Shown here: in pieces, positions 1 to 64,000 of the stretch
Position numbering within the stretch: the first letter of the stretch is position 1
Layout: every line of letters starts with the position of its first letter
Source of the DNA: Halobiforma lacisalsi AJ5
GTDB taxonomy: Archaea; Halobacteriota; Halobacteria; Halobacteriales; Natrialbaceae
Direction: 5' to 3'
DNA length: 64,000 bases
Assembly: GCF_000226975.2 (NCBI RefSeq)
Contig: NZ_CP019285.1
Location: 1,798,001 to 1,862,000 of the forward strand
The notes under the pieces: generated by a model
Told to the model about the DNA's origin: nothing
The model's database searches: none
The model's input: the letters and a program-made list of their open reading frames with translations, nothing else
Program-made: the position numbers and the translations under genes

Positions 1-943
1 TCTCGAGCGCCGCCTGGACGCCGGTCGCGCCGTACTCGCCCAGAAACTCGCGGATCTGCTCGAGGCCCTGTTCCTGGTCGTCCGAGACGTCGCCGACGAT
101 CTCGAAGTCGGCGTCGCCGGGACGGTAGTCGACGACGCCGGCCTTGTCGGCGGATTTGAGCGCCTTCTCGGCGTGGGCGCTGCAGGGGACGAACGTGAGG
201 TGATCGTAGTCGGGATCGGCCGTGATCTCCTCGTAGTTGTCCTGGGCCTCGGGGAGATCCATCTTGTTCGCCGCGATGACGATCGGCTTGGTCTCCGTGC
301 GGATCTCGCGGGCGAGTTCGAGTTCGTCCTCGTCGTCCCACTCGCCGGGGTCGAACCCGACGTCGACCCGGCGGATCAGGCGCTTGATCTCGTCTTCGTT
401 CGTCCGGAACGCGCTCATCTGTTCGGCGAGTTCCTCCTCGATATCGTCGTCCGCGGTCGTATAGCCCGACTCGTAGCGCTCGATCCCCTTCTCTAAGACG
501 TCGAGGTACCACTGGTCGAGTTCCTCCTCGAGGAAGTCGATATCCTTGCGGGGGTCGTGGCCCTCGGTCGGTTCGCCCTCGAGGTCCGTCTTGCCCGAGA
601 AGTCGACGACGTGGACGAGCACGTCGGTCTCGTTCAGGTCGGTCAGGAACTGGTTGCCCAGGCCTGCGCCCTCGTGTGCGCCCGGGATGAGGCCGGCCAC
701 GTCGACGAGTTTGGTCGGGACGAACCGCGTGCCGTGGTCGCAGTAGCCGACCGATGGGGTACACTCTTCGTCGAACTCGGGGGCCGCACAGTCGACGCGG
801 ACGTAGGCTTCGCCCACGCTGGGGTCGATGGTCGTGAACGGGTAGGCCCCTTCGGGCACGTCGTTCATCGTCGCTGCATTGAAGAAGGAGGACTTGCCGA
901 CGGAAGGTTTGCCGACGAGTCCGATCCGGTAACTCGTACTCAT
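1..943 (-). CDS. YchF/Obg-type GTP-binding protein, C-terminal part cut off by window edge
   Basis: TRAFAC-class P-loop GTPase of the archaeal YchF-like group, thought to act on or near the ribosome. The start is the ATG at 943 (MSTSYRIGLVGKP), and the Walker A motif GKPSVGKSS follows at about residues 11-19. A DVAGLIPGAHEGAGLGNQF stretch matches the G3 region of the Obg/YchF family. The G4 motif reads NKMD. The classic bacterial YchF/Ola1 proteins have an NxxE variant there that favours ATP, so GTP specificity is the likelier reading here. The TGS-like C-terminus lies beyond base 1. It is divergent from the methyltransferase at 1177. The family assignment is firm; the exact cellular role is not. 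Confidence 0.9.
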   Translation of the reverse strand, partial: MSTSYRIGLVGKPSVGKSSFFNAATMNDVPEGAYPFTTIDPSVGEAYVRVDCAAPEFDEECTPSVGYCDHGTRFVPTKLVDVAGLIPGAHEGAGLGNQFLTDLNETDVLVHVVDFSGKTDLEGEPTEGHDPRKDIDFLEEELDQWYLDVLEKGIERYESGYTTADDDIEEELAEQMSAFRTNEDEIKRLIRRVDVGFDPGEWDDEDELELAREIRTETKPIVIAANKMDLPEAQDNYEEITADPDYDHLTFVPCSAHAEKALKSADKAGVVDYRPGDADFEIVGDVSDDQEQGLEQIREFLGEYGATGVQAALE

Positions 944-1176
944 TGGTCGTTGCAGGAGCGATTCGATTAAACCGGTTTCCTTCCCGCGCGGGAGTGCCAT
1001 GAGAAACCGTATCTTGGAGTCGAAAACCTGAACGGAGAGCGGTCGGATCCGACGGCGACGGTCACGGGGCCGACTCGCTCGAGACTAGCGGCTCCCGTCG
1101 ACCCCGTACCCTCGCGGCGAGGGAAAGACTGTCACACCGATACATATCAACGAGGGGCACTAACTGATTCCCTATC

Positions 1177-1947
1177 ATGTCCGACAACCGGCGGGAGAAC
1201 CGACGGCTGTGGAACGAGTGGAGCGACGATTTTCAGGCCCGGTGGAACGCCGACACGGCCGACGGGGAGCTACCGCCGGCCCCGTCCCCGTTCGCGCCGG
1301 ACGCCCCGGGCGGTCCACAGCCCGAAATTCTCGAGACCGTCGAGGGGAAAGACTACGTCGAACTGGGATGTGGCGGCGGTCAGGGGAGCGTCGGAACCGC
1401 CGAACTCGGGGCCGAGACCGTCGTCGGGGTCGATTTCTCCGGCGAACAACTGCGACACGCGAGGCACCTACGGGAGTTCTACGGCGTCGACGCCCGGTTC
1501 GTCCAGGGCGACGTCACGAACCTGCCGCTGCCGGACGACCGCTTCGACGTCGCCTCCTCCGAAGCGGTGTTCCAGATGATGGAAGACCTCGAGGAGGCGC
1601 TCCACGAGGCGCGTCGCGTCCTGTGCGAGGGCGGCGTCCTCGTGCTCAGCGTCCCCCATCCGCTCCACGAAATCCTCGATTCCGAGGCGGGCACCCTCGA
1701 GCGGAGCTACTTCGATACCGGCCGCCGGGAGATCACGATCGACGAGGAGTACGAATCGGACCTGGTCGTCTTCGACCGCACCGTCGCCGACCTCCACAAC
1801 GCCCTCGTCGACGCCGGGTTCGACGTTCGACGGCTCGTCGAACATCGGCATGGAAAGTTCGAGGCGAACGATCCGGAAGATCTCGACCTCCCGGAGGTCC
1901 TGTGGAAGGTTCCACAGAGCGTTCGCTTCTGGGCCGTCGCGCGGTGA
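1177..1947 (+). CDS. class I SAM-dependent methyltransferase
   Basis: 256-residue Rossmann-fold methyltransferase. Motif I is VELGCGGGQGSVG (about residues 62-74), followed by the acidic end of beta-2 (VVGVDFSGEQL), VQGDVTNLPLPDDRFDV, and the motif IV/post-motif region SSEAVFQMMEDLEEALHEA. The N-terminus (NRRLWNEWSDDFQARWN) is typical of haloarchaeal small-molecule methyltransferases. The substrate cannot be read from sequence. The start follows a TATA-like stretch (about 1141-1150), which fits a leaderless or short-leader mRNA. It is transcribed away from the YchF-type gene. Confidence 0.85.
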   Translation: MSDNRRENRRLWNEWSDDFQARWNADTADGELPPAPSPFAPDAPGGPQPEILETVEGKDYVELGCGGGQGSVGTAELGAETVVGVDFSGEQLRHARHLREFYGVDARFVQGDVTNLPLPDDRFDVASSEAVFQMMEDLEEALHEARRVLCEGGVLVLSVPHPLHEILDSEAGTLERSYFDTGRREITIDEEYESDLVVFDRTVADLHNALVDAGFDVRRLVEHRHGKFEANDPEDLDLPEVLWKVPQSVRFWAVAR

Positions 1948-2106
1948 GCCGGGCCCGTAGCGATGGCGGTCGTCCTTCTCGGGCGATTGTAACGGCAGAT
2001 CTCTGCCTCCAGAGGATTCACTCGGTTAATCACTACAACAGCGGTGCGTGAAAATATCACCTTTTTAACTGTGTTGCCGCCCAAACAATTCTACAGAGAA
2101 TGACAG

Positions 2107-2388
2107 ATGAATGAAACCGTTTTTGACGCGTTGGCACACCGACAGAGACGCGAGATATTGATTTCCCTGCTAGATCACAACCCACAGGATCCATCGAATC
2201 TGTCCAACGTCCCGTGGGACATCCCCGAAGGGGACGAGGAAATGATCGAAAAACGCCACGTTCATCTCCCCAAACTGGTCGATTACGGCTACATCGAGTG
2301 GAAGCAGGAGGCCGGGGTCATCACGAAGGGGCCGCAGTTCGACGAGATCCGGCCGCTGCTCGAGTTTTTGAACGAACGCGCCGAATGA
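2107..2388 (+). CDS. small winged-helix transcriptional regulator (ArsR-like)
   Basis: 93-residue single-domain protein. FDALAHRQRREILISLLDH is the typical opening helix pair of haloarchaeal ArsR/DUF7344-type winged-helix proteins, followed by a predicted recognition helix (HVHLPKLVDYGYIEW) and a short wing. It probably binds DNA as a dimer; the target and signal are unknown. A TATA-like CTTTTTAACT lies at 2061-2070, which puts transcription start near 2093. An ATG at 2100 opens only a four-codon frame (MTDE, stop) that overlaps this start, so 2107 is the better choice. It stands alone, upstream of a TrmB-type regulator. Confidence 0.75.
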   Translation: MNETVFDALAHRQRREILISLLDHNPQDPSNLSNVPWDIPEGDEEMIEKRHVHLPKLVDYGYIEWKQEAGVITKGPQFDEIRPLLEFLNERAE

Positions 2389-2696
2389 CGGCGGTCGGGT
2401 CCGGCGGATAGGAGTTCCCTTCTTACCCGGATACTACGGAATAAATATGGTTCCACAGTAGTGACATCGCTTCGTCGTCATAGAGAAGGGCATGCCCCAC
2501 CGTGGTTGGGCCGTAATGGGGCACACCACTCTGACGGACCCGTCCCAGACTCAAGTAGTTTGTGTGATAATCCGAGTGAAAACTCTCTCCGGGCTGAACC
2601 CGGTGAATTCAATCCATCGAAACCGGAAAACAGGAACCTTTTCCCCTTCACGGGTGATAGCTGGTACGTTCGGATCGCCGGACACGTGGTTGGGCC
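2389..2696. other. 308-bp intergenic region with inverted and direct repeats
   Basis: No convincing gene. It contains a 7-bp inverted repeat TGCCCCA/TGGGGCA (2493-2499 and 2517-2523) whose spacer carries CGTGGTTGGGCC. The core GTGGTTGGGCC recurs directly before the start codon of the TrmB-type gene (2686-2696). The arrangement could be an operator for the downstream regulator; this is inference. Confidence 0.45.
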
Positions 2697-3515
2697 ATGA
2701 CACAGGATACGACTACCAGCGAGGCGGTGAGTCTGTTGCAAGAACTCGGACTACAGGAGTACGAAGCACGATGCTTTCTGGCGTTAACGCAGCTTTCGAG
2801 CGGGACGGCCAAGGAGGTTCACGAAATCTCCGAAGTGCCGCGGACGCGAGTGTACGACGCCATTCGGGTCCTGGAATCGCAGGGGCTCGTCGAAGTCCAG
2901 CACTCGAGCCCCCAGCAGTACCGTGCGGTCAGTATCACCGAGGCTACCCGGACCCTTCGCCAGAAGTACTCCGACCGGATCGAAACGCTCGAGACGTATC
3001 TCGAGACGATCGAGCACCGCGAATCCGAGTCGGACAACGACCAGGTCCAGGAAGTGTGGTCGCTGGCGGGCAACGAGGCGATCGATTCTCGAACGCTCGA
3101 TCTCATCGACGACGCGGAGTCTGAGGTCGCGCTGCTCGTCGTGGACGAAGCGCTCCTGTCGGACGCGCTGTTCGACCGACTCCACGACGCGGTCGAAGAG
3201 GAGATCTCGATCGTACTCGGCGGGCAGACGGAGGAGATCACGTCGCGACTCGGGGCGGAACTCCCGAACGTCACGACGTTCGAGACCGGACTGGACTGGC
3301 TCACTGGACCGTGGGCCGACCACGAAGTGGCGATCAGCCGGATCCTGCTCGTCGACCGGGAGACGCTGCTGATCGGCTCGTACTATCCGGACAGTGCCGA
3401 CAGCACGAAGAGCGAGCAGGCGGTCTACGCCACCGGGCTCGAGAACGGGGTCGTCGTCCTCCTCCGTCGCCTGATCTCGTCCGGATTGCCTGCGACCGGT
3501 GATCCGACGAAGTGA
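2697..3515 (+). CDS. TrmB family transcriptional regulator
   Basis: 272 residues. The N-terminal winged helix (about residues 12-75: LLQELGLQEYEARCFLALTQL, then EISEVPRTRVYDAIRVLESQGLVEV) is the TrmB signature. A short coiled linker (IETLETYLETIEHRE) follows, then a C-terminal effector-like domain of the kind that binds sugars in characterised TrmB proteins. No sugar-transport operon is adjacent, so the ligand is unknown. ATG 2697 directly follows the second copy of a GTGGTTGGGCC motif, a possible autoregulatory site. Confidence 0.88.
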   Translation: MTQDTTTSEAVSLLQELGLQEYEARCFLALTQLSSGTAKEVHEISEVPRTRVYDAIRVLESQGLVEVQHSSPQQYRAVSITEATRTLRQKYSDRIETLETYLETIEHRESESDNDQVQEVWSLAGNEAIDSRTLDLIDDAESEVALLVVDEALLSDALFDRLHDAVEEEISIVLGGQTEEITSRLGAELPNVTTFETGLDWLTGPWADHEVAISRILLVDRETLLIGSYYPDSADSTKSEQAVYATGLENGVVVLLRRLISSGLPATGDPTK

Positions 3516-3630
3516 GGGTCGGGGGTGGCGGAAGTTCGCCTGCGGTACGCAGTACGATCCACGGCTCGAAGAAACGGTCCCCGGCCGTTCGAATCGCCGG
3601 GACGGGTCCGACGACGGGACGACGGAACGG

Positions 3631-3924
3631 TTACTGATTCGACTTGGAGATTCCGGTCCAACTCCAGCCCGCGAGCGCGACCCAGATCAGCACCAGCACG
3701 CCGAAGGCCACCCACTGCTGGGTTTCGCTCTCGGCGACCGGTGCGAACACGCCGACGAGGCCGGTGGCCTGTAACATCCCGACGACGAGCAACACCAGCC
3801 CGAGGATGGAGACGGCGGCGATGCCGAGCCAGTTGCGTCCCATCCATTTGTTCCCCCGTTCGGCCTCCGTTCTGTCGGTCGTCGGCTTCTGCGTCGGTTC
3901 CTCGTCGGGACTGGACATACCCAC
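3631..3924 (-). CDS. small two-helix membrane protein, function unknown
   Basis: 97 residues. A hydrophilic N-terminus (about 30 residues) is followed by two hydrophobic segments, WLGIAAVSILGLVLLVVGML and WVAFGVLVLIWVALAGW, joined by a short loop. No catalytic motif is visible. Length and composition fit the many uncharacterised haloarchaeal two-TM proteins. It lies convergent with the TrmB gene and downstream of the aminotransferase on the same strand. ATG 3924 could be replaced by M3 at 3918. Confidence 0.65.
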   Translation of the reverse strand: MGMSSPDEEPTQKPTTDRTEAERGNKWMGRNWLGIAAVSILGLVLLVVGMLQATGLVGVFAPVAESETQQWVAFGVLVLIWVALAGWSWTGISKSNQ

Positions 3925-4008
3925 ACGTATCGCCGTCGCGGGGGAAACGGTTCCACCTGCAGGTTCCGGCCGCGGCCGGGCACGGCCTCGGCGGTCACGT
4001 CCTCCCGG

Positions 4009-5130
4009 TTACGCGCGGACGTCGGCGAGCGCGTCCATCGTCCGTTCGACGCGATCGACACGTGCGTTGTGGCCCATGTGCCCGATCCGGAGAACGTCGT
4101 CCTCGAGGTCGGCCAGACTCGTTGCGAGCACGACGTCGTGATCCTCCCGCAGCGCTTCCTGCAACTCGACGGCGTTCCCGTCGACCTCGAGGGCGGTGAC
4201 CGTCGGCGAGCAGTCCGCGGTGCTCTCGGGGTAGGTCTCGAGGCCCAGTTCGGCGGCGCGCTCTCGACAGACCCGTGCGGCCTCCTCGTGGCGGTCGAAG
4301 ACCGAATCGAGGCCTTCCTCGAGCAGCAGGTCGAGGGCGGCATCGAGCCCGTAGAGGTTCGCGGTGGCGTGCGAGTACGGAAATCGCCCGTCGTCGACGG
4401 CGGTCCGCCAGGGCTCGAGATCCAGGTAGTACTCCGCGGTTTCGACGGCCTCGATGCGCTCCCAGGCCCGGTCGCTGATCGCACAGGTCGTCAGCCCCGG
4501 CGGCGCGCTGAAACACTTCTGGCTCGCGCCGAGGCAGACGTCGATCCGGTCGGTCGGCACGGGCGTCCCGCCGAGCGAAGAGACGGCGTCGACGACGGAG
4601 ACGATGTCGTGTTCCGCCAGCAGGTCCAGGATCGGCTCGAGGTCGTTGAGCGTTCCCGTCGGCGTCTCGCAGTGGACCATCGTCGCGACGTCGAACTCGA
4701 CGCCAGCATCGGCCGCGCGCTCGATTGCGGCCGCGACCGCGTCCCGGTCGAGCGTCTCCCGCCACGGCCCCTCGCAGGTGACCGGCTCGCCGCCGTGGGC
4801 GTCGACGAAGTCGGCGAACCCGTCGCCGTAGAGGCCGTTCGAGAGACAGAGGACCCCATCGCCCTCCTCGACGAGCGAGGCGACCGCGGCCTCGAGCCCG
4901 AGGATACCCTCGCCGGCCAGGACGGCCGCGTCCGACTCGACTCGGCCGTCGGCACCGTCCCGGCCCGCGCCGTAGACGGTCTCGAGTTTCTCGGTCAACT
5001 CGCGGTAGAAGTCGACGAACTCCGGTTCGACGTCGGGGTTCGGCATGGGTTCCGCCATCCGCTCGCGGACGGCGTCGGGGACCTCGGTCGGACCGGGGGT
5101 CATCCGGAATCGGTCGCGGTAGTCGCTCAT
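4009..5130 (-). CDS. class V PLP-dependent aminotransferase (alanine-glyoxylate / serine-pyruvate type)
   Basis: Fold-type I PLP enzyme of the AGT/SPT group. It begins with the family's FRMTPGPTEVPDAVRERM signature. VVDAVSSLGG carries the aspartate that contacts the PLP pyridine nitrogen, and CLGASQKCFSAPPGL carries the Schiff-base lysine. The C-terminal small domain ends VLRIGHMGHNARVDRV. The start was set at M10 of the longer frame (5130, MSDYRDRF) because the upstream nine codons are poorly coding. 373 residues is normal for the family. The likely reaction is transamination of glyoxylate or a 2-oxo acid; the exact substrate pair is open. Confidence 0.88.
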   Translation of the reverse strand: MSDYRDRFRMTPGPTEVPDAVRERMAEPMPNPDVEPEFVDFYRELTEKLETVYGAGRDGADGRVESDAAVLAGEGILGLEAAVASLVEEGDGVLCLSNGLYGDGFADFVDAHGGEPVTCEGPWRETLDRDAVAAAIERAADAGVEFDVATMVHCETPTGTLNDLEPILDLLAEHDIVSVVDAVSSLGGTPVPTDRIDVCLGASQKCFSAPPGLTTCAISDRAWERIEAVETAEYYLDLEPWRTAVDDGRFPYSHATANLYGLDAALDLLLEEGLDSVFDRHEEAARVCRERAAELGLETYPESTADCSPTVTALEVDGNAVELQEALREDHDVVLATSLADLEDDVLRIGHMGHNARVDRVERTMDALADVRA

Positions 5131-5196
5131 AGCGGTATCCGGGTTCCGTGGCGGCATAAATCCACGACACCGGTGGCCCCGTCGTCCGTACTTCCC

Positions 5197-5973
5197 CTAC
5201 CGGATGGTGTCCGGGATCCGGTCGATGACGTCCGTCGCGACGACGCCCGGCCCGTACTCGGCCGTCGCGAGTTCGCCGCTCTTGCCGAGGATCCAGGCTC
5301 CCAGCTCCGCCGCCTCCTCACGGTCCATCCCCTGGCCCAGCAGGGAGGCGATGATGCCGGCGAGCGTGTCGCCCGTCCCCGCCACGGTCAGCGCCGACGT
5401 TCCCGTCTCGTTGTGCTGGCGCTCGCCGTTCGCGACGATCTCGTCGACGTCACCGGTCAGCGTCACAACTGCGCCCGTCTCCTCAGTGACGGCCTCGAGC
5501 GAGCCGTAGGTTTCTTCGAGCGGATCGTCCTCCGAACCGCTGGGCGTGAGGACGGCGTTCGAGAGGTCGGCCTCGAGGGCGGGTTCGATCGCGAGCGCGT
5601 CGACGACGACGGGGAGGTCGACCGCGTCGATCGTCTCGCAGACGGCCCCGGGCTCCGCGTCGACCAGCCCCGGCCCGATGACCAGCGCGTCGGCCCACGC
5701 GGCGACCTCGCGGCTGCGTTCGTGGGCCTCCGATCCGAACCGTTCGCCGGGGTAGTAACTCGCGAGCAGGTTCGGCGAGTGGCCCGCGACGACGTCGTAG
5801 ATCGGTTCCGCGACGAGCGCCCGGACGTGATCCGAGCCGGTACGAAGCGCGGCCCGCCCGACGAGCGCGGGCTGGTTCGGGTAGTCGATGCTGCCGCCGA
5901 CGACGGCGACGCGGCCGCTGTCGGCCCCCGAGTCGTCGGACACGTTCGACAGCGTTCGCTGGAGGCGTCCCAT
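5197..5973 (-). CDS. nnrD: ADP-dependent NAD(P)H-hydrate dehydratase (YjeF C-terminal type)
   Basis: Ribokinase-like fold enzyme that repairs hydrated NAD(P)H using ADP. The recognisable blocks are VAVVGGSIDYPNQPALVGRA near the N-terminus, ALVIGPGLVD, VVVDALAIEP, and the catalytic/nucleotide block TVAGTGDTLAGIIASLL. Only the dehydratase half is present, with no epimerase (YjeF_N) half in the same frame; many archaea carry the two as a fusion. The start was placed at M25 of the longer frame (MGRLQRTL, 258 residues). It is divergent from the phosphoribosyltransferase gene. Confidence 0.85.
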   Translation of the reverse strand: MGRLQRTLSNVSDDSGADSGRVAVVGGSIDYPNQPALVGRAALRTGSDHVRALVAEPIYDVVAGHSPNLLASYYPGERFGSEAHERSREVAAWADALVIGPGLVDAEPGAVCETIDAVDLPVVVDALAIEPALEADLSNAVLTPSGSEDDPLEETYGSLEAVTEETGAVVTLTGDVDEIVANGERQHNETGTSALTVAGTGDTLAGIIASLLGQGMDREEAAELGAWILGKSGELATAEYGPGVVATDVIDRIPDTIR

Positions 5974-6081
5974 ACGTCCCGTCCAGAGGCGGGCCGTGTA
6001 GGGGTTCGGCAGGCGTGTTCCGGCGACCGTACCGTCGCATGCCACGACAAAACATAGTACATGGCCGTCGTAGGAACGTCC

Positions 6082-6717
6082 ATGACCGCCTTCGACGACA
6101 GAACCGACGCCGGCGAACGACTCGCAGCGGAACTCGAGCGTCGCGGACTCGAGGTGGAGGTCGTCCTCGGCATCCCCCGTGGCGCGTTACCCGTAGCGCG
6201 CCCCGTCGCGGACGCGCTCGAGGCCGACCTGGACGTCGTGGTCGCCCGGAAGATGGGCGCGCCGAACAACCCCGAACTCGCCCTCGGGGCCGTCGCCAGC
6301 GACGGCAGCGTCTGGTACAACGACGACCTCGTCGATCGGCTGGACGTCTCCGAGACGTACCTCGAGGAGATCCGCGAGGAGGAGGCCGAGAACGCACGCA
6401 AGAAAGCCGACCGGTACCGCGACAGCGAGGAGCTGCCGGACCTCGAGGACGAGCGCGTGGTGGTCGTCGACGACGGGGTCGCGACCGGAGCGACGGCGAA
6501 CGCCTGCCTCCGGCAGGTCCGTGAAGCAGGTGCCGCGTTCGTCGCACTGGCCGTCCCCGTCGGATCGCCGCGCTCGATCGCCGAACTCGAGGACGAAGCG
6601 GACGAGGTGATCGCGCTCAGGACCCCGGAGAACTTCCGGGCCGTCGGTCAGTTCTACCGGGACTTCGGCCAGGTGACCGACCAGGAGGCGATCGGGTACC
6701 TCGAGGGCGACGGCTAG
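6082..6717 (+). CDS. phosphoribosyltransferase family protein
   Basis: Type I PRTase fold. VVLGIPRGALPVARPVADAL is the N-terminal flexible region. The PRPP loop is RVVVVDDGVATGATANACL, with the two acidic residues and the GATA turn that bind pyrophosphoribosyl groups. 211 residues from M8 (6082). A TATA-like ACATAG near 6051-6056 suits a leaderless start there better than the ATG at 6061. This haloarchaeal subgroup is not the nucleobase-specific Hpt/Apt type, and its substrate is unknown. Confidence 0.82.
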   Translation: MTAFDDRTDAGERLAAELERRGLEVEVVLGIPRGALPVARPVADALEADLDVVVARKMGAPNNPELALGAVASDGSVWYNDDLVDRLDVSETYLEEIREEEAENARKKADRYRDSEELPDLEDERVVVVDDGVATGATANACLRQVREAGAAFVALAVPVGSPRSIAELEDEADEVIALRTPENFRAVGQFYRDFGQVTDQEAIGYLEGDG

Positions 6718-6807
6718 CGGCGTCGCTCGAGCGGTCGAGGAGGAAGAGGAGACGCGATGGTCGCCGAGGCAGGCGTCGGACGCGAACGGACCCGCTCGAG
6801 ACGGCGA

Positions 6808-6948
6808 TTATTCGATCGGGGTACCGCGGTTCCGCATTTCCGTTCCGCAGTCCGGGCACTCTCCCGGCGCGACCGCAGTGACGACTGTGCCGCAGTTGAA
6901 ACACTCGTAGGTCGATTCCTCGGTCGGATCGAGTTGCACGTCTTTCAT
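6808..6948 (-). CDS. 46-residue rubrerythrin-like zinc-ribbon protein
   Basis: Short gene reading MKDVQLDPTEESTYEC, then FNCGTVVTAV and GECPDCGTEMRN, ending GTPIE. Two CxxC pairs (C-F-N-C and C-P-D-C) form a complete zinc-ribbon knuckle like the one attached to rubrerythrins, but without the ferritin-like domain. Haloarchaeal genomes contain many free-standing zinc-ribbon proteins of this size. It sits alone, antisense to the 3' side of the PRTase gene and downstream of the large sensor gene's stop. Function unknown; metal binding is inferred from the cysteines. Confidence 0.75.
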   Translation of the reverse strand: MKDVQLDPTEESTYECFNCGTVVTAVAPGECPDCGTEMRNRGTPIE

Positions 6949-7050
6949 AGTGGATCGGGGGGGCCGGCGACGGACGATTTAGGAATAATAGGGATATTAA
7001 GAATAGCGTGTTCGTCACATAACTAGCCCCCACGGAGGGAGAGGGGTTCA

Positions 7051-9930
7051 CTATTCAACCCCTTGCGCCGTCGCGGGAACGCCGAGTTCCTCGAACAGCA
7101 TCGAGAAGAGCTTCCGCTGGACGGTCCGGTTGTGGCGGTAGAACGCCGCCGGGGAGATGTCGAGCGCGTCCGCGATTTCCTCGCCGGACCGCTCGCGCGG
7201 CGACTCGAAGTAGCCGCCGTAGTACGCGAGCTGGACGACCTCGAGTTGTCGGTCGGTCAGCCGCTCGAGCAGTTCCGACCGCAGGTCCCGTGGCGTCGAC
7301 CGGTCGACGGTCCGCTTCGATCGCAACTCGACGTCGTCGAACGCCGACGAGACGACGTCTGCGCTCCCCTTCGCGTCGACACTGTCGGGGACGTCGACAA
7401 CGACGTGGGCGCTGTCGGGGGTCGCCTCGACGCGGCGCAACACGGCTCCGTGATCGGCCAGTTGCAGGGCGAGGAACGGCGGGGAGAGTTCGAGGAGCAC
7501 CGTTCCGCCGTCACCCGCCTCGTCGGCTCCATCGCCGATCACCTGCACCCGGTCGACGGCGACGAGGTCCGCAGCGACAGTCGCCACCGCTTCGGCGGCC
7601 GCGTCCTCGACGGTCGCAAAGACCGCGACCCCGTTCTCCCGCTGTCGGAGTCCACCGTCGAACGACAGCGTACAGTCCGCTTGCCGGGCGAGCCGCAGGA
7701 GGACGAAGCTCTCGTCGCGGACGTCGAACTCGAGGCGGGTGCTCGCGTTCGACAGCAGCGCCCGCTTGCGTTCGACGGCCGCGATGGCGGAGGCGATCGT
7801 CTCGCCGAGCTCCTCGAGGACGGTCCGGGTGACGTCGTCGAACGCGTCGGGCCGGTCGGCGTAGACGGTCAACACGCCGTAGGCGAACTCGTCGTAGGCG
7901 ATCGGAACGCCGACGGCCGACTGGTAGTCCCGGGTCAGCGCCTCGGAGCGCCAGGGATGGTCCCGCAGGTCGTCGGCGACGTTGGGGACGACGGTCACCT
8001 CGCCGGTTCGGGCCGTCCGCACGGCCGGCTCGGTCGTCCCCTCGGACGGCGACAGCGAGACGCTGTCCAGGTAATCCCGGCCCCGGTCGGTGCCCCCGTG
8101 AGCGCGGGCCTCGAGCGAGTCGCCGTCCGTGGCTGCGATCCAGGCGAACGAGAAGCGGTCAGCGGCCGTGAGCCGCTCGCAGACTGCGCGTTCGATCTCC
8201 TCGCGGGTCTCGGCCTCGACCAGCGCGGCGTCGATCTCGCGGATGATCTCGTTGATCCGGTTGAGCCGGCTGAGCTGGCGGTTCCGCCGCTTGAGCTCCC
8301 GGTCGCGCTCCCGCAGGGTCCGCTCGCGTTCGACGCGGTCGAGCGCGGCCTCGGCCGTCGCGGCCAGCAGGTCGGTCAGCTCCCGCGAGACGGCGTCGAA
8401 CGCGCCGACGGCCGACGAGCCCGCGAGGAAGAGGCCGTGATCGCCCAGCGGGACGAAGGCGGCGCTACGGAGGCCCGTCGTCGGGTCCGAGAGTTCGGGC
8501 GCGTCGTGGAGGTCGTCGTAGAACCGGCTCTCGCCGTCGAGGAAGACCGCGCCCGCGACGCTGTCGTCGGTCGCCCGCCGGGTCGGCAACGGCCCGTGCA
8601 GCGACTCGAGGGCCGGCGAACCGGCGACCGGCTGCAGGCGGTTCTCGTCGGTGTCGAAGAGGTAGGCTCCCGTCGCCTCGCAGTCGAGGACGTCCGTCGC
8701 GTCCTCGACGACGACGTTCGCGATCTCTCGTTCGGTCTCCGCGTACAGCAGTTCCCGGGCGGTCCGGTGCAGTGCCGTGAGCGCCTCCTCGCGGCGCTTG
8801 CGCTCGGTGACGTCGCGACAGCTGTAGAGGGTCGTCCCGCCCTGGATCGAGACCTCGCGGACGTTGACCAGCAGCGTGTGCTCGCGACCGGCCCTGTCGG
8901 TCGCGGTACACTCGAGGTTCGTGAGCACCCCCTCCTCGACGAGTTCCTCGCGGTCGAAGAGGTCGGGGCCGAGCAGTTCCTCGATCGTCCCCATCTCGTA
9001 GATCTCCTCGTCGGTGTAGCCGAAGATGAAGTTGACGTTGGGGCAGACGTAGGTGAACGCCCCGTCGTCGTCCGTGATGAGGACGGTGTCGGTCATGTTG
9101 TTCAGCGTCACCCGGTGGAGCTCCTCGGACTCGCGCAACTCCGCCTCGAGGCGGGCGCGTTCGGTGACGTCGGTCGCTCGCGCGAGCAGTGAAGTAACGA
9201 CCCCGGAGCCGTCCCGGACGGGCCGGATCGTGATCTCGAGCCGCTGCGGACCGTCGTCGGCCGCTTCAAGCGTCAGTTCGCGCGTTACGATCTCGCCAGC
9301 GGCGGCCCGCTCGACGGCGTTTTCGACCGCGACCGAGCCGTCCTCGACGGGTTGCCACCGTTCGAGGTCGCGGAAGCGTCGCCCGCATACGCCGTCAGCA
9401 CTCTCCGTCGACGCGAGCGCGGCCTCGTTGGCACGTCGAACCCGTCCGTCGGGCTCGAGGAGCCAGGCGGCGGTGTCGGGGTCGTCGAACACTGCCCGGA
9501 ACCCGCGGGCGTCCTCGGTTCGTCGCCGCCGCTCGCGGGCGGTATCGATCGCGCGCTCGAGGGCCGCGAGGAGCGCCTGGCGGTTCCCGCCTTCGCCGCC
9601 GCTTCGGGGGACGTACTCCTCGACACCGGCGGCGATCGCCGCGCTCGCGAGCGCCTCGTCGCCGTCCTCGGGCGCGAGGACCACGGGGCAGTTCGGGTCC
9701 GCGTCGCGGATCCGGTCGAGCAACGCGAGGCCGCTCCCGTCCGGCAACGCCTGTGGCGTCAGGGCGCAGTCGACGCGTCGCTCGGCGACGGCCGCGAGCG
9801 CCTCGTCGGCCGTTCGAACGACGATCGGTTCGCCCGGAATTTCGTCCCCGGCACCGAACTCCGTGGGGAACGCGCTCGAGTCGCCGGGGTCGACGACCAC
9901 CACGACGCCGTCCGACCGTTCGGTAGCCAT
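7051..9930 (-). CDS. multi-domain PAS/GAF sensor with Bat domain and HTH_10 (bacterio-opsin-activator type)
   Basis: 959-residue one-component regulator. Order: receiver-like domain (about 1-135), PAS (about 140-260), PAS (about 265-380, ending YSCRDVTERKRREEAL), GAF (about 385-540), GAF (about 560-720), Bat-associated domain (about 725-880) and a C-terminal HTH_10 (LTDRQLEVVQLAYYGGYFESPRERSGEEIA...). In the receiver-like domain the usual phospho-acceptor region reads CALTPQALPDGSG, with no aspartate at the expected position, so it is probably not phosphorylated. The PAS/GAF modules likely sense redox, light or small ligands. No histidine-kinase domain is present. Target genes are unknown. 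Confidence 0.9.
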   Translation of the reverse strand: MATERSDGVVVVVDPGDSSAFPTEFGAGDEIPGEPIVVRTADEALAAVAERRVDCALTPQALPDGSGLALLDRIRDADPNCPVVLAPEDGDEALASAAIAAGVEEYVPRSGGEGGNRQALLAALERAIDTARERRRRTEDARGFRAVFDDPDTAAWLLEPDGRVRRANEAALASTESADGVCGRRFRDLERWQPVEDGSVAVENAVERAAAGEIVTRELTLEAADDGPQRLEITIRPVRDGSGVVTSLLARATDVTERARLEAELRESEELHRVTLNNMTDTVLITDDDGAFTYVCPNVNFIFGYTDEEIYEMGTIEELLGPDLFDREELVEEGVLTNLECTATDRAGREHTLLVNVREVSIQGGTTLYSCRDVTERKRREEALTALHRTARELLYAETEREIANVVVEDATDVLDCEATGAYLFDTDENRLQPVAGSPALESLHGPLPTRRATDDSVAGAVFLDGESRFYDDLHDAPELSDPTTGLRSAAFVPLGDHGLFLAGSSAVGAFDAVSRELTDLLAATAEAALDRVERERTLRERDRELKRRNRQLSRLNRINEIIREIDAALVEAETREEIERAVCERLTAADRFSFAWIAATDGDSLEARAHGGTDRGRDYLDSVSLSPSEGTTEPAVRTARTGEVTVVPNVADDLRDHPWRSEALTRDYQSAVGVPIAYDEFAYGVLTVYADRPDAFDDVTRTVLEELGETIASAIAAVERKRALLSNASTRLEFDVRDESFVLLRLARQADCTLSFDGGLRQRENGVAVFATVEDAAAEAVATVAADLVAVDRVQVIGDGADEAGDGGTVLLELSPPFLALQLADHGAVLRRVEATPDSAHVVVDVPDSVDAKGSADVVSSAFDDVELRSKRTVDRSTPRDLRSELLERLTDRQLEVVQLAYYGGYFESPRERSGEEIADALDISPAAFYRHNRTVQRKLFSMLFEELGVPATAQGVE

Positions 9931-10027
9931 TCGTCCCCAATACTATCTCGCGGTGATAGAACCCATCGGTTCGCCCCCCGACGACCGACATCCGTACCCC
10001 GCTCGAGACCGTACCCCCGTCGAGCGC

Positions 10028-10699
10028 ATGCGCGTCGCCACCACCGTCGACGACCGCGAACCCGCGGGGGTCGCCGCCGCGGTCCGCGACCACCCCGACG
10101 TCACCGAGGTCGCCGTCGATCGGCTCTCGGCCGGCGACCTCGCGATCGGCTCCGTCGGCGTCGAGCGCAAGACTCCCCGGGACTACGTCTCGACCGCGAT
10201 GGGCCGCTCCGGGCCCGCCCTCGAGGACCAGGTCGAACGGCTCGCGGCCGCCTACGATCACGCCTACGTCCTGGTCGAGGGTGAGTTCCGCGACTTCGAG
10301 ACGCTGCGAACGGGCGTCTCGCCCGCTTCGATCCGGGGGTCGATGGCTTCGATCACGGCCCGCCACGGGGTACCGGTCGTCCCCTGTGGCGACCTGGACG
10401 GGCTCGTCGATTTCGCGGTTCGGCTCGGTCGCAAGCACGTGGAGGACCCCTCGAGCCGGCCGCTTCCGACGGGTGCCGTCTCGAGCAGCCGCGAGCCGAC
10501 GCCGAAACGAATGTACGGCTGCATCGAGGGGATCGGGCCGCAGCTCGCGGCGACGCTGTACGAGCGGTATCCGACCGTCGAGGCGCTGCTCGAGGCCGAC
10601 CTCGCCGACCTCACGGAGATCGATGGAATCGGCGAGACGCGGGCGCGGACGATCTATGCGGCGGTTCGGGGGATCGACTCCGAACCGGGATCGCCCTGA
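10028..10699 (+). CDS. XPF/ERCC4-type nuclease with C-terminal helix-hairpin-helix
   Basis: 223 residues. The N-terminal ERCC4 nuclease fold carries the catalytic signature VERKTPRD (the family's ERKx3D), preceded by the acidic VDDREPAG. The C-terminal (HhH)2 domain reads MYGCIEGIGPQLAATLYERYP...IDGIGETRARTIYAAV. This is the short, helicase-less arrangement of archaeal XPF, which cuts branched DNA as a dimer in other archaea. The start was chosen at the internal ATG 10028 (MRVATTVDDRE); the upstream extension of the frame overlaps the sensor gene on the other strand and is not coding. Confidence 0.88.
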   Translation: MRVATTVDDREPAGVAAAVRDHPDVTEVAVDRLSAGDLAIGSVGVERKTPRDYVSTAMGRSGPALEDQVERLAAAYDHAYVLVEGEFRDFETLRTGVSPASIRGSMASITARHGVPVVPCGDLDGLVDFAVRLGRKHVEDPSSRPLPTGAVSSSREPTPKRMYGCIEGIGPQLAATLYERYPTVEALLEADLADLTEIDGIGETRARTIYAAVRGIDSEPGSP

Positions 10700-10729
10700 G
10701 TTCGATCCCGGAATGTGAGGTTGGTGACA

Positions 10730-10827
10730 ATACTTATCGCCGATCTCGACGTACGAGGGGTATGCGATACTCCGAGGCGAGCGTACTCGAGCGACCGACG
10801 TACCGGGTGAACGACCGTGCCAGCGAT
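10730..10827 (+). promoter_or_regulatory. TATA-like box plus 22-codon leaderless leader ORF before the ABC ATPase
   Basis: ATACTTAT at 10730-10737 predicts transcription start near 10761. An ATG is exactly there and opens a 22-codon frame (MRYSEASVLERPTYRVNDRASD) that stops at 10825-10827, eight bases past the GTG start of the ATPase gene and in a different frame. Either it is a translated, coupled leader peptide or the ATG is coincidental. The GTG start at 10817 otherwise has no Shine-Dalgarno-like sequence. Confidence 0.4.
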
Positions 10828-11749
10828 TGAGATCGACGGGCTGACCAAGCGGTTCGGCGACGTACTCGCCGTCGACGACCTCGACCTGGTCGTCGAGGAG
10901 GAGGAGATCTTCGGCTTTCTCGGCCCGAACGGCGCCGGCAAGTCGACGACGATCGACGTCCTGCTCGATTTCATCCGGCCGACCGACGGGACCGTGACCG
11001 TGCTGGGCCACGACGCCCAGCGGGAGGGCGAGGCCGTCCGCCGCCGGACTGGCGTCCTCCCGGACGCGTTCCACGTCTACGACCGGCTCACCGGCCGGCA
11101 ACACCTCGAGTTCGCCATCGAGATGAAAGGCGCCGACGACGATCCGGCGGCGCTGCTCGAGCGGGTTCGCATCGCCGACGCCGCCGACCGGAAGGCCGGC
11201 GGCTACTCGAAGGGGATGACCCAGCGACTCGTCCTCGCGATGGCGCTCGTGGGCGAACCCGACCTGTTGATCCTCGACGAACCTTCGACGGGCCTGGACC
11301 CGAACGGCGCCCGCGAGATGCGCGAGATCATCCGCGAGGAGAACGCCCGCGGGACGACCGTCTTCTTCTCGAGCCACGTCATGGAACAGGTCGAGGCCGT
11401 CTGCGACCGCGTTGCCATCATCGACGACGGCCGACTCGTCGCCGTCGATACGATCGACGGGCTTCGGGACGCCTCCGAGACGGGCGAGACGCTGTACGTC
11501 TACACCCAGTCGCTCGACGAGGGGATCGTCGAGGAGGTCGCCGGACTCGAGGGCGTCGGAACGGCCTCGATCGACGAGGATCGGCTCCGGGTGACCGTCG
11601 ACGGAGTCTCCAAGTTCGCCGTCCTCCATGCGATCGACGCCGACGTGGTCCCGGTCCAGGACTTCTCGGTGGTCGAGTCCTCGCTCGAGGACCTGTTCGT
11701 CCGGTACACGAACGAACGCCGGGGACGGGAGCAGGAGGTGGAGACATGA
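10817..11749 (+). CDS. ABC-2 type exporter, ATP-binding subunit
   Basis: 310-residue CcmA/NosF-like ATPase. Walker A is GPNGAGKST (about residues 37-45), the signature region is GGYSKGMTQRL, Walker B is LLILDEPSTGLDP, and the H-loop is FFSSHVMEQ. A C-terminal extension of about 90 residues is typical of drug/peptide or multicopper-type ABC-2 exporters. The start is GTG. The gene overlaps the permease gene by four bases (ATGA), so the two were co-translated. Because that permease is now split by an insertion element, this ATPase may have lost its membrane partner. The exported substrate is unknown. Confidence 0.88.
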   Translation: MPAIEIDGLTKRFGDVLAVDDLDLVVEEEEIFGFLGPNGAGKSTTIDVLLDFIRPTDGTVTVLGHDAQREGEAVRRRTGVLPDAFHVYDRLTGRQHLEFAIEMKGADDDPAALLERVRIADAADRKAGGYSKGMTQRLVLAMALVGEPDLLILDEPSTGLDPNGAREMREIIREENARGTTVFFSSHVMEQVEAVCDRVAIIDDGRLVAVDTIDGLRDASETGETLYVYTQSLDEGIVEEVAGLEGVGTASIDEDRLRVTVDGVSKFAVLHAIDADVVPVQDFSVVESSLEDLFVRYTNERRGREQEVET

Positions 11750-12061
11750 CCTGGTCGACCATCGCGAAGAAGGATTTCCGGGACGCCGTCCAGTCGCGGG
11801 CGCTGTGGGCGCTGGTCGCGGTGTTCGTACTGGCCTCGGTGCTCTCGACGTACGCCTACGTCGAGGCACCCGAACTGCTCGGTTCCCCCGGCGGAGCGAC
11901 CCTCGGCGGGCTGATCTTCTTCACGATCGGGCTGGTCGGCCTGTTCGTCCCGCTGGCGGCGATCGTCGTGTGCTACAAATCGCTCGCCGGCGAGCGGGAA
12001 CTCGGCAGCATCAAGCTCCTGCTATCGCTGCCGACGACGCGCCTGGACGTCTTCGTCGGGA

Positions 12062-12069
12062 AAGTCGTC
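12062..12069 (+). repeat. 8-bp target-site duplication, left copy (AAGTCGTC)
   Basis: AAGTCGTC directly precedes the left end of the transposon. The identical octamer at 13512-13519 follows the right end. Removing one copy restores the permease reading frame (..VGKVV|GRAAV..). Confidence 0.9.
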
Positions 12070-13511
12070 GGTCCGGTCCCAAAGCCGTCTAGAGTTTGCC
12101 TCTGGTAGCTTCAGTTGACACCTCCATTGTGATGGCTGTTTTGGCTGAGCGCTCGAGCAGTTCGTCGGCGAACGCCGCGAACTGCTCGGGATCGGCATAC
12201 TGCACTAGATTCAGCCAGAGAAGCGACTCTAGCCCCGCTTCTGACCACCGCATCCATTGATTCTTACACCGCTTCGAGATTTCACCCATGGCTCGTTCAA
12301 CCACGTTTGACGTCCACGGAACCTGCTGTTGGTCAAGCGCGAGTTTCGCGAACGTCACGGTTGCGTCCGCCCATTCCCGGAGGTACGCCGCTGCTTTCGG
12401 GGAGTCTTGACGCTCTAACCTCCAGGATTCTTTCCGAAGGTTCTCGAGCGTTTGGTCGATCCGCTCGCGGATCGCCAAACGCTCATTCCTCGGTGCATGA
12501 AGTGCGACAGAGTTCTTCAGATGGAACAGATCATTCGTAACGCCAGAGACGATCGCTTTCCGCTCGGAGAGCGAAAACGCATCGTCTTTCCAGAGCTTGT
12601 ACCCGAGCGTTCGACCGACGTGAACGAGATCGAGCTGGTGAGATCGGTCACCATTCTCGAACGCATCGACGAGCGCATTCTCGGCGTCACTGACGACCGT
12701 CGCGTCGTCAGTGATCGCCTCGGTCTCCTCGAGAGTCGCTGCTGTCTCATCCCAAGAATCGTTGAGATTGACGTCTAGAAGCGTCGTTTCCGTGTCTTCC
12801 TCGGTGGTCTGTCCGAGGGTGACGTTGACGTCGTGGTACGTGCAGTGATCGTCCTGGCTATGACACTTCGTTCCGTCAGGAACGACAGTGTCTGCGTTCG
12901 TCCCAGGAAGCCGACCACGAACGAAGTCACCGAGTTTGCTGCCGTACTCGCGGACTCGCCGGTTGATCGTCGTTTTCGAAGGCATCGGAGTGAAGCCGTC
13001 GCCGTGGGCGACGGCATCACGAAAGCTGAGCGACGTAGCGAGGTCGGTACTCTGGAGCGAAACATCCTCTTGATAGATGCGTTGTCCGTCGAATTCGACG
13101 AGGTCCTCGAGTGGCCGGAAGTAGGTTGGATCGTCCTCAGTGGCAGCGGTATCTTTGACGTGGTGGAGCGTGAATTCGTGTTCTCCAGCAGTTGTAACGG
13201 CTGTACGTGTCGTGGTGCCAGCGCGCTGGAAACGGCGGTCGCCGTTTCCGCGCGCGTGTTTCTCCCCGCAATACGCCTCGACGAGACGCTCGTCGAGGCT
13301 TCTGACGATCTCCTCGAGGATAGTGGCCTCAAGCTGAATCTCGGTAAGAGATTCAGCGAGCGTGGCAAGCGGTAGCGTTTTGTCTGGGTCGAGACTAACT
13401 GTGAATTGCGCGTCGATTGTGGCGTGCATGGGTCACTTCGGGGTAGGTACCAGAGGTGACCCCGTTTCCACAGGAGTCAGTTACGACTCTAGACGAGTTT
13501 GGGACACGACC
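12070..13511. mobile_element. ISH6-family insertion sequence, 1,442 bp, apparently complete
   Basis: Bounded by imperfect 26-bp terminal inverted repeats at 12070-12095 and 13486-13511. They match at 22 of 26 positions; both contain GTCCCAAA and CGTCTAGAGT and differ at positions 5, 6, 15 and 16. The single transposase gene nearly fills the element: only 19 bases lie between its stop and the left end. The flanking 8-bp duplication agrees with the ISH6 family as I know it. Intact ends, an intact transposase and an unmutated target duplication suggest a fairly recent insertion. Confidence 0.9.
12089..13429 (-). CDS. ISH6 family transposase
   Basis: 446 residues in one uninterrupted frame, starting MHATIDAQFTVSLDPDKTLP. 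I recognise it as ISH6-like from its overall pattern: an N-terminal region ending in a CGEKHARGNGDRRFQRAG segment, acidic motifs VVPDGTKC and VVSDAENAL in the middle, and the C-terminal block VVERAMGEISKRCKNQWMRW. The assignment rests on memory of the family, supported by element length, inverted repeats and the 8-bp target duplication. It runs opposite to the interrupted permease gene. A 56-base region between its start and the right inverted repeat should hold its promoter. Confidence 0.85.
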   Translation of the reverse strand: MHATIDAQFTVSLDPDKTLPLATLAESLTEIQLEATILEEIVRSLDERLVEAYCGEKHARGNGDRRFQRAGTTTRTAVTTAGEHEFTLHHVKDTAATEDDPTYFRPLEDLVEFDGQRIYQEDVSLQSTDLATSLSFRDAVAHGDGFTPMPSKTTINRRVREYGSKLGDFVRGRLPGTNADTVVPDGTKCHSQDDHCTYHDVNVTLGQTTEEDTETTLLDVNLNDSWDETAATLEETEAITDDATVVSDAENALVDAFENGDRSHQLDLVHVGRTLGYKLWKDDAFSLSERKAIVSGVTNDLFHLKNSVALHAPRNERLAIRERIDQTLENLRKESWRLERQDSPKAAAYLREWADATVTFAKLALDQQQVPWTSNVVERAMGEISKRCKNQWMRWSEAGLESLLWLNLVQYADPEQFAAFADELLERSAKTAITMEVSTEATRGKL

Positions 13512-13519
13512 AAGTCGTC
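13486..13519. repeat. right terminal inverted repeat (13486-13511) and right target-site copy (13512-13519)
   Basis: Mirror image of the left end at 12070-12095, followed by the second AAGTCGTC. The reading frame of the permease resumes at 13520. Confidence 0.9.
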
Positions 13520-14085
13520 GGCCGCGCGGCCGTCCTCGCGTTCGGGCTGGCGATCGGACTCGTGGTCGGACTCGGCGTCGGGGCGGCCCTGCTCGGTGAG
13601 GTCGACGTCCCGGCGCTGTCGACGTTCGTGGTCGCGACGCTGGCGTTCGCCGCGATCTACGCGAGTATCGTGGTCGGCATCTCGGGGACGACGGGGTCGA
13701 CGTCCCGGGCGACGACGTACGCGCTCGGCTTCTTCGTGATCTTCGAACTGCTGTGGGACGCCATCCCGATGGCGATCCTCTACGTCATCGAGGGGTTCTC
13801 GATCCCGGAGACGATTCCCGACTGGGTCTTCCCGCTCATGCAGGTGTCGCCGTCGTCGGCGTACTTCACGACGGTCGTCGCCCTGTTGCCGGATCTGGCC
13901 GACGCCGCGAACGCGGATCCCGGGGGTGCCGGCGTCGGCGTCGAGGCGGACCCCGCGGCGGCCGAACCGCTCTACGCGTCGCCCGAAATCGGGATCGTCG
14001 TCCTGGCGCTCTGGCTGGTCGTCCCGTTTCTCGTCGGCTACTACCGCTTCGGCAACGCCGATCTCTGAGTCACGTCAGGTCGGCG

Positions 14086-14952
14086 TCACGCGTACTTCGA
14101 CCACGTCTCCCGCATCGGCACCCACTCGTCCTCGGGATCGACGTGACCGGCCAGTACGGCGTTGAGAACGGCCCCTAGCAGGAGACAGAGTCCGCCCAGG
14201 TAGACCCAGGTCAGGATCAGCAGGATGGCCCCGGCGATACCGAACAGGGCCACGGTCTCGGAGGCTGTGACGTAGAGTCGAAACCCGAGCGCGAGCGCGG
14301 TCCACGAGCCCGCGGCGAAGACCGTCCCCGGCAACACCTCGCCGATCGAGACGTCCGGCACGGGAAAGAGGTAGTACATCGGGAGGAAAAGCGCAACGAG
14401 CAGTCCGAACAGGGTAACGCTGGTGAGGGCCGTCGCCGCGAACCCGCCGACGATCACGGAGACGCTTACGCCGAGGACGCCCACGAGCGTGACCCCGACG
14501 GCGACCGTCGCCGCGAGGAGGACGGCGTTCAGCGCCGTTACGAGCGTCACCCTCGCCGCGTTGTCCACGTAGGACGCCTTTTTCCGCGAGCCGTAGACGT
14601 CGGTGAAGGCGCTGTTGACCGCCTGGAACAGCCGCGCGGCGCTCCAGACCAGGACCACGAACGCGAGCAGCCCCGCCCGTAACCGGGCGACGTCGGCTCC
14701 CGCCACCTCGCCGACCTCGCCGTCGGTCACCGCACCCTCGAGCCCCGTCGCCCTCTCGAGCAGGTCGACCAGCGGCTCGAGGGCGTCGACGAGGCTGACC
14801 CCGACGAGTACCAGGATGACAAGCGGGACGAGGGTGTTGAACGCGTGGTAGGCGAGGCCGGCGGATTTGACGCTGATCCCCCGCTCGCGGGCGACGGCGG
14901 TGACGTCACGCAGGAGGGTCCGGAGACGCGGGCTCGAGTCCGGCGCGGACAT
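14086..14952 (-). CDS. YihY/BrkB-family membrane protein
   Basis: About 288 residues from M8 of the longer frame (MSAPDSSPRLRTLL). The N-terminal amphipathic segment SVKSAGLAYHAFNTLVPLVIL is the family hallmark (helix with SxxAAYxxFxSLxPL pattern). About six hydrophobic segments follow, the last being GAILLILTWVYLGGLCLLLGAVLNAVL, also typical. Members were once called ribonuclease BN, but that activity belongs to another protein; the true function is unknown. Convergent with the split permease. Confidence 0.87.
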   Translation of the reverse strand: MSAPDSSPRLRTLLRDVTAVARERGISVKSAGLAYHAFNTLVPLVILVLVGVSLVDALEPLVDLLERATGLEGAVTDGEVGEVAGADVARLRAGLLAFVVLVWSAARLFQAVNSAFTDVYGSRKKASYVDNAARVTLVTALNAVLLAATVAVGVTLVGVLGVSVSVIVGGFAATALTSVTLFGLLVALFLPMYYLFPVPDVSIGEVLPGTVFAAGSWTALALGFRLYVTASETVALFGIAGAILLILTWVYLGGLCLLLGAVLNAVLAGHVDPEDEWVPMRETWSKYA

Positions 14953-15031
14953 CGCGTATGACGTCCTCGACAACGCGAAGGAAGTAGCTTTGGCCGGCAG
15001 CGGCGGTCCGACTCGGCGCGAAAAGGAGGTC

Positions 15032-15238
15032 CTACTCCTCGTGAACGATCGACTGGACGTGGCCGACGACGCCGTTTTTCAGTTCGACCTCGGGCCCCTC
15101 GGGCGTGTCCTCGTAGACCGTCCCGACCTCGCCGACGACGGGTTCGCGGTCCTCGGACTCGACGTCCTGGTCGCCCTGGACGACCTCGACGGTGATCCCC
15201 TGGCGTAGCTCCTCGGCGGTCGGTCGTTCGTTGGACAT
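15032..15238 (-). CDS. YwbE-family small protein (DUF2196)
   Basis: 68 residues, MSNERPTAEELRQGITVEVV..., ending VELKNGVVGHVQSIVHEE. The pattern LRxGxxVxVV...GxVxxxxxxxxGxxVxLxxGxVGxV is that of the YwbE family, a small beta-barrel protein of unknown role in bacteria and haloarchaea. The bacterial proteins are about the same length. It is likely co-directional with msrB upstream (66 bases between them). Confidence 0.8.
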   Translation of the reverse strand: MSNERPTAEELRQGITVEVVQGDQDVESEDREPVVGEVGTVYEDTPEGPEVELKNGVVGHVQSIVHEE

Positions 15239-15304
15239 GTCCGGCGGTCCGCCGGTAGCGTCGAAAAGCGTGGTGCCTGCAGTCGCGTCCCGGCTCCGGC
15301 GGGC

Positions 15305-15736
15305 CTACTCGTCTTCGAACTCGAGGGCGACCGAGTTGATGCAGTAGCGCTTGCCCGTCGGTTCGGGGCCGTCCTCGAAGACGTGGCCGAGGTGGCCGCC
15401 GCACTCGGCACAGAGGACCTCGGTCCGGCGCATGCCGTGGCTGGTGTCGAGGCGGGTCTCGATGCGGTCGTCGTCGGCGTCGTAGAAACTGGGCCACCCA
15501 CAGCCGGAGTCGAACTTCGTCTCCGAGTCGAACAGTTCCGCGCCACAGCCGGCGCAGGCGTAGCTCCCGTCGTCCTTGTGATCGACGTACTCGCCGCTGA
15601 AGGGCTGTTCGGTGCCGGCCTCCCGGAGAACGCGGTACTCCTCCTCGCTGAGTTCCTCGCGCCACTCGGCGTCGCTTTCGGGGAGGTCGTCGTCCCGGCC
15701 GCCGGTGCGGCCGGTCTCGGACGTGTCTCGATCCAT
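15305..15736 (-). CDS. msrB: peptide-methionine (R)-S-oxide reductase MsrB
   Basis: 143 residues from M8 of the longer frame ([13 protein letters not shown]). It reduces methionine-R-sulfoxide in proteins. Zinc-binding cysteine pairs are CAGC and CAEC, the substrate-pocket motif is [10 protein letters not shown], and the catalytic cysteine sits in [13 protein letters not shown] at the C-terminus. The N-terminal block [19 protein letters not shown] is the usual family opening. Length is normal for a single-domain MsrB, with no fused MsrA. Confidence 0.95.
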
Positions 15737-15886
15737 GATACCGGCTACGGGCGACACGCTAAAGAGTCTGTCCGCGCTCGAGTCGACGGAGGATCGATCT
15801 GGAGGGCGGTTACTGTCGCTCGAAAACGAAGCATCCGAACCTCGGCGGCGCGGCGCTCGTCCGCGATCGGCGGTCGGACCGACGCC

Positions 15887-16054
15887 TCAGCGTCCCGTGA
15901 TGACGTCGGTACTCTCGCACTTGGGACACTGGGTCATCCGTCCCAGTTTCGGGACCTCGAGGCGGAGCCACTCGTCGTCCCCGCTGGGCGCCTCGAACCC
16001 GCAGTTGCGACAGCGCGATCGCGTCCGCTTGACGTGAGCTGGTTCGTTGGCCAT
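15887..16054 (-). CDS. 55-residue zinc-ribbon protein
   Basis: MANEPAHVKRTRSRCRNCGFEA... ending CPKCESTDVITGR. Two CxxC knuckles (CRNC, CPKC) about 27 residues apart would bind one zinc. Basic N-terminus and acidic middle. The ATG at 16054 was preferred to upstream ATGs because an AT-rich, TATA-like stretch (about 16076-16084) sits 25-30 bases before it, fitting a leaderless transcript. Many haloarchaea carry such free zinc ribbons; no function is assigned. Confidence 0.72.
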   Translation of the reverse strand: MANEPAHVKRTRSRCRNCGFEAPSGDDEWLRLEVPKLGRMTQCPKCESTDVITGR

Positions 16055-16124
16055 ACGTGACGTTATGTCATTGACTATCATATAGGTTGGTCCCGGTTCC
16101 CGTCTCCCGGGGAGCGGGTACGGG

Positions 16125-16143
16125 CGGCCGCGAGTCGCGGCCG
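16125..16143 (-). terminator. strong hairpin downstream of the 210-residue gene
   Basis: CGGCCGCG-AGT-CGCGGCCG forms a perfect 8-bp stem with a three-base loop, about 30 bases past the stop codon of the minus-strand gene ending at 16173. No long T-run follows, so termination is inferred from position and stability only. Confidence 0.4.
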
Positions 16144-16172
16144 TCCGACAACGACGAGCGTGTGACAGGGTC

Positions 16173-16805
16173 TTATCGTCGGCCGGACGAGGACGGCTCG
16201 AGTTGCCGATCGACCGATCCGTCGCCGTCCGGCGGTCGCTCGGAGATCGATCCGTCGGTCTCGGCCGCCGCGTTCGTCGCCGCATCGTCGTACCGTAGCA
16301 CCGAGTCGTCCGGATCCGCGTCCGTCTCGCCGGTGGCCTCGAGCGCCTCGAGACGATCGAATACGTCGATCGTTCGCCGGCCGTCCGTACAGGGGGCGAC
16401 GTGGATCAGATCGCCGTCCACGAACTCGGCGAGCGCGATCGTCGGCAGTCGCCAGACTTCCCGGGACTCTCCGGTGATCGTCGATTCGACGGTTCGAGGC
16501 CGGAAGAACGGCTTTAGCCGCCGATCGGTCCGGTTTGCCCACTCCTCGAACGCATCGAGCCGTCGATCGATACGCTCGAGTTGCGGGATGCGGACGCCAT
16601 CGGTTCCGGGGCCGGCACTGGTCTCGGGACCGCGCTCGATCTCTTTCCCCCAGACGCGAACGGCCGTCTCGATCTCACGGTCGGAATCCCGTTCGATCGC
16701 GTCGACGCGCTCGATCGCACGTTCCTGCGTGGGACCGGTCGAAACCGGCGCGAACGAACGGATCCACAACTCGACGGTCGTCGGACCGGATCTGGGTGGT
16801 GCCAC
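16173..16805 (-). CDS. conserved haloarchaeal protein of unknown function
   Basis: 210 residues. Starts MAPPRSGPTTVELWIRSFAP and has a helical segment AIERVDAIERDSDREIETAVRVWGKEI. A centre region follows (LERIDRRLDAFEEWANRT), then a beta-rich region VWRLPTIALAEFVDGDLIHVAPC. The C-terminal 50 residues are Asp/Ser-rich and probably disordered. The layout resembles a group of haloarchaeal proteins sometimes labelled HTH-domain proteins, but I see no clear DNA-binding motif. Divergent from the TIGR00300 gene, with about 230 bases between the start codons. Confidence 0.6.
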   Translation of the reverse strand: MAPPRSGPTTVELWIRSFAPVSTGPTQERAIERVDAIERDSDREIETAVRVWGKEIERGPETSAGPGTDGVRIPQLERIDRRLDAFEEWANRTDRRLKPFFRPRTVESTITGESREVWRLPTIALAEFVDGDLIHVAPCTDGRRTIDVFDRLEALEATGETDADPDDSVLRYDDAATNAAAETDGSISERPPDGDGSVDRQLEPSSSGRR

Positions 16806-17039
16806 GGCTGATCTCCGTGGAGGGAGTCAACGACCCCGCACAAAAGTATTGTCCAGCGTATCAGTCCACGGAGGTGAAACGTGTCCCTGTGCCCGCTTGC
16901 GGTTCCGCCGTTCCGGTGGCGGGAGGAATCCGGTAAGGAATGCCGATACCGCCGGCCGAACCCGCGAGGCTCCCGGCGCGGGTGACGGGCCGGGATCGAG
17001 ACGCACACATTGACGGTCCCCCGTCGCCAACGACGATCA

Positions 17040-18272
17040 ATGACAGTTGCGCGTACCGTCGAACTCGAGGGACACATCATCGACTCGGGAACGATGGGGA
17101 CCAGTTTCGGGATCGTAATGGACATGGGCGGCGAGTTCGAGGTCGAGGAGTTCGAGGTCGGCCGCCGCAAACACGACGAGAGCTACTGCCGGATGCGGGT
17201 GATGGCCGAGAACGAGGCCGACCTGAAGGCGATCCTCCACGAACTCAATCAGAACGGCGCGACCGTCGCGGACCCGCGGGACGCGACGCTCGAGGCCGCG
17301 CCGGCCGACGGGGTCGTCCCGCCGGGATTCTACTCGACGACGAACCACCCGACCTACGTCCGGGTCGACGGCGAGTGGCTCGCGGTCGAGGACCCGGAGA
17401 TGGACTGTGCACTGGTCGTCGAGGGACCGGCCGACGACCCCCGCGTCCGGACCGTCGTCCTCAACGCCGTCGAGGAGGGCGACCTCGTCGTCACCGGTGA
17501 CACCGGGATCAGGGTCGAACCGCCAGAGCGCCCCCGCGACGGCGGCGGCTCGTTCGGGTTCATGCAGGGCGGCATCTCGAGCGAGCGTCCCTCCGAGTCG
17601 CTCATCGAGGAGATCGCCGACGAGATGCGCTCGGTCCGCGAGGACGGCGGCAACGTGCTCGCGGTCTGTGGCCCGGCGATCGTTCATTCGGGCGGCCGTG
17701 ATGCGCTCGCGGAACTGGTCCGGGAAGGGTACGTCGACGGCATCAGCGCGGGGAACGGCTTCGCCGTCCACGACCTGGAGCGGGACCTCTACGGCACCTC
17801 GCTGGGTGTCGACACCGAGAGCCTGGAACACCCCCGCGAGGGACACAAACACCACATCTACACGATCAGCGAGATCGTCCGCGCCGGCGGCATCGAGGAG
17901 GCCGTCGCGGAGGGGATCGTCGACGAGGGCGTGATGTACGAGTGTGTCGACAACGACGTCCCGTTCGTGCTGGCGGGGTCGATCCGCGACGACGGCCCGC
18001 TGCCCGACACGATCACCGACGCGATCGAGGCCCAGAACGCGATCCGCGAGCAGGCCCACGAGGCCGACCTCGTCTTGATGCTCTCGACGCTGTTGCACTC
18101 CGTGGCGGTCGGGAACTGCCTCCCGTCGACGACCAAGACCGTCTGCGTCGACATCAACCCCGCGACCGTCACCCAGTTGATCGACCGGGGCAGCGCGCAG
18201 GCGATCGGGATGGTCACCGACATCGGCGCGTTTATCCCGATGCTGCGCGACGAACTGCTCGAGTCCGAATAG
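17040..18272 (+). CDS. TIGR00300 (LOR/SDH) family protein, probable archaeal ornithine cyclodeaminase
   Basis: 410 residues from ATG 17040 (MTVARTVELEGHIIDSG). The N-terminal LOR/SDH domain (about 1-100) precedes a Rossmann-like region with LAVCGPAIVHSGG and, near the C-terminus, VCVDINPATVTQLIDRGS. In Methanococcus a member of this family was shown to convert ornithine to proline and ammonia, so that reaction is the best guess. The ATG 30 bases upstream adds a poorly coding start. It stands alone; no proline or arginine genes adjoin. Confidence 0.83.
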   Translation: MTVARTVELEGHIIDSGTMGTSFGIVMDMGGEFEVEEFEVGRRKHDESYCRMRVMAENEADLKAILHELNQNGATVADPRDATLEAAPADGVVPPGFYSTTNHPTYVRVDGEWLAVEDPEMDCALVVEGPADDPRVRTVVLNAVEEGDLVVTGDTGIRVEPPERPRDGGGSFGFMQGGISSERPSESLIEEIADEMRSVREDGGNVLAVCGPAIVHSGGRDALAELVREGYVDGISAGNGFAVHDLERDLYGTSLGVDTESLEHPREGHKHHIYTISEIVRAGGIEEAVAEGIVDEGVMYECVDNDVPFVLAGSIRDDGPLPDTITDAIEAQNAIREQAHEADLVLMLSTLLHSVAVGNCLPSTTKTVCVDINPATVTQLIDRGSAQAIGMVTDIGAFIPMLRDELLESE

Positions 18273-18317
18273 TCGGAGAAGCGATCGACCTGACGGGGGC
18301 TCGAGCCCCCTGGGCGG

Positions 18318-19076
18318 TCACTGGACGGAGAAGCCGCCGTCGACGACCAGTGATTCGCCGGTGACGAACGAGGCGTCGTCGGAACACAGCCACGCGACCG
18401 CGCCGGCGATCTCCTCGGGTTGTCCGAGCCGATCCATCGGCGTCGCGGCGATCGTTTGCTCCATGCTCTCCGGGTCCTCCTCCTGTGAACGCTCGACCAT
18501 CGGCGTCTCGATGACGCCCGGACACACCGCGTTCACCCGAAGGTCCTCGGCGCCGAACTCGATCGCTGCCGTCTTCGTCAGCCCGACGACCCCGTGCTTG
18601 CTCGCGACGTACGGAGTGAGGTTCGGGAACCCGAGGATGCCGGCGATCGACGCCGTGTTGACGATCGCGCCGCCCCCGTCCTCGAGCATCGCCGGGATCT
18701 CCTCACGGAGCCCGTGAAAGACGCCGGAGAGGTTGATCTCTATCACACGATTCCAGTTCGACAGCGACTGTTCGCTCGAGGGGGCGCTCTCGCCTTCGAT
18801 GCCGGCGTTGTTGAACGCGAAGTCGAGGCCGCCGTAGCTGTCGACGGCCGTCTCGACCGCGGCGGCGACCTCGTCGCCGTCCGTCACGTCGCACTCGACG
18901 AACGTCGCCTCGCCGCCGTCGGCGTCGATGTGGGAGACGGTCTCCTCGCCTCCCTCCGCGTCGACGTCGGCGACGACGACGCTCGCTCCCTCGGTTGCGA
19001 ATCGTGCTGCCGTTGCCCGTCCGATACCGGAGCCGCCGCCGGTGACGATGGCGACTCCGTCGTTGAGTCCGTTCAT
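18318..19076 (-). CDS. SDR-family oxidoreductase (classical)
   Basis: About 252 residues from ATG 19076 (MNGLNDGVAIVTGGG). The nucleotide motif is TGGGSGIGRATA, followed by VVADVDAEGG, where an acidic residue after beta-2 favours NAD over NADP. NNAGIEGESA is the structural NAG motif, and the catalytic Ser is in NTASIAGILG with YVASKHGVVGLTK (YxxxK). It ends in the glucose-dehydrogenase-like tail FVTGESLVVDGGFSVQ. Substrate unknown. The longer upstream frame is rejected because it crosses a perfect hairpin and has poor codon use. Confidence 0.87.
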   Translation of the reverse strand: MNGLNDGVAIVTGGGSGIGRATAARFATEGASVVVADVDAEGGEETVSHIDADGGEATFVECDVTDGDEVAAAVETAVDSYGGLDFAFNNAGIEGESAPSSEQSLSNWNRVIEINLSGVFHGLREEIPAMLEDGGGAIVNTASIAGILGFPNLTPYVASKHGVVGLTKTAAIEFGAEDLRVNAVCPGVIETPMVERSQEEDPESMEQTIAATPMDRLGQPEEIAGAVAWLCSDDASFVTGESLVVDGGFSVQ

Positions 19077-19095
19077 GGCGGTAATCCTCATCCTC

Positions 19096-19114
19096 CGCGA
19101 GCGGTCCGCTCGCG
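19096..19114. repeat. palindromic hairpin CGCGAGCG/CGCTCGCG with 3-base loop
   Basis: Perfect 8-bp stem with loop GTC, 20 bases upstream of the SDR start. It looks like the hairpins found inside the crtD coding region (25096-25139): short GC-rich arms and a three-base loop. It may be a 5' UTR structure or a copy of a small palindromic repeat. Confidence 0.5.
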
Positions 19115-19299
19115 AGTGACCTCCCGACGCGAGCGATGCGATACGGGCGGCCGTCTCGGAACACGGGTCGTGACACCAAGAAACACGCATCGATTTTCAG
19201 CAACAGAGGACGGCAGCGCTCGTCGGTCGGCGGCCGACGGCGGATGGTCGGCACCCGAACGTCCCTACCTGTTATTGTCGTCTACGTTCTACGAGTCGA

Positions 19300-20937
19300 A
19301 TGATGGGAACCCGGGACGACCTCGCCGAAGCTACGCTCGAGACGCTCCCGCTCACGGTGGCCGTCCTCGACTCGACGGGCCGGATCCTGTTGACGAACCG
19401 GTCGTGGCGGGAGTTCAACCCCGACGACGACGACCACGTCGGCGTCAATTACGTCGCGACCGCCGAGATGGGCGACGAGGAGGGGGACGACGAACACGCC
19501 CGCCGGGCAGTCGAGGGGCTCGAAGCGGTTCTGGAGGGCGAACGGGAGACGTTCTCCATGGAGTACCCCTGCCACACGCCCGAGGAGAAACAGTGGTTCC
19601 TGATGCGAGCCAGCCGGTTCACCGTCGACGGCGACGTGCGGGTCTCGGTCGTCCACCTCGACATCACCGACCGAAAACTCGCGGAACTCGACGCCGAGGC
19701 GGCCCTCGAGCGCCTGCGCGAGCAACAGCGCAACCTCGAGCACGTCCTCGAGCGAATCGACGGCCTCGTCCGCGACGTCACCGACGCCGCCGTGGGCGCG
19801 GGGAGTCGCAGTGAGATCGAACACGGCGTCTGTCGGGAACTCGCGGACACCGATCCGTACGTGCTCGCCTGGATCGGCCGCGTCGACGTCACCACCAGGC
19901 GCGTCTCGCCCCGCGAGTGGGCCGGCCACAGGGAGGTGCCACTGGAGAACGACGAACTCGTCCTCTCCTCCGACGAGAGCCATCCCGCGGTGCAGGCGCT
20001 CAGGGAGGGCGAACCGCGGGCCATCCAGGACGTCGCCGAGTTCGATCACGCCGATCACTGGTGGCCGACCGGCGCGGGCGATCTGTTCCGATCGGTCGCC
20101 GCGATCCCGCTCGAGTACGGCGACGTCACCTACGGCGTGCTCGTAGTGTTCGCCGAGGACGCCGACGCCTTCGACGAGCGGGAACTGCTCGTCCTCGAGT
20201 CGCTTGCCGGGACCGTCTCGACGGCGATGAACGCGATCGAGGCCCGGCGGATGCTCACTACCGAGACGATCGTCGAACTCGAGGCGACAATCGAGGATCC
20301 GTCGCTGTTCGTGACGGCGCTTGCGACCGAACTCGGGGCGTCGGTGACCTACCGCGGATTGACCTACGACAAGGAGGGGACCGCGCTCGCGGTCTTCTAC
20401 GTCGACTGTACCGGAGGGGTCGAAGCGGTCGCTGCCGACCTGGACGGGGTCGAGGACGCGACGGTCCTCTCGGAGTACGAGGACGGCACCCTGCTGGAAC
20501 TGGCGCTGTCCGACGGCATCGTCACCGCGCTCGCCGACCACGGGGGCGTCATCCAGCGGTTCGATGCCGTACCCGACGACAGGGTCGCCGACCTGGCGCT
20601 ACAACTGCCTAACGGCCAGTCGGCCCGGTCCGTCTACGACCTCCTCGAGGAGCGGTACGACCGGACGGAACTGATCAGCTACCACGAGTCCGACCGCCCG
20701 ACGCGAACGCTGCGGGACGTCGCGGCGGAACTCGACTCGAAACTCACCGATCGCCAGGAGATGGCCCTCAGAAAGGCCTTCTACGCCGACTACTTCGAGT
20801 GGCCACGGGGGGTCTCGGGCGAAGAACTGGCGGAATCCATGGGTGTGTCCCGGTCGACGTATCACCAGCACCTCCGCGCCGCACAGCGAAAATTGCTCGA
20901 GGAACTGTTCGCCGTGGACCCCACTAGTGAGGGCTAG
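19300..20937 (+). CDS. Bat-like transcriptional regulator (PAS-GAF-Bat-HTH_10) next to crtB
   Basis: 545 residues. PAS at about 10-130 (ends VSVVHLDITDRKLAEL), coiled linker, GAF at about 150-315, Bat-associated domain about 325-470, HTH_10 about 485-540 (LTDRQEMALRKAFYADYFEWPRGVSGEELAESMGVSRSTYHQHL). This is the domain order of the bacterio-opsin activator Bat, which in Halobacterium activates opsin and carotenoid genes. Its stop codon is one base before the crtB TATA-like box. Regulation of the carotenoid genes is therefore the natural hypothesis, by analogy only. No opsin gene is in this window. Confidence 0.9.
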   Translation: MMGTRDDLAEATLETLPLTVAVLDSTGRILLTNRSWREFNPDDDDHVGVNYVATAEMGDEEGDDEHARRAVEGLEAVLEGERETFSMEYPCHTPEEKQWFLMRASRFTVDGDVRVSVVHLDITDRKLAELDAEAALERLREQQRNLEHVLERIDGLVRDVTDAAVGAGSRSEIEHGVCRELADTDPYVLAWIGRVDVTTRRVSPREWAGHREVPLENDELVLSSDESHPAVQALREGEPRAIQDVAEFDHADHWWPTGAGDLFRSVAAIPLEYGDVTYGVLVVFAEDADAFDERELLVLESLAGTVSTAMNAIEARRMLTTETIVELEATIEDPSLFVTALATELGASVTYRGLTYDKEGTALAVFYVDCTGGVEAVAADLDGVEDATVLSEYEDGTLLELALSDGIVTALADHGGVIQRFDAVPDDRVADLALQLPNGQSARSVYDLLEERYDRTELISYHESDRPTRTLRDVAAELDSKLTDRQEMALRKAFYADYFEWPRGVSGEELAESMGVSRSTYHQHLRAAQRKLLEELFAVDPTSEG

Positions 20938-20938
20938 G

Positions 20939-20947
20939 TATTTTATA
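20939..20947 (+). promoter_or_regulatory. crtB: TATA box of crtB
   Basis: TATTTTATA starts one base after the stop codon of the Bat-like gene and predicts transcription start near 20970, leaving a leader of about 30 bases before ATG 21001. It suggests that crtB has its own promoter as well as possible read-through. Confidence 0.6.
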
Positions 20948-21000
20948 CGTTCCTGTCGTACAGAAAACACCACGCAGTCACCGGACGCTACCCATTATAA

Positions 21001-21963
21001 ATGAGACAGGAACACATCGAGAGAGGGAAGGCGATACAGAGACGGACCGGAAAAACGTTCTACCTCGCGACGCGGTTCCTCCCCGAGCGCGTTCGTCACT
21101 CGACTCACGTTCTCTACGCGTTTTTCCGGATCGCGGACGAGGTCGTCGACGACGCTGCGGATACCCCTCAGGAAGAGCAACGAGCCGAACTCGAGAAGTT
21201 GCGCGCCCAGTCGCTGGGCGACGAGCCAGCGGACGATCCGGTTCTGGAAGCCTTCTGTGAACTCCGGGAGCGCCACGACATCGCCGACGAGGAGGTCGAG
21301 GAGTTCGTCGACGCGATGGTTACCGACATCACCCGGAGCCGATACGAGACCTACGACGACCTCGAAGCGTACATGCGGGGGTCGGCCGCGGCGGTTGGCG
21401 TGATGATGACCGCGATCATGGACCTCGACCCCGAGATGGAGGAGGCTGCGCTCCCGCACGCGATCAAGCTCGGCGAGGCCTTCCAGCTGACCAATTTCCT
21501 CCGGGACGTCCGGGAGGACATCGTCGAGCGCGACCGCATCTATCTCCCCCTCGAGACGCTTCGCGAGCACGGGGTGTCTCCCGAGGAAATCGAGAACTTC
21601 GAGTACTCCCCGGCGTTCGCCGCGGCGATGGAGGACGAACTCGAGCGGACTGAGGAACTGTACCGCGAGGGCGTCGCCGGGATCCGGTATCTCCCCCAGG
21701 ACTGCCAGCTCCCGGTGTTGCTGGCGGCCGTGTTGTACGCCGAACACCACTCGCTCATCCGGGCACGCGACTACGACGTCCTTACCGAAGAACCGTCGCT
21801 GTCGACGGCCCGGAAGCTGTGGTGTCTCGCGAAGACCCGCTGGCACTGGCACTGGAACCGCGACCCCGAAGCAGTGTTTCAGCGGGTGTCTGCGGTGCCG
21901 ACGGCCGATCCCGGACCCGATCACCGCGGACCGGAGCCCGGGGACGGGGTCCCGACGCGGTAG
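21001..21963 (+). CDS. crtB: phytoene synthase
   Basis: 320 residues. It condenses two geranylgeranyl diphosphates to phytoene, the first committed carotenoid step. Both aspartate-rich motifs are present: FFRIADEVVDDAAD near residues 41-54 and LTNFLRDVREDIVERDRIYLP near 163-183. The opening block KTFYLATRFLPERVRHSTHVLYAF is typical. The last 25 residues are proline- and glycine-rich and probably disordered. It is convergent with cruF-lyeJ-crtD, which carry out the later steps to bacterioruberin. Confidence 0.95.
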   Translation: MRQEHIERGKAIQRRTGKTFYLATRFLPERVRHSTHVLYAFFRIADEVVDDAADTPQEEQRAELEKLRAQSLGDEPADDPVLEAFCELRERHDIADEEVEEFVDAMVTDITRSRYETYDDLEAYMRGSAAAVGVMMTAIMDLDPEMEEAALPHAIKLGEAFQLTNFLRDVREDIVERDRIYLPLETLREHGVSPEEIENFEYSPAFAAAMEDELERTEELYREGVAGIRYLPQDCQLPVLLAAVLYAEHHSLIRARDYDVLTEEPSLSTARKLWCLAKTRWHWHWNRDPEAVFQRVSAVPTADPGPDHRGPEPGDGVPTR

Positions 21964-22015
21964 CGTCGCTTCCGATCGCCGTACTCGAGTCCGTCGTCGA
22001 CATTGACCGTCGTTT

Positions 22016-22966
22016 TCAGGTGCCGTACCGGGACGGAAGCGCCGCCAGCACCATCTCCCGGTCGTATCGATCCGTCTTGAACAGGCCGAGACAGAACAGG
22101 CCGGCGACCCCCGCAGCGATCCAGTTGCCATAGAGGAGATTGATCGACCCCCAGAGCAACACGAAGCTCACCAGGTCGTCCAGCATGAACTCGCACTCGC
22201 GAACCCGGGCGAGCAGCGCCGTCCGGTCGAACGCGAGGTCGACGAGCGCGACGGCGACGGTGCCCGAGAGCACCCAGCCCCCGTAGTTCGAGAGCGGGAC
22301 GCCGTAGAAGCCGCCGGACTCGAAGCTCCAGAATCCGATCGCGACGGCGGCCGGATCGAGGACGACGTCGATGGCGACGACGGCGAGGATCGCGGCCGGA
22401 ACCCGTACGAGGGGGTTTCCGCTCCGGTCGCCGAGCACCAGCAGCGCCAGCAGGTAGCCGTTCAAAACGAGCGGGATGAAAAACAGCGGGAGTGCGACCG
22501 GGACCGTATCGAACAGCATCGGTCCCAGCTGTATCGCGTACTCGAAGGCGCCGTACGGCCAGTCGGTCGCCACGCCGACGATCTCGATCGCGTACGTGTA
22601 CGCCGTCAGGAGGCCGAGTGCGGCCAGCGCGCGACGATCGATCCGCGGCAGAATGCCGACCAGCAGCGGCGAGCGCATGACGGCGGTTCCAAAGAGTAAC
22701 AACAGCGGGTTGTACGCCAGCGGCTCGGGCAGAAGGCCCTCGGCGCTCGCGACGAGCGACAGCGCGCCGACGACGGGGAAGACGACCGCGATCGTGAACC
22801 GGTTCTCGCGGATGAGCGCCTCGAGGCGTCGCTGGACGGTTGCTCGTCGGTCCGCCCGGTCCTGTTCCCGCTTCCGCTCCCGTTCCCGCTCCCGTTCCCG
22901 CTCCCGTTCGCGTTCACGGTCCCGGCTCCCCTCGTACTCTCGAGTCCGGGCGTTCGACCTATCCAT
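22016..22966 (-). CDS. cruF: bisanhydrobacterioruberin hydratase CruF
   Basis: About 316 residues from ATG 22966 (MDRSNARTREYEG). A polytopic membrane protein with about seven hydrophobic segments, e.g. FTIAVVFPVVGALSLVAS and ALAALGLLTAYTYAIEIVGV, and the conserved block GAFEYAIQLGPMLFDTVPVALPLFF. In haloarchaea CruF adds water to the C2 isopentenyl groups in the last step to bacterioruberin. The N-terminus carries a run of Arg-Glu dipeptides encoded by a 12-bp tandem repeat (about 22870-22920), which is probably unstructured and length-variable. Overlaps lyeJ by eight bases. Confidence 0.9.
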   Translation of the reverse strand: MDRSNARTREYEGSRDRERERERERERERERKREQDRADRRATVQRRLEALIRENRFTIAVVFPVVGALSLVASAEGLLPEPLAYNPLLLLFGTAVMRSPLLVGILPRIDRRALAALGLLTAYTYAIEIVGVATDWPYGAFEYAIQLGPMLFDTVPVALPLFFIPLVLNGYLLALLVLGDRSGNPLVRVPAAILAVVAIDVVLDPAAVAIGFWSFESGGFYGVPLSNYGGWVLSGTVAVALVDLAFDRTALLARVRECEFMLDDLVSFVLLWGSINLLYGNWIAAGVAGLFCLGLFKTDRYDREMVLAALPSRYGT

Positions 22967-23885
22967 TGACGAGCCTCCAGAGGGCACCCATCGTCAGGGC
23001 GGTGCCGACGACGGTGTTGATCGCCGGAAACCACCAGTAGGCCCGGTCGACGGCGACGCTCGAGCCGGCCACCACGGCGACGAGCGCGGGGTAGACGGCC
23101 ATGACGGCCCCCAGTCGGTAGTCGATCGCGCCGAACGCGAGGGCGCTGGCCAGCCAGCACGCGCCGCAGTAGGCGTACGTGCGACGTTCGCCGAGGGTCG
23201 TCGCGGTGGTCCGGATCCCGGCCGCACGGTCGGGCTCGATGTCGGGGATCGCCGAGAAGGTGTGCATCCCCATGGCCCACAGCCAGCCGCCGGCGACGGC
23301 GAGTGCGGGCGGCTGGGTGCCGGCGACGGCCGCGTAGGCTGCCGCGCCGGGCGCGACGTAGAGTCCGTTCGAGACCGAGTCGAGCAGCGGCGTCGTCTTG
23401 AACCGGACCGGCGGCGCGCTGTAGGCCGCACCCAGTACGAGGAAGACGACGATCCAGGGCCAGGCCGGCGCCGGAACGACGAGAACGAACAGCAACGGCA
23501 GGGCGGCACAGAGGCCGACCGCGGCGGGGACGTACCCCTGTCCCCGGTACCGGGCCTCCTTGTCCTCCTTTTTCGGGTTCTCAGCGTCTATCTCGCGGTC
23601 GTAGACGTCGTTGATCCCGTAGAGGAAGACGTTCGCCGGGAGCAGGAAGTACGCGAACAGGACGACCGCCGCCGGCGCGAACAGGTCGCCGCGTGCCTCG
23701 GCCGCGTAGGCGACCCCGACCAGCACGGGACCGGCGAGGTAGAGCCAGAATCGCGGCCGCGAGAGGACCAGCAGGTAACGGAGTCGGTGGGCGAGCCCGC
23801 CCCGCTGGTCGGACTTGCCCTCGGCTTCGGCTCCAGCTCCGGTTCCGTCTCCATCGCCCCCTCGCGTCGACGCGTTCTCGCCCAT
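22959..23885 (-). CDS. lyeJ: lycopene elongase/1,2-hydratase LyeJ (UbiA family)
   Basis: UbiA-superfamily prenyltransferase, about 308 residues from ATG 23885 (MGENASTRGG). Metal-diphosphate motifs are GINDVYDREIDAE (NDxxDxxxD) and SAIPDIEPDRAAG (DxxxD). Eight or so membrane helices. In Haloarcula the homologue elongates lycopene at both ends with C5 units and hydrates it toward bacterioruberin. The gene lies 14 bases after crtD and overlaps cruF, so it is the middle of a three-gene operon. The first 35 residues are Gly/Asp/Glu-rich and probably disordered. Confidence 0.9.
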   Translation of the reverse strand: MGENASTRGGDGDGTGAGAEAEGKSDQRGGLAHRLRYLLVLSRPRFWLYLAGPVLVGVAYAAEARGDLFAPAAVVLFAYFLLPANVFLYGINDVYDREIDAENPKKEDKEARYRGQGYVPAAVGLCAALPLLFVLVVPAPAWPWIVVFLVLGAAYSAPPVRFKTTPLLDSVSNGLYVAPGAAAYAAVAGTQPPALAVAGGWLWAMGMHTFSAIPDIEPDRAAGIRTTATTLGERRTYAYCGACWLASALAFGAIDYRLGAVMAVYPALVAVVAGSSVAVDRAYWWFPAINTVVGTALTMGALWRLVNG

Positions 23886-23899
23886 CGCTAGTGTCGTTG

Positions 23900-25435
23900 T
23901 CACCCCCGATCCTCGAGAATCTTTTCCGCCGTCAGTTCGCCGCTGATGAGACACATCGGAACGCCGATCCCCGGCGTCGTGTCACCGCCGACGAAGTAGA
24001 GTCCGTCGACCTCCTTCGAGCGGTGTGGCGGCCGGAACAGCGCTGTCTGGCGGAGCGTGTGAGCCAGCCCGAGCGCCGTCCCATCGTAGCTGTTGTACCG
24101 GCTGGCGAAGTCGTCGATACAGAACTGTTCTTCGACGACGATCCGGTCGCGGACGTCCGTCCCGGTGTGTTCCGCGATGTCGGCCAGGATCTCGTCTCGA
24201 TACTGGTCGCGGATCTCGGGGGTGTCCTCGAGGCCCGGCGCGATCGGGACGAGGACGAACAGGTTGCTGTGGCCGTCCGGGGCGACGTCGTCGTCGGTTT
24301 CCGAGGGGACACAGAGGTAGTAAGCCGGATCGTCGGGCCAGGCGGGCTCCTCGAAGATGCTGTCGAAGTGGTCCTCCCAGTCGGTCGGCAGGACGAGCGT
24401 GTGGTGGGCCAACTCGTCGACGTCGCCCTCGACGCCGAGATACAGCAGGAACGCGGAGGGCGCGTACGTCCGGGACTCCCAGTAGTCGGCGTCGTAGCCG
24501 CGCTGTTCGGGTTTGAGCAGGTCCTGTTCGGTGTGGGCGTAGTCGGTGTTGCTGACGACCAGGTCCGGACGGAGCTGTCCCTCGGGCGTCTCGACGAGGA
24601 ACGCCCCCTCGCGGCCCTTGATCGCCGTCGCCGGCCGCCCGGTGTCGTACTCGACGCCCAGTTCTCGGCCCAGTTCGGCGATGCCGTCGACGACGCTTTT
24701 CATCCCGCCCTCGGGGTACCAGACGCCGAGGTTGAAGTCGACGTGGCTCATCAGGTTGTACAGCGCCGGCGTGTTCTTCGGCGACCCACCGAGGAACACC
24801 AGCGTGTACTGCATGATCTGCTGGAGCTTCGGGTGCTCGAAGTAGTTCTCGACGTGGTCCTGCATCGACCCCAGCAGCGTGAGCCCGCGGGCTTGCCGGG
24901 CCACGTCGAGGTCGAGGTAGTCCCGAAGCCGGGACCGGTCCTCGTAGACGAAGTGTTTCATCCCCACCTCGTAGTTCTCCCTGGACTTCTCGAGGTACCG
25001 CTCTAACGTCTCACCCGCTCCGTCCTCGTACTCCTCGAAGACCTCCTTCGTCCGCTCGAGGTCCGGCGTCACGTCGACCCGATCCCCGTGTGCTCGCGAG
25101 CTTCGCTCGCTCGTATCGTCCGCGGAACTCCGTTCCGCGCTATCCTTGAAGAAGATCCGGTAGTGGGGATCCAGTTGCGTGAGCCGGTAGTAGTCCGACG
25201 GCGTTCGATCGAAGTCCCCGAAGAACCGCTCGAATACGTCGGGCATCAGGTACCAGGAGGGACCCATGTCGAACTCGAATCCGTCGATCTCGAGTCGGCT
25301 CGCCCGCCCGCCGAGTTGCTCGTTCTTTTCGATGACGTGCACGTCGGCACCCGCGTCGGCGAGGTAACAGGCGGTCGAGAGTCCCCCGATCCCGCCGCCG
25401 ATCACGACGACTGATTCACCGGCCAGCGCTTGCAT
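23900..25435 (-). CDS. crtD: carotenoid 3,4-desaturase CrtD (phytoene-desaturase family)
   Basis: 511-residue FAD-dependent amine-oxidase-fold enzyme. The dinucleotide motif VVVIGGGIGGLSTACYLADAG is at the N-terminus and the family C-terminal signature FVGGDTTPGIGVPMCLISGEL is near the end. The gene order crtD-lyeJ-cruF matches that known from Haloarcula, which favours 3,4-desaturase over a CrtI phytoene desaturase. The two cannot be separated on sequence alone here. Residues 99-116 are an 18-residue insertion encoded by two DNA hairpins (see the repeat at 25088-25141); the family normally runs straight from FFKD to GDRVDV. ATG 25435 abuts the divergent channel gene region. Confidence 0.88.
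   Translation of the reverse strand: MQALAGESVVVIGGGIGGLSTACYLADAGADVHVIEKNEQLGGRASRLEIDGFEFDMGPSWYLMPDVFERFFGDFDRTPSDYYRLTQLDPHYRIFFKDSAERSSADDTSERSSRAHGDRVDVTPDLERTKEVFEEYEDGAGETLERYLEKSRENYEVGMKHFVYEDRSRLRDYLDLDVARQARGLTLLGSMQDHVENYFEHPKLQQIMQYTLVFLGGSPKNTPALYNLMSHVDFNLGVWYPEGGMKSVVDGIAELGRELGVEYDTGRPATAIKGREGAFLVETPEGQLRPDLVVSNTDYAHTEQDLLKPEQRGYDADYWESRTYAPSAFLLYLGVEGDVDELAHHTLVLPTDWEDHFDSIFEEPAWPDDPAYYLCVPSETDDDVAPDGHSNLFVLVPIAPGLEDTPEIRDQYRDEILADIAEHTGTDVRDRIVVEEQFCIDDFASRYNSYDGTALGLAHTLRQTALFRPPHRSKEVDGLYFVGGDTTPGIGVPMCLISGELTAEKILEDRG
25088..25141. repeat. 54-bp double-hairpin insertion inside crtD, in frame
   Basis: Two perfect hairpins: GCGAGC-TTC-GCTCGC at 25096-25110 and CGCGGAAC-TCC-GTTCCGCG at 25121-25139. 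The 54 bp are 18 whole codons, encoding the Ser/Arg/Glu-rich stretch SAERSSADDTSERSSRAH. The flanking residues (HYRIFFKD and GDRVDVTPDL) are normally contiguous in the family. It looks like a small palindromic element that inserted without breaking the frame. Confidence 0.65.
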
Positions 25436-25637
25436 GTCTCGTCGTGACTGTCGGCGTAGGGATAAACGTACGGCATATTTGCGTAGGGATGGGCAGCCGG
25501 CGGTCTCGGGAGACGGTAGCAAGGGCAGGGCCAAGACAGAAGACCACGCTCGTACGCATCTACTCGAGGGAGTACGCCGAGGAATCGACCGACGAAGATA
25601 CCAAACCATTAGTTCGTCTACTGACTGTACCCCACTA

Positions 25638-27512
25638 ATGGCCAATCCCGAATCCGAAGAGCGAGAACGGGGACGCGACTCGGGGCCGCCCGCGGAACGC
25701 CCCGGGAAGCCGGAGCCGAGCGACGAACCGGAAGAGGTCCGTGATGCGGTCGAGCGGGCCCGGAGTGGTGCGCCCGCAGTCGGGTCGGTCGTTCGCGATC
25801 GCTTCTCCTCGGACGAGGTCTTCCAGCGGATCGTCGCGGCGGCCGACGAGGAGATCACCTCCGGCAACCGCGAACTGTTCTTCAGCGGCCTCGCCGCCGG
25901 GTTCGCGATCACGATCACGTTCCTGCTGTACGCCTCGATGTACGGCGCGACCGGCGGCGATCCGATCGTCAGTTCGTTGCTTTACCCGCTCGGGTTCATC
26001 TACATCATCATCGGCGGCTACCAGCTCTACACGGAGAATACGCTTCCGCCCGTCGCGCTGACGATCGAGCGACTGGCCAGTCTGCCGGCGCTGCTTCGTC
26101 ATTGGGTCATCGTCCTGGCCGGTAACTTCGCCGGTGGTGCCTTCGGCGCGGCCGCGCTGACCTGGGGCGGCGTGTTCGACGACGACGCCGCTGCCGCGGC
26201 GATGAGCATCGCCCAGCACGGCATCGAGACACCCTGGTGGGACCTGTTCTTCAAGGCCGCCTTCGCCGGCCTGATCGTCGCCGGCGTCGTCTGGGTCACC
26301 TTCGCCTCCCGGGACACGATCTCCCGGCTCGTCGTGGTCTATCTCGCGTTCCTCGCGATCCCGCTCGGAAACCTGTTCCACGTCGTCGTCTCCTTCACCG
26401 AGATGCTCTATCTCGTCTTCGCGGGCGAACTCGCCTTCCTCGCCGGGATGACTGACTTCGTCCTCCCGGTTCTGCTGGGGAACACCCTCGGCGGTATCGT
26501 GCTCGTCACGATCGTCAACTACTACCAGACCAGCGAGCAGCGCCTCGAGTCCGCCCGTTTCGAGGGGATCGAGCGCCGGCTCTCGGTCCGCGAGTGGGCC
26601 TTCGGCGGGTGGGCCGGACGGTCGTACGTCCCGGTGATCGATACCGCCGAAGAGCGGGCAGAGGACGAGGAGACCTACCGGATCATGGTCCCCATCGCGA
26701 ACCCACGGACCGAAGGGAAACTCGTCGAACTCGCCTCCATGTTCGCGGCGTCCCGCGACTCCGCGACGGTCCATCTGGTTCACGTCGTCCAGACGCCGGA
26801 CAAACCGTCGGCGACCGGTACCGACAGACAGCGTGCCCGGATCGTCTCCGAATCGGAGCGCCGACTCGAGGACCTCACGGACTCGTTCGCCTACACCGAC
26901 ATCGAGTACGATACGTCGACGATCGTTACCCACCGCTCGGTCGAGGAGATCTTCGACACGGCACAGCGACAACACGCGGACCTCGTCCTGATGGGCTGGG
27001 GGTCCGAGACGCCGTGGGACAGCGCACGTCTCGACCGGCCGCTCAGCGAACTGACCAAGGAGTTCCCAAGCGACCTGCTCGTGTTCAAGGACCGTGGGAC
27101 CGACATCTCGCGGGTTCTCCTGCCGACCGCGGGCGGCCCGGACTCCGATCTCAGCGCCGAAGTCGCGCGGACGCTCACCGAGACCGTCGGCACCGAGGTC
27201 TCGCTGTTGCACGTCGTCGGCGATCCCGCGTCCCGCGAGATGGGCGAAAAGTTCATCGAGGAGTGGGCCGCCGAGCACGATCTGCACGGGGCGAACCTGA
27301 TCGTCGACGACTCCGGCAACGTCGAAGAGGCGATCTGTCGCGAGGCCGACGACGAGACCCTGATCCTGATCGGCGCGACCGAGCGGGGACTGCTCTCGCG
27401 ACTCGTCACCAGTTCGCTGCACTTCGACGTCATCAACGACGTCGACTGCTCGGTGATGCTCGCGGAGCGACCGACGGGCCGCAGCATCATCAGGCGATTG
27501 TTCGGCCGATAA
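25638..27512 (+). CDS. formate/nitrite-type channel fused to two universal stress domains
   Basis: 624 residues from ATG 25638. Residues 1-57 are charged and cytosolic. Residues 58-300 are a formate/nitrite transporter domain with six hydrophobic segments, including FFSGLAAGFAITITF, HWVIVLAGNFAGGAFGA, GNLFHVVVSFTEM and PVLLGNTLGGIVLVTIVNYY. His248 may correspond to the FocA gating histidine. Residues about 346-485 form one UspA-like domain (IMVPIANPRTEGK...DLLVFKDRG) and about 488-610 a second (RVLLPTAGGPDSD...CSVMLAE). A tandem USP tail suggests nucleotide-controlled gating. Transported ion unknown. Divergent from crtD, sharing about 200 bases upstream. Confidence 0.88.
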   Translation: MANPESEERERGRDSGPPAERPGKPEPSDEPEEVRDAVERARSGAPAVGSVVRDRFSSDEVFQRIVAAADEEITSGNRELFFSGLAAGFAITITFLLYASMYGATGGDPIVSSLLYPLGFIYIIIGGYQLYTENTLPPVALTIERLASLPALLRHWVIVLAGNFAGGAFGAAALTWGGVFDDDAAAAAMSIAQHGIETPWWDLFFKAAFAGLIVAGVVWVTFASRDTISRLVVVYLAFLAIPLGNLFHVVVSFTEMLYLVFAGELAFLAGMTDFVLPVLLGNTLGGIVLVTIVNYYQTSEQRLESARFEGIERRLSVREWAFGGWAGRSYVPVIDTAEERAEDEETYRIMVPIANPRTEGKLVELASMFAASRDSATVHLVHVVQTPDKPSATGTDRQRARIVSESERRLEDLTDSFAYTDIEYDTSTIVTHRSVEEIFDTAQRQHADLVLMGWGSETPWDSARLDRPLSELTKEFPSDLLVFKDRGTDISRVLLPTAGGPDSDLSAEVARTLTETVGTEVSLLHVVGDPASREMGEKFIEEWAAEHDLHGANLIVDDSGNVEEAICREADDETLILIGATERGLLSRLVTSSLHFDVINDVDCSVMLAERPTGRSIIRRLFGR

Positions 27513-27654
27513 CGGCGTTTCCGGTTTTCGACGGCGCCGCTCTCTCGGTTTTCTCCCGATTCGTCGCGATCGATGGTTCGCTCTGACTCTCGAGGTGGTC
27601 TCGGCTCGACGCTCGAGCCGATGCCTTCCTGTCGCTCGCCCGCGTAGGGGCTGT

Positions 27655-28380
27655 ATGGAACTCCAAGAAACGACGGCCGTCGTCACCGGCGGCACCCGCG
27701 GAATCGGCCGCGCCGTCGCCCTCGCATTCGCCGAGGCGGGCGCGACGGTCGTGATCGGCGCTCGGGACGGAGCCGACGTCTCAGAGACGGTTGCGGCGCT
27801 CGAGGATCGACTGGAATCGGCCGACCGATCCGGCGCGGCCGCCGCGGGGCTCCGGACGGACGTCCGCGACGAGTACGACGTCGAGCGACTCGTCGAGACC
27901 GCCTCGCGGACGGGTGACTCGAGCGGGATCGACGTCGTGGTCGCCGCGGCGGGCGTCTACCACGGCGATGCGGGCGAAACGCCGACCGACGAGGAGTCCT
28001 ACACCGCGCTCGACGACCACTGGCAGATCAACGGGCGCGGCGTGTTCGCGACGATCCGCGAGTCTCTGCCGCACTTGAACGACGGAGCACGGGTGCTCGT
28101 CCCGACGGGAGCGATCGCCCGCGACCCCAAGCCCGGATACGGTTCCTACGCGATCTCGAAGGCGACCGCGGAGGCGGTCGCCCGGGGGTTCGCCGCCGAC
28201 ACCCAGTACACGGTCGGCTGTCTGGACCCGGGACAGGTCGCGACGGCCCTCTCGGGCGGTGGCGGCCGCGACCCCGAGGACGTCGCCGGGATGTTCGTCT
28301 GGGGGGCGACCGACGCGGACCGGGACGTCCTGGACGGGAACGTGCTCGGCCTCGCCGAGTGGAAACGCGCGACGCGGTGA
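27655..28380 (+). CDS. SDR-family oxidoreductase, divergent
   Basis: 241 residues from ATG 27655 (MELQETTAVVTGGTRGIGRAVA). The TGGTRGIG nucleotide motif is followed by VVIGARDGAD. VVAAAGVYHGD replaces the usual NNAG. VLVPTGAIARD holds a threonine where the catalytic serine is expected, with YGSYAISKATAEAVA as YxxxK. The C-terminus is short and lacks the common G-G tail. It may be an active dehydrogenase/reductase with altered chemistry or a binding protein. Convergent with the DUF2339 gene. Confidence 0.8.
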   Translation: MELQETTAVVTGGTRGIGRAVALAFAEAGATVVIGARDGADVSETVAALEDRLESADRSGAAAAGLRTDVRDEYDVERLVETASRTGDSSGIDVVVAAAGVYHGDAGETPTDEESYTALDDHWQINGRGVFATIRESLPHLNDGARVLVPTGAIARDPKPGYGSYAISKATAEAVARGFAADTQYTVGCLDPGQVATALSGGGGRDPEDVAGMFVWGATDADRDVLDGNVLGLAEWKRATR

Positions 28381-28396
28381 CGGGGTCGCAAGTCGA

Positions 28397-30307
28397 TCAG
28401 TTCTCGTCGTCGCTTCCGCCGGGATCGCCCTCTGGGGTCGGCCCGTCGCTCCCGATCCCGAGGGCGTCGCTCACCGCGTTCGGCGTTACGCTCACGTCCG
28501 ACCGGGACCGCGCGTAGGCGTAGGAGGCGATCAGCAGGACGACTCCGAGGACGAGAAACGACAGCGTCCTGGCGACGGTATCCAGGTCTCGCGTGTCCAG
28601 CAGGAACACCTTCGTCGTAGCGAGGCCGAAGACGCCGATAGCCAGCGCCCGGAGGCCGCGAACCTCGAGGACGAAGCCGACCGCGAGGAGGGCCAGTCCC
28701 AGCAGGATCCAGGCGATCGACACTCCCACGCCGGAGAACTCGAGGGCAAGAACGACGACGGCCAGTCCGGTGGCGACGGTCGCGTACACCCCCTCGAGCG
28801 GCGGGACGTACCGGCTGTCGTCTCCGACAGTCGGCCGGGACGCGACCCACCACGCCAGCCCGTAGAAGACCGCGACGGCGAGCGCGAACGCGACCGGGCG
28901 GCCGGTCAGCGTCGCGACCGGCTCGGCCGCGTCGAAGGCCGGCAACTCGCTCGCGTCGACGGCGAGCAGTTTGAGAGTCGTCGCCCCGGCCACGACGTGG
29001 CTCCCGAACCGGAATCCGGGCTCCTCGAGCGTCTTCGCTGCTGCGACCCCGAGGCAGACGAGCGCAAGCGCGCCGACCGTCGTCGCGAACGTCCCCACCG
29101 CCATTGCGACGCCGAGCGCGAGGAAGACGACCGTTCCGGCCGCTGCGGTGCCGTCGGGTCGCACCGGTCGCCGGTCGGTGACGGCGTAGGTCCCCGCGAG
29201 CAGGACGGCGACGACGGCAGGGCCAAGTCCGGCGGCGTCGGCGTTCCAGTCGCGGACGGCGATCTCGAGCAACACGACGCCGAAGCCCGCGGCGACGGCC
29301 GTGATCGCGACCAGTTGGGCGCGGTATCGTCGCGTCTCGAGGCGGTCGGCGCTCGCGCCCCGGAGGACGTAGCTCCCGGCGAGGTAGACGACGAGGGTCG
29401 CGACGGAGACGACCGCGATGGCAGCGGCCGGCGGATCGACGTCGGCGAGCCACAGCAGGAGGACGCCGTAGGAGGCGAACGTACTCGAGAGGACGGGACG
29501 ACTCCAGCGGGTGACGCTCGCGACGGCGACCAGGCCGCCGGCGAGCAACAGGACGTACGCGGGCGTCGCAACGAGCGTCGCGGCGTCGGTGCTTATCGCC
29601 GCGGTGACGTACCCCAGCAGGAACGCCTCGCCGACGACCAGCGGCGCGCGGTCCCGGACCGACACGACGGCGGTCGCACCGACCAGCGCCGTCAGCGCGG
29701 CGAGGACGACCCACAGCGGCGTCCCGATCGCCTCGCGGTAGCTCTCGAAGCCGTACGACGCGTAGATGCTGAAGTATGCGACCGCGAGGCCAGCGCCGGC
29801 GGCGATCCGGCCCCACCGGACGTATCCCTTCCGGGTCGCGGCGTAGCGGCCGCCCGCGAACAGCGCGAGCCCGCCGGCCGCGCCGACGGCGACGCGGCCG
29901 AGCGGGCCGAGCAGTCCGATCTCGATCGCCAACTGGACGAAGAAGGCGACGCCGATCACGAGCGCCGCGGCGCCCGCGAGCCCGAGCCAGCGAACGCCGA
30001 CGGCGAGTTCCCAGTCTCGAGTCGACGTCGAGTCGGCGGAATCGGTCGTCGACTCCCGTCCCGACGGATCGGCGGGTTCCTCGCGCCCGCCTTCGCTTAC
30101 GGCCGCCGACTCGGCGTCGGAGGGCGTGATCGCGTCGGACTCGACCGTTTCGTCCCGTTCGATCGAGCCGATCGGTTCACTCTCGCCCGACGGGTCGGTC
30201 GCGTCCCGCTCGACCGCCCGCTCGAGGGACTCGAGGCGGCGACGCAGCGAGTCGACGTCCTCGCGGAGTCGGCGGACCTCGCGACGGAGGTCCTCGTCGT
30301 CGGCCAT
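28397..30307 (-). CDS. DUF2339 polytopic membrane protein
   Basis: 636 residues. An N-terminal coiled coil of about 35 residues (EDLRREVRRLREDVDSLRRRL) is followed by an acidic, Ser/Thr-rich linker (about 40-90) and then roughly 18 hydrophobic segments to the C-terminus. The first is preceded by WELAVGVRWLGLAGAAALVIGVAFF, the family's typical entry motif. DUF2339 proteins are widespread and uncharacterised; roles in envelope processes have been guessed only. The last 35 residues are polar and Gly/Asp-rich. Confidence 0.88.
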   Translation of the reverse strand: MADDEDLRREVRRLREDVDSLRRRLESLERAVERDATDPSGESEPIGSIERDETVESDAITPSDAESAAVSEGGREEPADPSGRESTTDSADSTSTRDWELAVGVRWLGLAGAAALVIGVAFFVQLAIEIGLLGPLGRVAVGAAGGLALFAGGRYAATRKGYVRWGRIAAGAGLAVAYFSIYASYGFESYREAIGTPLWVVLAALTALVGATAVVSVRDRAPLVVGEAFLLGYVTAAISTDAATLVATPAYVLLLAGGLVAVASVTRWSRPVLSSTFASYGVLLLWLADVDPPAAAIAVVSVATLVVYLAGSYVLRGASADRLETRRYRAQLVAITAVAAGFGVVLLEIAVRDWNADAAGLGPAVVAVLLAGTYAVTDRRPVRPDGTAAAGTVVFLALGVAMAVGTFATTVGALALVCLGVAAAKTLEEPGFRFGSHVVAGATTLKLLAVDASELPAFDAAEPVATLTGRPVAFALAVAVFYGLAWWVASRPTVGDDSRYVPPLEGVYATVATGLAVVVLALEFSGVGVSIAWILLGLALLAVGFVLEVRGLRALAIGVFGLATTKVFLLDTRDLDTVARTLSFLVLGVVLLIASYAYARSRSDVSVTPNAVSDALGIGSDGPTPEGDPGGSDDEN

Positions 30308-30464
30308 GCTGCGTGAGTCGTCTCACGCTCGTAACATAAATCAGGGGGTGCAGTTGCTCGCTCGGTAACGACTCGTCGGCGACGCCCGCGACTGCTTGCG
30401 CACGGACTGGCGTCTCCAGTCGAGGAAAGAACTCCCGCATCAATCTACCGCGGGCTCGAGAATA

Positions 30465-30749
30465 TCAGTCGATGTGGCCTTCGCGGCGGAGCTGATCGGC
30501 GTCCTGGCTGGTGTAGCGCCACTCGATGGTGGCTTTCTCGTCCTGCCAGTCCCAGGGTTCGGCGACGACGATGTCGTCCTGCTCGATCCAGGTCCGGTAT
30601 TTCATGCGCCCCGGAATGCGGCCGAGTCGTTCCTCGCCGTCTTCGCAGCGCAGTTGCACGTGGTTCCCGCCGAGGTGTTCGGTTACGACGGCGAATACTT
30701 CGTCGCTGTTGGGCATACGGAGGTTCCGTCGCCCGGAGTCTTCTGTCAC
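30465..30749 (-). CDS. eif1A: translation initiation factor aIF1A
   Basis: 94-residue OB-fold factor (S1-like) that binds the A site of the small ribosomal subunit during initiation. It reads [20 protein letters not shown], then [34 protein letters not shown] and [21 protein letters not shown]. This is the complete archaeal eIF-1A sequence pattern with the basic N-terminus (RRNLRMP). Haloarchaea often have two paralogues; this could be either. The upstream region is short (83 bases to the neighbouring cysteine-cluster gene). Confidence 0.94.
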
Positions 30750-30832
30750 AGTCTACCTACGAGCGGAGGACGTTTAAATGGTTGGAGAGCCGTGGTAGCA
30801 CGACCCATTGGACGACGGCCGAGGGCCGCCGG

Positions 30833-31351
30833 TCACAGCTCGCGGTCCGAATCCGGGTTTTCCAGGTCCCAGAGGAGTTCCGGGAGGAACGCCTCGAGGT
30901 TGTCCACCACTTTCCGCTCGCTGACGTTCAGCCCGTCGCAGTGATCGTGGGCCGAGTCCCGAATGTCGACGTGGAGGTCGCCGTCCTCGCGCCAGACGGC
31001 GAGCGGGAAGACCGAACACCGCGTGGGTTTCCAGTCCTCCTCGAGGTGCAGCGAACAGAGCCCGTCCTCCCGCAGGAAGGCGCAGGCACAGCCGTCCTCG
31101 GCGACGTGGTCCTCGCGGTCCTTCGCCTCGCGGGTGACGAACTTCTCGCCGCGGAAGTCGGTCGTGTTCTCGGCGAGGTTGGCCCGCTGGGCGAGTTCGA
31201 GGAGGTCCCGGTCGTACAGGAGGACGCCGTGGTGACAGCACCAGGTACAGTCGTCGACGCACTCGAAGGTGAGGTCCGGATCGAACTCGACGACGACCTC
31301 GCGGTCGGGGTAGACTTCGACGCGGTGGGGGACCTCGGTGCTCACGTCCAC
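30833..31351 (-). CDS. YkgJ-family cysteine-cluster protein
   Basis: 172 residues. Cysteines are arranged as FECVDDCTWCCHHGV, then GCACAFLREDGLCSLHLEEDWKPTRCSVFPL, then HDHC. The C-x3-C-x2-CC and C-x-C-x8-C-x11-C spacing is that of the YkgJ/UPF0153 family, proposed to bind zinc or an iron-sulfur cluster. No enzymatic activity is known for this group. Its ATG lies 76 bases past the stop of the lipoprotein gene on the same strand. Confidence 0.85.
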   Translation of the reverse strand: MDVSTEVPHRVEVYPDREVVVEFDPDLTFECVDDCTWCCHHGVLLYDRDLLELAQRANLAENTTDFRGEKFVTREAKDREDHVAEDGCACAFLREDGLCSLHLEEDWKPTRCSVFPLAVWREDGDLHVDIRDSAHDHCDGLNVSERKVVDNLEAFLPELLWDLENPDSDREL

Positions 31352-31427
31352 CGGAACGCGCCGCGTCCGGAAGTGCCTTTCTCACCGGGACGGTCGCAGC
31401 CGAGTCCGGGCCTCCAGCGGGCCGCCG

Positions 31428-32702
31428 TCACCCGCAGTAACAGTTCGATTCGGGACAGTACGTCGCCTCCCGTCGCCCGAACTCGAGGCCGAGCGCGGCG
31501 AGCGAGGCCCGGAGTCGCGATTGGGGCGTCACCTCGGGGCGAACCGTTCCGCCCACGGCCCCGGTTGGCGCTTCGCCGGCCTCGATCGTGGCCACGACCT
31601 CGCGGCGCTCGTGATCGACGACGGCGACCTGATTCGCCGTCTGGACCGGCACGTACAGTTTCTCCCGGAAGGGACCCCACGCACCCGATATCGCCTCGCC
31701 GCCGACGTCGAGTTCCCGGTCGACCGCCCGCTCCTCGAGGTCGATCACCGTCACGCTCCCGGCGTCGGGCGTGAACAGGTAGCCGGCCTCGCCGTCAGGA
31801 GCGATCTCGCTCGTGATCGGCATCGCCGGCAGACCGTCGGCACGGGTGATCCGCGCGACCTCCTTCGGTTCGTCAGGCGTCGAAACGTCCCAGATACTCT
31901 CGGACCCCTCCCGGGGGACCTCCGGGTCGGAACCCAGGGTGCCCTCGCCGTTTTCGACCAGCAATACGTCGCCGGCGAACGACGCCGTACACATGAACGG
32001 CAGTACCTGTCCGTCGCCGACCGGATCGCCGACGTCGATTTCCGCGACGGTCTCGAACGGCTCCGTCCGGACCACCCGGAGGGTCTCGTCGGCGATCTCG
32101 GGAACGTAGGCGTACTCGCCCGACGGCTCGAGGGAGACGTCGCAGGGGCCGGTGTACCCGGTCTCGATCCGGCCGGTCACCTCGCCGAAGGTCTCGCTCT
32201 CGCGGTCGGCGTCGATCCGGAAGACCCCGTGGGTTTCGGGCTCGTCGGGGTCGGGCTCCGGATCGATCGACGTCGACCCGCCGGCGGCGACGATCAGGTG
32301 CTGCTCGTCAGGGGTCAGGTTGGGGTAGTTCGGTCCGGCCCCGGTCCCGACCGCGGCGACGTCCTCGAGCGAGCGGGCCTCGAGCGCCCGCACGCCGCCG
32401 GTGACGTTGAGCCAGAGCACGTCGTACCCCGACTCCGCGCTGGTGCCGTACTGGTTGGCCGGAAACGAGGCGGTCGTATCGATGTGGTGCGTGGCGACTG
32501 CCTCGTCTCGCTCGGCGTCGATCACGGTGACCGTCCGATCCCCGTTGTTGAAGACGTAGACCGTCGGTTCGCCGTCGCCGCCGCTGCCCTCCTCGGCGCC
32601 GAAACAGCCGGCAAGCACGGTAGTCGAACCGACGGCGGCCGACGAACGCACGAAGCGACGGCGGTTCAGGCCGTCCTCGAACGGGTTCCGGCGGGTCGGC
32701 AT
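31428..32702 (-). CDS. Tat-exported lipoprotein with YVTN-type beta-propeller
   Basis: 424 residues from ATG 32702 (MPTRRNPFEDGLNRRRFVRSS). Twin-arginine signal RRRFVRSSAAVGSTTVLAGC, where LAGC is the lipobox, so the mature protein begins with a lipid-anchored cysteine. The rest repeats strands such as PTVYVFNNGDRTVTVIDAERDEAVATHHI and VTVIDLEERAVDRELDVGG, the pattern of YncE/YVTN seven-bladed propellers. The C-terminus is unusual: ATYCPESNCYCG, three cysteines in the last eight residues. An in-frame ATG at 32771 would add a second RRRF; the later start gives the cleaner signal peptide. Ligand unknown. Confidence 0.83.
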   Translation of the reverse strand: MPTRRNPFEDGLNRRRFVRSSAAVGSTTVLAGCFGAEEGSGGDGEPTVYVFNNGDRTVTVIDAERDEAVATHHIDTTASFPANQYGTSAESGYDVLWLNVTGGVRALEARSLEDVAAVGTGAGPNYPNLTPDEQHLIVAAGGSTSIDPEPDPDEPETHGVFRIDADRESETFGEVTGRIETGYTGPCDVSLEPSGEYAYVPEIADETLRVVRTEPFETVAEIDVGDPVGDGQVLPFMCTASFAGDVLLVENGEGTLGSDPEVPREGSESIWDVSTPDEPKEVARITRADGLPAMPITSEIAPDGEAGYLFTPDAGSVTVIDLEERAVDRELDVGGEAISGAWGPFREKLYVPVQTANQVAVVDHERREVVATIEAGEAPTGAVGGTVRPEVTPQSRLRASLAALGLEFGRREATYCPESNCYCG

Positions 32703-33483
32703 CTCGGGGCCGGTATCGTCGTCGCCCTCGGTCTCTCCGCACGCCGCGTCCGCGAACCGTCGTCGATCCATGCGGGACGACCGGTTTCCCGAACCACGTC
32801 CGCACACTAAAAGACCGACCACCGATCGTCTCCGAGGAGTTCCGGGGCCCTCGATTAGTATCCCGACTCGTCTCGAGAAGCTGTCAGCACTGCTGCCCGA
32901 TTTCACTGCCTGCGGGCCAGTACCCTCCAGCGGTTCCTATTCTTCCTCCTCTATCCCTCGTTTCCAAACGTCAGTCGGTGCTTTTCCGTACGGCGGTGTG
33001 TGCGAAACGTCTTTCATCGTCCGTGTCATAGCCAACCTTGGCAACTACACTCATATATGCCTTTCCGGAACTAGTCCTAGGTACCTCTTAACATATAAGG
33101 AACGGTCGATGTCCGTTCGGCGTCGTGAGCGGTACGCTCGCCGTAGCGACGAATACGACGAACGAACCGGGGCCCAAACGCTTCGAAACGTCGGATCTTC
33201 CGGCGTTCCTCATCCCGGGTGCGTCCTCCGACGACGTGACGAGTACGTGCTCGACGACGTTCGGCCACGAGGTCATCGACGCGAAGGTGGGAGACGACCG
33301 CTGGCCGATACCCTTCTCGAGTGGACTGTACCGGACGAAAACCGGACGTCGAAGGCCCTGGTCTCCACTCACCTCTCTCGAAGTAGCGATTCCACCGCCG
33401 CATCCGTCGGTTCGTCTCGACTGAACAGTCCGGTACCGTAACGTAAGGAAGAGGTATGTGTTAGTAAACAGCATGACAACACG
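32703..33483. other. 781-bp region without a confident gene
   Basis: The first 69 bases could be the extended N-terminus of the lipoprotein gene (alternative ATG 32771). AT-rich, promoter-like stretches occur at about 33050-33060 and 33087-33103, and a frame of 110 codons opens at ATG 33109. Its composition (Arg/Ser-rich, few acidic residues) is unlike haloarchaeal proteins, so I do not call it. The final 40 bases hold the promoter region of the GCS2-like gene (GTTAGTAAACAGC near 33460). Confidence 0.5.
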
Positions 33484-34959
33484 ATGGACGCCGCAGACAT
33501 CGTCCAGGCGACACGACGGACGAAAACTCACGAAACGTTCGAGCGGCGGGTCGCGGTCCAGGCGGCGTCGCTTCGCACGGCGTTCGCGAACGGTCGGTTC
33601 GAGGGGGAGTTCCGCGTCGGACTCGAGTTGGAGGGATACGCCGTCGACGAGGAGGGCCGACTCGCCGAGGCTCCAGAGTCGGCATTCGATGGCGTCTGTG
33701 AGCGCGAACTCGGACGACACAACGCCGAACTGAACACGCCAGCGACGAAATTCGACCCCGGTGGACTCGACGAACAGCGGGGGGCACTCAGGACGCAGTT
33801 AACCGAGGTACAGCGAGCCTTCGCGGAAGCCGAACAACGGTTCGTTACCGACGGTATGTGGACGATTCCGCCGCCCGATGGTGCGGTTTCGTACCTGACG
33901 GCACGTATCGAAGACGGCGGCGTGGTGCGTCCGGCGAACATGGCCCCCAGGGCACGGTACTACGCGCTCGACGCCGACATCACCGAACACGGACCGGTCG
34001 AACTCGACGTTCCCGGCTGTCGGCGGGAGTTTCCGACGATCCTCGTCGAGTCGCTCGGCACCTCGATGCAGGTTCACCTCCAGGTCCCGACCGATGCGTT
34101 CCCACAGTATTTCAACGCCGCACTGCGAACGGCCGGCCCGGTCCTTGCGCTCTCGACGAACGCACCGTTCCTTCCGCCCGGACTCTACGACGACGTCGAT
34201 GCCGAGACCGTTCTCGAGGGCCTCGAGGAATTACGGATTCCGGTCTTCGAGGCGATGAACGTCACCGAACCTGGGAAAGTTCGACTCCCCCGAGATATCG
34301 AACGGCCGGTCGACGTGATCGACCGGTTGGTCGCCGACCGGCGGTGTGCACCGTACCTCCGCGAGTGGACGGAAACCGGACCCCGTGACGGGTTCGTCGA
34401 GGAACACTGGGAACTGTTGCACAAGCAGGGGACCTGCTGGCGGTGGGTCCGCCCGATCCTGGGGTCCGAGGGACCGCGGATCGAATACCGTCCTCTGCCC
34501 GCACAACCCGCCGTCGCCGACGTGATCGGCTTGCATGCACTGGTCGTCGGTCTCGTTCACGGGATCGTCGTAACGGATCACCCGCTCGAGGAACTGCCCT
34601 GGACTGCCGCCAGGGAGTCGCTATACGCCGCGGCGCGCGACGGTTTCGACGCTGACCCGGCCTGGGTCGATTCCGACGGAACCCGGGTTTCCGATCCCGC
34701 CGTGGTCTACGACGAGGTGTTTTCCCTCGCACGCCGAGGGCTTCGCGACCGGGGGTTCGGGAACGCCCGGATCGACGACCTGCTCGAACCGATCGAAGCA
34801 CGCTGGGAAACGGGTGCGGTACCCAGTACGTGGAAGCGTCGCCGGACCCGGGCCCGAATCGACGAGGGTGCCGATATCGCAACCGCGATCGAAGAGACGC
34901 AGCGGGAATATTTCCGCCGGGCCGACGCGAAGGGCCCGTTCATCGACTGGCTCGAGTAG
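33484..34959 (+). CDS. glutamate-cysteine ligase-like (GCS2 family) protein
   Basis: 491 residues. [20 protein letters not shown] near residues 44-64 matches the GCS2 ATP/substrate segment (G-x-E-x-E). [17 protein letters not shown], an ARYYALD block, and [14 protein letters not shown] (the conserved SMQVH-type motif) follow. Family members form gamma-glutamyl or similar amide bonds. Haloarchaeal GshA makes gamma-glutamylcysteine, but this protein is longer than I would expect (by about 100 residues) and may act on another amine. No thiol-metabolism neighbour is present. Start ATG 33484 follows a TATA-like GTTAGTAAAC at about 25 bases. Confidence 0.75.
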
Positions 34960-35023
34960 CCGGCCCCGATACGTTTCCCCGACCGTCGGGCCGAGTTCGA
35001 TCCAGCCATCCGACCCCTCGCCG

Positions 35024-35752
35024 TCAGTCGCTCCCGTTCCCGTCGACCACAGTATTCCGGAGCGTTCCCACGCCCTCGTAGGTGATCTCGACGGTGTCGC
35101 CGGGTTCGACCAGCCCCGGGTTGGCAGGGCTGCCGAAAGCGACGACGTCGCCCGGTCGGAGGATGAATCGCCGCGAAAGGTAGGAGACGATCTCGTAGGG
35201 ATCGAACAGCATCAGTTCGGTGTTGGCCTCCTGGCGGCGCTCGCCCGCGACGTCGGTGTGCATATCGATCTCCCGTGGATCGAGGTCGGTCTCGAGCCAG
35301 GGGCCGAGCGGGCCGGAGCCGTCGAAGGCCTTGCGCGCGGTCCGGCCCTGCTGGTCGAGCGCGTCGACGTCGTTCATGATGGTGTAGCCCCGAACGACCT
35401 CGGGGACTTCGTCCTCGGCGACGTCGCGACAGCGTTCGTCGATCACCGCGGCGAGTTCGCCTGCGTACGTCAGTTCGTCGGTGAACGCGGGGTAGGGGAT
35501 CGGCTGCTCGTGGCCCAGCAACGACGCCGGCGGCTTGATGAAGAAGTCCGGTTCCTCGGGCCGTTCGTACTCCATCTGCTCTAGGGTCTCGGCGAAGTTG
35601 CGGCCGACGCAGTACAGCGCCGATGGCTCGCAGGGCGGGAGGAGTCGGCCGTCGGCGCCGACCTCGTAGGTACCGTCGTCGGCGTGGACGACGCCGTCCT
35701 CGTAGCGTCCCGAAACCGGTCCGTCGGGGGTCAGGAGTCGCGCGAGTCGCAT
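35024..35752 (-). CDS. fumarylacetoacetate hydrolase family protein
   Basis: 242-residue FAH-fold enzyme. YCVGRNFAETLEQME is the substrate-loop opening and DFFIKPPASLLG the conserved F-K-P motif. Metal ligands lie in TYAGELAAVIDERCRDV (E-x-E type) and GYTIMNDVDALDQQ. The C-terminal PGDVVAFGSPANPGLVEPGDTVEI is typical. The family includes C-C bond hydrolases, oxaloacetate decarboxylases and oxepin-CoA-type hydrolases; this small single-domain form cannot be assigned further. Convergent with the GCS2-like gene. Confidence 0.88.
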   Translation of the reverse strand: MRLARLLTPDGPVSGRYEDGVVHADDGTYEVGADGRLLPPCEPSALYCVGRNFAETLEQMEYERPEEPDFFIKPPASLLGHEQPIPYPAFTDELTYAGELAAVIDERCRDVAEDEVPEVVRGYTIMNDVDALDQQGRTARKAFDGSGPLGPWLETDLDPREIDMHTDVAGERRQEANTELMLFDPYEIVSYLSRRFILRPGDVVAFGSPANPGLVEPGDTVEITYEGVGTLRNTVVDGNGSD

Positions 35753-35861
35753 TGGCGAGTCGGTCGTCGCTCGAGGCTGTTATCGGTGCCGGTCCCGGCC
35801 GGCGACGCCAACCCATGTGGACTGTTAGCTATTTGTGCCCTCTCGTGGCCCGACCGAACGC

Positions 35862-36746
35862 ATGACGGACCACGACAGCGACGTCCTGGTTTCGGCGGAC
35901 TGGGTCGAAGACCACCTCGAGGAGTTCCAGTCGGACGACCCCGACTATCGGATCGTCGAGGTCAACAGCCCCGAATCGCCCGAGGAGGGCGATTTCCCGT
36001 CGCGGTACGAGGAAGGTCATGCCCCGGGCGCGATCGGACTCCAGTGGGACGAGGACCTCTCGGATCAGGAGCAACGCGACATCCTCAGGAAGGACGACTT
36101 CGAGGAAGTCGTCGGCGAGCACGGCATCAGCGAGGACTCGACGGTCGTCTTCTACGGCGACGGCTGGATCCCCAACTGGTTCGCGCTGTTCGCCTACTGG
36201 GAGTTCAAGTACTACGGCCACGACGACGCCCGCGTCCTCGACGGCGGGAAAGACTACTGGGTGAACGAGGAGTATCCGCTGACCGACGAGGCGCCTGATT
36301 TCCCCTCCCATGAGTACACCGCGAGGGGTCCCTTCGAGAGCATCCGTGCGTACAAGGACGACGTCGATCAGGCCCGCGAGGCCGGCATCCCGATGGTCGA
36401 CGTCCGCTCGCCAGAGGAGTTCTCCGGCGAGATCATCGCCCCCGAGGGACTGCAGGAGACCGCCCAGCGGGGCGGGCACATCCCCGGCGCGTCGAACGTG
36501 CCGGTCAAGACGAACCTGCGCGACGACGGCCGGTTCAAGGATCCCGACGAACTCGAGGAGCTGTACGCCGACGCGGGGATCGACGGCGACGAATCCGTCG
36601 TCACCTACTGTCGGGTCGGCGAGCGGTCGGCGATCGCCTGGTTCACGCTCCACGAGCTGCTCGGCTACGAGGACGTACACAACTACGACGGCTCGTGGAC
36701 GGAGTGGGGGAATCTGATCCGCGCGCCGATCGAGAAGGGGGAGTGA
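35862..36746 (+). CDS. thiosulfate/mercaptopyruvate sulfurtransferase (tandem rhodanese)
   Basis: 294 residues from ATG 35862 (MTDHDSDVLVSADWV). Two rhodanese domains. The first (about 1-140) lacks a catalytic cysteine and is structural, with VFYGDGWIPNWFALFAYW in that place. The second (about 160-290) carries the active-site loop VVTYCRVGERSAIAWF, where CRVGER is the thiosulfate-type loop. It moves sulfane sulfur from thiosulfate to a thiol or cyanide acceptor. Length and layout fit the haloarchaeal TssA/TssB group. Confidence 0.9.
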   Translation: MTDHDSDVLVSADWVEDHLEEFQSDDPDYRIVEVNSPESPEEGDFPSRYEEGHAPGAIGLQWDEDLSDQEQRDILRKDDFEEVVGEHGISEDSTVVFYGDGWIPNWFALFAYWEFKYYGHDDARVLDGGKDYWVNEEYPLTDEAPDFPSHEYTARGPFESIRAYKDDVDQAREAGIPMVDVRSPEEFSGEIIAPEGLQETAQRGGHIPGASNVPVKTNLRDDGRFKDPDELEELYADAGIDGDESVVTYCRVGERSAIAWFTLHELLGYEDVHNYDGSWTEWGNLIRAPIEKGE

Positions 36747-36983
36747 GCGGTGCGACAGTCGGGTCTCGCAGCCATCGCTGGATGAAGCCGTGCGAGAGGA
36801 AGCGAAACCCGGAGGCGAACGGCGAACGGGGGAAGCCGTGAGCGAGGCGGGGCCGACCGAGTGAAACGATCGCGTCTCCCGAAAAACGCCATACGAGAAG
36901 GGGAACGGGCCGACTCGACTGATCCGCGTCCGCCGGCCAGCGCAAGCCACGGGCGTTTTCCGTCCGTTCCCCTTCCCTCGAGT

Positions 36984-37187
36984 ATGGTGACGAACCCCGA
37001 CGGCTGGGCAGATCTGCTGGAACACCTGAGCCTCGCCACGACGGTACTGGACGCGTCGATGGAGTTGTCGAAGGGACGGCGCAAGAGCGGCGCGGCGCTG
37101 CTCGGAGCGGCCGCGCTCTCCTCGCGGATTCCCGGCCTGGGGACCGCGGTCTCGGTCCTGATTCGGCTCTCCCGACGGCTCCGCTGA
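36984..37187 (+). CDS. small haloarchaeal protein, unknown function
   Basis: 67 residues from ATG 36984 (MVTNPDGWADLLEHLS). A weakly amphipathic helix is followed by the hydrophobic GAALLGAAALSSRIPGLGTAVSVLI and a basic end RLSRRLR. It might bind the membrane peripherally or be a single-pass protein. The upstream 237 bases (36747-36983) show no other gene. No motif or known partner. Confidence 0.55.
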   Translation: MVTNPDGWADLLEHLSLATTVLDASMELSKGRRKSGAALLGAAALSSRIPGLGTAVSVLIRLSRRLR

Positions 37188-37240
37188 TCGCCGTCGAGTT
37201 CGCGTTACATGGTACCGGAACCGACCGACAGCGGCCCGTC

Positions 37241-38290
37241 TCACCGCAACACGCTCTCGAGGTTACGGTAGCGGAGGTTCGCCCAGGCCTCGCGGCCGAG
37301 GTCGAACCGCTCGAAGAGGTCGACCTGCGGCACCTCCTGTCCGGGCGCGAGGTAGTCGGTCCCGAAGACCAGTTGCTCGTGGTGGTCCTCGAGGAACGAC
37401 TGGGCGTACTCTTCGTCGCGCGTGAGCGCGTTCCAGCCCGAGAACCCCGACAGATCGCCGTAGAGGTTGTCGTACTCGGCGAGCAGTTCCGGCACGCGGC
37501 CCCCGGGCTCGATCGCTCCCGTCGGGTACTCGCTCAGGTCGTCCGCCCCGACGTCCGCCGAGATGTGGGCCCACCAGCCGTGAGCGTGGGCGAGGAAGTC
37601 CAGCCCCGGGTACGAGGCCAGCACGTCCTCGAGGCGAGGTAGTCCGACCTCGTCGGTCATCGCCTTCTCGTCGGTGTGAAAGAGGATCGGCAGCCCCCGG
37701 TCGGCACAGCGCTCGTAGATGGCCGCCAGGCGGTCGTCGTCGATCGGCAAGCCGGCCTTGAGTTCGCCGAAGCCGCGGGCTCCGCGGTCGATGTATCGGT
37801 CGAGCAGGCTCGTAACGGCCCCGAAATTGTCCTCGTAGACGAGCGTACGCGGATCGACCGTACAGAACGGAATCAGGCGATCAGGGTGGGCCGTGACCTC
37901 CTCGAGTACCCACCAGCTCGGGGCCTGGACGGGGTAGCTCTCGGGCGAGTCCAGCGCGAGGACGACCGCGCGGTCGACCCCGTTCTCGTCCAGCCACTCG
38001 ACGAGGTCGTCGGCCGAGAGGGGGGACCTGTCAAGCGTCTCTACCGGGGTCAGGTGGGTGTGGGCGTCGATGAGCGGCAGGTCTTCGCCGTCGTCGGTCC
38101 CGGCCTCTGACTCTCCGGGCGACGCTGCCGGTTCTCGACCGGAGGACGCCCCGAAACCGGCCGTACCGATCCACCCGACGGGTCCGAAGCTTCCTGCAGT
38201 CCCGGCTGCGGTTCCGGCGAGAAACCGCCGTCGGGTCGGACTCGAGCGATCGACCGAGGGCGAACGATCTCCGTCCGGCGGACGAACCAT
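37241..38290 (-). CDS. amidohydrolase-family TIM-barrel protein with Tat signal
   Basis: 349 residues from ATG 38290 (MVRPPDGDRSPSVD). A twin-arginine signal (SPTRRRFLAGTAAGTAG) indicates folded export. The mature domain opens with LPLIDAHTHLTP, the HxH metal motif of amidohydrolases. LPILFHTDEKA supplies the next histidine, DFLAHAHGWWA the fourth, and LVFGTDYLAPG the catalytic aspartate. It is closest in style to amidohydrolase_2 (decarboxylase/lactonase-like) proteins. An exported version is uncommon; the substrate is unknown. Divergent from the NTPase gene at 38398. Confidence 0.83.
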   Translation of the reverse strand: MVRPPDGDRSPSVDRSSPTRRRFLAGTAAGTAGSFGPVGWIGTAGFGASSGREPAASPGESEAGTDDGEDLPLIDAHTHLTPVETLDRSPLSADDLVEWLDENGVDRAVVLALDSPESYPVQAPSWWVLEEVTAHPDRLIPFCTVDPRTLVYEDNFGAVTSLLDRYIDRGARGFGELKAGLPIDDDRLAAIYERCADRGLPILFHTDEKAMTDEVGLPRLEDVLASYPGLDFLAHAHGWWAHISADVGADDLSEYPTGAIEPGGRVPELLAEYDNLYGDLSGFSGWNALTRDEEYAQSFLEDHHEQLVFGTDYLAPGQEVPQVDLFERFDLGREAWANLRYRNLESVLR

Positions 38291-38397
38291 ACCGATCCGT
38301 CCCACGCGCCGGGTGAAAGTCGACGGGGGGACCGGTCGCCGTTCCGACCGATCGGCGGGCCGAAGTACTGAGGACCGCGTCGACCGTAGCGCCGGCC

Positions 38398-38931
38398 GTG
38401 CCCAACAACGCGCTCGTGACGGGTCCGCCTCGCAGCGGCAAGACGACCGCGCTCGAGCGAACGGTCGAACGACTCCGCGACCGCGGCCTCCGCGTCCGCG
38501 GCCTGGCTGCCCCCGAGATCCGCGAGGAGGGCGACCGAGTCGGGTTTGAGGTCGTCGCGATCGGCGGGGACCCGCGGGCGGTGATGGCCCACGTCGAGTA
38601 CGACGAGCCCCGGGTCGGCAAGTACGGGGTCGACGTCGCGGCGATCGATCGACTTGCGGGAACGCTCGAGGCGGCGATCGAGAGCGGGGGTGCCGACTGC
38701 ATCGTGATCGACGAGATCGCGCCGATGCAACTCGAGAGCGACCGCTTTCGAACGGCGACGGAACGGGCGCTCGACGCGTCGGTCCCGACCGTCGCCGCGG
38801 TCGCGGACGGGACCGCGGGACCGCTCGGCGAGGTCAAGTCCCGCCCGGACGTCGAGACGTTCGCGGTCGAGCCCGGGACCCGCGACGCGCTGCCGGAGCG
38901 ACTCCTCGAGCGGGTTCGCGGGTGGCGCTGA
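38398..38931 (+). CDS. nucleoside-triphosphatase (THEP1 type)
   Basis: 177 residues from GTG 38398 (MPNNALVTGPPRSGKTTALER). Walker A is GPPRSGKTT, Walker B is CIVIDEIAPMQLES, and LRVRGLAAPEIREEGDRVGFEVV matches the THEP1 (NTPase_1) family's GFxTxExR-type segment. In thermophiles these enzymes hydrolyse NTPs slowly; the physiological role is unclear. Some members are linked to cobalamin or nucleotide metabolism, and here the gene ends four bases before a small gene at the far end of the cobalamin cluster, on the opposite strand. Confidence 0.85.
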   Translation: MPNNALVTGPPRSGKTTALERTVERLRDRGLRVRGLAAPEIREEGDRVGFEVVAIGGDPRAVMAHVEYDEPRVGKYGVDVAAIDRLAGTLEAAIESGGADCIVIDEIAPMQLESDRFRTATERALDASVPTVAAVADGTAGPLGEVKSRPDVETFAVEPGTRDALPERLLERVRGWR

Positions 38932-38934
38932 CCG

Positions 38935-39156
38935 CTATCGGCCCGTCTCCTCGAGAACCAGGTACGTCCGGTGGCCGCGGTGCTCGAGCGAGACGCGGTC
39001 GGTGTCGACGCTCTCCGCGACGAACTCCTCGATGCCGTCGGCGCGGAGATCGGTGACGTCGATCCGTCGCCGGTCCGGGTCGACGTTCCCGTCGACGTCC
39101 GCGGGTCGGTCGTCGGCCGCGTTCGGATCGCCGGTCGCGTCTACGATGAGTGCCAT
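38935..39156 (-). CDS. small acidic haloarchaeal protein, unknown function
   Basis: 73 residues from ATG 39156 (MALIVDATGDPNAADDRPAD). Very acidic. The second half is predicted beta-alpha (RIDVTDLRADGIEEFVAES...VSLEHRGHRTYLVLEE). The ORF extends further upstream in frame, but that stretch crosses a perfect terminator-like hairpin, so the shorter start is preferred. It follows the cobalamin operon but is separated from it by that hairpin. No known domain. Confidence 0.6.
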   Translation of the reverse strand: MALIVDATGDPNAADDRPADVDGNVDPDRRRIDVTDLRADGIEEFVAESVDTDRVSLEHRGHRTYLVLEETGR

Positions 39157-39236
39157 ACCGTTCGATTCGGCGGACAGTACGTCAAACCGATCCGTCCGGA
39201 GTGAAAGTGAAAGTGCGCGAACGCGTCGGGTCTCGA

Positions 39237-39263
39237 CTGGCGACCCCGTGGACGGGTCGCCAG
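39237..39263 (-). terminator. 10-bp perfect hairpin at the 3' end of the cobalamin operon
   Basis: CTGGCGACCC and GGGTCGCCAG pair perfectly around a seven-base loop, starting 12 bases past the stop codon of the gene ending at 39276. Its place between that gene and the next start codon (39156) marks it as a probable operon terminator. No long U-tract is visible. Confidence 0.55.
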
Positions 39264-39275
39264 GAGTGTAACGAG

Positions 39276-39689
39276 TCAGCCGAGCGGCTTGACCTCGACC
39301 TCGCGGCGCTCGCCGTCGACCTCGAGCGCGACGGCGTCGACGATCGCGTCGGCCGCCCGCTCCTGCCACTCCTCGACGGCCTCCGCGTGGCGCTTGCGGA
39401 TCCGCTCGGCCTCCGCGTCGTCGACCGCCTCAAGTTCCCCCTCGAGTTCGGGGTACTCCTCGAGGACGTCGTCCTCGATCACCTCGGCCGCCGACACGTG
39501 GACCGCGCCGGTGACGTGTGCGTCGTCGACCCGGTAAACGTGGATCCGGGCCCGCATCCGGCCGTGGAACGGCGGGGTGATCCGGAGGACGGCTTCGCCG
39601 GGGTTCTCGCGCGTGTAGACGTAGGCGTCGACGGCGTCGTCGGGGGAGATAGCGATCGACTGGATCACGGACGGGTCGTCGTCGGCCAT
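39276..39689 (-). CDS. conserved haloarchaeal protein at the end of the cobalamin operon
   Basis: 137 residues, MADDDPSVIQSIAISPDD... A beta-rich first half (VDAYVYTRENPGEAVLRITPPFHGRMRARIHVYR) is followed by a helix of about 40 residues rich in Glu/Ala (LEGELEAVDDAEAERIRKRHAEAVEEWQERA) and a C-terminal strand pair. I do not recognise the family. It is co-directional with cbiZ (69 bases apart) and followed by a hairpin, so it is likely the last gene of the operon. A cobalamin link is suggested by context only. Confidence 0.65.
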   Translation of the reverse strand: MADDDPSVIQSIAISPDDAVDAYVYTRENPGEAVLRITPPFHGRMRARIHVYRVDDAHVTGAVHVSAAEVIEDDVLEEYPELEGELEAVDDAEAERIRKRHAEAVEEWQERAADAIVDAVALEVDGERREVEVKPLG

Positions 39690-39758
39690 CGCTCGAGGGT
39701 TGTGGTTGGATCGGTATAATTGGCGCGCACGGCCGGTGCCGGAACGGCGGAGCTACGC

Positions 39759-40616
39759 TCACGCTCGATCGCTCGAGGGGCCGGGCTCCGCTCCCGGCTG
39801 CTCTTCCGCGGGCGGTCGGAACACGGCCGCCCGGGCGTCCGTCGAGACGCCGTAGGTCGCGTCCTCGCTCGAGTCCGGAAGCGTCTCGTCCCGGTCCGCG
39901 TAGTGGGCCTCGAGCGAGGCGCTGACGGCGTCCCGGACGCAGGCCCGCGTCGCCGCGCCGACCTCGGTGGCGCTGCCGGAGAACGACCGTGGGTCGCCGG
40001 TCGGGTCGTGACCGACGACGACCGCGTCGGTCGTCGTCCCCGGGAACCCGGCTTCGGCGAGCAACGTCGCGGCCTTCGCCTCCGCGGCGACCGCGACCAG
40101 GTTCGCCAGCGCGCCGGGGGCGAGCGTTCGCGTGGTCCCGACGAGGACGTTGACCGTTCCCGGCTCCGGCGACTCGGTGCGGGACTGGAGCGGGTCGGGC
40201 AGCGACTCCCCGTCGGGATCCGGCTCGCTCGCCTCGAGGGCCTCGCCGATGGGCAGCGCCGCCGGGTTCGAGATGCCGGCGGTCGCGTAGGCGGTGACCG
40301 GTCCACAGCGGGCCCCGCGGGCGTCCGCCATGTCGACGCCGGTGAGCAAGACGGGACCGCGATCCGCGGACTCGGGCGGGTGGATCCCCGCACGGTCCAG
40401 CCGTTCGCCGACGTAGCGCTCGAGGTCGGTCCGCTCCCATCCCTCGGGAACGGAGACGTTGTACGCGCAGTCGGCGCGTTTCCGGCCGCCGTGCCACCCG
40501 GTCGAGAGCCACTCGGTCGGCGCGTCCGTTCCGGACCGGGTAACCCGCAACACGCCGTCGCGCCGGATCGCCTCGTAGTCGGCCTCGAGCGCGTCGGGGT
40601 CCGGTTCCCCGGTCAT
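39759..40616 (-). CDS. cbiZ: adenosylcobinamide amidohydrolase CbiZ
   Basis: 285 residues. CbiZ cleaves the aminopropanol side chain of salvaged adenosylcobinamide to adenosylcobyric acid. Recognisable stretches are WLSTGWHGGRKRADCAYNVSVPEGW, VLLTGVDMADA, CGPVTAYATAGISNPAALPIG, and GTVNVLVGTTRTLAPGALANLVAVAAEAKAATL. A cleft-lining His/Asp cannot be pinned without a structure. Overlaps the end of cobD by four bases (ATGA), which indicates translational coupling. The last 30 residues are Pro/Glu/Ser-rich and dispensable-looking. Confidence 0.88.
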   Translation of the reverse strand: MTGEPDPDALEADYEAIRRDGVLRVTRSGTDAPTEWLSTGWHGGRKRADCAYNVSVPEGWERTDLERYVGERLDRAGIHPPESADRGPVLLTGVDMADARGARCGPVTAYATAGISNPAALPIGEALEASEPDPDGESLPDPLQSRTESPEPGTVNVLVGTTRTLAPGALANLVAVAAEAKAATLLAEAGFPGTTTDAVVVGHDPTGDPRSFSGSATEVGAATRACVRDAVSASLEAHYADRDETLPDSSEDATYGVSTDARAAVFRPPAEEQPGAEPGPSSDRA

Positions 40617-41665
40617 CGGTTCTCCCCCTCATCTGCGCCGTCGCCGACGCCGAGCGCCTCGAGCAGCCGATCGTTCGCTTCTCGATCCTTGACCGCGACC
40701 CGGATATGCGAGTCCAGGCCGCGGAACGTCCGCGCGTCCCGGACGGCGACTCCGTCCTCGCGAGCCGACGCGAGCACGTCGTCGACCGACTCGTCCCCGA
40801 CGTCACACAGCAGATACGGCGCGTCTGAGGGGGTGACGTCGAACCGCCCCCCCAGGGCGCGGGCCAGTCGGTCGCGCTCGCGGGCGACCCGCTCGCGCGT
40901 CTCGGCGACGAAATCCGCCTGACGCAGGCAGTGTGCGCCGACCCGGGCCGAGGGCGTCCCCAGCGACCACGCACGCCTGGCCGTCTCGAGGGCATCGCGG
41001 CGCTCGCCGCAGGCGACGGCGAAGCCGGCCCGCAGCCCGGGCAGCCCGAACAGTTTGGTGAGCGAGCGAGCGACGATGACGTGCTCGCCGGTGACCGTCG
41101 CGGCCGACGGCAACTCGGTGAACCCGAGAAAGGCCTCGTCGACCAGCAGCGTCGTTCCGGCATCCGCACAGCGATCGGAAAGCGCCGCCAGCGCGTCCGG
41201 GTCGGCCGCTTCCCCGGTCGGGTTGTTCGGCGTACAGACGACCGCGAGGTCGACCTCCTCGAGCAGGGGAGTGCGGACCTCGAGCAGGTCGTCGGAGCGG
41301 ACGAACTGCGGGCTGGCTCCCTGCAACTGGACCTCGCGGGCGTACTCGCCGAAACTGGGGTAGGGGACCAGCGCCGCGTCGCCGGCCTCGAGTTCGCACT
41401 CGAGGGCCAGCCGGATCGCCGCCAGCCCGCCCGCCGTCGGGATCACGTGCTCGGGCTCGCAGCCGACGAACGCCGCCGCGGCCGCGCGGAAGTCCGGGTA
41501 GTCGTCGTCGGGGTAGCGACGCGCGTCCTCGAAGGCGTCCGTGTAGACGTCCCGGACGCCGTCCGGCGTTCGGGGATTGGTGTTGGCCGAGAAGTCGAGC
41601 AGGTCACGGTCGGGTTCGCCGCCGTGGGGGGCCCGCTCGACACGGCGCATTGCGTCGGGGTTCAC
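40613..41665 (-). CDS. cobD: threonine-phosphate decarboxylase CobD
   Basis: 350-residue fold-type I PLP enzyme that turns L-threonine-O-3-phosphate into (R)-1-amino-2-propanol phosphate, the linker of the nucleotide loop. [16 protein letters not shown] at the start, [37 protein letters not shown] (aspartate to PLP) and [18 protein letters not shown], where the lysine forms the Schiff base. The family is close to histidinol-phosphate aminotransferase; the operon context favours CobD. Overlaps cobT upstream and cbiZ downstream by four bases each. Confidence 0.88.
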
Positions 41666-42870
41666 GATCGTTCCTCCGGATCGTTCCGGGTGGGACTGTC
41701 GCGTTCGAACCGGTCATCACGTTCGAATCGGCCGTCACGTTCGAATCGGCCGTCACGCTCGAACCGGTCATCTCGCTCGAGTCGGTCATCACGTTCGAAC
41801 CGGTCATCTCGCTCGAGTCGGTCGCCATGGCCGGTACGGCCGTTCACCTCGTTTCCATCACTCTCCTCGTCTCCGTTTTTGCCTTCGTCGTCACCGATCC
41901 CTAGCCGCGAGCACACCGTCTCGACCTGGTCTCGAACCGCCGGCATCCGCCCTTCCGGGACCAGCGAGAGCGCGCCACCCATCGCCACGCCCTCCTTGGC
42001 CTCGCCGGCGCAGTACCGTTCCATCGCCGTGTGCTCGCGCCGGTCGAAGCCGGGATCGGTCACCGTCAGGTCACAGTCGAGGCGCTTGCAGGTCTCCTCG
42101 AGGCCGTCGGCCGACTCGGAGACGAACGAGGTCGTCGCGATCGTAAGCGTCGCACCGACGCCCGCGTGCCGGAGCAGCGCCGCGACGGCGACCATCTGCG
42201 TGCCGCCGGCAAGCGTCACGTCGGCACCGGATTCGGCGGCACCGGCGGCGATCCCGGCGACCGTCGGCTGGACGGGGTCGCCGACGGCTCGGATCGCCGC
42301 GAGCGGATCGCCCTCGCAATCGCCGGGCGTCAGGTCGCTGGCGGACAGCGCCTCGTCGACGACCCGCCGTTTCCGGTCGATCGGGTTCTCGGGGAGCGAG
42401 GAGGAGACGGTCGCGGGCTCGCCGAGGGCCGTGAGGACGCCGAGGGCGGTCGTCGTCCCGCCGGGAACGGTCTCGCCGATCACGAGTTCGTCGTCCGGCA
42501 GGCTCGATCCGAAGCCGTGTGCGCGGTCGTAGATCGCCGCAGCGTCCGGTACGGCCGACGGTTCGCGGATGTCGGCTCCCGGATCGACGCCGAGGTCGAC
42601 GGTCGCCGCGCCGGTCGGTTCGGCGAGGCCGGCGTCGATCACGGTCGCGTCGAAGCCGACGACCTCGCGGACGGCCCGTGTGATCGCGGCCGGCGTCGGA
42701 CAGCCGCTCGGGCTCACGGGCGTCACGGGCGCGGCCGTCGGCCGGCCGTACTCGAGGATCTCGGCGTCGGCGGGCGGCGTGTGGGCCATCAGCTCCGGCG
42801 ACGCGCCGGCGGCGCTGATGCCGTCGATCAGGGCCGTCTCGGTCGTCCCGGCGACGAGGAGGACGCGCAT
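41662..42870 (-). CDS. cobT: archaeal CobT-like nicotinate-nucleotide phosphoribosyltransferase with repeat tail
   Basis: 402 residues. The core (about 1-335) is the archaeal TIGR00303 type: [82 protein letters not shown]. In bacteria CobT makes alpha-ribazole phosphate; the archaeal group is the functional counterpart by context. The C-terminal 65 residues are acidic, then seven copies of a six-residue unit (mostly DDRFER) coded by an 18-bp tandem repeat. The tail is probably disordered and length-variable. Begins one base after the cobY stop. Confidence 0.85.
41701..41826. repeat. 18-bp tandem repeat, seven units, in the 3' end of cobT
   Basis: Units alternate around GTTCGAACCGGTCATCAC and related forms (CTCGAGTCGGTCATC..., GTTCGAATCGGCCGTCAC). 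They encode D-[DG]-R-[FL]-E-R repeats. Because 18 is a multiple of three, gain or loss of units keeps the frame. The complementary strand is also open across the whole tract. Confidence 0.85.
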
Positions 42871-42871
42871 C

Positions 42872-43531
42872 TCAGCACACCTCCCGGTCGAACCCCTCCT
42901 CGAGGAGGGATTCGGCGACGCGGGCGTCTTCGAGCCGGTTCACGTTGACCGCGAGTCGGGGGTCGTAGCTGACGTGCATGGTATCGTTCTGGTTGGAATT
43001 CGTGTTCGAATTCGTGTTCGTGTTCGGGTTCGAAGTCGAGTTCGAGTCCGAATCGGCATCGCCGACCACGTTGGCTCCGGTCGGCGCGAGGTGGGGAGCC
43101 GCCTCGAGTCGCGAATCGACGCCGACGCCGAGCCGGCGCTTGAGCGCTACGGGCACGGAGACCGTCAGCGAGCCGTCACCCTCGTGGACCGCGAGGACGC
43201 GATCGACGACCTCGGGCGCGAGCAGCGGCAGGTCGGCCGCGACCGACAGTATCGGTGGCGAGATGACTGGCGCCTCGAGGGCCGCGAGGAGGTCCGCGAC
43301 GTAGCCGTCGCCGGGCGTCTCTACCGTCCGGACGCAATCGTCGTCCTCGAGGTGGGCCCGCGTCCCGGGGGCGTTCGGCGAGACCGCGGCGTGGATCGTC
43401 TCGATCTCGCTTTCGGCCAGCGCGGCGACGACGCGGTCGATCATCGGGTCCCCCGCGATCGGGTGCAGAGGCTTCTCGTGGCGGCTCTCGAGGCGGCTCC
43501 CCTTCCCACCACACATCACAAGAGCGTCCAC
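42872..43531 (-). CDS. cobY: adenosylcobinamide-phosphate guanylyltransferase CobY (NTP-transferase fold)
   Basis: 219 residues. The archaeal non-orthologous replacement of CobU; it loads GMP from GTP onto adenosylcobinamide phosphate. [27 protein letters not shown] is the nucleotidyltransferase signature (GGxGxR...EKP), and [15 protein letters not shown] carries the metal-binding aspartate. A 25-residue Asn/Ser/Thr linker (residues about 160-185, [11 protein letters not shown]) is inserted before the C-terminal region, encoded by GTTCGT-like hexamers. It overlaps cobS by 16 bases. Confidence 0.87.
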
Positions 43532-44274
43532 GCGATCACCCCCGCGTGGACGCCGGCGACGCGTCCGATTTCGTTGGCCGCGCCGAAGATGTCGCCGTTG
43601 ATACCCCCCAGGTTCCGGTTCGCCCAGTACCAGGGGAGAGCGATGCCGGCGACCGCGGCGGGGACGGCGATCGCGCCGGGCCGCGGCCAGCTAAGCGCCG
43701 CGGCCGCGAGGACGACGCCCGCCGGAAGGACGAACGCACTGGGACTCGAGCCGTCCGTGAACTGCCGGCCCATCCCCTCGTAGCTCGCCGCGCCGAAACA
43801 GGCCATCGCGGCCATCCCGAGTTTCGTGCCGACCTCGGCGCCGATCGCGACGCCGACGGCGGCCGTCGTCGGGAGGTCCGCGAGGCCGAGCGCGCCGAGG
43901 CCGAGCGCGACGACGACCAGCGCAACGGCGAGAGCGGCCCCGACGCCGGTCGTCGTGTCTTTCAGCACCTCGCAGCGGCGCTCGAGGCCGCCGTGGACGA
44001 CCGCGGCGTCGCCCAGGTCCGCAACGCCGTCGAGGTGGTGGACCCCCGTTACGGCGTAGACGGCAAGCAGGTAACCAAGCGCGACGGTCGGTCCGGCGAG
44101 CCATCCGGCGGCGAGCAGGGGGACTGCCGCGAGCACGCCGGCCGCGAGGCCGACGACGGGGAAGGCTGCGGGCGTCGTCCGGAAGGCCTCCCAGTCCCCG
44201 TCCCGGTGGGAGACCGGCAGGCGCGTCAGAAAGCCTATCGCGCCCCGGATCGCGCCGGTCCAGCGCCGGATCAT
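43516..44274 (-). CDS. cobS: cobalamin synthase CobS (adenosylcobinamide-GDP ribazoletransferase)
   Basis: 252 residues from ATG 44274 (MIRRWTGAIRGAIGFLTRLP). Polytopic membrane enzyme that joins adenosylcobinamide-GDP to alpha-ribazole. The first block RGAIGFLTRLPVSHRDGDWEAF is typical, and VTGVHHLDGVADLGDA is the family signature with acidic residues for Mg2+. Six to seven hydrophobic segments. It overlaps cbiB by four bases upstream and cobY by 16 bases downstream. No sign of truncation. Confidence 0.92.
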   Translation of the reverse strand: MIRRWTGAIRGAIGFLTRLPVSHRDGDWEAFRTTPAAFPVVGLAAGVLAAVPLLAAGWLAGPTVALGYLLAVYAVTGVHHLDGVADLGDAAVVHGGLERRCEVLKDTTTGVGAALAVALVVVALGLGALGLADLPTTAAVGVAIGAEVGTKLGMAAMACFGAASYEGMGRQFTDGSSPSAFVLPAGVVLAAAALSWPRPGAIAVPAAVAGIALPWYWANRNLGGINGDIFGAANEIGRVAGVHAGVIAWTLL

Positions 44275-45314
44275 GGGCGACCCACCTCCGGCAGCGACGC
44301 TCCCGGCTCCAGGCCGGCCACGAGCGCCACACCGACCGCGACGGCGAGGGCGATGGCGAGGGCGACGGCGACCACCACCGCGACGAGCGCTGCCCGCCGG
44401 ACGAGCGCGACGGCCCGCCGGCCGTCCTCGAGCGTCGGCAGATCGGCCTCGGCGTGCAGGTCGTACGCGTCGCGTTTTCGCAGCCGAACCTCGAGGACGT
44501 GAGCGAGGGTTGCCATCGGCCACCCGGAGTTGGGCGAGGCCGGCCGGCGGGCGTCCGCTCGAGCGCGAGCGACGGCGAGCGGGTCGGCCCCGGCGACGGC
44601 GATCGCGGCCGCGGTAACCCGGGCCGGGACCCACATGACGAGGTCGTCGAGGCGGGCGCTCGCCGTGCCGATCGGCTTCGACGGGTAGCCGAGCATCGAG
44701 TCGAGCGTGTTGACGCCCTTGACCCACGCGGCTGCCGCGGCCGCCGCGGGCAGCGACAGCGGCGCGAGGACGGCGAAGGGGAGCAGGGTCGCGATCAGGC
44801 CGTCGGAGAGGTTCTCCGCGGCGCTCTCGACCGCGGCGCTCCGGAGTTCCGCCGGCGAGAGCGCCGACGTGTCCCGGCCGACCAGTCCGCGAACGCGTTC
44901 CCGCGCGGTATCGAGGTCACCCTCGGCCTCGGCCCCGCCCTCCGTGGCCGCGAGGACTTCCCCGGTCAACTCGAGCAGCGAGCGCAGGCTGGTCGCGGTA
45001 AAGAGGACGAGGCCGGCGACGGCCGCGCCGGCGAGCGGGTGGAGGTAGCTCGCCCCCAGGACGACACCGGCGGCGACGGCCGCGGGAACCAGCGGCGCGA
45101 ATAGCGCGATCCCGACGCCGACCAGTCGCTGGCCGGTCGGCGAGTCGGTCCACTCCCGGTCGAGCGCACCCACGAGCTTCCCGAACCAGGCGACCGGATG
45201 GGCGGCGGTCGGCGGCTCCCCGACCAGCGGATCGAGGACGAACGCGAGCGCGAACGCGACCACGACCGTCGTCACCGTCACGGCCGCGTCACCCCGCCCC
45301 CCCGCTCGAGTCAT
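44271..45314 (-). CDS. cbiB: adenosylcobinamide-phosphate synthase CbiB
   Basis: 347-residue membrane protein that amidates adenosylcobyric acid with aminopropanol phosphate. FVLDPLVGEPPTAAHPVAWFGKLV is the N-terminal signature, RSAAVESAAENLSDGLIATL and WVKGVNTLDSMLGYPSKP are the conserved central motifs, and SPNSGWPMATLAHVL the C-terminal one. About five membrane segments, with an extra hydrophobic helix near the C-terminus. The ATG at 45314 lies 26 bases inside the HAD gene; a later GTG could also serve. Confidence 0.9.
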   Translation of the reverse strand: MTRAGGRGDAAVTVTTVVVAFALAFVLDPLVGEPPTAAHPVAWFGKLVGALDREWTDSPTGQRLVGVGIALFAPLVPAAVAAGVVLGASYLHPLAGAAVAGLVLFTATSLRSLLELTGEVLAATEGGAEAEGDLDTARERVRGLVGRDTSALSPAELRSAAVESAAENLSDGLIATLLPFAVLAPLSLPAAAAAAAWVKGVNTLDSMLGYPSKPIGTASARLDDLVMWVPARVTAAAIAVAGADPLAVARARADARRPASPNSGWPMATLAHVLEVRLRKRDAYDLHAEADLPTLEDGRRAVALVRRAALVAVVVAVALAIALAVAVGVALVAGLEPGASLPEVGRP

Positions 45315-45939
45315 CCTCGAGCAGCTCCGCGAGTCGGTCGGGAACCGCCGCGAGCGGCGTCTCCTCCAGGACGATCGCCCGGCCGCCGACTCCCTCGATC
45401 CCGCCGTCGGTTCGCGGGTCGTCGCCGACGTGGATCAATTCCTCGGGGGCGACGCCGAGTTCGTCCGCCGTCTGCTCGAAGATCTCCGGAGACGGTTTGC
45501 GCCAGCCACAGGCGACGCTCGAGACGACGGCGTCGAAGTCGTCGCGCGAGAAGTCGGACCTCACGAGCGTCCGGCCGACGAGTTCTGGCACGCTGCAGTT
45601 CGAACAGAGGGCGACGGGGCCGTGCTCCCGGGCGGCCTCGAGAGCCTCCCGCGCGCCGTCCCGGGTTTCGACGGCGGGGTCGAACGCCGAGACGACCGCC
45701 CGCCGCGGGACGTTGCCGGAAGGGTGAACACCGCGGCTCGCGAGCGCGCGGGCGACGTGGGCGTGCAGCGGCACCTCGGCACCCTCGGGCGCGTCGACGT
45801 GGGGTTCGCGGTAGGCGTCGCTCCAGTCGTCCGGGACGTCGACGCCGCGGTCCGCCAGGGCGTCGGCGACGGTCGCGGCGGGATCGTCGGGAGTGTCGGC
45901 GGACACGAGCGTGCCGAAGAGATCGAACGAAACTGCCAC
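45289..45939 (-). CDS. HAD-superfamily hydrolase, first gene of the cobalamin operon
   Basis: 216 residues. VSFDLFGTLVSAD has the HAD motif I, with an FDLFGT variant in which the nucleophile is Asp6 and the second acidic position (DxD) is replaced (D-L-F). CSNCSVPELV is motif II (Ser), RKPSPEIFEQT the motif III lysine and LIHVGDDPRTD motif IV. A helical cap lies between motifs I and II. It overlaps cbiB by 26 bases, so it is part of the operon. A phosphatase for a cobalamin intermediate (alpha-ribazole phosphate, for example) is an attractive but unproven guess. Confidence 0.85.
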   Translation of the reverse strand: MAVSFDLFGTLVSADTPDDPAATVADALADRGVDVPDDWSDAYREPHVDAPEGAEVPLHAHVARALASRGVHPSGNVPRRAVVSAFDPAVETRDGAREALEAAREHGPVALCSNCSVPELVGRTLVRSDFSRDDFDAVVSSVACGWRKPSPEIFEQTADELGVAPEELIHVGDDPRTDGGIEGVGGRAIVLEETPLAAVPDRLAELLEDDSSGGAG

Positions 45940-46021
45940 GTACGTGTGACTAGCGCAACTGAACTTTAGGTTCGCGGTTCGCCCCGGTCCGCCGCCGGCG
46001 AACTGCGAGGGTCGATTCGCG

Positions 46022-47233
46022 TTACTCGAGGCGAACGACGTTCGACTCGAGGTCGCGCGGATAGTAGGTGAGCCACTCGATCCCGTCCTCGGTGACGGCG
46101 ATCGTATCGGAGTGGCGGTAGCCGTAGGTCTCCGTGTAGATGCCCGGTTCGATCGTCCAGACGTGACCGGGTTGCATCAGGGCGTCCTCCTCGTCGTACT
46201 CCGTGTGTTCGCTCTCGCAGTGGTCGCCCCAGCCCTCGTCGATGTACGGCGGCTCGTGGCCGCCCATGCCGATGTTGTGTCCGACGTGGTGCTGGGCGAG
46301 GTCGGCGACGCCCTGTTCCTCGAAGTACGCCTCGACTGCCCGGTCGACGGCCGCGATCGGCACGCCCGGCCCGAGTTCGTCGATCGCGATCTCCTGGGCT
46401 TCCTTCATGAGTTCGAAGTAGTGGACCTGCTCGTCGCTCGGCTCGCCGACGAACATCGTGCGCTCGAGTTCGGAGTAGTAGCCGTCGACGTTCGCGCTCG
46501 CGCCCGTCACGAGGACGTCGCCCTCCTCGAGTCGCCGGTTCGCGGTGTGGCCGTGCGGGAGTCGGGTTTGCTCGCCCGTGATGTAGCCCGCGTGGACCGG
46601 CCCGTCGCCACGGGTGCGCGCGACGTACTGGTCTCCCAGGGTGTCGAGCATCGCCCGCGAGGCCTCCATCGACGCACGCTGGCTCACCGTCGCCGGGTGA
46701 GCCCCGGGTTCGGTGTGGTCCGCGAGATAGCGGTGTCCGAGGTTCGCCCACTTGGCGGACTCGCGGATCAGGTCGAGTTCGGCGTCGGACTTCTCCCAGC
46801 GCATCCGGCTCACCCAGTTCTGAGTCTCGACCTCGAAGAACTCCGACAGCGCCGGCCCCTGGTAGCCCATCGTCCCCGGTGCGCCGTCGGCGTCGGCCGC
46901 GACGCTTTCCGCGCCGAGGTCCTCGAGCATCCCGACTGCAGTCCGGATCGGCTCGCCGCCGGGGTAGTCCCGGTAGTGGTGGACGGCGTCGATCCGCGGG
47001 TTCGGCTCGACCCGCTCGACCTCGAGCCGCGGGACCGTGATCTCGACTCGCCCGTCGGTGACCGCAAGGACGACGGGCCGTTCGGTCTGGATGTGGTCGA
47101 AGCCGGTGAGATACTCGATGCTCGTCGCGCCGAACCAGACGCCCGCGTCGGCGGCGGCATCGGTCTCGACGAGTCGGTCGCGGACTGCGGCGAGGCGCGT
47201 TCGGAACTCCTCGGCCGGAAGCTGTGTAGACAT
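46022..47233 (-). CDS. M24-fold ('pita-bread') hydrolase with altered metal ligands
   Basis: 403 residues with a creatinase N-domain (about 1-150) and a C-terminal pita-bread domain (about 165-400). Compared with Xaa-Pro aminopeptidase, the first ligand Asp (DAG) is VTGAS, the second (SD-x-TRT) is SELERT and the last Glu (R-x-ED) is RHSDT. The His (HHVGHNIGMGGHEPP) and the first Glu (WTIEPGIY) remain. Three of five ligands are changed, so a metal-free creatinase- or ectoine-hydrolase-like activity is more plausible than a dinuclear peptidase. Databases would likely label it an aminopeptidase. Confidence 0.85.
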   Translation of the reverse strand: MSTQLPAEEFRTRLAAVRDRLVETDAAADAGVWFGATSIEYLTGFDHIQTERPVVLAVTDGRVEITVPRLEVERVEPNPRIDAVHHYRDYPGGEPIRTAVGMLEDLGAESVAADADGAPGTMGYQGPALSEFFEVETQNWVSRMRWEKSDAELDLIRESAKWANLGHRYLADHTEPGAHPATVSQRASMEASRAMLDTLGDQYVARTRGDGPVHAGYITGEQTRLPHGHTANRRLEEGDVLVTGASANVDGYYSELERTMFVGEPSDEQVHYFELMKEAQEIAIDELGPGVPIAAVDRAVEAYFEEQGVADLAQHHVGHNIGMGGHEPPYIDEGWGDHCESEHTEYDEEDALMQPGHVWTIEPGIYTETYGYRHSDTIAVTEDGIEWLTYYPRDLESNVVRLE

Positions 47234-47381
47234 ACGAGTAACGAGGACGGACGGGCACCAAAAGCGTTCAGGAGGGTGCCGGGCGCTGCCGGTTCTCGAT
47301 CCGTTCGCGACCGCCGGATCTTCGCCCCCTTTGGACGGAGTTGTGCATAGCCCTTTCCGGACTCCACCGGAGGAACCCCGT

Positions 47382-47912
47382 ATGTTCGATCGACTACCGC
47401 TCCCCGCCCGCTCGACCGTACTGCGACCGAGGTTGCCCCGTTCCGTGGGAGTCGCGTCCGTCCTCGAGCGGCTAGTGAAACGGCTCGGTCTCGGGGACTA
47501 TCTCGATGCTGGTGGGTGGACCGACGACACTCGGACCGACACGGCCGAATCCTCGGATGAGACCAATACGGACCTCGACCCTGACCCGAACTCCGACGAT
47601 TCTACCGACGACGCCGAAGCCCCGGCCAGGACCGCTGCCGTGCTCGACCCCGAGAGCGCTCCCACCAGCCGCGGCGAAATCCTCGAGTACGGCCTCTCGC
47701 CGGCCGAGTACGTTCGCCTCGTCCTCGAGGCGAACGACGGCTGGGTACCTCAGCGGCGGTTCGTCGAGACCTACGGCTGGTCGCCGTCGACGATCGGTCG
47801 ACTCCTCTCGGATCTGGAAGAGGAGGGCGTAATCTCTCGGTACGAACGTGTCCGACGAAAGATCGTCTGTCTCCCGGCGGTCGAACTGCCGTCGTACGAG
47901 CGGGGTCAGTGA
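47382..47912 (+). CDS. winged-helix DNA-binding protein with Shine-Dalgarno start
   Basis: 176 residues from ATG 47382 (MFDRLPLPARSTVLRP). Residues 1-100 are basic then acidic/Thr-rich and probably disordered. Residues about 105-175 form a winged helix: LSPAEYVRLVLEANDGWVPQRRFVETYGWSPSTIGRLLSDLEEEGVISRYERVRRKIVCLP. This is the MarR-like domain common in haloarchaeal membrane-associated regulators, but no TM segment is visible. GGAGG eight bases before the ATG is a clear Shine-Dalgarno sequence, unusual among its leaderless neighbours. Confidence 0.78.
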   Translation: MFDRLPLPARSTVLRPRLPRSVGVASVLERLVKRLGLGDYLDAGGWTDDTRTDTAESSDETNTDLDPDPNSDDSTDDAEAPARTAAVLDPESAPTSRGEILEYGLSPAEYVRLVLEANDGWVPQRRFVETYGWSPSTIGRLLSDLEEEGVISRYERVRRKIVCLPAVELPSYERGQ

Positions 47913-48046
47913 GTCGGCGGCGGTCCCGGGAGTCGCCGGTCGCGGATCGGCGGTCGACCCGTGGAGAAAAAAGGAACCGAGCCGTGATCGCGATTCCGGA
48001 CCCGCGATCCGATCGACGGCGCGGGGCGCCGTCCGTCTTCGGCCGA

Positions 48047-48658
48047 TCAGTCCAGGCGCGCGAACGCCAGGTTGCCCGAGATGTTCTTGATGTAGATGTC
48101 GACCACGTCCCCCTCCTCCGCGCCGGGGACGAAGATCGTGTACTCGCCTTTCTCGGCGACGCCGTCGCCCTTGCGGCCGGTGCCGGTGATCTCGACGGTG
48201 TACGTTTCGCCCTCTTCGACGGCTTCTGCCTGCTGTTCCTGCCCGCTGCTCGTCGAGCGTTTCGTGACCGGGCGGAAGGCCCCACAGGCATCACAGCGCA
48301 GCATCGGAGTACGGTCCTCGCGGACGAGGCGGGTGTCCGGGAGGCCACACTCCGAACACAGGACGTACTCGTCGACGTAGGCGTCGACGGCGGCATCGAA
48401 GTCCTGCTGGGAGAAGGTCCCGTTGTACCGGGCACGGCCGTCGTCGAGTTTGCCGCTGGTCCCGAGTTCGCGCTGGATGAACCGGTGGACGTGCTCCGTC
48501 TCACGCGAAAGGACGTCGGCGATATCGTCGACGTTCTTGAACCGGGTAAACGCACCGTCCTTCTGGACCTCGGCGTCCGGGATCTGTAACCGCTGTTCGT
48601 CGCCCCCGATGTCGGGGACGTCTTCCATCGCTCGGTCGAGACTCGATTCGTAATCCAT
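48047..48658 (-). CDS. translation initiation factor aIF2 beta subunit with TRAM tail
   Basis: 203 residues. Beta subunit of the heterotrimeric factor that brings Met-tRNAi to the ribosome. The core has FKNVDDIADVLSRETEHVHRFIQRELGTSGKL, and the zinc ribbon is LCSECGLPDTRLVREDRTPMLRCDACGA (CxxC...CxxC). A C-terminal TRAM domain (about 145-203: EEGETYTVEITGTGRKGDGVAEKGEYTIFV...) is fused. This beta-TRAM fusion is a known haloarchaeal arrangement. A complete protein by length. It precedes the DUF5789-type gene's 3' end on the same strand. Confidence 0.92.
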   Translation of the reverse strand: MDYESSLDRAMEDVPDIGGDEQRLQIPDAEVQKDGAFTRFKNVDDIADVLSRETEHVHRFIQRELGTSGKLDDGRARYNGTFSQQDFDAAVDAYVDEYVLCSECGLPDTRLVREDRTPMLRCDACGAFRPVTKRSTSSGQEQQAEAVEEGETYTVEITGTGRKGDGVAEKGEYTIFVPGAEEGDVVDIYIKNISGNLAFARLD

Positions 48659-48789
48659 ACGCGAACGAAGACGATGGGAACGTAAATCGGTTCTGCTATC
48701 ACTGTCCGCCCGCCCGCGAGCGGTTGTGGCCCGTCCGCTCGAGGGGGGAATACGGACTCGAGGGCGGAAACCGCCCTTCGTTCGAACGG

Positions 48790-49194
48790 TCAGTACGTAC
48801 TGCTGCCGCTCTCGCCCAGCGACCCCTGCTTTTCCTCGTCGAGTTCTCCGAGATCGCGTTCGGGGTTCGCCTCGTGGCGGTCGCCGGCCTCGCCCGTGAT
48901 CTCGCCGTAGACTGCCTCTCGCACCTCTTCGGGCGAGTCGTACTGTTCGCCGACGAGCCGGTCGAAGACGCTGCCCAGCGACTCCGTCTCGTTCGGCATG
49001 TCGATCGGCTCGTTGCCGTACTCGGCGGCGATCTCCTCGCTGGTGATCGGATACTCGAGTTCGCCGAGGTGGGACTCGACCTCCTCGAGGATCGATTCGG
49101 TCTGTTCGGCACGGGCCGATTTCCGCTGCTCGGCACTGTCCTGTGCTCGGTCTCGGTCCCGGTCCCGCTCGCGACCTGAATCGTTACCGCTCAT
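48790..49194 (-). CDS. DUF5789-type haloarchaeal protein
   Basis: 134 residues. The N-terminus is a run of Arg/Asp dipeptides (RERDRDRDRAQD), followed by a helix TESILEEVESHLGELEYPITSEEIAAEYG and SVFDRLVGEQYDSPEEVREAVYGEI. The LxxLxYPxTxEEIxAxYGxxxI pattern is how I recognise this haloarchaeal family; its role is unknown, though it is common. Acidic tail. The first 20 residues are low-complexity and probably not conserved. Confidence 0.75.
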   Translation of the reverse strand: MSGNDSGRERDRDRDRAQDSAEQRKSARAEQTESILEEVESHLGELEYPITSEEIAAEYGNEPIDMPNETESLGSVFDRLVGEQYDSPEEVREAVYGEITGEAGDRHEANPERDLGELDEEKQGSLGESGSSTY

Positions 49195-49780
49195 GGGGGT
49201 GAGTTCCCTGACCCGGCGGAAAAGGAACTGGCTGGCGCTTGCCGGGAGTCGCCGACATCGGTCGCCTGTCGGCCTTCGACCTCGAAGCGTCGGATCCGTC
49301 GTTTGCCCCCGTCCACCGACTTATCCTGACGGACGGGGATATACGGCTGCTGGCGGTAGCGTAACCACCACACCATCACCATCACCATCACCACCCCCCT
49401 ACCAGCTACCGCTGGCATCGTTTCTCCCGCGTTCTCGAGCGGGAACGCAGGTACGTCCAGCGCGGCTACGGGAGTCGACAGCCGGACTCGAGGGCCGATC
49501 GCGCCGCGTCAGCCCGTGATCCGTCCCCACACCTTTGACTGGCTTGCACACTGTCCAGCGACAGTTTATGTGTCCGGAGTACCAACTGAACACCGACCCT
49601 GGTAGGTGGCGCGTTGCCCGACGGCTACCTCTTTTCCAGGGTCGCTCCGGTCGTTCGAGAGCGGCGCTGCCATGTCTCAGCCCTGCGACCGCCCGTACTC
49701 GTCCGATCACGCTTCCGGTCGCTTCCAGGGCGACGAGAACAGGGTACAGCTACTTGTAGGAGGCAAGACAGTATCTCGAT
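49195..49780. other. 586-bp intergenic region
   Basis: No convincing gene on either strand. It holds a short CACCAT-type microsatellite (about 49368-49392) and a 6-bp inverted repeat ACTGTC/GACAGT with a four-base loop (49550-49565), followed by TTTATG, which may be part of the universal stress protein promoter. GGAGG at about 49768-49772 lies roughly ten bases before that gene's ATG. Confidence 0.45.
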
Positions 49781-50230
49781 ATGGTAATACTTGCTGCTGT
49801 AGACGAAAGCGAACGCGCGAAAGACGTCGCCGAAACCGCCTACGACCTCGCTGCGGCCTACGACGACACGCTCGTCCCGTTCCACGCGATCCCGAACGAG
49901 GAATATAGCGCACACAAAGCGTCACTGGAGGGAATTCCCGGTATGCAGGATCTCTCTATCAGCCAGGAGGAAGACAGCGCCAAGGAGTTCGCGAGGAAGA
50001 TCGTCCTCGAGAGCGTCGACGACGTCGACCTCGACAGGATCCAGCCGGAGGGACGCGTCGGGGACGTTACCGAAAGTATCCTCTCCCGGGCGGACTCGCT
50101 CGAGCCCCGGTATCTGGTCATCGGCGGTCGCCGACTCTCGCCGACGGGCAAAGCGCTGTTCGGAAACACGACACAGCAGGTGCTGTTGAACGCCGACTGC
50201 CCCGTGGTCACCCTCATGGACGACGAGTAA
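49781..50230 (+). CDS. universal stress protein (UspA family)
   Basis: 149 residues. MVILAAVDESERAKDVAETAYDLAAAYDD opens the fold, with the ATP-contacting Asp after beta-1. The C-terminal nucleotide motif is variant: YLVIGGRRLSPTGKALFGNTTQQVLLNADCPVVTL, with Asn instead of Ser/Thr after the last glycine. The spacing G-x2-S-x-TG-x4-FGN still suits ATP binding. Single domain, free-standing. It lies just upstream of two diverged intergenic elements. Many haloarchaea hold dozens of such paralogues. Confidence 0.9.
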   Translation: MVILAAVDESERAKDVAETAYDLAAAYDDTLVPFHAIPNEEYSAHKASLEGIPGMQDLSISQEEDSAKEFARKIVLESVDDVDLDRIQPEGRVGDVTESILSRADSLEPRYLVIGGRRLSPTGKALFGNTTQQVLLNADCPVVTLMDDE

Positions 50231-50320
50231 ACCGTCGGTTCGCGGTCGACCACTGTGTCGGTCCGATTTTTCGAGCCACAAACGCCACGCACGGTGATTC
50301 CCCGGACGCGTTCGTAGACG

Positions 50321-50490
50321 TTGGCCAGTAGCTTTACCACCGGATGGTTCCAACCAACAACCGGCAGGGAGATTGGGGGTTCAGTCAGCGCGACCGATCC
50401 GTCCGACACGTGACGTGACCACCCCTGCCCACACCCGTCACACGCCCACCACGGGTTCCTCGTCACCCTGTGACGACGTTCGAGATCGTT
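50321..50490 (+). repeat. intergenic element, copy A: TATA-like box plus conserved downstream region (candidate small RNA)
   Basis: Begins TTGGCCAGTAGCTTTACCAC (TATA-like) and continues through GGCAGGGAGATTGGGGGT (50363-50380), CCGTCCG and ACGTGAC to CCCTGCC. Copy B at 50601-50760 repeats these words in the same order at similar spacing. A 6-bp hairpin CGTCAC/GTGACG lies at 50461-50475. No open frame is conserved between the copies. Transcription start would fall near 50360, with the hairpin at 50497-50518 as its end. Confidence 0.45.
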
Positions 50491-50496
50491 CAACCG

Positions 50497-50518
50497 GCCG
50501 CCGGATTCGGCCGGCGGC
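50497..50518 (+). terminator. GC-rich hairpin followed by a pyrimidine tail
   Basis: GCCGCCGG-ATTCGG-CCGGCGGC, an 8-bp perfect stem with a six-base loop, then TTTCCTTCC. It sits about 130-140 bases past the predicted start of element A and fits an intrinsic terminator. Confidence 0.55.
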
Positions 50519-50600
50519 TTTCCTTCCGAACACGCGACGGTACTCGAGCGTACGGTTCAGCCGCGATTCACCGTCGACAGTCGTCGCGAACGGCCTCAGA

Positions 50601-50760
50601 TGGCCAATAAACTTACTACAACGGCAGAGCAATTGCCGAACAGGCAGGGATTGGGGGTATCACTCGTTTCGCGATTGATGCCGTCCGCTACGTGACTCCC
50701 TGCCATCACGTGCCCGTCCACCACCACACTTCCCGATCACCCACTCCATTACGGGCACCC
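50601..50760 (+). repeat. intergenic element, copy B (candidate small RNA)
   Basis: TGGCCAATAAACTTACTACA (TATA-like, 50601-50620), then GGCAGGGATTGGGGGT (50643-50658), CCGTCCG, ACGTGAC, CCCTGCC and CACCAC in the same order as copy A. Copy B lacks the strong terminator hairpin of copy A. The spacing from the TATA-like box to GGCAGGGA is about 35-40 bases in both, which would put transcription start close to that motif. Coding potential is poor on both strands. Confidence 0.45.
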
Positions 50761-50912
50761 CTTTCCTGAGTCGACTCGAGCAACGGCGAATACCGGGTCC
50801 TCGAGCGTGTACGAGCGACTCGAGATCACCGACAGCGGAGAGCACTCCTCGACGAAACACTCGACGCGGGTGAACTCGAGGCTATCGCGAACGTCGAGGA
50901 ATGAGATCGTGG

Positions 50913-51179
50913 TCACCGAAGCTCGCCTTTGACCAGTTCGACGGCTTCCGACACCCAGCCGGGCATCTGACGGGCAGGCGGGTCACGATCGACACACCGA
51001 CCGTTCTCGTCGAACTCGAGGATCCACTCGTCTTCGCCGTGCTCGAGCGTGACCGTTCGGCCGCCGTCCTTCTCGTACGCGAGTTCCAGACTCGCTCGGG
51101 CTGGCTCCCCCGGGGGAACGTCCATCTCGAGGTCGCTCTCGAGGTCGATGTCGATTCGGCGGTGGTTGGATGTCGACAT
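50913..51179 (-). CDS. small haloarchaeal protein, possibly amphi-Trp-like
   Basis: 88 residues from ATG 51179 (MSTSNHRRIDIDLESDLEMD). Alternating beta-strand pattern (ASLELAYEKDGGRTVTLEHGEDEWILEFDENGR) and a C-terminal helix MPGWVSEAVELVKGEL. I see no catalytic motif. A TATA-like TGTTTAAGC lies at about 51207-51215, roughly 30-35 bases before the ATG, a good leaderless or short-leader promoter. The frame extends upstream to 51248, but that part is promoter DNA. It is one of few intact genes in this region. Confidence 0.62.
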   Translation of the reverse strand: MSTSNHRRIDIDLESDLEMDVPPGEPARASLELAYEKDGGRTVTLEHGEDEWILEFDENGRCVDRDPPARQMPGWVSEAVELVKGELR

Positions 51180-51397
51180 GACAACTGGAGAGTGGAACGG
51201 AAGTAGCTTAAACACCCCTTGCAACTCCGAATAGTCAAGAGAGGCCAACCGTCGCGGGGACGAGTGACGAACGGTGACTCTCTCGGCTTGCTCCTCGAGC
51301 AGGACTACGTTGCCCCGGTCATCGGAAGGCCACCAAGCGGGCCCTGTGGTTATCTCCCTCGGCTATGGGTTCGATCGGCTATTCGCGGTCGGAGTCA

Positions 51398-51516
51398 CTA
51401 CCCGTCCGCAACGATGATATCGTCAGCGTAATCGAAGCCCGTCTCTTCGCTTTCTTTCTCCCGCTCGAGTTGCTGGATCGCTTGCTTGACGTCTTCGTGG
51501 GTCGCTTCTTCCATCC
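51398..51516 (-). pseudogene. frameshifted small ORF (about 38 residues)
   Basis: From ATG 51516 the frame reads MEEATHEDVKQA and then shifts. Two bases further the next frame continues IQQLEREKESEETGFDYADD to IIVADG and a stop at 51398-51400. Removing one GC from the short GCGC run near 51480 gives an acidic 38-residue helix-rich product of typical haloarchaeal composition. GAGG and a TTTTAC-type box lie upstream. It may be a recently broken minigene or a coincidence; the family is not recognised. Confidence 0.4.
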
Positions 51517-52090
51517 TCTACCCTCTCTTGGGTGGACTATCCGTCGCAGCGAACGTAAAACACTATCAGCGTATTCAGGTTCAGAAGTTCCTTGCTACCA
51601 TTGGCAACATCTCTTTCGCAGACTCACTCCCGATGGCCTGACCATTGTCCACCGTCCGCGTCACTCCAGCAGTGAGCAGTGTTCCGTTCCCCGAACTGTT
51701 TGTGTTCGACGCCCCATCACGCCGACCATCCCCTGCGAATGGAAGATTGCGACGACGCGAGGTGATCTCACCGCCAGCACTGGCGGTCGTGCAGTCGAAA
51801 CACAGCTGCGCGTGTGGCTGTTCGGAGTCGGGTGCCTGTTGTACTCTATGCGCGCGATGTCGTTCGAATGAAACGTCCGCTCGCAAAACGTCGTATCCCG
51901 AAAACCTGACTCGAGTGAGACCTGTAGCCATCGCCGCCGACCAGGGCGTCCCACATCCAGCCGCGACACCCGTCGTCCATTGCGAAATAGGTTCGTGATG
52001 ACTCTTAGCAGTATTCGAGGATTGTGGAAACCCACAGCAAGCGACGGGGTCCCTGCTCTTGAGCTGTGGGATTGAAAGGAATGTGATCGA
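51517..52090. other. 574-bp region beside tRNA-Thr, remnants only
   Basis: No intact gene. A minus-strand frame of 116 codons (51581-51931) ends in residues of ordinary look (GNGTLLTAGVTRTVDNGQAI), but its first half is poorly coding. Together with the broken minigene at 51398-51516 this looks like decayed sequence. It could be the remains of a mobile element next to a tRNA gene, but I found no recognisable integrase or transposase. Confidence 0.4.
52031..52070. repeat. inverted repeat CCCACAGC/GCTGTGGG
   Basis: 8-bp perfect arms at 52031-52038 and 52063-52070 around a 24-base spacer that itself contains CCCTGCTCTTGAG. About 20 bases from the 3' end of the tRNA gene. It could be an element end (IS200/IS605-type ends often form hairpins) or a tRNA 3' structure. 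Confidence 0.4.
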
Positions 52091-52164
52091 AGCCGGTGGA
52101 GGGATTTGAACCCTCGACCTAATCCTTACGAAGGATTCGCTCTGCCAGTCTGAGCTACACCGGC
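52091..52164 (-). tRNA. tRNA-Thr (anticodon CGU)
   Basis: 74-base cloverleaf without encoded CCA. The acceptor stem is GCCGGTG/CACCGGC with discriminator U, the D-stem GCTC/GAGC, and the anticodon stem AATCC/GGATT around the loop TTCGTAA, which gives CGU, reading ACG (Thr). A five-base variable loop is followed by T-stem GAGGG/CCCTC with loop TTCAAAT. All stems pair fully. No intron. The discriminator U fits archaeal tRNA-Thr. Confidence 0.96.
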
Positions 52165-52247
52165 GCGTGCACTCATTCGTAGGACCGATACGGGCAATAA
52201 GGGTTGCGAATCGAATCCGTCGTGGGACGTCGTTACGTGGGCGGCGA

Positions 52248-53240
52248 CTACCGCTCGAGTCGCACGTCCAGACAGACGTTCAGTTCGTGTGGCGCGTACG
52301 AACGGACCGTATGCCGGGTTTCGACGGTCACGTCGTACTCCGGCCCGGCGGCCTCGCGGATCGCTCGCTCGCCCGGGCCGAAGGGGTCGTCCTCGTGCTG
52401 GATGTCGTAGTAGTGGAGGACGCACTCGTCGCCCGCGAGCCGGACTGCCGACTCAAGGAACTCGTCGGCGCTGTGGGGGAGGTTCATGACGATCCGGTCG
52501 GCCCAGTCCGCGTACTCGTACTCCCCGTCGGCGGCCACCTCGCGGACGTCGCCGTTGATCGCGGTCACGCGGTCCGCGACCCCGTTGCGCCGCGCGTTCT
52601 CCTCTAAGTACTCGATCGCGTCGGGGTTGACGTCGACGCCGACGACCTCCGCGCCGCGTTTCGCGAACGGCACGACGAAGGGGCCGACGCCGGCGAACAT
52701 GTCGAACGCGTGCTCGCCCGCGACGACTTGCTCGACGACGCGGTGCCGTTCCGTCGCCAGCCGCGGCGAGAAGTAGACCTCCGCGAGGTCGAGGACGAAC
52801 TCGCAACCGTACTCGCGGTGGACGACTTCGGTGTCCTCGCCGGCCAGCAGCTCCCAGTCCCGGACGCGGGTCTCGCCTTTGACCTTCGAGGCCTTGTTCA
52901 CCACCGTCTCGACCGGCAGGTCGGACTCGAGGACGGCGTCCGCGATCACCTCGGCGCGGTCGGGGTCGTCCTCGTCCAGCAGGACGGCTTTCCCCAGACG
53001 CTCGTAGGATGGATCGAACTCGAGGAGGTCGGCGGGCATGACCTGATCGTCACGTTCCTCGACCGGACGGGCAACGATCTCGAGGTCGTCGTCGACCGCT
53101 TCCGGATCGGTGACCGGAATGTACAGCGAGACGTCCTCGACATCGATCTCGTAGTCGTCGTCGATCAGGTCCTCCTCGGCGAGCCGGTGACGCGTCTCCT
53201 CGCCCTCCTTGCGGGGCACGCGGACGCACGGGACTTCCAT
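52248..53240 (-). CDS. trm5: tRNA (guanine37-N1)-methyltransferase Trm5
   Basis: 330 residues from ATG 53240 (MEVPCVRVPRKEGE). The N-terminal D1-like domain (about 1-60) binds tRNA in characterised Trm5 proteins. FSPRLATERHRVVEQVVAGEHAFDMFAGVGPFVVPFAKRG is the SAM-binding motif I region and VVGVDVNPDAIEYLEENAR the acidic motif. IVMNLPHSADEFLESAV is the NLPxxxxxFL catalytic motif of Trm5. It methylates N1 of G37 in tRNAs. It sits next to tRNA-Thr, which may be chance. Confidence 0.9.
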   Translation of the reverse strand: MEVPCVRVPRKEGEETRHRLAEEDLIDDDYEIDVEDVSLYIPVTDPEAVDDDLEIVARPVEERDDQVMPADLLEFDPSYERLGKAVLLDEDDPDRAEVIADAVLESDLPVETVVNKASKVKGETRVRDWELLAGEDTEVVHREYGCEFVLDLAEVYFSPRLATERHRVVEQVVAGEHAFDMFAGVGPFVVPFAKRGAEVVGVDVNPDAIEYLEENARRNGVADRVTAINGDVREVAADGEYEYADWADRIVMNLPHSADEFLESAVRLAGDECVLHYYDIQHEDDPFGPGERAIREAAGPEYDVTVETRHTVRSYAPHELNVCLDVRLER

Positions 53241-53377
53241 ACCCGTAGTCGCCGGCGGGACGCCGTAACGGTGACGTTTCGGCCGATTCCCTTCGTCGGG
53301 TTCGCTACACACCGCGGTCCCGACCCGAGAGAACCCCTCGGCGGAACGTTTTCTTGCCTCGAGCGGAAGCTACCGCT

Positions 53378-53809
53378 ATGGGCGCTCGGATGCGACTCAC
53401 GTCGGTGGAGACGGTCCACGAGGAGGGGTCGTGGCTGTTCACGGCGCGCGATCGGAACGGCGAAGACGAGGAGGTCATTCTGGTCCCCTGCGAGGACGGC
53501 GTGGCGGCCTGGATTAACCGCTGTACCCACGAGGCACAGCCGTTCGACATCGGGCGGGGCGCGCCGATCCGGAACGGCGAACTCATCTGTCCCCGCCACG
53601 GCTCGATGTTCGATACCTGTTCGGGCGACTGCGACAACGGCCCTGCAGCGGACACGACGCTGCCCTCCGTCGACGTCGAGGTCGAGGACGGGACGGTCTA
53701 CCTGACCGACGACGACTTCGATTACCTCCGCGAGGGCGGGGGCGGGACCGACGAGGACGGCGAAGACGGGAACGACGGGCCGGACTCGACCTCCCACATC
53801 TCGTTTTGA
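53378..53809 (+). CDS. Rieske-type [2Fe-2S] ferredoxin-like protein
   Basis: 143 residues from ATG 53378 (MGARMRLTSVETVHEEG). Cluster ligands are NRCTHEAQPFDIG (C-x-H) and LICPRHGSMFDTCSGDC (C-x2-H), the standard Rieske pair. Free-standing soluble form as in ring-hydroxylase ferredoxins or NirD-like proteins. The partner oxygenase or reductase is not adjacent. C-terminal 30 residues are Gly/Asp-rich. M5 is an alternative start. Confidence 0.9.
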   Translation: MGARMRLTSVETVHEEGSWLFTARDRNGEDEEVILVPCEDGVAAWINRCTHEAQPFDIGRGAPIRNGELICPRHGSMFDTCSGDCDNGPAADTTLPSVDVEVEDGTVYLTDDDFDYLREGGGGTDEDGEDGNDGPDSTSHISF

Positions 53810-53866
53810 CCGGCCGGCGACGGACCGAATCCGTCACCTGAAGTACCGCGGCCCCCAGTCACCGGT

Positions 53867-54655
53867 ATGCTCACGTTCATCGGCCTCGGCCTCTACGACG
53901 AGCGATCGATCACCGTCGAGGGCCGGGAGGCGCTGCGAAACGCAGACCGCGTCTACGCCGAGTTCTACACCAGCGAGCTGATCGGCACGACGATCGAGGA
54001 CCTCGAGGCCCACCACGGCGTCGAAATCGAGGTCCGGGACCGCGCGGGCGTCGAGCAGGAGCCCGACGACATGCTCGAGGCGGCCGCGAGCGAGGACGTC
54101 GCCTTCCTCACGGCGGGCGATACGATGATCTCGACGACGCACGTCGATCTTCGCCTGCGGGCCCGCGACCGCGGGATCGAGACCCGCGTCATTCACGGGA
54201 TCACCGCCCAGACGGCCGCCAGTTCGCTCACGGGGTTACAGAACTACCGGTTCGGCAAGGCGACGACGCTCCCCTTCCCGTACGCCCACGGGGCCGACGG
54301 CCTCCCCGGGAGCGTCACGGACACGCTCGAGGCGAACCGCGAGGACGGCCTCCATACGGTGGTCTACCTCGATATCAAGGTCGGCCACGAACTCACCGAG
54401 GACGACGAGTACATGACTGCCGACGTCGGCGCGGACCTGCTCGCCGAGGAGTACCCCGACATGGTCGGCGTCGTCGTCGCCCGCGCGGGCAGCCCCGATC
54501 CGCTCGTCGAGGCCGGCACGATGACCGAACTCGCCGATCGGGAGTTCGGCGACCCGCTGCATCTGCTCGTCGTTCCCGGCGACTGCCACCCGCTCGAGGC
54601 CGACGCGCTGGTCGAACTCGCCGGCGCGGACCGCGAGGACCTCGAGATCGTCTGA
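53867..54655 (+). CDS. dph5: diphthine synthase Dph5
   Basis: 262-residue SAM-dependent methyltransferase of the tetrapyrrole-methylase fold, acting on the modified histidine of EF-2 in diphthamide synthesis. Signature stretches: MLTFIGLGLYDERSITVEG at the start, VAFLTAGDTMISTTHVDLRLRA, IHGITAQTAASSLTGLQNYRFG and VVYLDIKVGHELTEDDEYMT. This confirms the archaeal/eukaryal translation setup. Complete by length. It shares strand with the Rieske gene (57 bases apart), but no functional link is evident. Confidence 0.94.
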   Translation: MLTFIGLGLYDERSITVEGREALRNADRVYAEFYTSELIGTTIEDLEAHHGVEIEVRDRAGVEQEPDDMLEAAASEDVAFLTAGDTMISTTHVDLRLRARDRGIETRVIHGITAQTAASSLTGLQNYRFGKATTLPFPYAHGADGLPGSVTDTLEANREDGLHTVVYLDIKVGHELTEDDEYMTADVGADLLAEEYPDMVGVVVARAGSPDPLVEAGTMTELADREFGDPLHLLVVPGDCHPLEADALVELAGADREDLEIV

Positions 54656-54683
54656 GGACGACGGTATCGAGATTCCGTGTGGT

Positions 54684-55703
54684 CTAGAGGACGTGAACGC
54701 GTTCGCCCTCGAGGTCCAGTCGGATCGAATCGCCGACCCCGACGCCGTCGATGCCGCGGTCGAGACCGACCGTAACGAGTTCGCCGTTCGGAAGTTCCGC
54801 CCTGACCCGGACGTCTTCGCCGAGGTAGAAGCGATCACGGACGGTCGCCTCGATCGAGCCGTCGGCCGTGAGGGTGAAATCTTCCGGGCGGATTATCGCC
54901 GTTCCCTCGCTTACGTCGGACTGGCCGTTACAGTCGACCGTCGCGAACCCGAAATCGATGCGACCTCCTTCAACGGACACGGATAGCGCGTTCGAGGTAC
55001 CGACGAAGTCGGCGACGAACCGGTTGGCCGGCTGTTCGTAGATCTCGGTCGGTGTGCCGATCTGTTCGACCGTTCCGTCGTTTAACACGGCGAGCCGATC
55101 GCACATGACCATCGCCTCTTCCTGGTCGTGGGTCACGTACAGGGCAGTGACGCCTACTTCCTCGAGCAGCGAGCCGATCTCCTGCTGGAGCCGTTCCTTG
55201 AGTTTTGCGTCGAGCCCCGTCATCGGTTCGTCCAGCAGCAGAATGCGGGGTTCGATGGCGAGAGCGCGTGCAAGACCGACCCGTTGTTGCTGTCCCCCCG
55301 AGAGGTGCCGTGGGTTTTTGTCCGCGTGATCCGCGATACCGACGAGATCGAGCAATTCGTGAGCACGTTCTCGCCTGCGTTTCCGTCCGACGCCTTGCAT
55401 CTTGAGCCCGAAGGTGACGTTCTCGAGGACAGTCTTGGTGTCGAACAGCGCGTAAGACTGGAAGACCAGCCCGACGTTCCGATTCTCGGGCGGGACGTGC
55501 GTGACGTTCTCTCCATCGAACAGGATACGGCCGTCGGTCGGCGTTTCGAAGCCCGCGACGGTACGGAGCGTGGTCGTCTTTCCACAGCCCGAGGGGCCGA
55601 TGATCCCGAGGATTTCGCCATCTTCGACGCTCAGGTCGATGCCGTCGACTGCCAGTTCCTCACCGTAGCGTTTCGTGATCGACTCGAGTGTGACGTCTGC
55701 CAT
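54684..55703 (-). CDS. ABC importer ATPase (PotA/FbpC type)
   Basis: 339 residues. Walker A is GPSGCGKTT, Q-loop VGLVFQSYALFD, signature HLSGGQQQRVGLARAL, Walker B ILLLDEPMTGLDA and the H-loop region YVTHDQEEA. A C-terminal TOBE regulatory domain (about 240-335: GTAIIRPEDFTLTAD...GDSIRLDLEGERVHVL). It serves the two permeases and the binding protein encoded upstream on the same strand, with a 153-base gap before it. The substrate class (iron, polyamine, thiamine or phosphonate) is not decided by sequence. Confidence 0.9.
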   Translation of the reverse strand: MADVTLESITKRYGEELAVDGIDLSVEDGEILGIIGPSGCGKTTTLRTVAGFETPTDGRILFDGENVTHVPPENRNVGLVFQSYALFDTKTVLENVTFGLKMQGVGRKRRRERAHELLDLVGIADHADKNPRHLSGGQQQRVGLARALAIEPRILLLDEPMTGLDAKLKERLQQEIGSLLEEVGVTALYVTHDQEEAMVMCDRLAVLNDGTVEQIGTPTEIYEQPANRFVADFVGTSNALSVSVEGGRIDFGFATVDCNGQSDVSEGTAIIRPEDFTLTADGSIEATVRDRFYLGEDVRVRAELPNGELVTVGLDRGIDGVGVGDSIRLDLEGERVHVL

Positions 55704-55856
55704 GGGTTGTCAGTTAGTCGCCAGTAGTCGGGAACGGCGTTCGCTCGTCCTCACCAGGGTTGTGACCTGACGAGGGGAGACTGTACTGTTGGTGGTTGTC
55801 AAAGTGAACCATACGGGGACCGTTCGAGGGTCGAAAGTGTGACGAGTCAAACCGAG

Positions 55857-56768
55857 TCATCGTTCGACCGTCGTAAAGCCGGCCTTGCCGAGCACCTGGA
55901 GGAGGACGATCACTGCCGAGACGATCAGGAAGTAGACCGAAACTGCCGCGGCACCCTGAAGCACCGGCGATCGGGTGATGTTTTCGAACAGGAACAGTGA
56001 GAACGGCTGTGGGCCCCGGGCGTGTACCATGTAGGTGAAGTTGAACTCCGCCGCAGCGAGCGTCCAGGTGATAATCGAGCCGGCGACGATGCCGTCTTTC
56101 GCGTTCGGGACGACCACCGTCGAGAACGTTCGCGGCCAGGACGCACCCAGCGAGCGGGCGCTTTCCTCGATCCGCTGGAGGTTCATCGACTGGAACGAAC
56201 TCTGAACGGTCAGCACCATGTACGGCGATTTCAATAGCGCGTAGCCGACGATGAGTCCAAACGCCGAACCGCCGTACTCCGGATACGTCCGAAGGAAGGC
56301 GACGGCGAGGACGATCCCGGGAACGATCGGCAGAATCGCAAGGGTGTTGATCCAGTCCTTCGCGTAGAAGTCGTAGCGAACGAGGGCATACGCGATCGGC
56401 ACGCCGACAACGACGTTGATTGCCATTCCAGCAGTGGCGAGCCCAGCACTGAAAACCAGGCCGCCGATGACTCCCTGCCGAACGCCGGCCCCGTCTGCGA
56501 GTCCGAGGACGGTCAGCCAGTTGTCGACGGTAACGAACCCCCGCGGCAGGACACCGGTCCACGACGTCGCGAACGACGCGACCACCGTCAGCACGATCGG
56601 GACCAGCAGGAACGCGAGTGTCGCGGCGAGCACCAGCGTGACGACTCGTGTTCCGATATGTGAGCTAACGTCGAGCCGGCGGATCCAGTTCCGTTCTCTT
56701 GCGGTGAACTGTTCCCCGCTCGAGGTCGAATCCGTCCGGCGATCGGTCGTATCGGTCTTCCGGGTCAT
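55857..56768 (-). CDS. ABC importer permease (second)
   Basis: 303 residues. Six membrane segments, e.g. VVTLVLAATLAFLLVPIVLTVVASF, with the EAA-like coupling motif ESARSLGASWPRTFSTVVVPNAKDGI contacting the ATPase. Its start overlaps the stop of the first permease by four bases. The N-terminal 40 residues are polar and Thr/Ser-rich. Pairs with the next gene as a heterodimeric transmembrane unit. Confidence 0.9.
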   Translation of the reverse strand: MTRKTDTTDRRTDSTSSGEQFTARERNWIRRLDVSSHIGTRVVTLVLAATLAFLLVPIVLTVVASFATSWTGVLPRGFVTVDNWLTVLGLADGAGVRQGVIGGLVFSAGLATAGMAINVVVGVPIAYALVRYDFYAKDWINTLAILPIVPGIVLAVAFLRTYPEYGGSAFGLIVGYALLKSPYMVLTVQSSFQSMNLQRIEESARSLGASWPRTFSTVVVPNAKDGIVAGSIITWTLAAAEFNFTYMVHARGPQPFSLFLFENITRSPVLQGAAAVSVYFLIVSAVIVLLQVLGKAGFTTVER

Positions 56769-57727
56769 ATTTTCAGGTTCTCGTTATCGATCAGTTTGAC
56801 CCCGACCAGCGTGAACGCGAAAATGAACGCGAAGTAGAGCAATCCTATCGCTGACGCGGTCGCCAGGTTGAACCCGAGGTCGTGAATCTCGAGATTGATC
56901 CGTAGCGTGGCGACGTTCAGTGCCGGCAGGACGAGTACCGTCCCGAAAACGGCAAGCGCCGTCCGGAACGTCAGAATCAGTGCAGCGACGATTCCCGGCC
57001 ACACCTGCGGCAGCGTTACGTGGTAAAACGTCACGAGAGAACTCGCACCGAGCGCTCGAGCGGCTTCCTCGGCGTCCTCGTTGATTTCGGCGAAGGTGCC
57101 TCGAAGCACCATCGTCGACCGCGGAATCAGCGAGAATGCGTAGCCCAGGAAGAGTCCCCCGACGCTCATCGCCGTCGCGAGGTCGATCGGGTCACCGCCG
57201 GTAAAGAAGGCAACGGCGTTCGTGAGCAGCCCCGTTCGGCCGAGCAGGACGACGATCATGAATCCGACGACGATCCCCGGCAGCGCGATCGGGAACGAGA
57301 TCAGTGCGACGAGCAGGCGCTCGAACGGCAGGGAATACTTCTCGAGTGCGTGTGAGATCGCCACCCCGATAGCGACACTGAAAATCGTCGCGGCGGCAGC
57401 GAACCAGAGGGTGTTCCAGGCAATCTCCCGGTAGACCGGGTCGGTCACGAGCACCTTCCAGGCAGCCAGACTGAATCCCTCGTTTCGGAACTGGCTCTCC
57501 GAGACGCTCATCCTGGCGAGCATCGCGAGCGGAGCGAACGCGCCGAACGTCGCCAACACGAAGTACGGCAGACACATAACGACGATGCGTCGCCGCTCCC
57601 GGTCGGCTTCAGTCCGTGGGAACAGCACTGCTCGCCCGCCGGCTGCCGACCGTCGAAGGCTCGCCCGAAGACGGGCCACTCTGTTTGGAGCGTGTGAATC
57701 GACAGTACCCTGCGGCATAGTTTTCAA
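56765..57727 (-). CDS. ABC importer permease (first)
   Basis: 320 residues. Six-helix binding-protein-dependent permease. The EAA motif is EEAARALGASSLVTFYHVTLPQVWPGI. Membrane segments include VMCLPYFVLATFGAFAPLAMLA and LVALISFPIALPGIVVGFMIVVLL. The N-terminal 45 residues are basic and cytosolic. It begins 27 bases past the binding-protein stop, in the order binding protein, permease, permease, ATPase. Confidence 0.9.
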   Translation of the reverse strand: MKTMPQGTVDSHAPNRVARLRASLRRSAAGGRAVLFPRTEADRERRRIVVMCLPYFVLATFGAFAPLAMLARMSVSESQFRNEGFSLAAWKVLVTDPVYREIAWNTLWFAAAATIFSVAIGVAISHALEKYSLPFERLLVALISFPIALPGIVVGFMIVVLLGRTGLLTNAVAFFTGGDPIDLATAMSVGGLFLGYAFSLIPRSTMVLRGTFAEINEDAEEAARALGASSLVTFYHVTLPQVWPGIVAALILTFRTALAVFGTVLVLPALNVATLRINLEIHDLGFNLATASAIGLLYFAFIFAFTLVGVKLIDNENLKI

Positions 57728-57754
57728 TGACGATTGAGAGCGTGAGTCATCGGG

Positions 57755-58972
57755 TTACGCTTCGACACCCGGTAGCGGACTCCGGTCGAGGATTTCCTCG
57801 ACGATAGCGTCCTGTTTTTCCAGGAGTTCGACCTGATCGATCTCGAACGTCGCCGCTTCGTATTGCTCGTCCGGCGGGAATTCGTCCGGCGCGTCGAGTT
57901 CGTCCGCACGGATCGGGCGAACGAATCCCTCGAAGAACAGCTCCTGAACCTCGAGCGAGAGGACGAAGTCCATGAATAGCTTCGCGGCAGCGGGGTTCGG
58001 CGCATCCTCGAGCATCGCGTAGCCGTAGGGTGCGGCGACCGCCCCCTCGCCGCCACCGGGGGCCTGTGGGATGACGACACCGACGTCTTCTTCGTCGATA
58101 TCGTCGTCGTTGTACTTCGTCGAGAGGCCCCCGAAGTCGAACTCGACGTACGTCGATATCTCGCCGGCGGTGAACTGTCGGTCGAGGTTCCGCTGGTGGC
58201 GCGCACCGTGTTCTTCGAGCTCCTCGAGGTACTCGATGAGCGGATCGAGGTCGTCGAGGTCGCCGCCGTAGGCGTGGTTGATCGACAGCATTGCGTTCAT
58301 CCCTGCTCCTGCACCGGGAACGTTGATCGCGAGGTCCTTCGCGATGTCCGGATGTTTGAGATCGTCCCAGGTCTCGGGCTCGTCGAGGCCGCGTTCCTCG
58401 TAGACGTCTTTCCGGTAGTTGATCGCGACGGTCATTTGTCGGGTCGCCGTCACGTGGCCGTCATCGGTCTTGAAATCGTCCGGCACCCGATCCCATCCGG
58501 CGGGTTTGTATCCCGTGGTGAAGCCGTCCTCCCACGCCTGGAGGCCGACGGGATAGAACCCGTTGTACGCCGAGTATTCCTGGTTGCCTGCGTTCGCCCG
58601 GATGTCCGCGAGAGCCTCGCCGGAAGTCCGCTGATCGTCGTGGAGGGGTATCCCGTATTCACTCTCGAAGGCGTCCATCACGGCGTCCCAGTTCGACCAG
58701 CCGGTCTGGACGGCGTAGATGAATAATTCCTCGGGGAAATCTTCGCTGCTGACGGTAGTCTGGGACTCCCCGTATCCGACTTCGACGGTTTCGGACCCGT
58801 TTCCACCGTTTGTGGACCCCGTATGTCCTCCATTCTCGGTGTCGCCACCGTCGTTTTCACCCCCGAGACACCCGGGTAGCGCAATGGCTGTGGTACCGGC
58901 TACTCCAGCGAGAAATGCTCGGCGCGTCCGTTCGTCGAGTCTGTCGCGCATCGAGTTTACCGTCCCCGACAT
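57755..58972 (-). CDS. Tat-exported lipoprotein substrate-binding protein of the ABC importer
   Basis: 405 residues from ATG 58972 (MSGTVNSMRDRLDERTRRAF). Twin-arginine signal RTRRAFLAGVAGTTAIALPGC, where LPGC is the lipobox, followed by a Gly/Asp/Thr linker. Type II periplasmic-binding fold similar to iron and polyamine binders: VQTGWSNWDAVMDAFESEYGIPL, DDLKHPDIAKDLAINVPGAG, GEISTYVEFDFGG, AAKLFMDFVLS. An AT-rich TATA region lies about 25 bases before ATG 58972, so a leaderless start there is favoured over ATG 58951. Confidence 0.87.
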   Translation of the reverse strand: MSGTVNSMRDRLDERTRRAFLAGVAGTTAIALPGCLGGENDGGDTENGGHTGSTNGGNGSETVEVGYGESQTTVSSEDFPEELFIYAVQTGWSNWDAVMDAFESEYGIPLHDDQRTSGEALADIRANAGNQEYSAYNGFYPVGLQAWEDGFTTGYKPAGWDRVPDDFKTDDGHVTATRQMTVAINYRKDVYEERGLDEPETWDDLKHPDIAKDLAINVPGAGAGMNAMLSINHAYGGDLDDLDPLIEYLEELEEHGARHQRNLDRQFTAGEISTYVEFDFGGLSTKYNDDDIDEEDVGVVIPQAPGGGEGAVAAPYGYAMLEDAPNPAAAKLFMDFVLSLEVQELFFEGFVRPIRADELDAPDEFPPDEQYEAATFEIDQVELLEKQDAIVEEILDRSPLPGVEA

Positions 58973-59022
58973 TATATTAGTAAATTTATAATATATGTAA
59001 ATATATATTATTCGCGTATATA
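58973..59022 (-). promoter_or_regulatory. strongly AT-rich promoter of the ABC importer operon
   Basis: About 50 bases made almost only of A and T (ATTATATTAGTAAATTTATA at 58971-58990 and on), in an otherwise GC-rich genome. TATAAA-like boxes lie 15-25 bases before the binding-protein ATG. Suggests strong, perhaps regulated, transcription. Confidence 0.65.
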
Positions 59023-59109
59023 GTAGTACGAGGTTCAACAAAGAAGACGTTCGAACAGCCACAGCAGGTCCCCAGGTCGAGGGAGTTGCACGCTAGGGGA
59101 CGCCCGACC

Positions 59110-60219
59110 TCACTCGAGTTTTCCCTCGAGTTCGCTCATGAACTCGGTGGGGACCTCGACGTGCGGAGCGTGGCCGGTGTTGTCGAAGACGACCTCCTCG
59201 AACTCACCGCCGGCGTCCGCGTACTCCTCGAGGACCGCGCGGGTCTGGTCGACCATCGGCTGTGGCGGGAAGACGTCCTCGCCGGGCCAGTCGGGGATCT
59301 GTCCCATCCGACCGAGCGTTCCGAGGTCGAACAGCGACTCGTTGGAGACGATCTGGTCCGAGTCGCCGCGGATCCACAGCACGGGCGGTTTCTCCTCGGG
59401 ATCGATCTCCGTGATCGTCGAGAGGTCGCAGTACTTCGGCGAGATCGCGTTGTTCACGCCCGTCTCGCCGGGGGCAACCCCCGGCCAGTTGTCGCTCTGA
59501 ACGGCCGATCCCGGGTAGTTCGCCTCACCGGTGGCCGTGTCGAGCATCCCCGTCAGGTACGACTCCTCGCGTTCCTCGTCGAACTCGTGGGTCGGGTCGA
59601 CGTAGTACGTCCGGAGGATCTTCCGCGGGCTGGCCTCGCCTTCCTCCCCGCGGTCGCGGTCCGCGAGGCCGGCCACGAACTCGTCGTTGCCGATCCCCCC
59701 ACCCGAGCCCGCGTAGTCGTCGAAACAGGGCGTCCCCTCGAGATCCTTCGTGCCGCCGAACCCGTACGGCGACAGCGGGTTGACGAGGACGAGCCGTCGG
59801 ACCGCCTCGGGGTTGTCGATCGCGTACCGCATCGCGACCCCGCCGCCGTTCGACCAGCCGACGAGCGTCACCGGGGGTTCGAGGTCGAGTTCCGGCAACA
59901 GCGCCCGCAGGTCGGCCTCGAAGTCTCCTAGCCCGTTCGTCGCGTCGACCGGTTTCGTCTCGGTGTCGCCGTAGCCGCGCAGGTCTGGTGCGACGGCGTA
60001 GTAGCGGTTCGGCAGGTCGGCCAGCACGTCCTCGAAAAAGCGGGAGGAAGAGACGTTGCCGTGCAGGAAGACGACCGGTTCGTCGCCGGCGTCTCGGGGT
60101 TCGCTTCCGTTTCCGTCACCGTCCGCGCTCGCCCCTCCCGACTCGAGGACGTGCGTCTCGAGTCGGTCGGTCTCGATCGTCCGCGACTGGACGCCGGCGA
60201 GGGTGTCGTCTCGAGTCAT
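59110..60219 (-). CDS. alpha/beta-fold hydrolase
   Basis: 369 residues. VVFLHGNVSSSRFFEDVL supplies the oxyanion-hole HGN motif, VTLVGWSNGGGVAMRY the nucleophile elbow (Ser in GWSNGG), PPVLWIRGDSDQIV the acid residue and FDNTGHAPHVEVP the catalytic histidine. A cap domain of about 100 residues (about 165-265) lies between strands 6 and 7. Similar to haloperoxidase/epoxide hydrolase-type esterases; substrate unknown. Downstream of, but convergent in no sense with, the ABC importer; separate promoter. Confidence 0.88.
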   Translation of the reverse strand: MTRDDTLAGVQSRTIETDRLETHVLESGGASADGDGNGSEPRDAGDEPVVFLHGNVSSSRFFEDVLADLPNRYYAVAPDLRGYGDTETKPVDATNGLGDFEADLRALLPELDLEPPVTLVGWSNGGGVAMRYAIDNPEAVRRLVLVNPLSPYGFGGTKDLEGTPCFDDYAGSGGGIGNDEFVAGLADRDRGEEGEASPRKILRTYYVDPTHEFDEEREESYLTGMLDTATGEANYPGSAVQSDNWPGVAPGETGVNNAISPKYCDLSTITEIDPEEKPPVLWIRGDSDQIVSNESLFDLGTLGRMGQIPDWPGEDVFPPQPMVDQTRAVLEEYADAGGEFEEVVFDNTGHAPHVEVPTEFMSELEGKLE

Positions 60220-60330
60220 GGCGTGGCCGCCGATACGACGTCACCGGTGATAACGTTCGGGCGCGACCCCTGCCAGTGAGACCGGCGTCGAACCGGGTGA
60301 GACGCCACCCTCGCTCGTCGACTGCCGCTC

Positions 60331-61311
60331 CTATAGCCGGTCGACGATCGCCGCCGTCACGTCTTCGGTCGAGGCGTCGCCACCCAGGTCGGGGGTTCTG
60401 GGACCGTCCTCAAGCGTCGTCTCGACGGCCTCGCGGATGGCCGCACCCTCTTCGTCGTAGCCGAGGTACTCGACGAGCATCGCCGCGGAGAGGATGGTTG
60501 CGGCCGGGTTGGCGACCCCCTCGCCGGCGATGTCGGGTGCGGTACCGTGGACGGGTTCGAACAGTGCACGCTCGGGCCCGATATTGGCCGAGGGCAACAG
60601 CCCGAGACCGCCGACCAGACCGGCTGCGAGGTCCGAGAGCACGTCGCCCGCGAGGTTGGGACAGACGACGACATCGAACTGATCGGGGTCCAGACAGACC
60701 CGCGTCGCGAAGGCGTCCATCAGCACCTCGTCGGTTTCGACGCCGTATTCGTCGGCGACGTCCGCGACGGCGTCCCGGAAACGGCCGTCCGTCTCCCGCA
60801 TGACGTTGGCCTTGTGGACGACGGTGAACCCGTCGGCGTCACGATCCGTGACGAAGTCGCAGGCGAACTCGGCGAGCCGTCGCGAGGCCGACTCCGTGAC
60901 GACGCGGGTCAGCGTCGACACGTCGTCGCTCAACCGATCCTCGTGGCCAGCGTAGACGCCCTCCGTGTTCTCCCGGAGGAAAACCAGGTCGGTCTCGGGT
61001 CGCACCGCGTCGACGCCGGGGTACGCCGTCGCCGGGCGCACGTTGACGAACGAGTCGACGGCCTCCCGCAGCGGGAGGATCACGTCCGCGGCGGTGTCCC
61101 CGGCCGCGCCGAACAGCGTCGCGTCGGCCGACGCCGCGAGGTCGTAGGTTTCCTCCGGCAGCGCCTCGCCGGTCTCCGCCTGCACCGCGTCGCCAGCCTC
61201 GGCCTCGTGGAACTCGAAGTCGATCTCGAGGGCCTCGAGTACCTCGACGGCCGCGGGCGTCACCTCTTTGCCGATCCCGTCACCCGGGATGACGGCGATG
61301 TCGTGAGTCAT
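60331..61311 (-). CDS. leuB: 3-isopropylmalate dehydrogenase
   Basis: 326 residues from ATG 61311 ([17 protein letters not shown]). Oxidises and decarboxylates 3-isopropylmalate in leucine synthesis. The arginines contacting the substrate are in [12 protein letters not shown] and [15 protein letters not shown], Lys in [14 protein letters not shown], Asp in [22 protein letters not shown], and the NAD-binding end in [19 protein letters not shown]. Homoisocitrate or tartrate dehydrogenase is less likely. The other leu genes are not in the window. Confidence 0.9.
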
Positions 61312-61378
61312 ACCCACCCATCGACGCGGCGCTGAAAAGAGGGTATCGGTCGCGTCATCTTTGCGTGCACGCGCGGCG

Positions 61379-63790
61379 CTATTCCCGCCCGAGGTGGCCC
61401 CTCGCCAGAAGGGCGACCGTCGCGACCGCGAGCGCGACCGTCGCTGTAGCCCAACCGAACCCGGGAACCGCGAGCAATGACTCGGAGAGCGTCACGGTGG
61501 CGGACGCACTCGCGCCGCCCTCGAGGGGAGCGGTCTCGACGGCGTTCGTCGTGAACCCGTCCGCGGCGGCCTCGACGGTGTAGGCGTCGCCCGTGCCCGG
61601 GACCGGCGTCGCCACCGTGCCGTCCCCGTCGGTCCGCTCGTCGAGTTCGAACGTCGCGCCGTCGCGCTCGAGGACGACCGTGGCGTTCGGGATCGGTTCA
61701 CCGTCTTCCCGTTCGACGGTCACCTCGAGGGTCGCGTCGCCCTGCAGGGTCACGGATTCCTCGACCGTCGTCACCTTCCCGGCCGTGCTCTCGGGAACCG
61801 GGACCGTCAGCGTCGCGTCCTCGTACCCCTCCGCGCGGAGGTCGACCGCGTAGGACTCGCCCGCCGGCACGTCCGCGATCCGGTAGGTGCCGTTGCCGTT
61901 CTCGAGGTGGGTGCCCGGATACTCCCCGCGACTCCCGTTCGCGCGAACCGTCGCGTTCCCGACCCCGGTCTCGAAGTGGGCGTCCGCGATGCGCACGTCG
62001 ATCTCCCCCGCGCCCGTCGGAACGATCTCGAGGTCGGCCCGCTCGTCGGCCTCGAGGGTGAGCGACCGCCGCGCAGTCTCGTATCCGGGCTTCTCGACCG
62101 CGATCTCGTACTCGCCTGGCTCGAGGCCGTACCGTTCGAAGCGCCCCTCGGCGTCCGTAGTCGTCTCGACGGTCGTTCCATCCGCGGCGACGAGTTCGAC
62201 GGTCGCGCCCTCGAGGGCGTCGCCCGTGGTCGCGTCCGCGACGGTCCCGGAAACGCGGGCGTGGTCGCCGGCCGCGTCGACCGCCGCGAGCGCGTCGACG
62301 AACCCCGATCCGAACCGGGTGTCGGGTTCGTCCGGTTCGCCGTCCGGCTTCCGGGCCGTCCCCTCGAGCGCGGCCTCGAGTTCCGCGGGCGCGAGGTCGT
62401 CGTCCGTCGCGGACTGTATCAGCGCGACCGTGCCCGCGACGTGGGGCGCGGCCTTGCTGGTCCCGCTGCGGGAGTCGTACTTGCCGCCGGGAGCCGTGCT
62501 CTCGATCCCGATGCCGGGCGCGACGACGTCCGGGACGACGTAGGAGTCGGGCCACCGCGGTGGCGCGTGATATCCCCAGGCGTCGTCGGTGTCGATCTCC
62601 TCGCCCGCCGAAAAGCCGGCGATCCGGTCGGGGGTCGCGCTCGCGCCGACGGCGATCGAATCGTAGACGTTCGCGGGCGAGATCGACGTCCCTTCGCCGC
62701 CGTTTCCGGCACCTGCGACGACGACCGTTCCCGCGCCGTTGGCGTTCTCGACCGCCCGGATCACGCTCGGGCGGTACTCCGACCAGCCGAAGCTCATCGT
62801 CACGACGTCGGCGTCCTCCTCGATCGCCCACTCGATCCCGGCGAGAATTCGCGACTCTTTGCCGACACAGCGTTCCTCGCAGTCCGTGATGACCGCGCCG
62901 TGGAGGAGTTCGACGTCCGGAGCGACCCCCAGGTGGGTCCCGCTCCCGTCACCCGCGCCGACGATACCCGTGACGTGAGTCCCGTGACCGTCGTAGTCGA
63001 CCGGTTTCGGGGATGGATCGTCGGCGAAGTCCTTCCAGCCGTCGATCTCGAGGTCCGGGTGATCGGCGTCGACCCCGGAGTCGAGGACGGCGACCGTCGT
63101 TCCGTCGCCACGGGTGTCGAACTCGTCCCAGAGCCGCGGGACCCGCATGTCATCGAGGCCGGCGGCGTCCTCGTCCTCGTCCTCGTCCTCGTCGGTCGTT
63201 ACGGTCGCCGCGCCGTCGCCGCTCGAGTCGGCGTTCGGACGCACGACCGTGGCAACCGCGTCATCGGTCCGGACGGCGGTCACGTTCTCGAGCGCCGCCA
63301 CGTCCTCGAGGGAAGCCCGGTCCGTGTCGACGGTCACGACCGCGACGTTCGTAATCCAGAACCCGCGCTCGAGGTCGACGCCATCGGTCTCGGTTACGTA
63401 GCTCTCGAGCGGTTCCTGCGCCGTCGTCGCGTGGGCCTGTCGTGCCGCGACAACGTCGTCGGGAACGGTTTCGGGATCGAACGGCTCGAACCCGACGACG
63501 ACCCGCACCGTCCCGTCGGCCTCTGCAAGGGCGGGATCGATCGGTGCGGTCGCATCGCCGGACGCCGCCTCGACGGTCGGTTCGGCGGCGTTCTCGAGCG
63601 TCGATCCGTCGGCGGGGGAGGGTGAGGGGGACGCCGGCCCGGCCGCAGCAGCGGCGTGTGCGCCGCCGAGCGCGAGCGTGACTGCGACCGCAAGAACGAG
63701 GACGAGGACGAACGCAATCGTCGCTGGGGCCGTCCGTCGTCCGACCGTACGGAGACCGATCGGACGGAAATTGATCGGCAGGCGAGACAT
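61379..63790 (-). CDS. secreted subtilisin-family (S8) serine protease with C-terminal membrane anchor
   Basis: 803 residues. A Sec-type signal (hydrophobic [19 protein letters not shown]) is followed by an inhibitor-I9-like propeptide (about 90-190), an Asp/Glu dipeptide run (DEDEDEDED) and the catalytic domain: Asp in [15 protein letters not shown], His in [14 protein letters not shown], Ser in [16 protein letters not shown]. Carboxypeptidase-regulatory-like domains follow ([23 protein letters not shown]...). The C-terminus has one membrane helix, [19 protein letters not shown], and a basic tail (RGHLGRE). The protease is therefore probably tethered to the cell surface. GTSKAA instead of GTSMAA is a mild variation. 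Confidence 0.9.
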
Positions 63791-63976
63791 TATGCGACTC
63801 GAGACAGTCAGGCTGGTTAAGACTGTCGCGTATCCCGAACGGACGGTGTCCGTGCATCGTCGCTGTCTCCCGGCGCTCAGTCGTCACCGAAATCGCGAAC
63901 TCGTCATCGGGGCTGGAGTCGCATCGAGTCGCGTCGAACTCGAGAACAGAATCGGGAAAGCGGCCCTACTCGGGCC

Positions 63977-64000
63977 CTACTCGGCTTCGGGGATCGCGGC
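63977..64000 (-). other. possible C-terminal end of a further minus-strand gene
   Basis: Reading into the window from the right edge, a minus-strand frame ends AAIPEAE with a stop at 63977-63979. The acidic end is plausible for a haloarchaeal protein, but eight codons cannot establish a gene. Confidence 0.2.

Follow-up and report, generated by a model that had tools for sequence, protein, structure and literature searches.

The window, a stretch of 64,000 nucleotides from the genome of Halobiforma lacisalsi AJ5, holds two diverged intergenic segments on its plus strand, here called copies A and B, in which the same short words recur at similar spacing. The initial annotation read them as a duplicated small-RNA gene or as two minigenes, and the locus therefore raises two questions: is the duplication genuine and, if it is, what does it encode?

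Every word that had been claimed for the pair was found, the order being the same in the two copies: TGGCCA (A 50322, B 50601), the TATA-like CTTTAC of A (50332) and CTTAC of B (50612), GGCAGGGA (50363, 50643), TTGGGGGT (50373, 50651), CCGTCCG (50399, 50681), ACGTGAC (50408 and 50413 in A, 50690 in B) and CCCTGCC (50423, 50698). Local alignment of 50321-50490 with 50601-50760 gave a score of 49, compared with a mean of 17.3 (standard deviation 2.6) and a maximum of 33 for 2000 dinucleotide shuffles. The duplication is therefore real, its score lying above that of every shuffle. As had also been proposed, the copies have no reading frame in common, the indels that separate them not being multiples of three, and copy A ends in a hairpin followed by a pyrimidine tail. 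The ends assigned to the two copies were, however, too short: A reaches about 50527 and B about 50766. Two of the shared words, GGCAGGGA and CCCTGCC, are the strands of a single outer helix, P1.

Sequence comparison indicates that the pair belongs to an undescribed, multi-copy family of structured RNAs. A DNA search of 61 relatives located copies in every one of the five genomes belonging to the genus, among them a further copy in the H. lacisalsi genome itself. Nine sequences from the genus were used to build a covariance model, R1, which was restricted to the inner stem and contained no P1 pairs; its matches included multi-copy relatives in a second genus with flanks of identical layout. The outer helix was added in models R2 and R3, the latter having 69 positions; the artificial 16-nt flanks given to alignment A5 to hold its ends flush are absent from R3. 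At E ≤ 0.1, the E-values of all three models being rough, R3 matched 54 of 125 Natrialbaceae genomes (about 40%) in nine of 29 genera, with up to 13 copies per genome, and homologues of the pair thus exist elsewhere. In an order-wide sample of 392 genomes R3 was positive in 37, all of them Natrialbaceae, and gave no match in the other families of the order.

The H. lacisalsi genome carries at least five copies (A, B, C1:2085589, C1:987030 and C2:57000). Clustering is recurrent, being seen in the window, in Halobiforma haloterrestris (G001), in genome G003 (at least three copies), at loci L145/L146 and in the virus HJTV-4. Two identical copies in H. nitratireducens JCM 10879 (G004; L065, about 13690-14240) flank a Nextera-type sequencing adapter, and because the adapter separates them this duplication may be an assembly artefact. 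A diverged copy of a fourth type, on a secondary replicon of H. lacisalsi (L178, G000:C2, 3001-3057), keeps the promoter, outer helix and 3' stem and has lost the conserved CCGTCCGA-GAGACA strand.

Several sets of matches were set aside. Weak R1 matches in another family (G155, G186) resemble coding DNA and were not recovered with R3, the matches of a pattern scan of IMG/VR have flanks unlike those of the RNA family, and bacterial pattern-scan matches in genome contigs were taken as chance, judged by their number and hosts only. BLASTN with the window pair against plasmids and phages gave no match, relatives there being reached only with Natrinema queries or with the model. Rfam 15 at the gathering score reported only tRNA in the window and nothing for the pair, and permissive Rfam scans gave only matches at chance level. 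A tRNA-Thr (CGT) at 52091-52164 on the minus strand lies near the pair and shows no sign of involvement. A partial search of the literature, at the level of titles and abstracts, yielded no earlier description of the family.

The 5' domain of the RNA consists of P1 and an inner stem-loop, P2, both of which covary strongly; its consensus is GGCGnGGnnnnnGGnUUCnGUCGUUGnCCGACnGnAUCcgucCGAnncGAGACAuncnnnnCCUCGCC. In 28 structurally aligned sequences 89.8% of the cells pair, double changes occur in 13 of the 18 pairs and the covariation score is 0.372, versus 0.223 for shuffled and at most 0.146 for slid controls. With 95 distinct copies, double changes are seen in every one of the 18 pairs and the score becomes 0.350 versus 0.207, in an alignment that was fitted to the structure and is hence biased towards it. 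Independent support for P1 comes from the fact that R1 had no P1 pairing, yet its matches pair there: in the second genus the outer helix is built from other sequence, GACGAGGG/CCCTCGTC as against GGCAGGG/CCCTGCC. Almost no variation is seen in the P2 loop GUCGUUGCC or in the GAGACA strand, and the domain includes a conserved CGANNYGAGACA strand. A third helix (CCGU/ACGG), attractive in some copies, was rejected; it overlaps P2 and was not prominent in an all-pairs covariation scan.

Copy A has a BRE/TATA-like promoter, GGCCAGTAGCTTTACC, at 50323-50338, placed as in the consensus of 95 copies (-39 to -25 from the outer helix). Its 5' domain (50363-50429) matches R3 with 53.2 bits and is supported by the pair counts on 28 and 95 sequences; P1 is formed by 50363-50369 with 50423-50429 and P2 by about 50378-50400. 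In the 3' part (50433-50476) single-sequence folding points weakly to small hairpins at about 50433-50456 and 50460-50476 that flank C-rich sequence. The terminator-like hairpin and pyrimidine tail, recognized from sequence and fold, occupy 50494-50527, with a predicted stem at 50496-50519. From promoter distance and terminator a transcript of about 167 nt is predicted (50361-50527), and paralogue similarity usually begins at about -2. The fold of the whole copy is no more stable than that of shuffled sequence (z = -0.25), so that the support for copy A is wholly comparative.

In copy B the promoter GGCCAATAAACTTACT (50602-50617) sits where that of the 95 copies does with respect to the helix. 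The 5' domain (50643-50704; R3 match 59.7 bits, together with fold and pair counts) is made up of P1, 50643-50650 with 50697-50704, and P2 at about 50656-50682. A second terminator-like hairpin, not mentioned in the initial annotation, was found here: GTGCCCGT pairs with ACGGGCAC (50710-50717 with 50751-50758) and is followed by CCCTTTCC, the whole spanning 50710-50766 with a fold z of -3.9. It encloses a 33-nt C-rich loop (50718-50750) and probably combines terminator and target-pairing loop. In relatives within the genus this stem is rebuilt from other sequence (GGCCCCACG, GCCTCCA or CGTCCCACT on the 5' side) with pairing kept. Folded as a whole, B is more stable than shuffled sequence (z = -3.26), and promoter distance and the terminator-like hairpin predict a transcript of about 126 nt (50641-50766).

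Upstream of the RNA, at a constant spacing, is an archaeal promoter (GCCAACARGTTTA), although its sequence was part of none of the search models. The base composition upstream of the 95 copies gives GCCAACARGTTTAT between -39 and -25, counted from the outer helix, and is A-rich at -11/-10. The TATA centre falls about 28 nt before the predicted RNA, in agreement with the start close to GGCAGGGA that had been predicted for both copies. Scored with a promoter matrix derived from the strong half of the R3 matches, 40 of the 48 weak matches exceed the 99th percentile of control positions, and some of the eight exceptions have the motif slightly displaced. Strong and weak copies alike thus possess their own promoter at a fixed distance, as small-RNA genes should. 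Similarity among paralogues has a median start 2 nt before the helix and a median end 123 nt after it, limits that typically lie close to the predicted start and terminator. Of the 95 copies 54 are followed by a stem ending in a T-rich tail, compared with 14% of random places; terminator-like elements can be recognized in many copies, both of those in the window among them, though not in all. Homologues, covarying structure, a fixed-distance promoter and start and stop signals at the limits of the conserved unit lend good support, at the level of sequence, to the idea that these are small-RNA genes.

The family also occurs on Natrialbaceae plasmids and in at least one virus. Of 51 copies in nine genomes with good assemblies, 25 are carried by secondary replicons, which account for 8.8 of 45.3 Mb; the density is four times that of the chromosomes (p = 2e-6), in a test for which genome totals were rounded, the genomes were hand-picked and the copies are not independent. 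Haloarchaeal virus HJTV-4 (L181, OP374082.1), a virus of Natrinema thermotolerans, has tandem copies at 2357-2424 and 2666-2730, about 306 nt apart in unannotated DNA. Next to the viral pair lie genes for a RelE/ParE-type toxin and a DUF4065 protein.

Could the copies nevertheless be minigenes, that is, genes for small proteins? Open frames are present in some of them, though such frames are frequent by chance in GC-rich DNA, and we attach almost no credence to this reading since in 40 of the 95 copies every frame is interrupted within the predicted transcript, the 5' domain ranges from 57 to 76 nt regardless of multiples of three and no gene with support from codon usage extends into any of the copies. 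Public annotation places no feature beneath the plasmid and phage matches, and the copies appear, by these measures, to be intergenic and largely non-coding. A cis-acting leader of neighbouring genes, whether riboswitch or attenuator, is suggested by one copy (L060/L062) that shares its strand with a downstream PLP-enzyme-like gene and is separated from it by a terminator-like hairpin. For the family at large this explanation is very improbable: the copy and the next gene share a strand in 46 cases and lie on opposite strands in 42, at very variable distance, and neighbour-gene clustering revealed no recurrent gene family beside most copies, hence no constant same-strand downstream gene that a riboswitch or attenuator would serve.

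The copies might instead be a non-functional, MITE-like dispersed repeat that moves among replicons. Their number per genome, their enrichment on secondary replicons and their non-syntenic sites within the genus fit such a repeat; the trm5-like gene downstream of the pair in the window is present in four of four relatives, where the RNA copies lie elsewhere except in the closest relative (G001). Against this stand the compensatory changes in two helices, a promoter at fixed distance even in diverged copies and unit limits that coincide with the predicted start and terminator. These features argue for selection on a transcribed RNA, and we consider a mere repeat highly unlikely. Local antisense action was rejected as well, complementarity to the starts of neighbouring genes having a mean rank of 0.50, exactly average, which is consistent with action in trans.

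What, then, might the RNAs do? Comparison of the copies establishes, as far as sequence can, the family, its structure, promoter and unit boundaries and its intergenic, largely non-coding nature; most likely the RNAs are regulators that act in trans, their 5' scaffold being conserved and their C-rich 3' part variable. We think it likely that A and B are tandem, free-standing small-RNA genes that combine a protein-bound scaffold with trans pairing of the C-rich 3' part. In this proposal each gene would have its own archaeal promoter, a conserved 5' domain, a variable 3' part and, in many copies, a terminator. The 5' domain would be a common scaffold, probably bound by protein, and the exposed C-rich 3' part would pair with G-rich, Shine-Dalgarno-like sites in mRNAs transcribed from other loci, so that each paralogue would control its own targets in trans. 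CCACC is present in 52 of 70 representatives versus 21 when shuffled, and GATCACC, which we take to resemble the anti-Shine-Dalgarno end of 16S rRNA, occurs in several copies including B with weak enrichment (eight of 70 versus 1.9). These C-rich words make occlusion of G-rich initiation regions the foremost candidate mechanism. Searching the genome with the sequence complementary to the copy B loop was uninformative and identified no trans target.

A serious rival, although we judge it unlikely, is that the RNA owes its activity chiefly to the structured 5' domain, serving as decoy for an RNP or as one of its components, rather than to pairing, with the plasmid and virus copies serving the mobile elements. 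The most conserved unpaired residues, GUCGUUGCC and GAGACA, do sit in the 5' domain, and both the fourfold density on secondary replicons and the pair in HJTV-4 would accord with such a role. However, the 3' part is also conserved among paralogues, up to the terminator, and is C-rich, and the clustering of neighbouring genes found no gene for a partner protein beside the copies. Under the preferred scheme, scaffold plus trans pairing, plasmids and viruses would carry copies because a shared scaffold gives access to host machinery. We suggest only tentatively that mobile elements use copies of the scaffold RNA to redirect or disable host processes by way of the host small-RNA machinery.

Some known systems resemble the family in part. 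Haloferax volcanii sRNA132 (PMC6560208) and s479 (PMC8155600), intergenic regulatory sRNAs and proposed regulators of other genes, are likewise small intergenic haloarchaeal RNA genes. The present family differs from them in its covarying 5' scaffold, its many paralogues, its plasmid and virus copies and its restriction, among the genomes searched, to Natrialbaceae. Archaeal H/ACA guide RNAs have a similar hairpin, built of an outer helix, an unpaired internal stretch and an upper stem, but direct reading found no ANA box at a fixed position after the outer helix and there is no Rfam match, so assignment to that class was rejected. RNAs associated with TnpB of IS200/IS605 elements (PMC12558985) are structured and spread over haloarchaeal genomes, as are ours. 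A TnpB association was nonetheless dismissed: most copies lack a tnpB-type neighbour, the one recurrent transposase-type cluster lies within a few kb of only eight loci, and the RNAs have their own promoter and, in many cases, a terminator. CreA of CreTA modules, in archaea including haloarchaea, is again a small RNA with its own promoter (PMC8501985), whereas our family has no recurrent cas neighbour and its copies show no CRISPR-like repeats.

Function is known for only a few archaeal small RNAs, and following most of them from one species to another is difficult. Haloarchaeal sRNAs as such are already known; we have found no precedent among them for a covarying, multi-copy family on chromosomes, plasmids and a virus, and the pair points to a layer of RNA biology common to hosts and mobile elements. 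The family offers probes, a covariance model that works and tandem pairs suited to genetics. It can now be tested which protein recognizes the scaffold and whether viruses of archaea use small RNAs against or through their hosts.

Some loci share further features. A convergent gene for a small protein (about 70-100 amino acids) follows the RNA by about 120-300 nt at L055, L122, L129, L133 and L141, probably through common ancestry of the locus. At the Natrinema loci L042, L053, L054 and L056 a gene for a small, acidic, cysteine-containing, zinc-finger-like protein lies about 90 nt upstream. A Natrinema subset (L040, L042, L049, L052, L053, L056 and others) has an operator-like palindrome, GGTAACANNNTTGTTACC, just 5' of the promoter and about 75-90 nt upstream of the outer helix, which suggests control by one DNA-binding protein.
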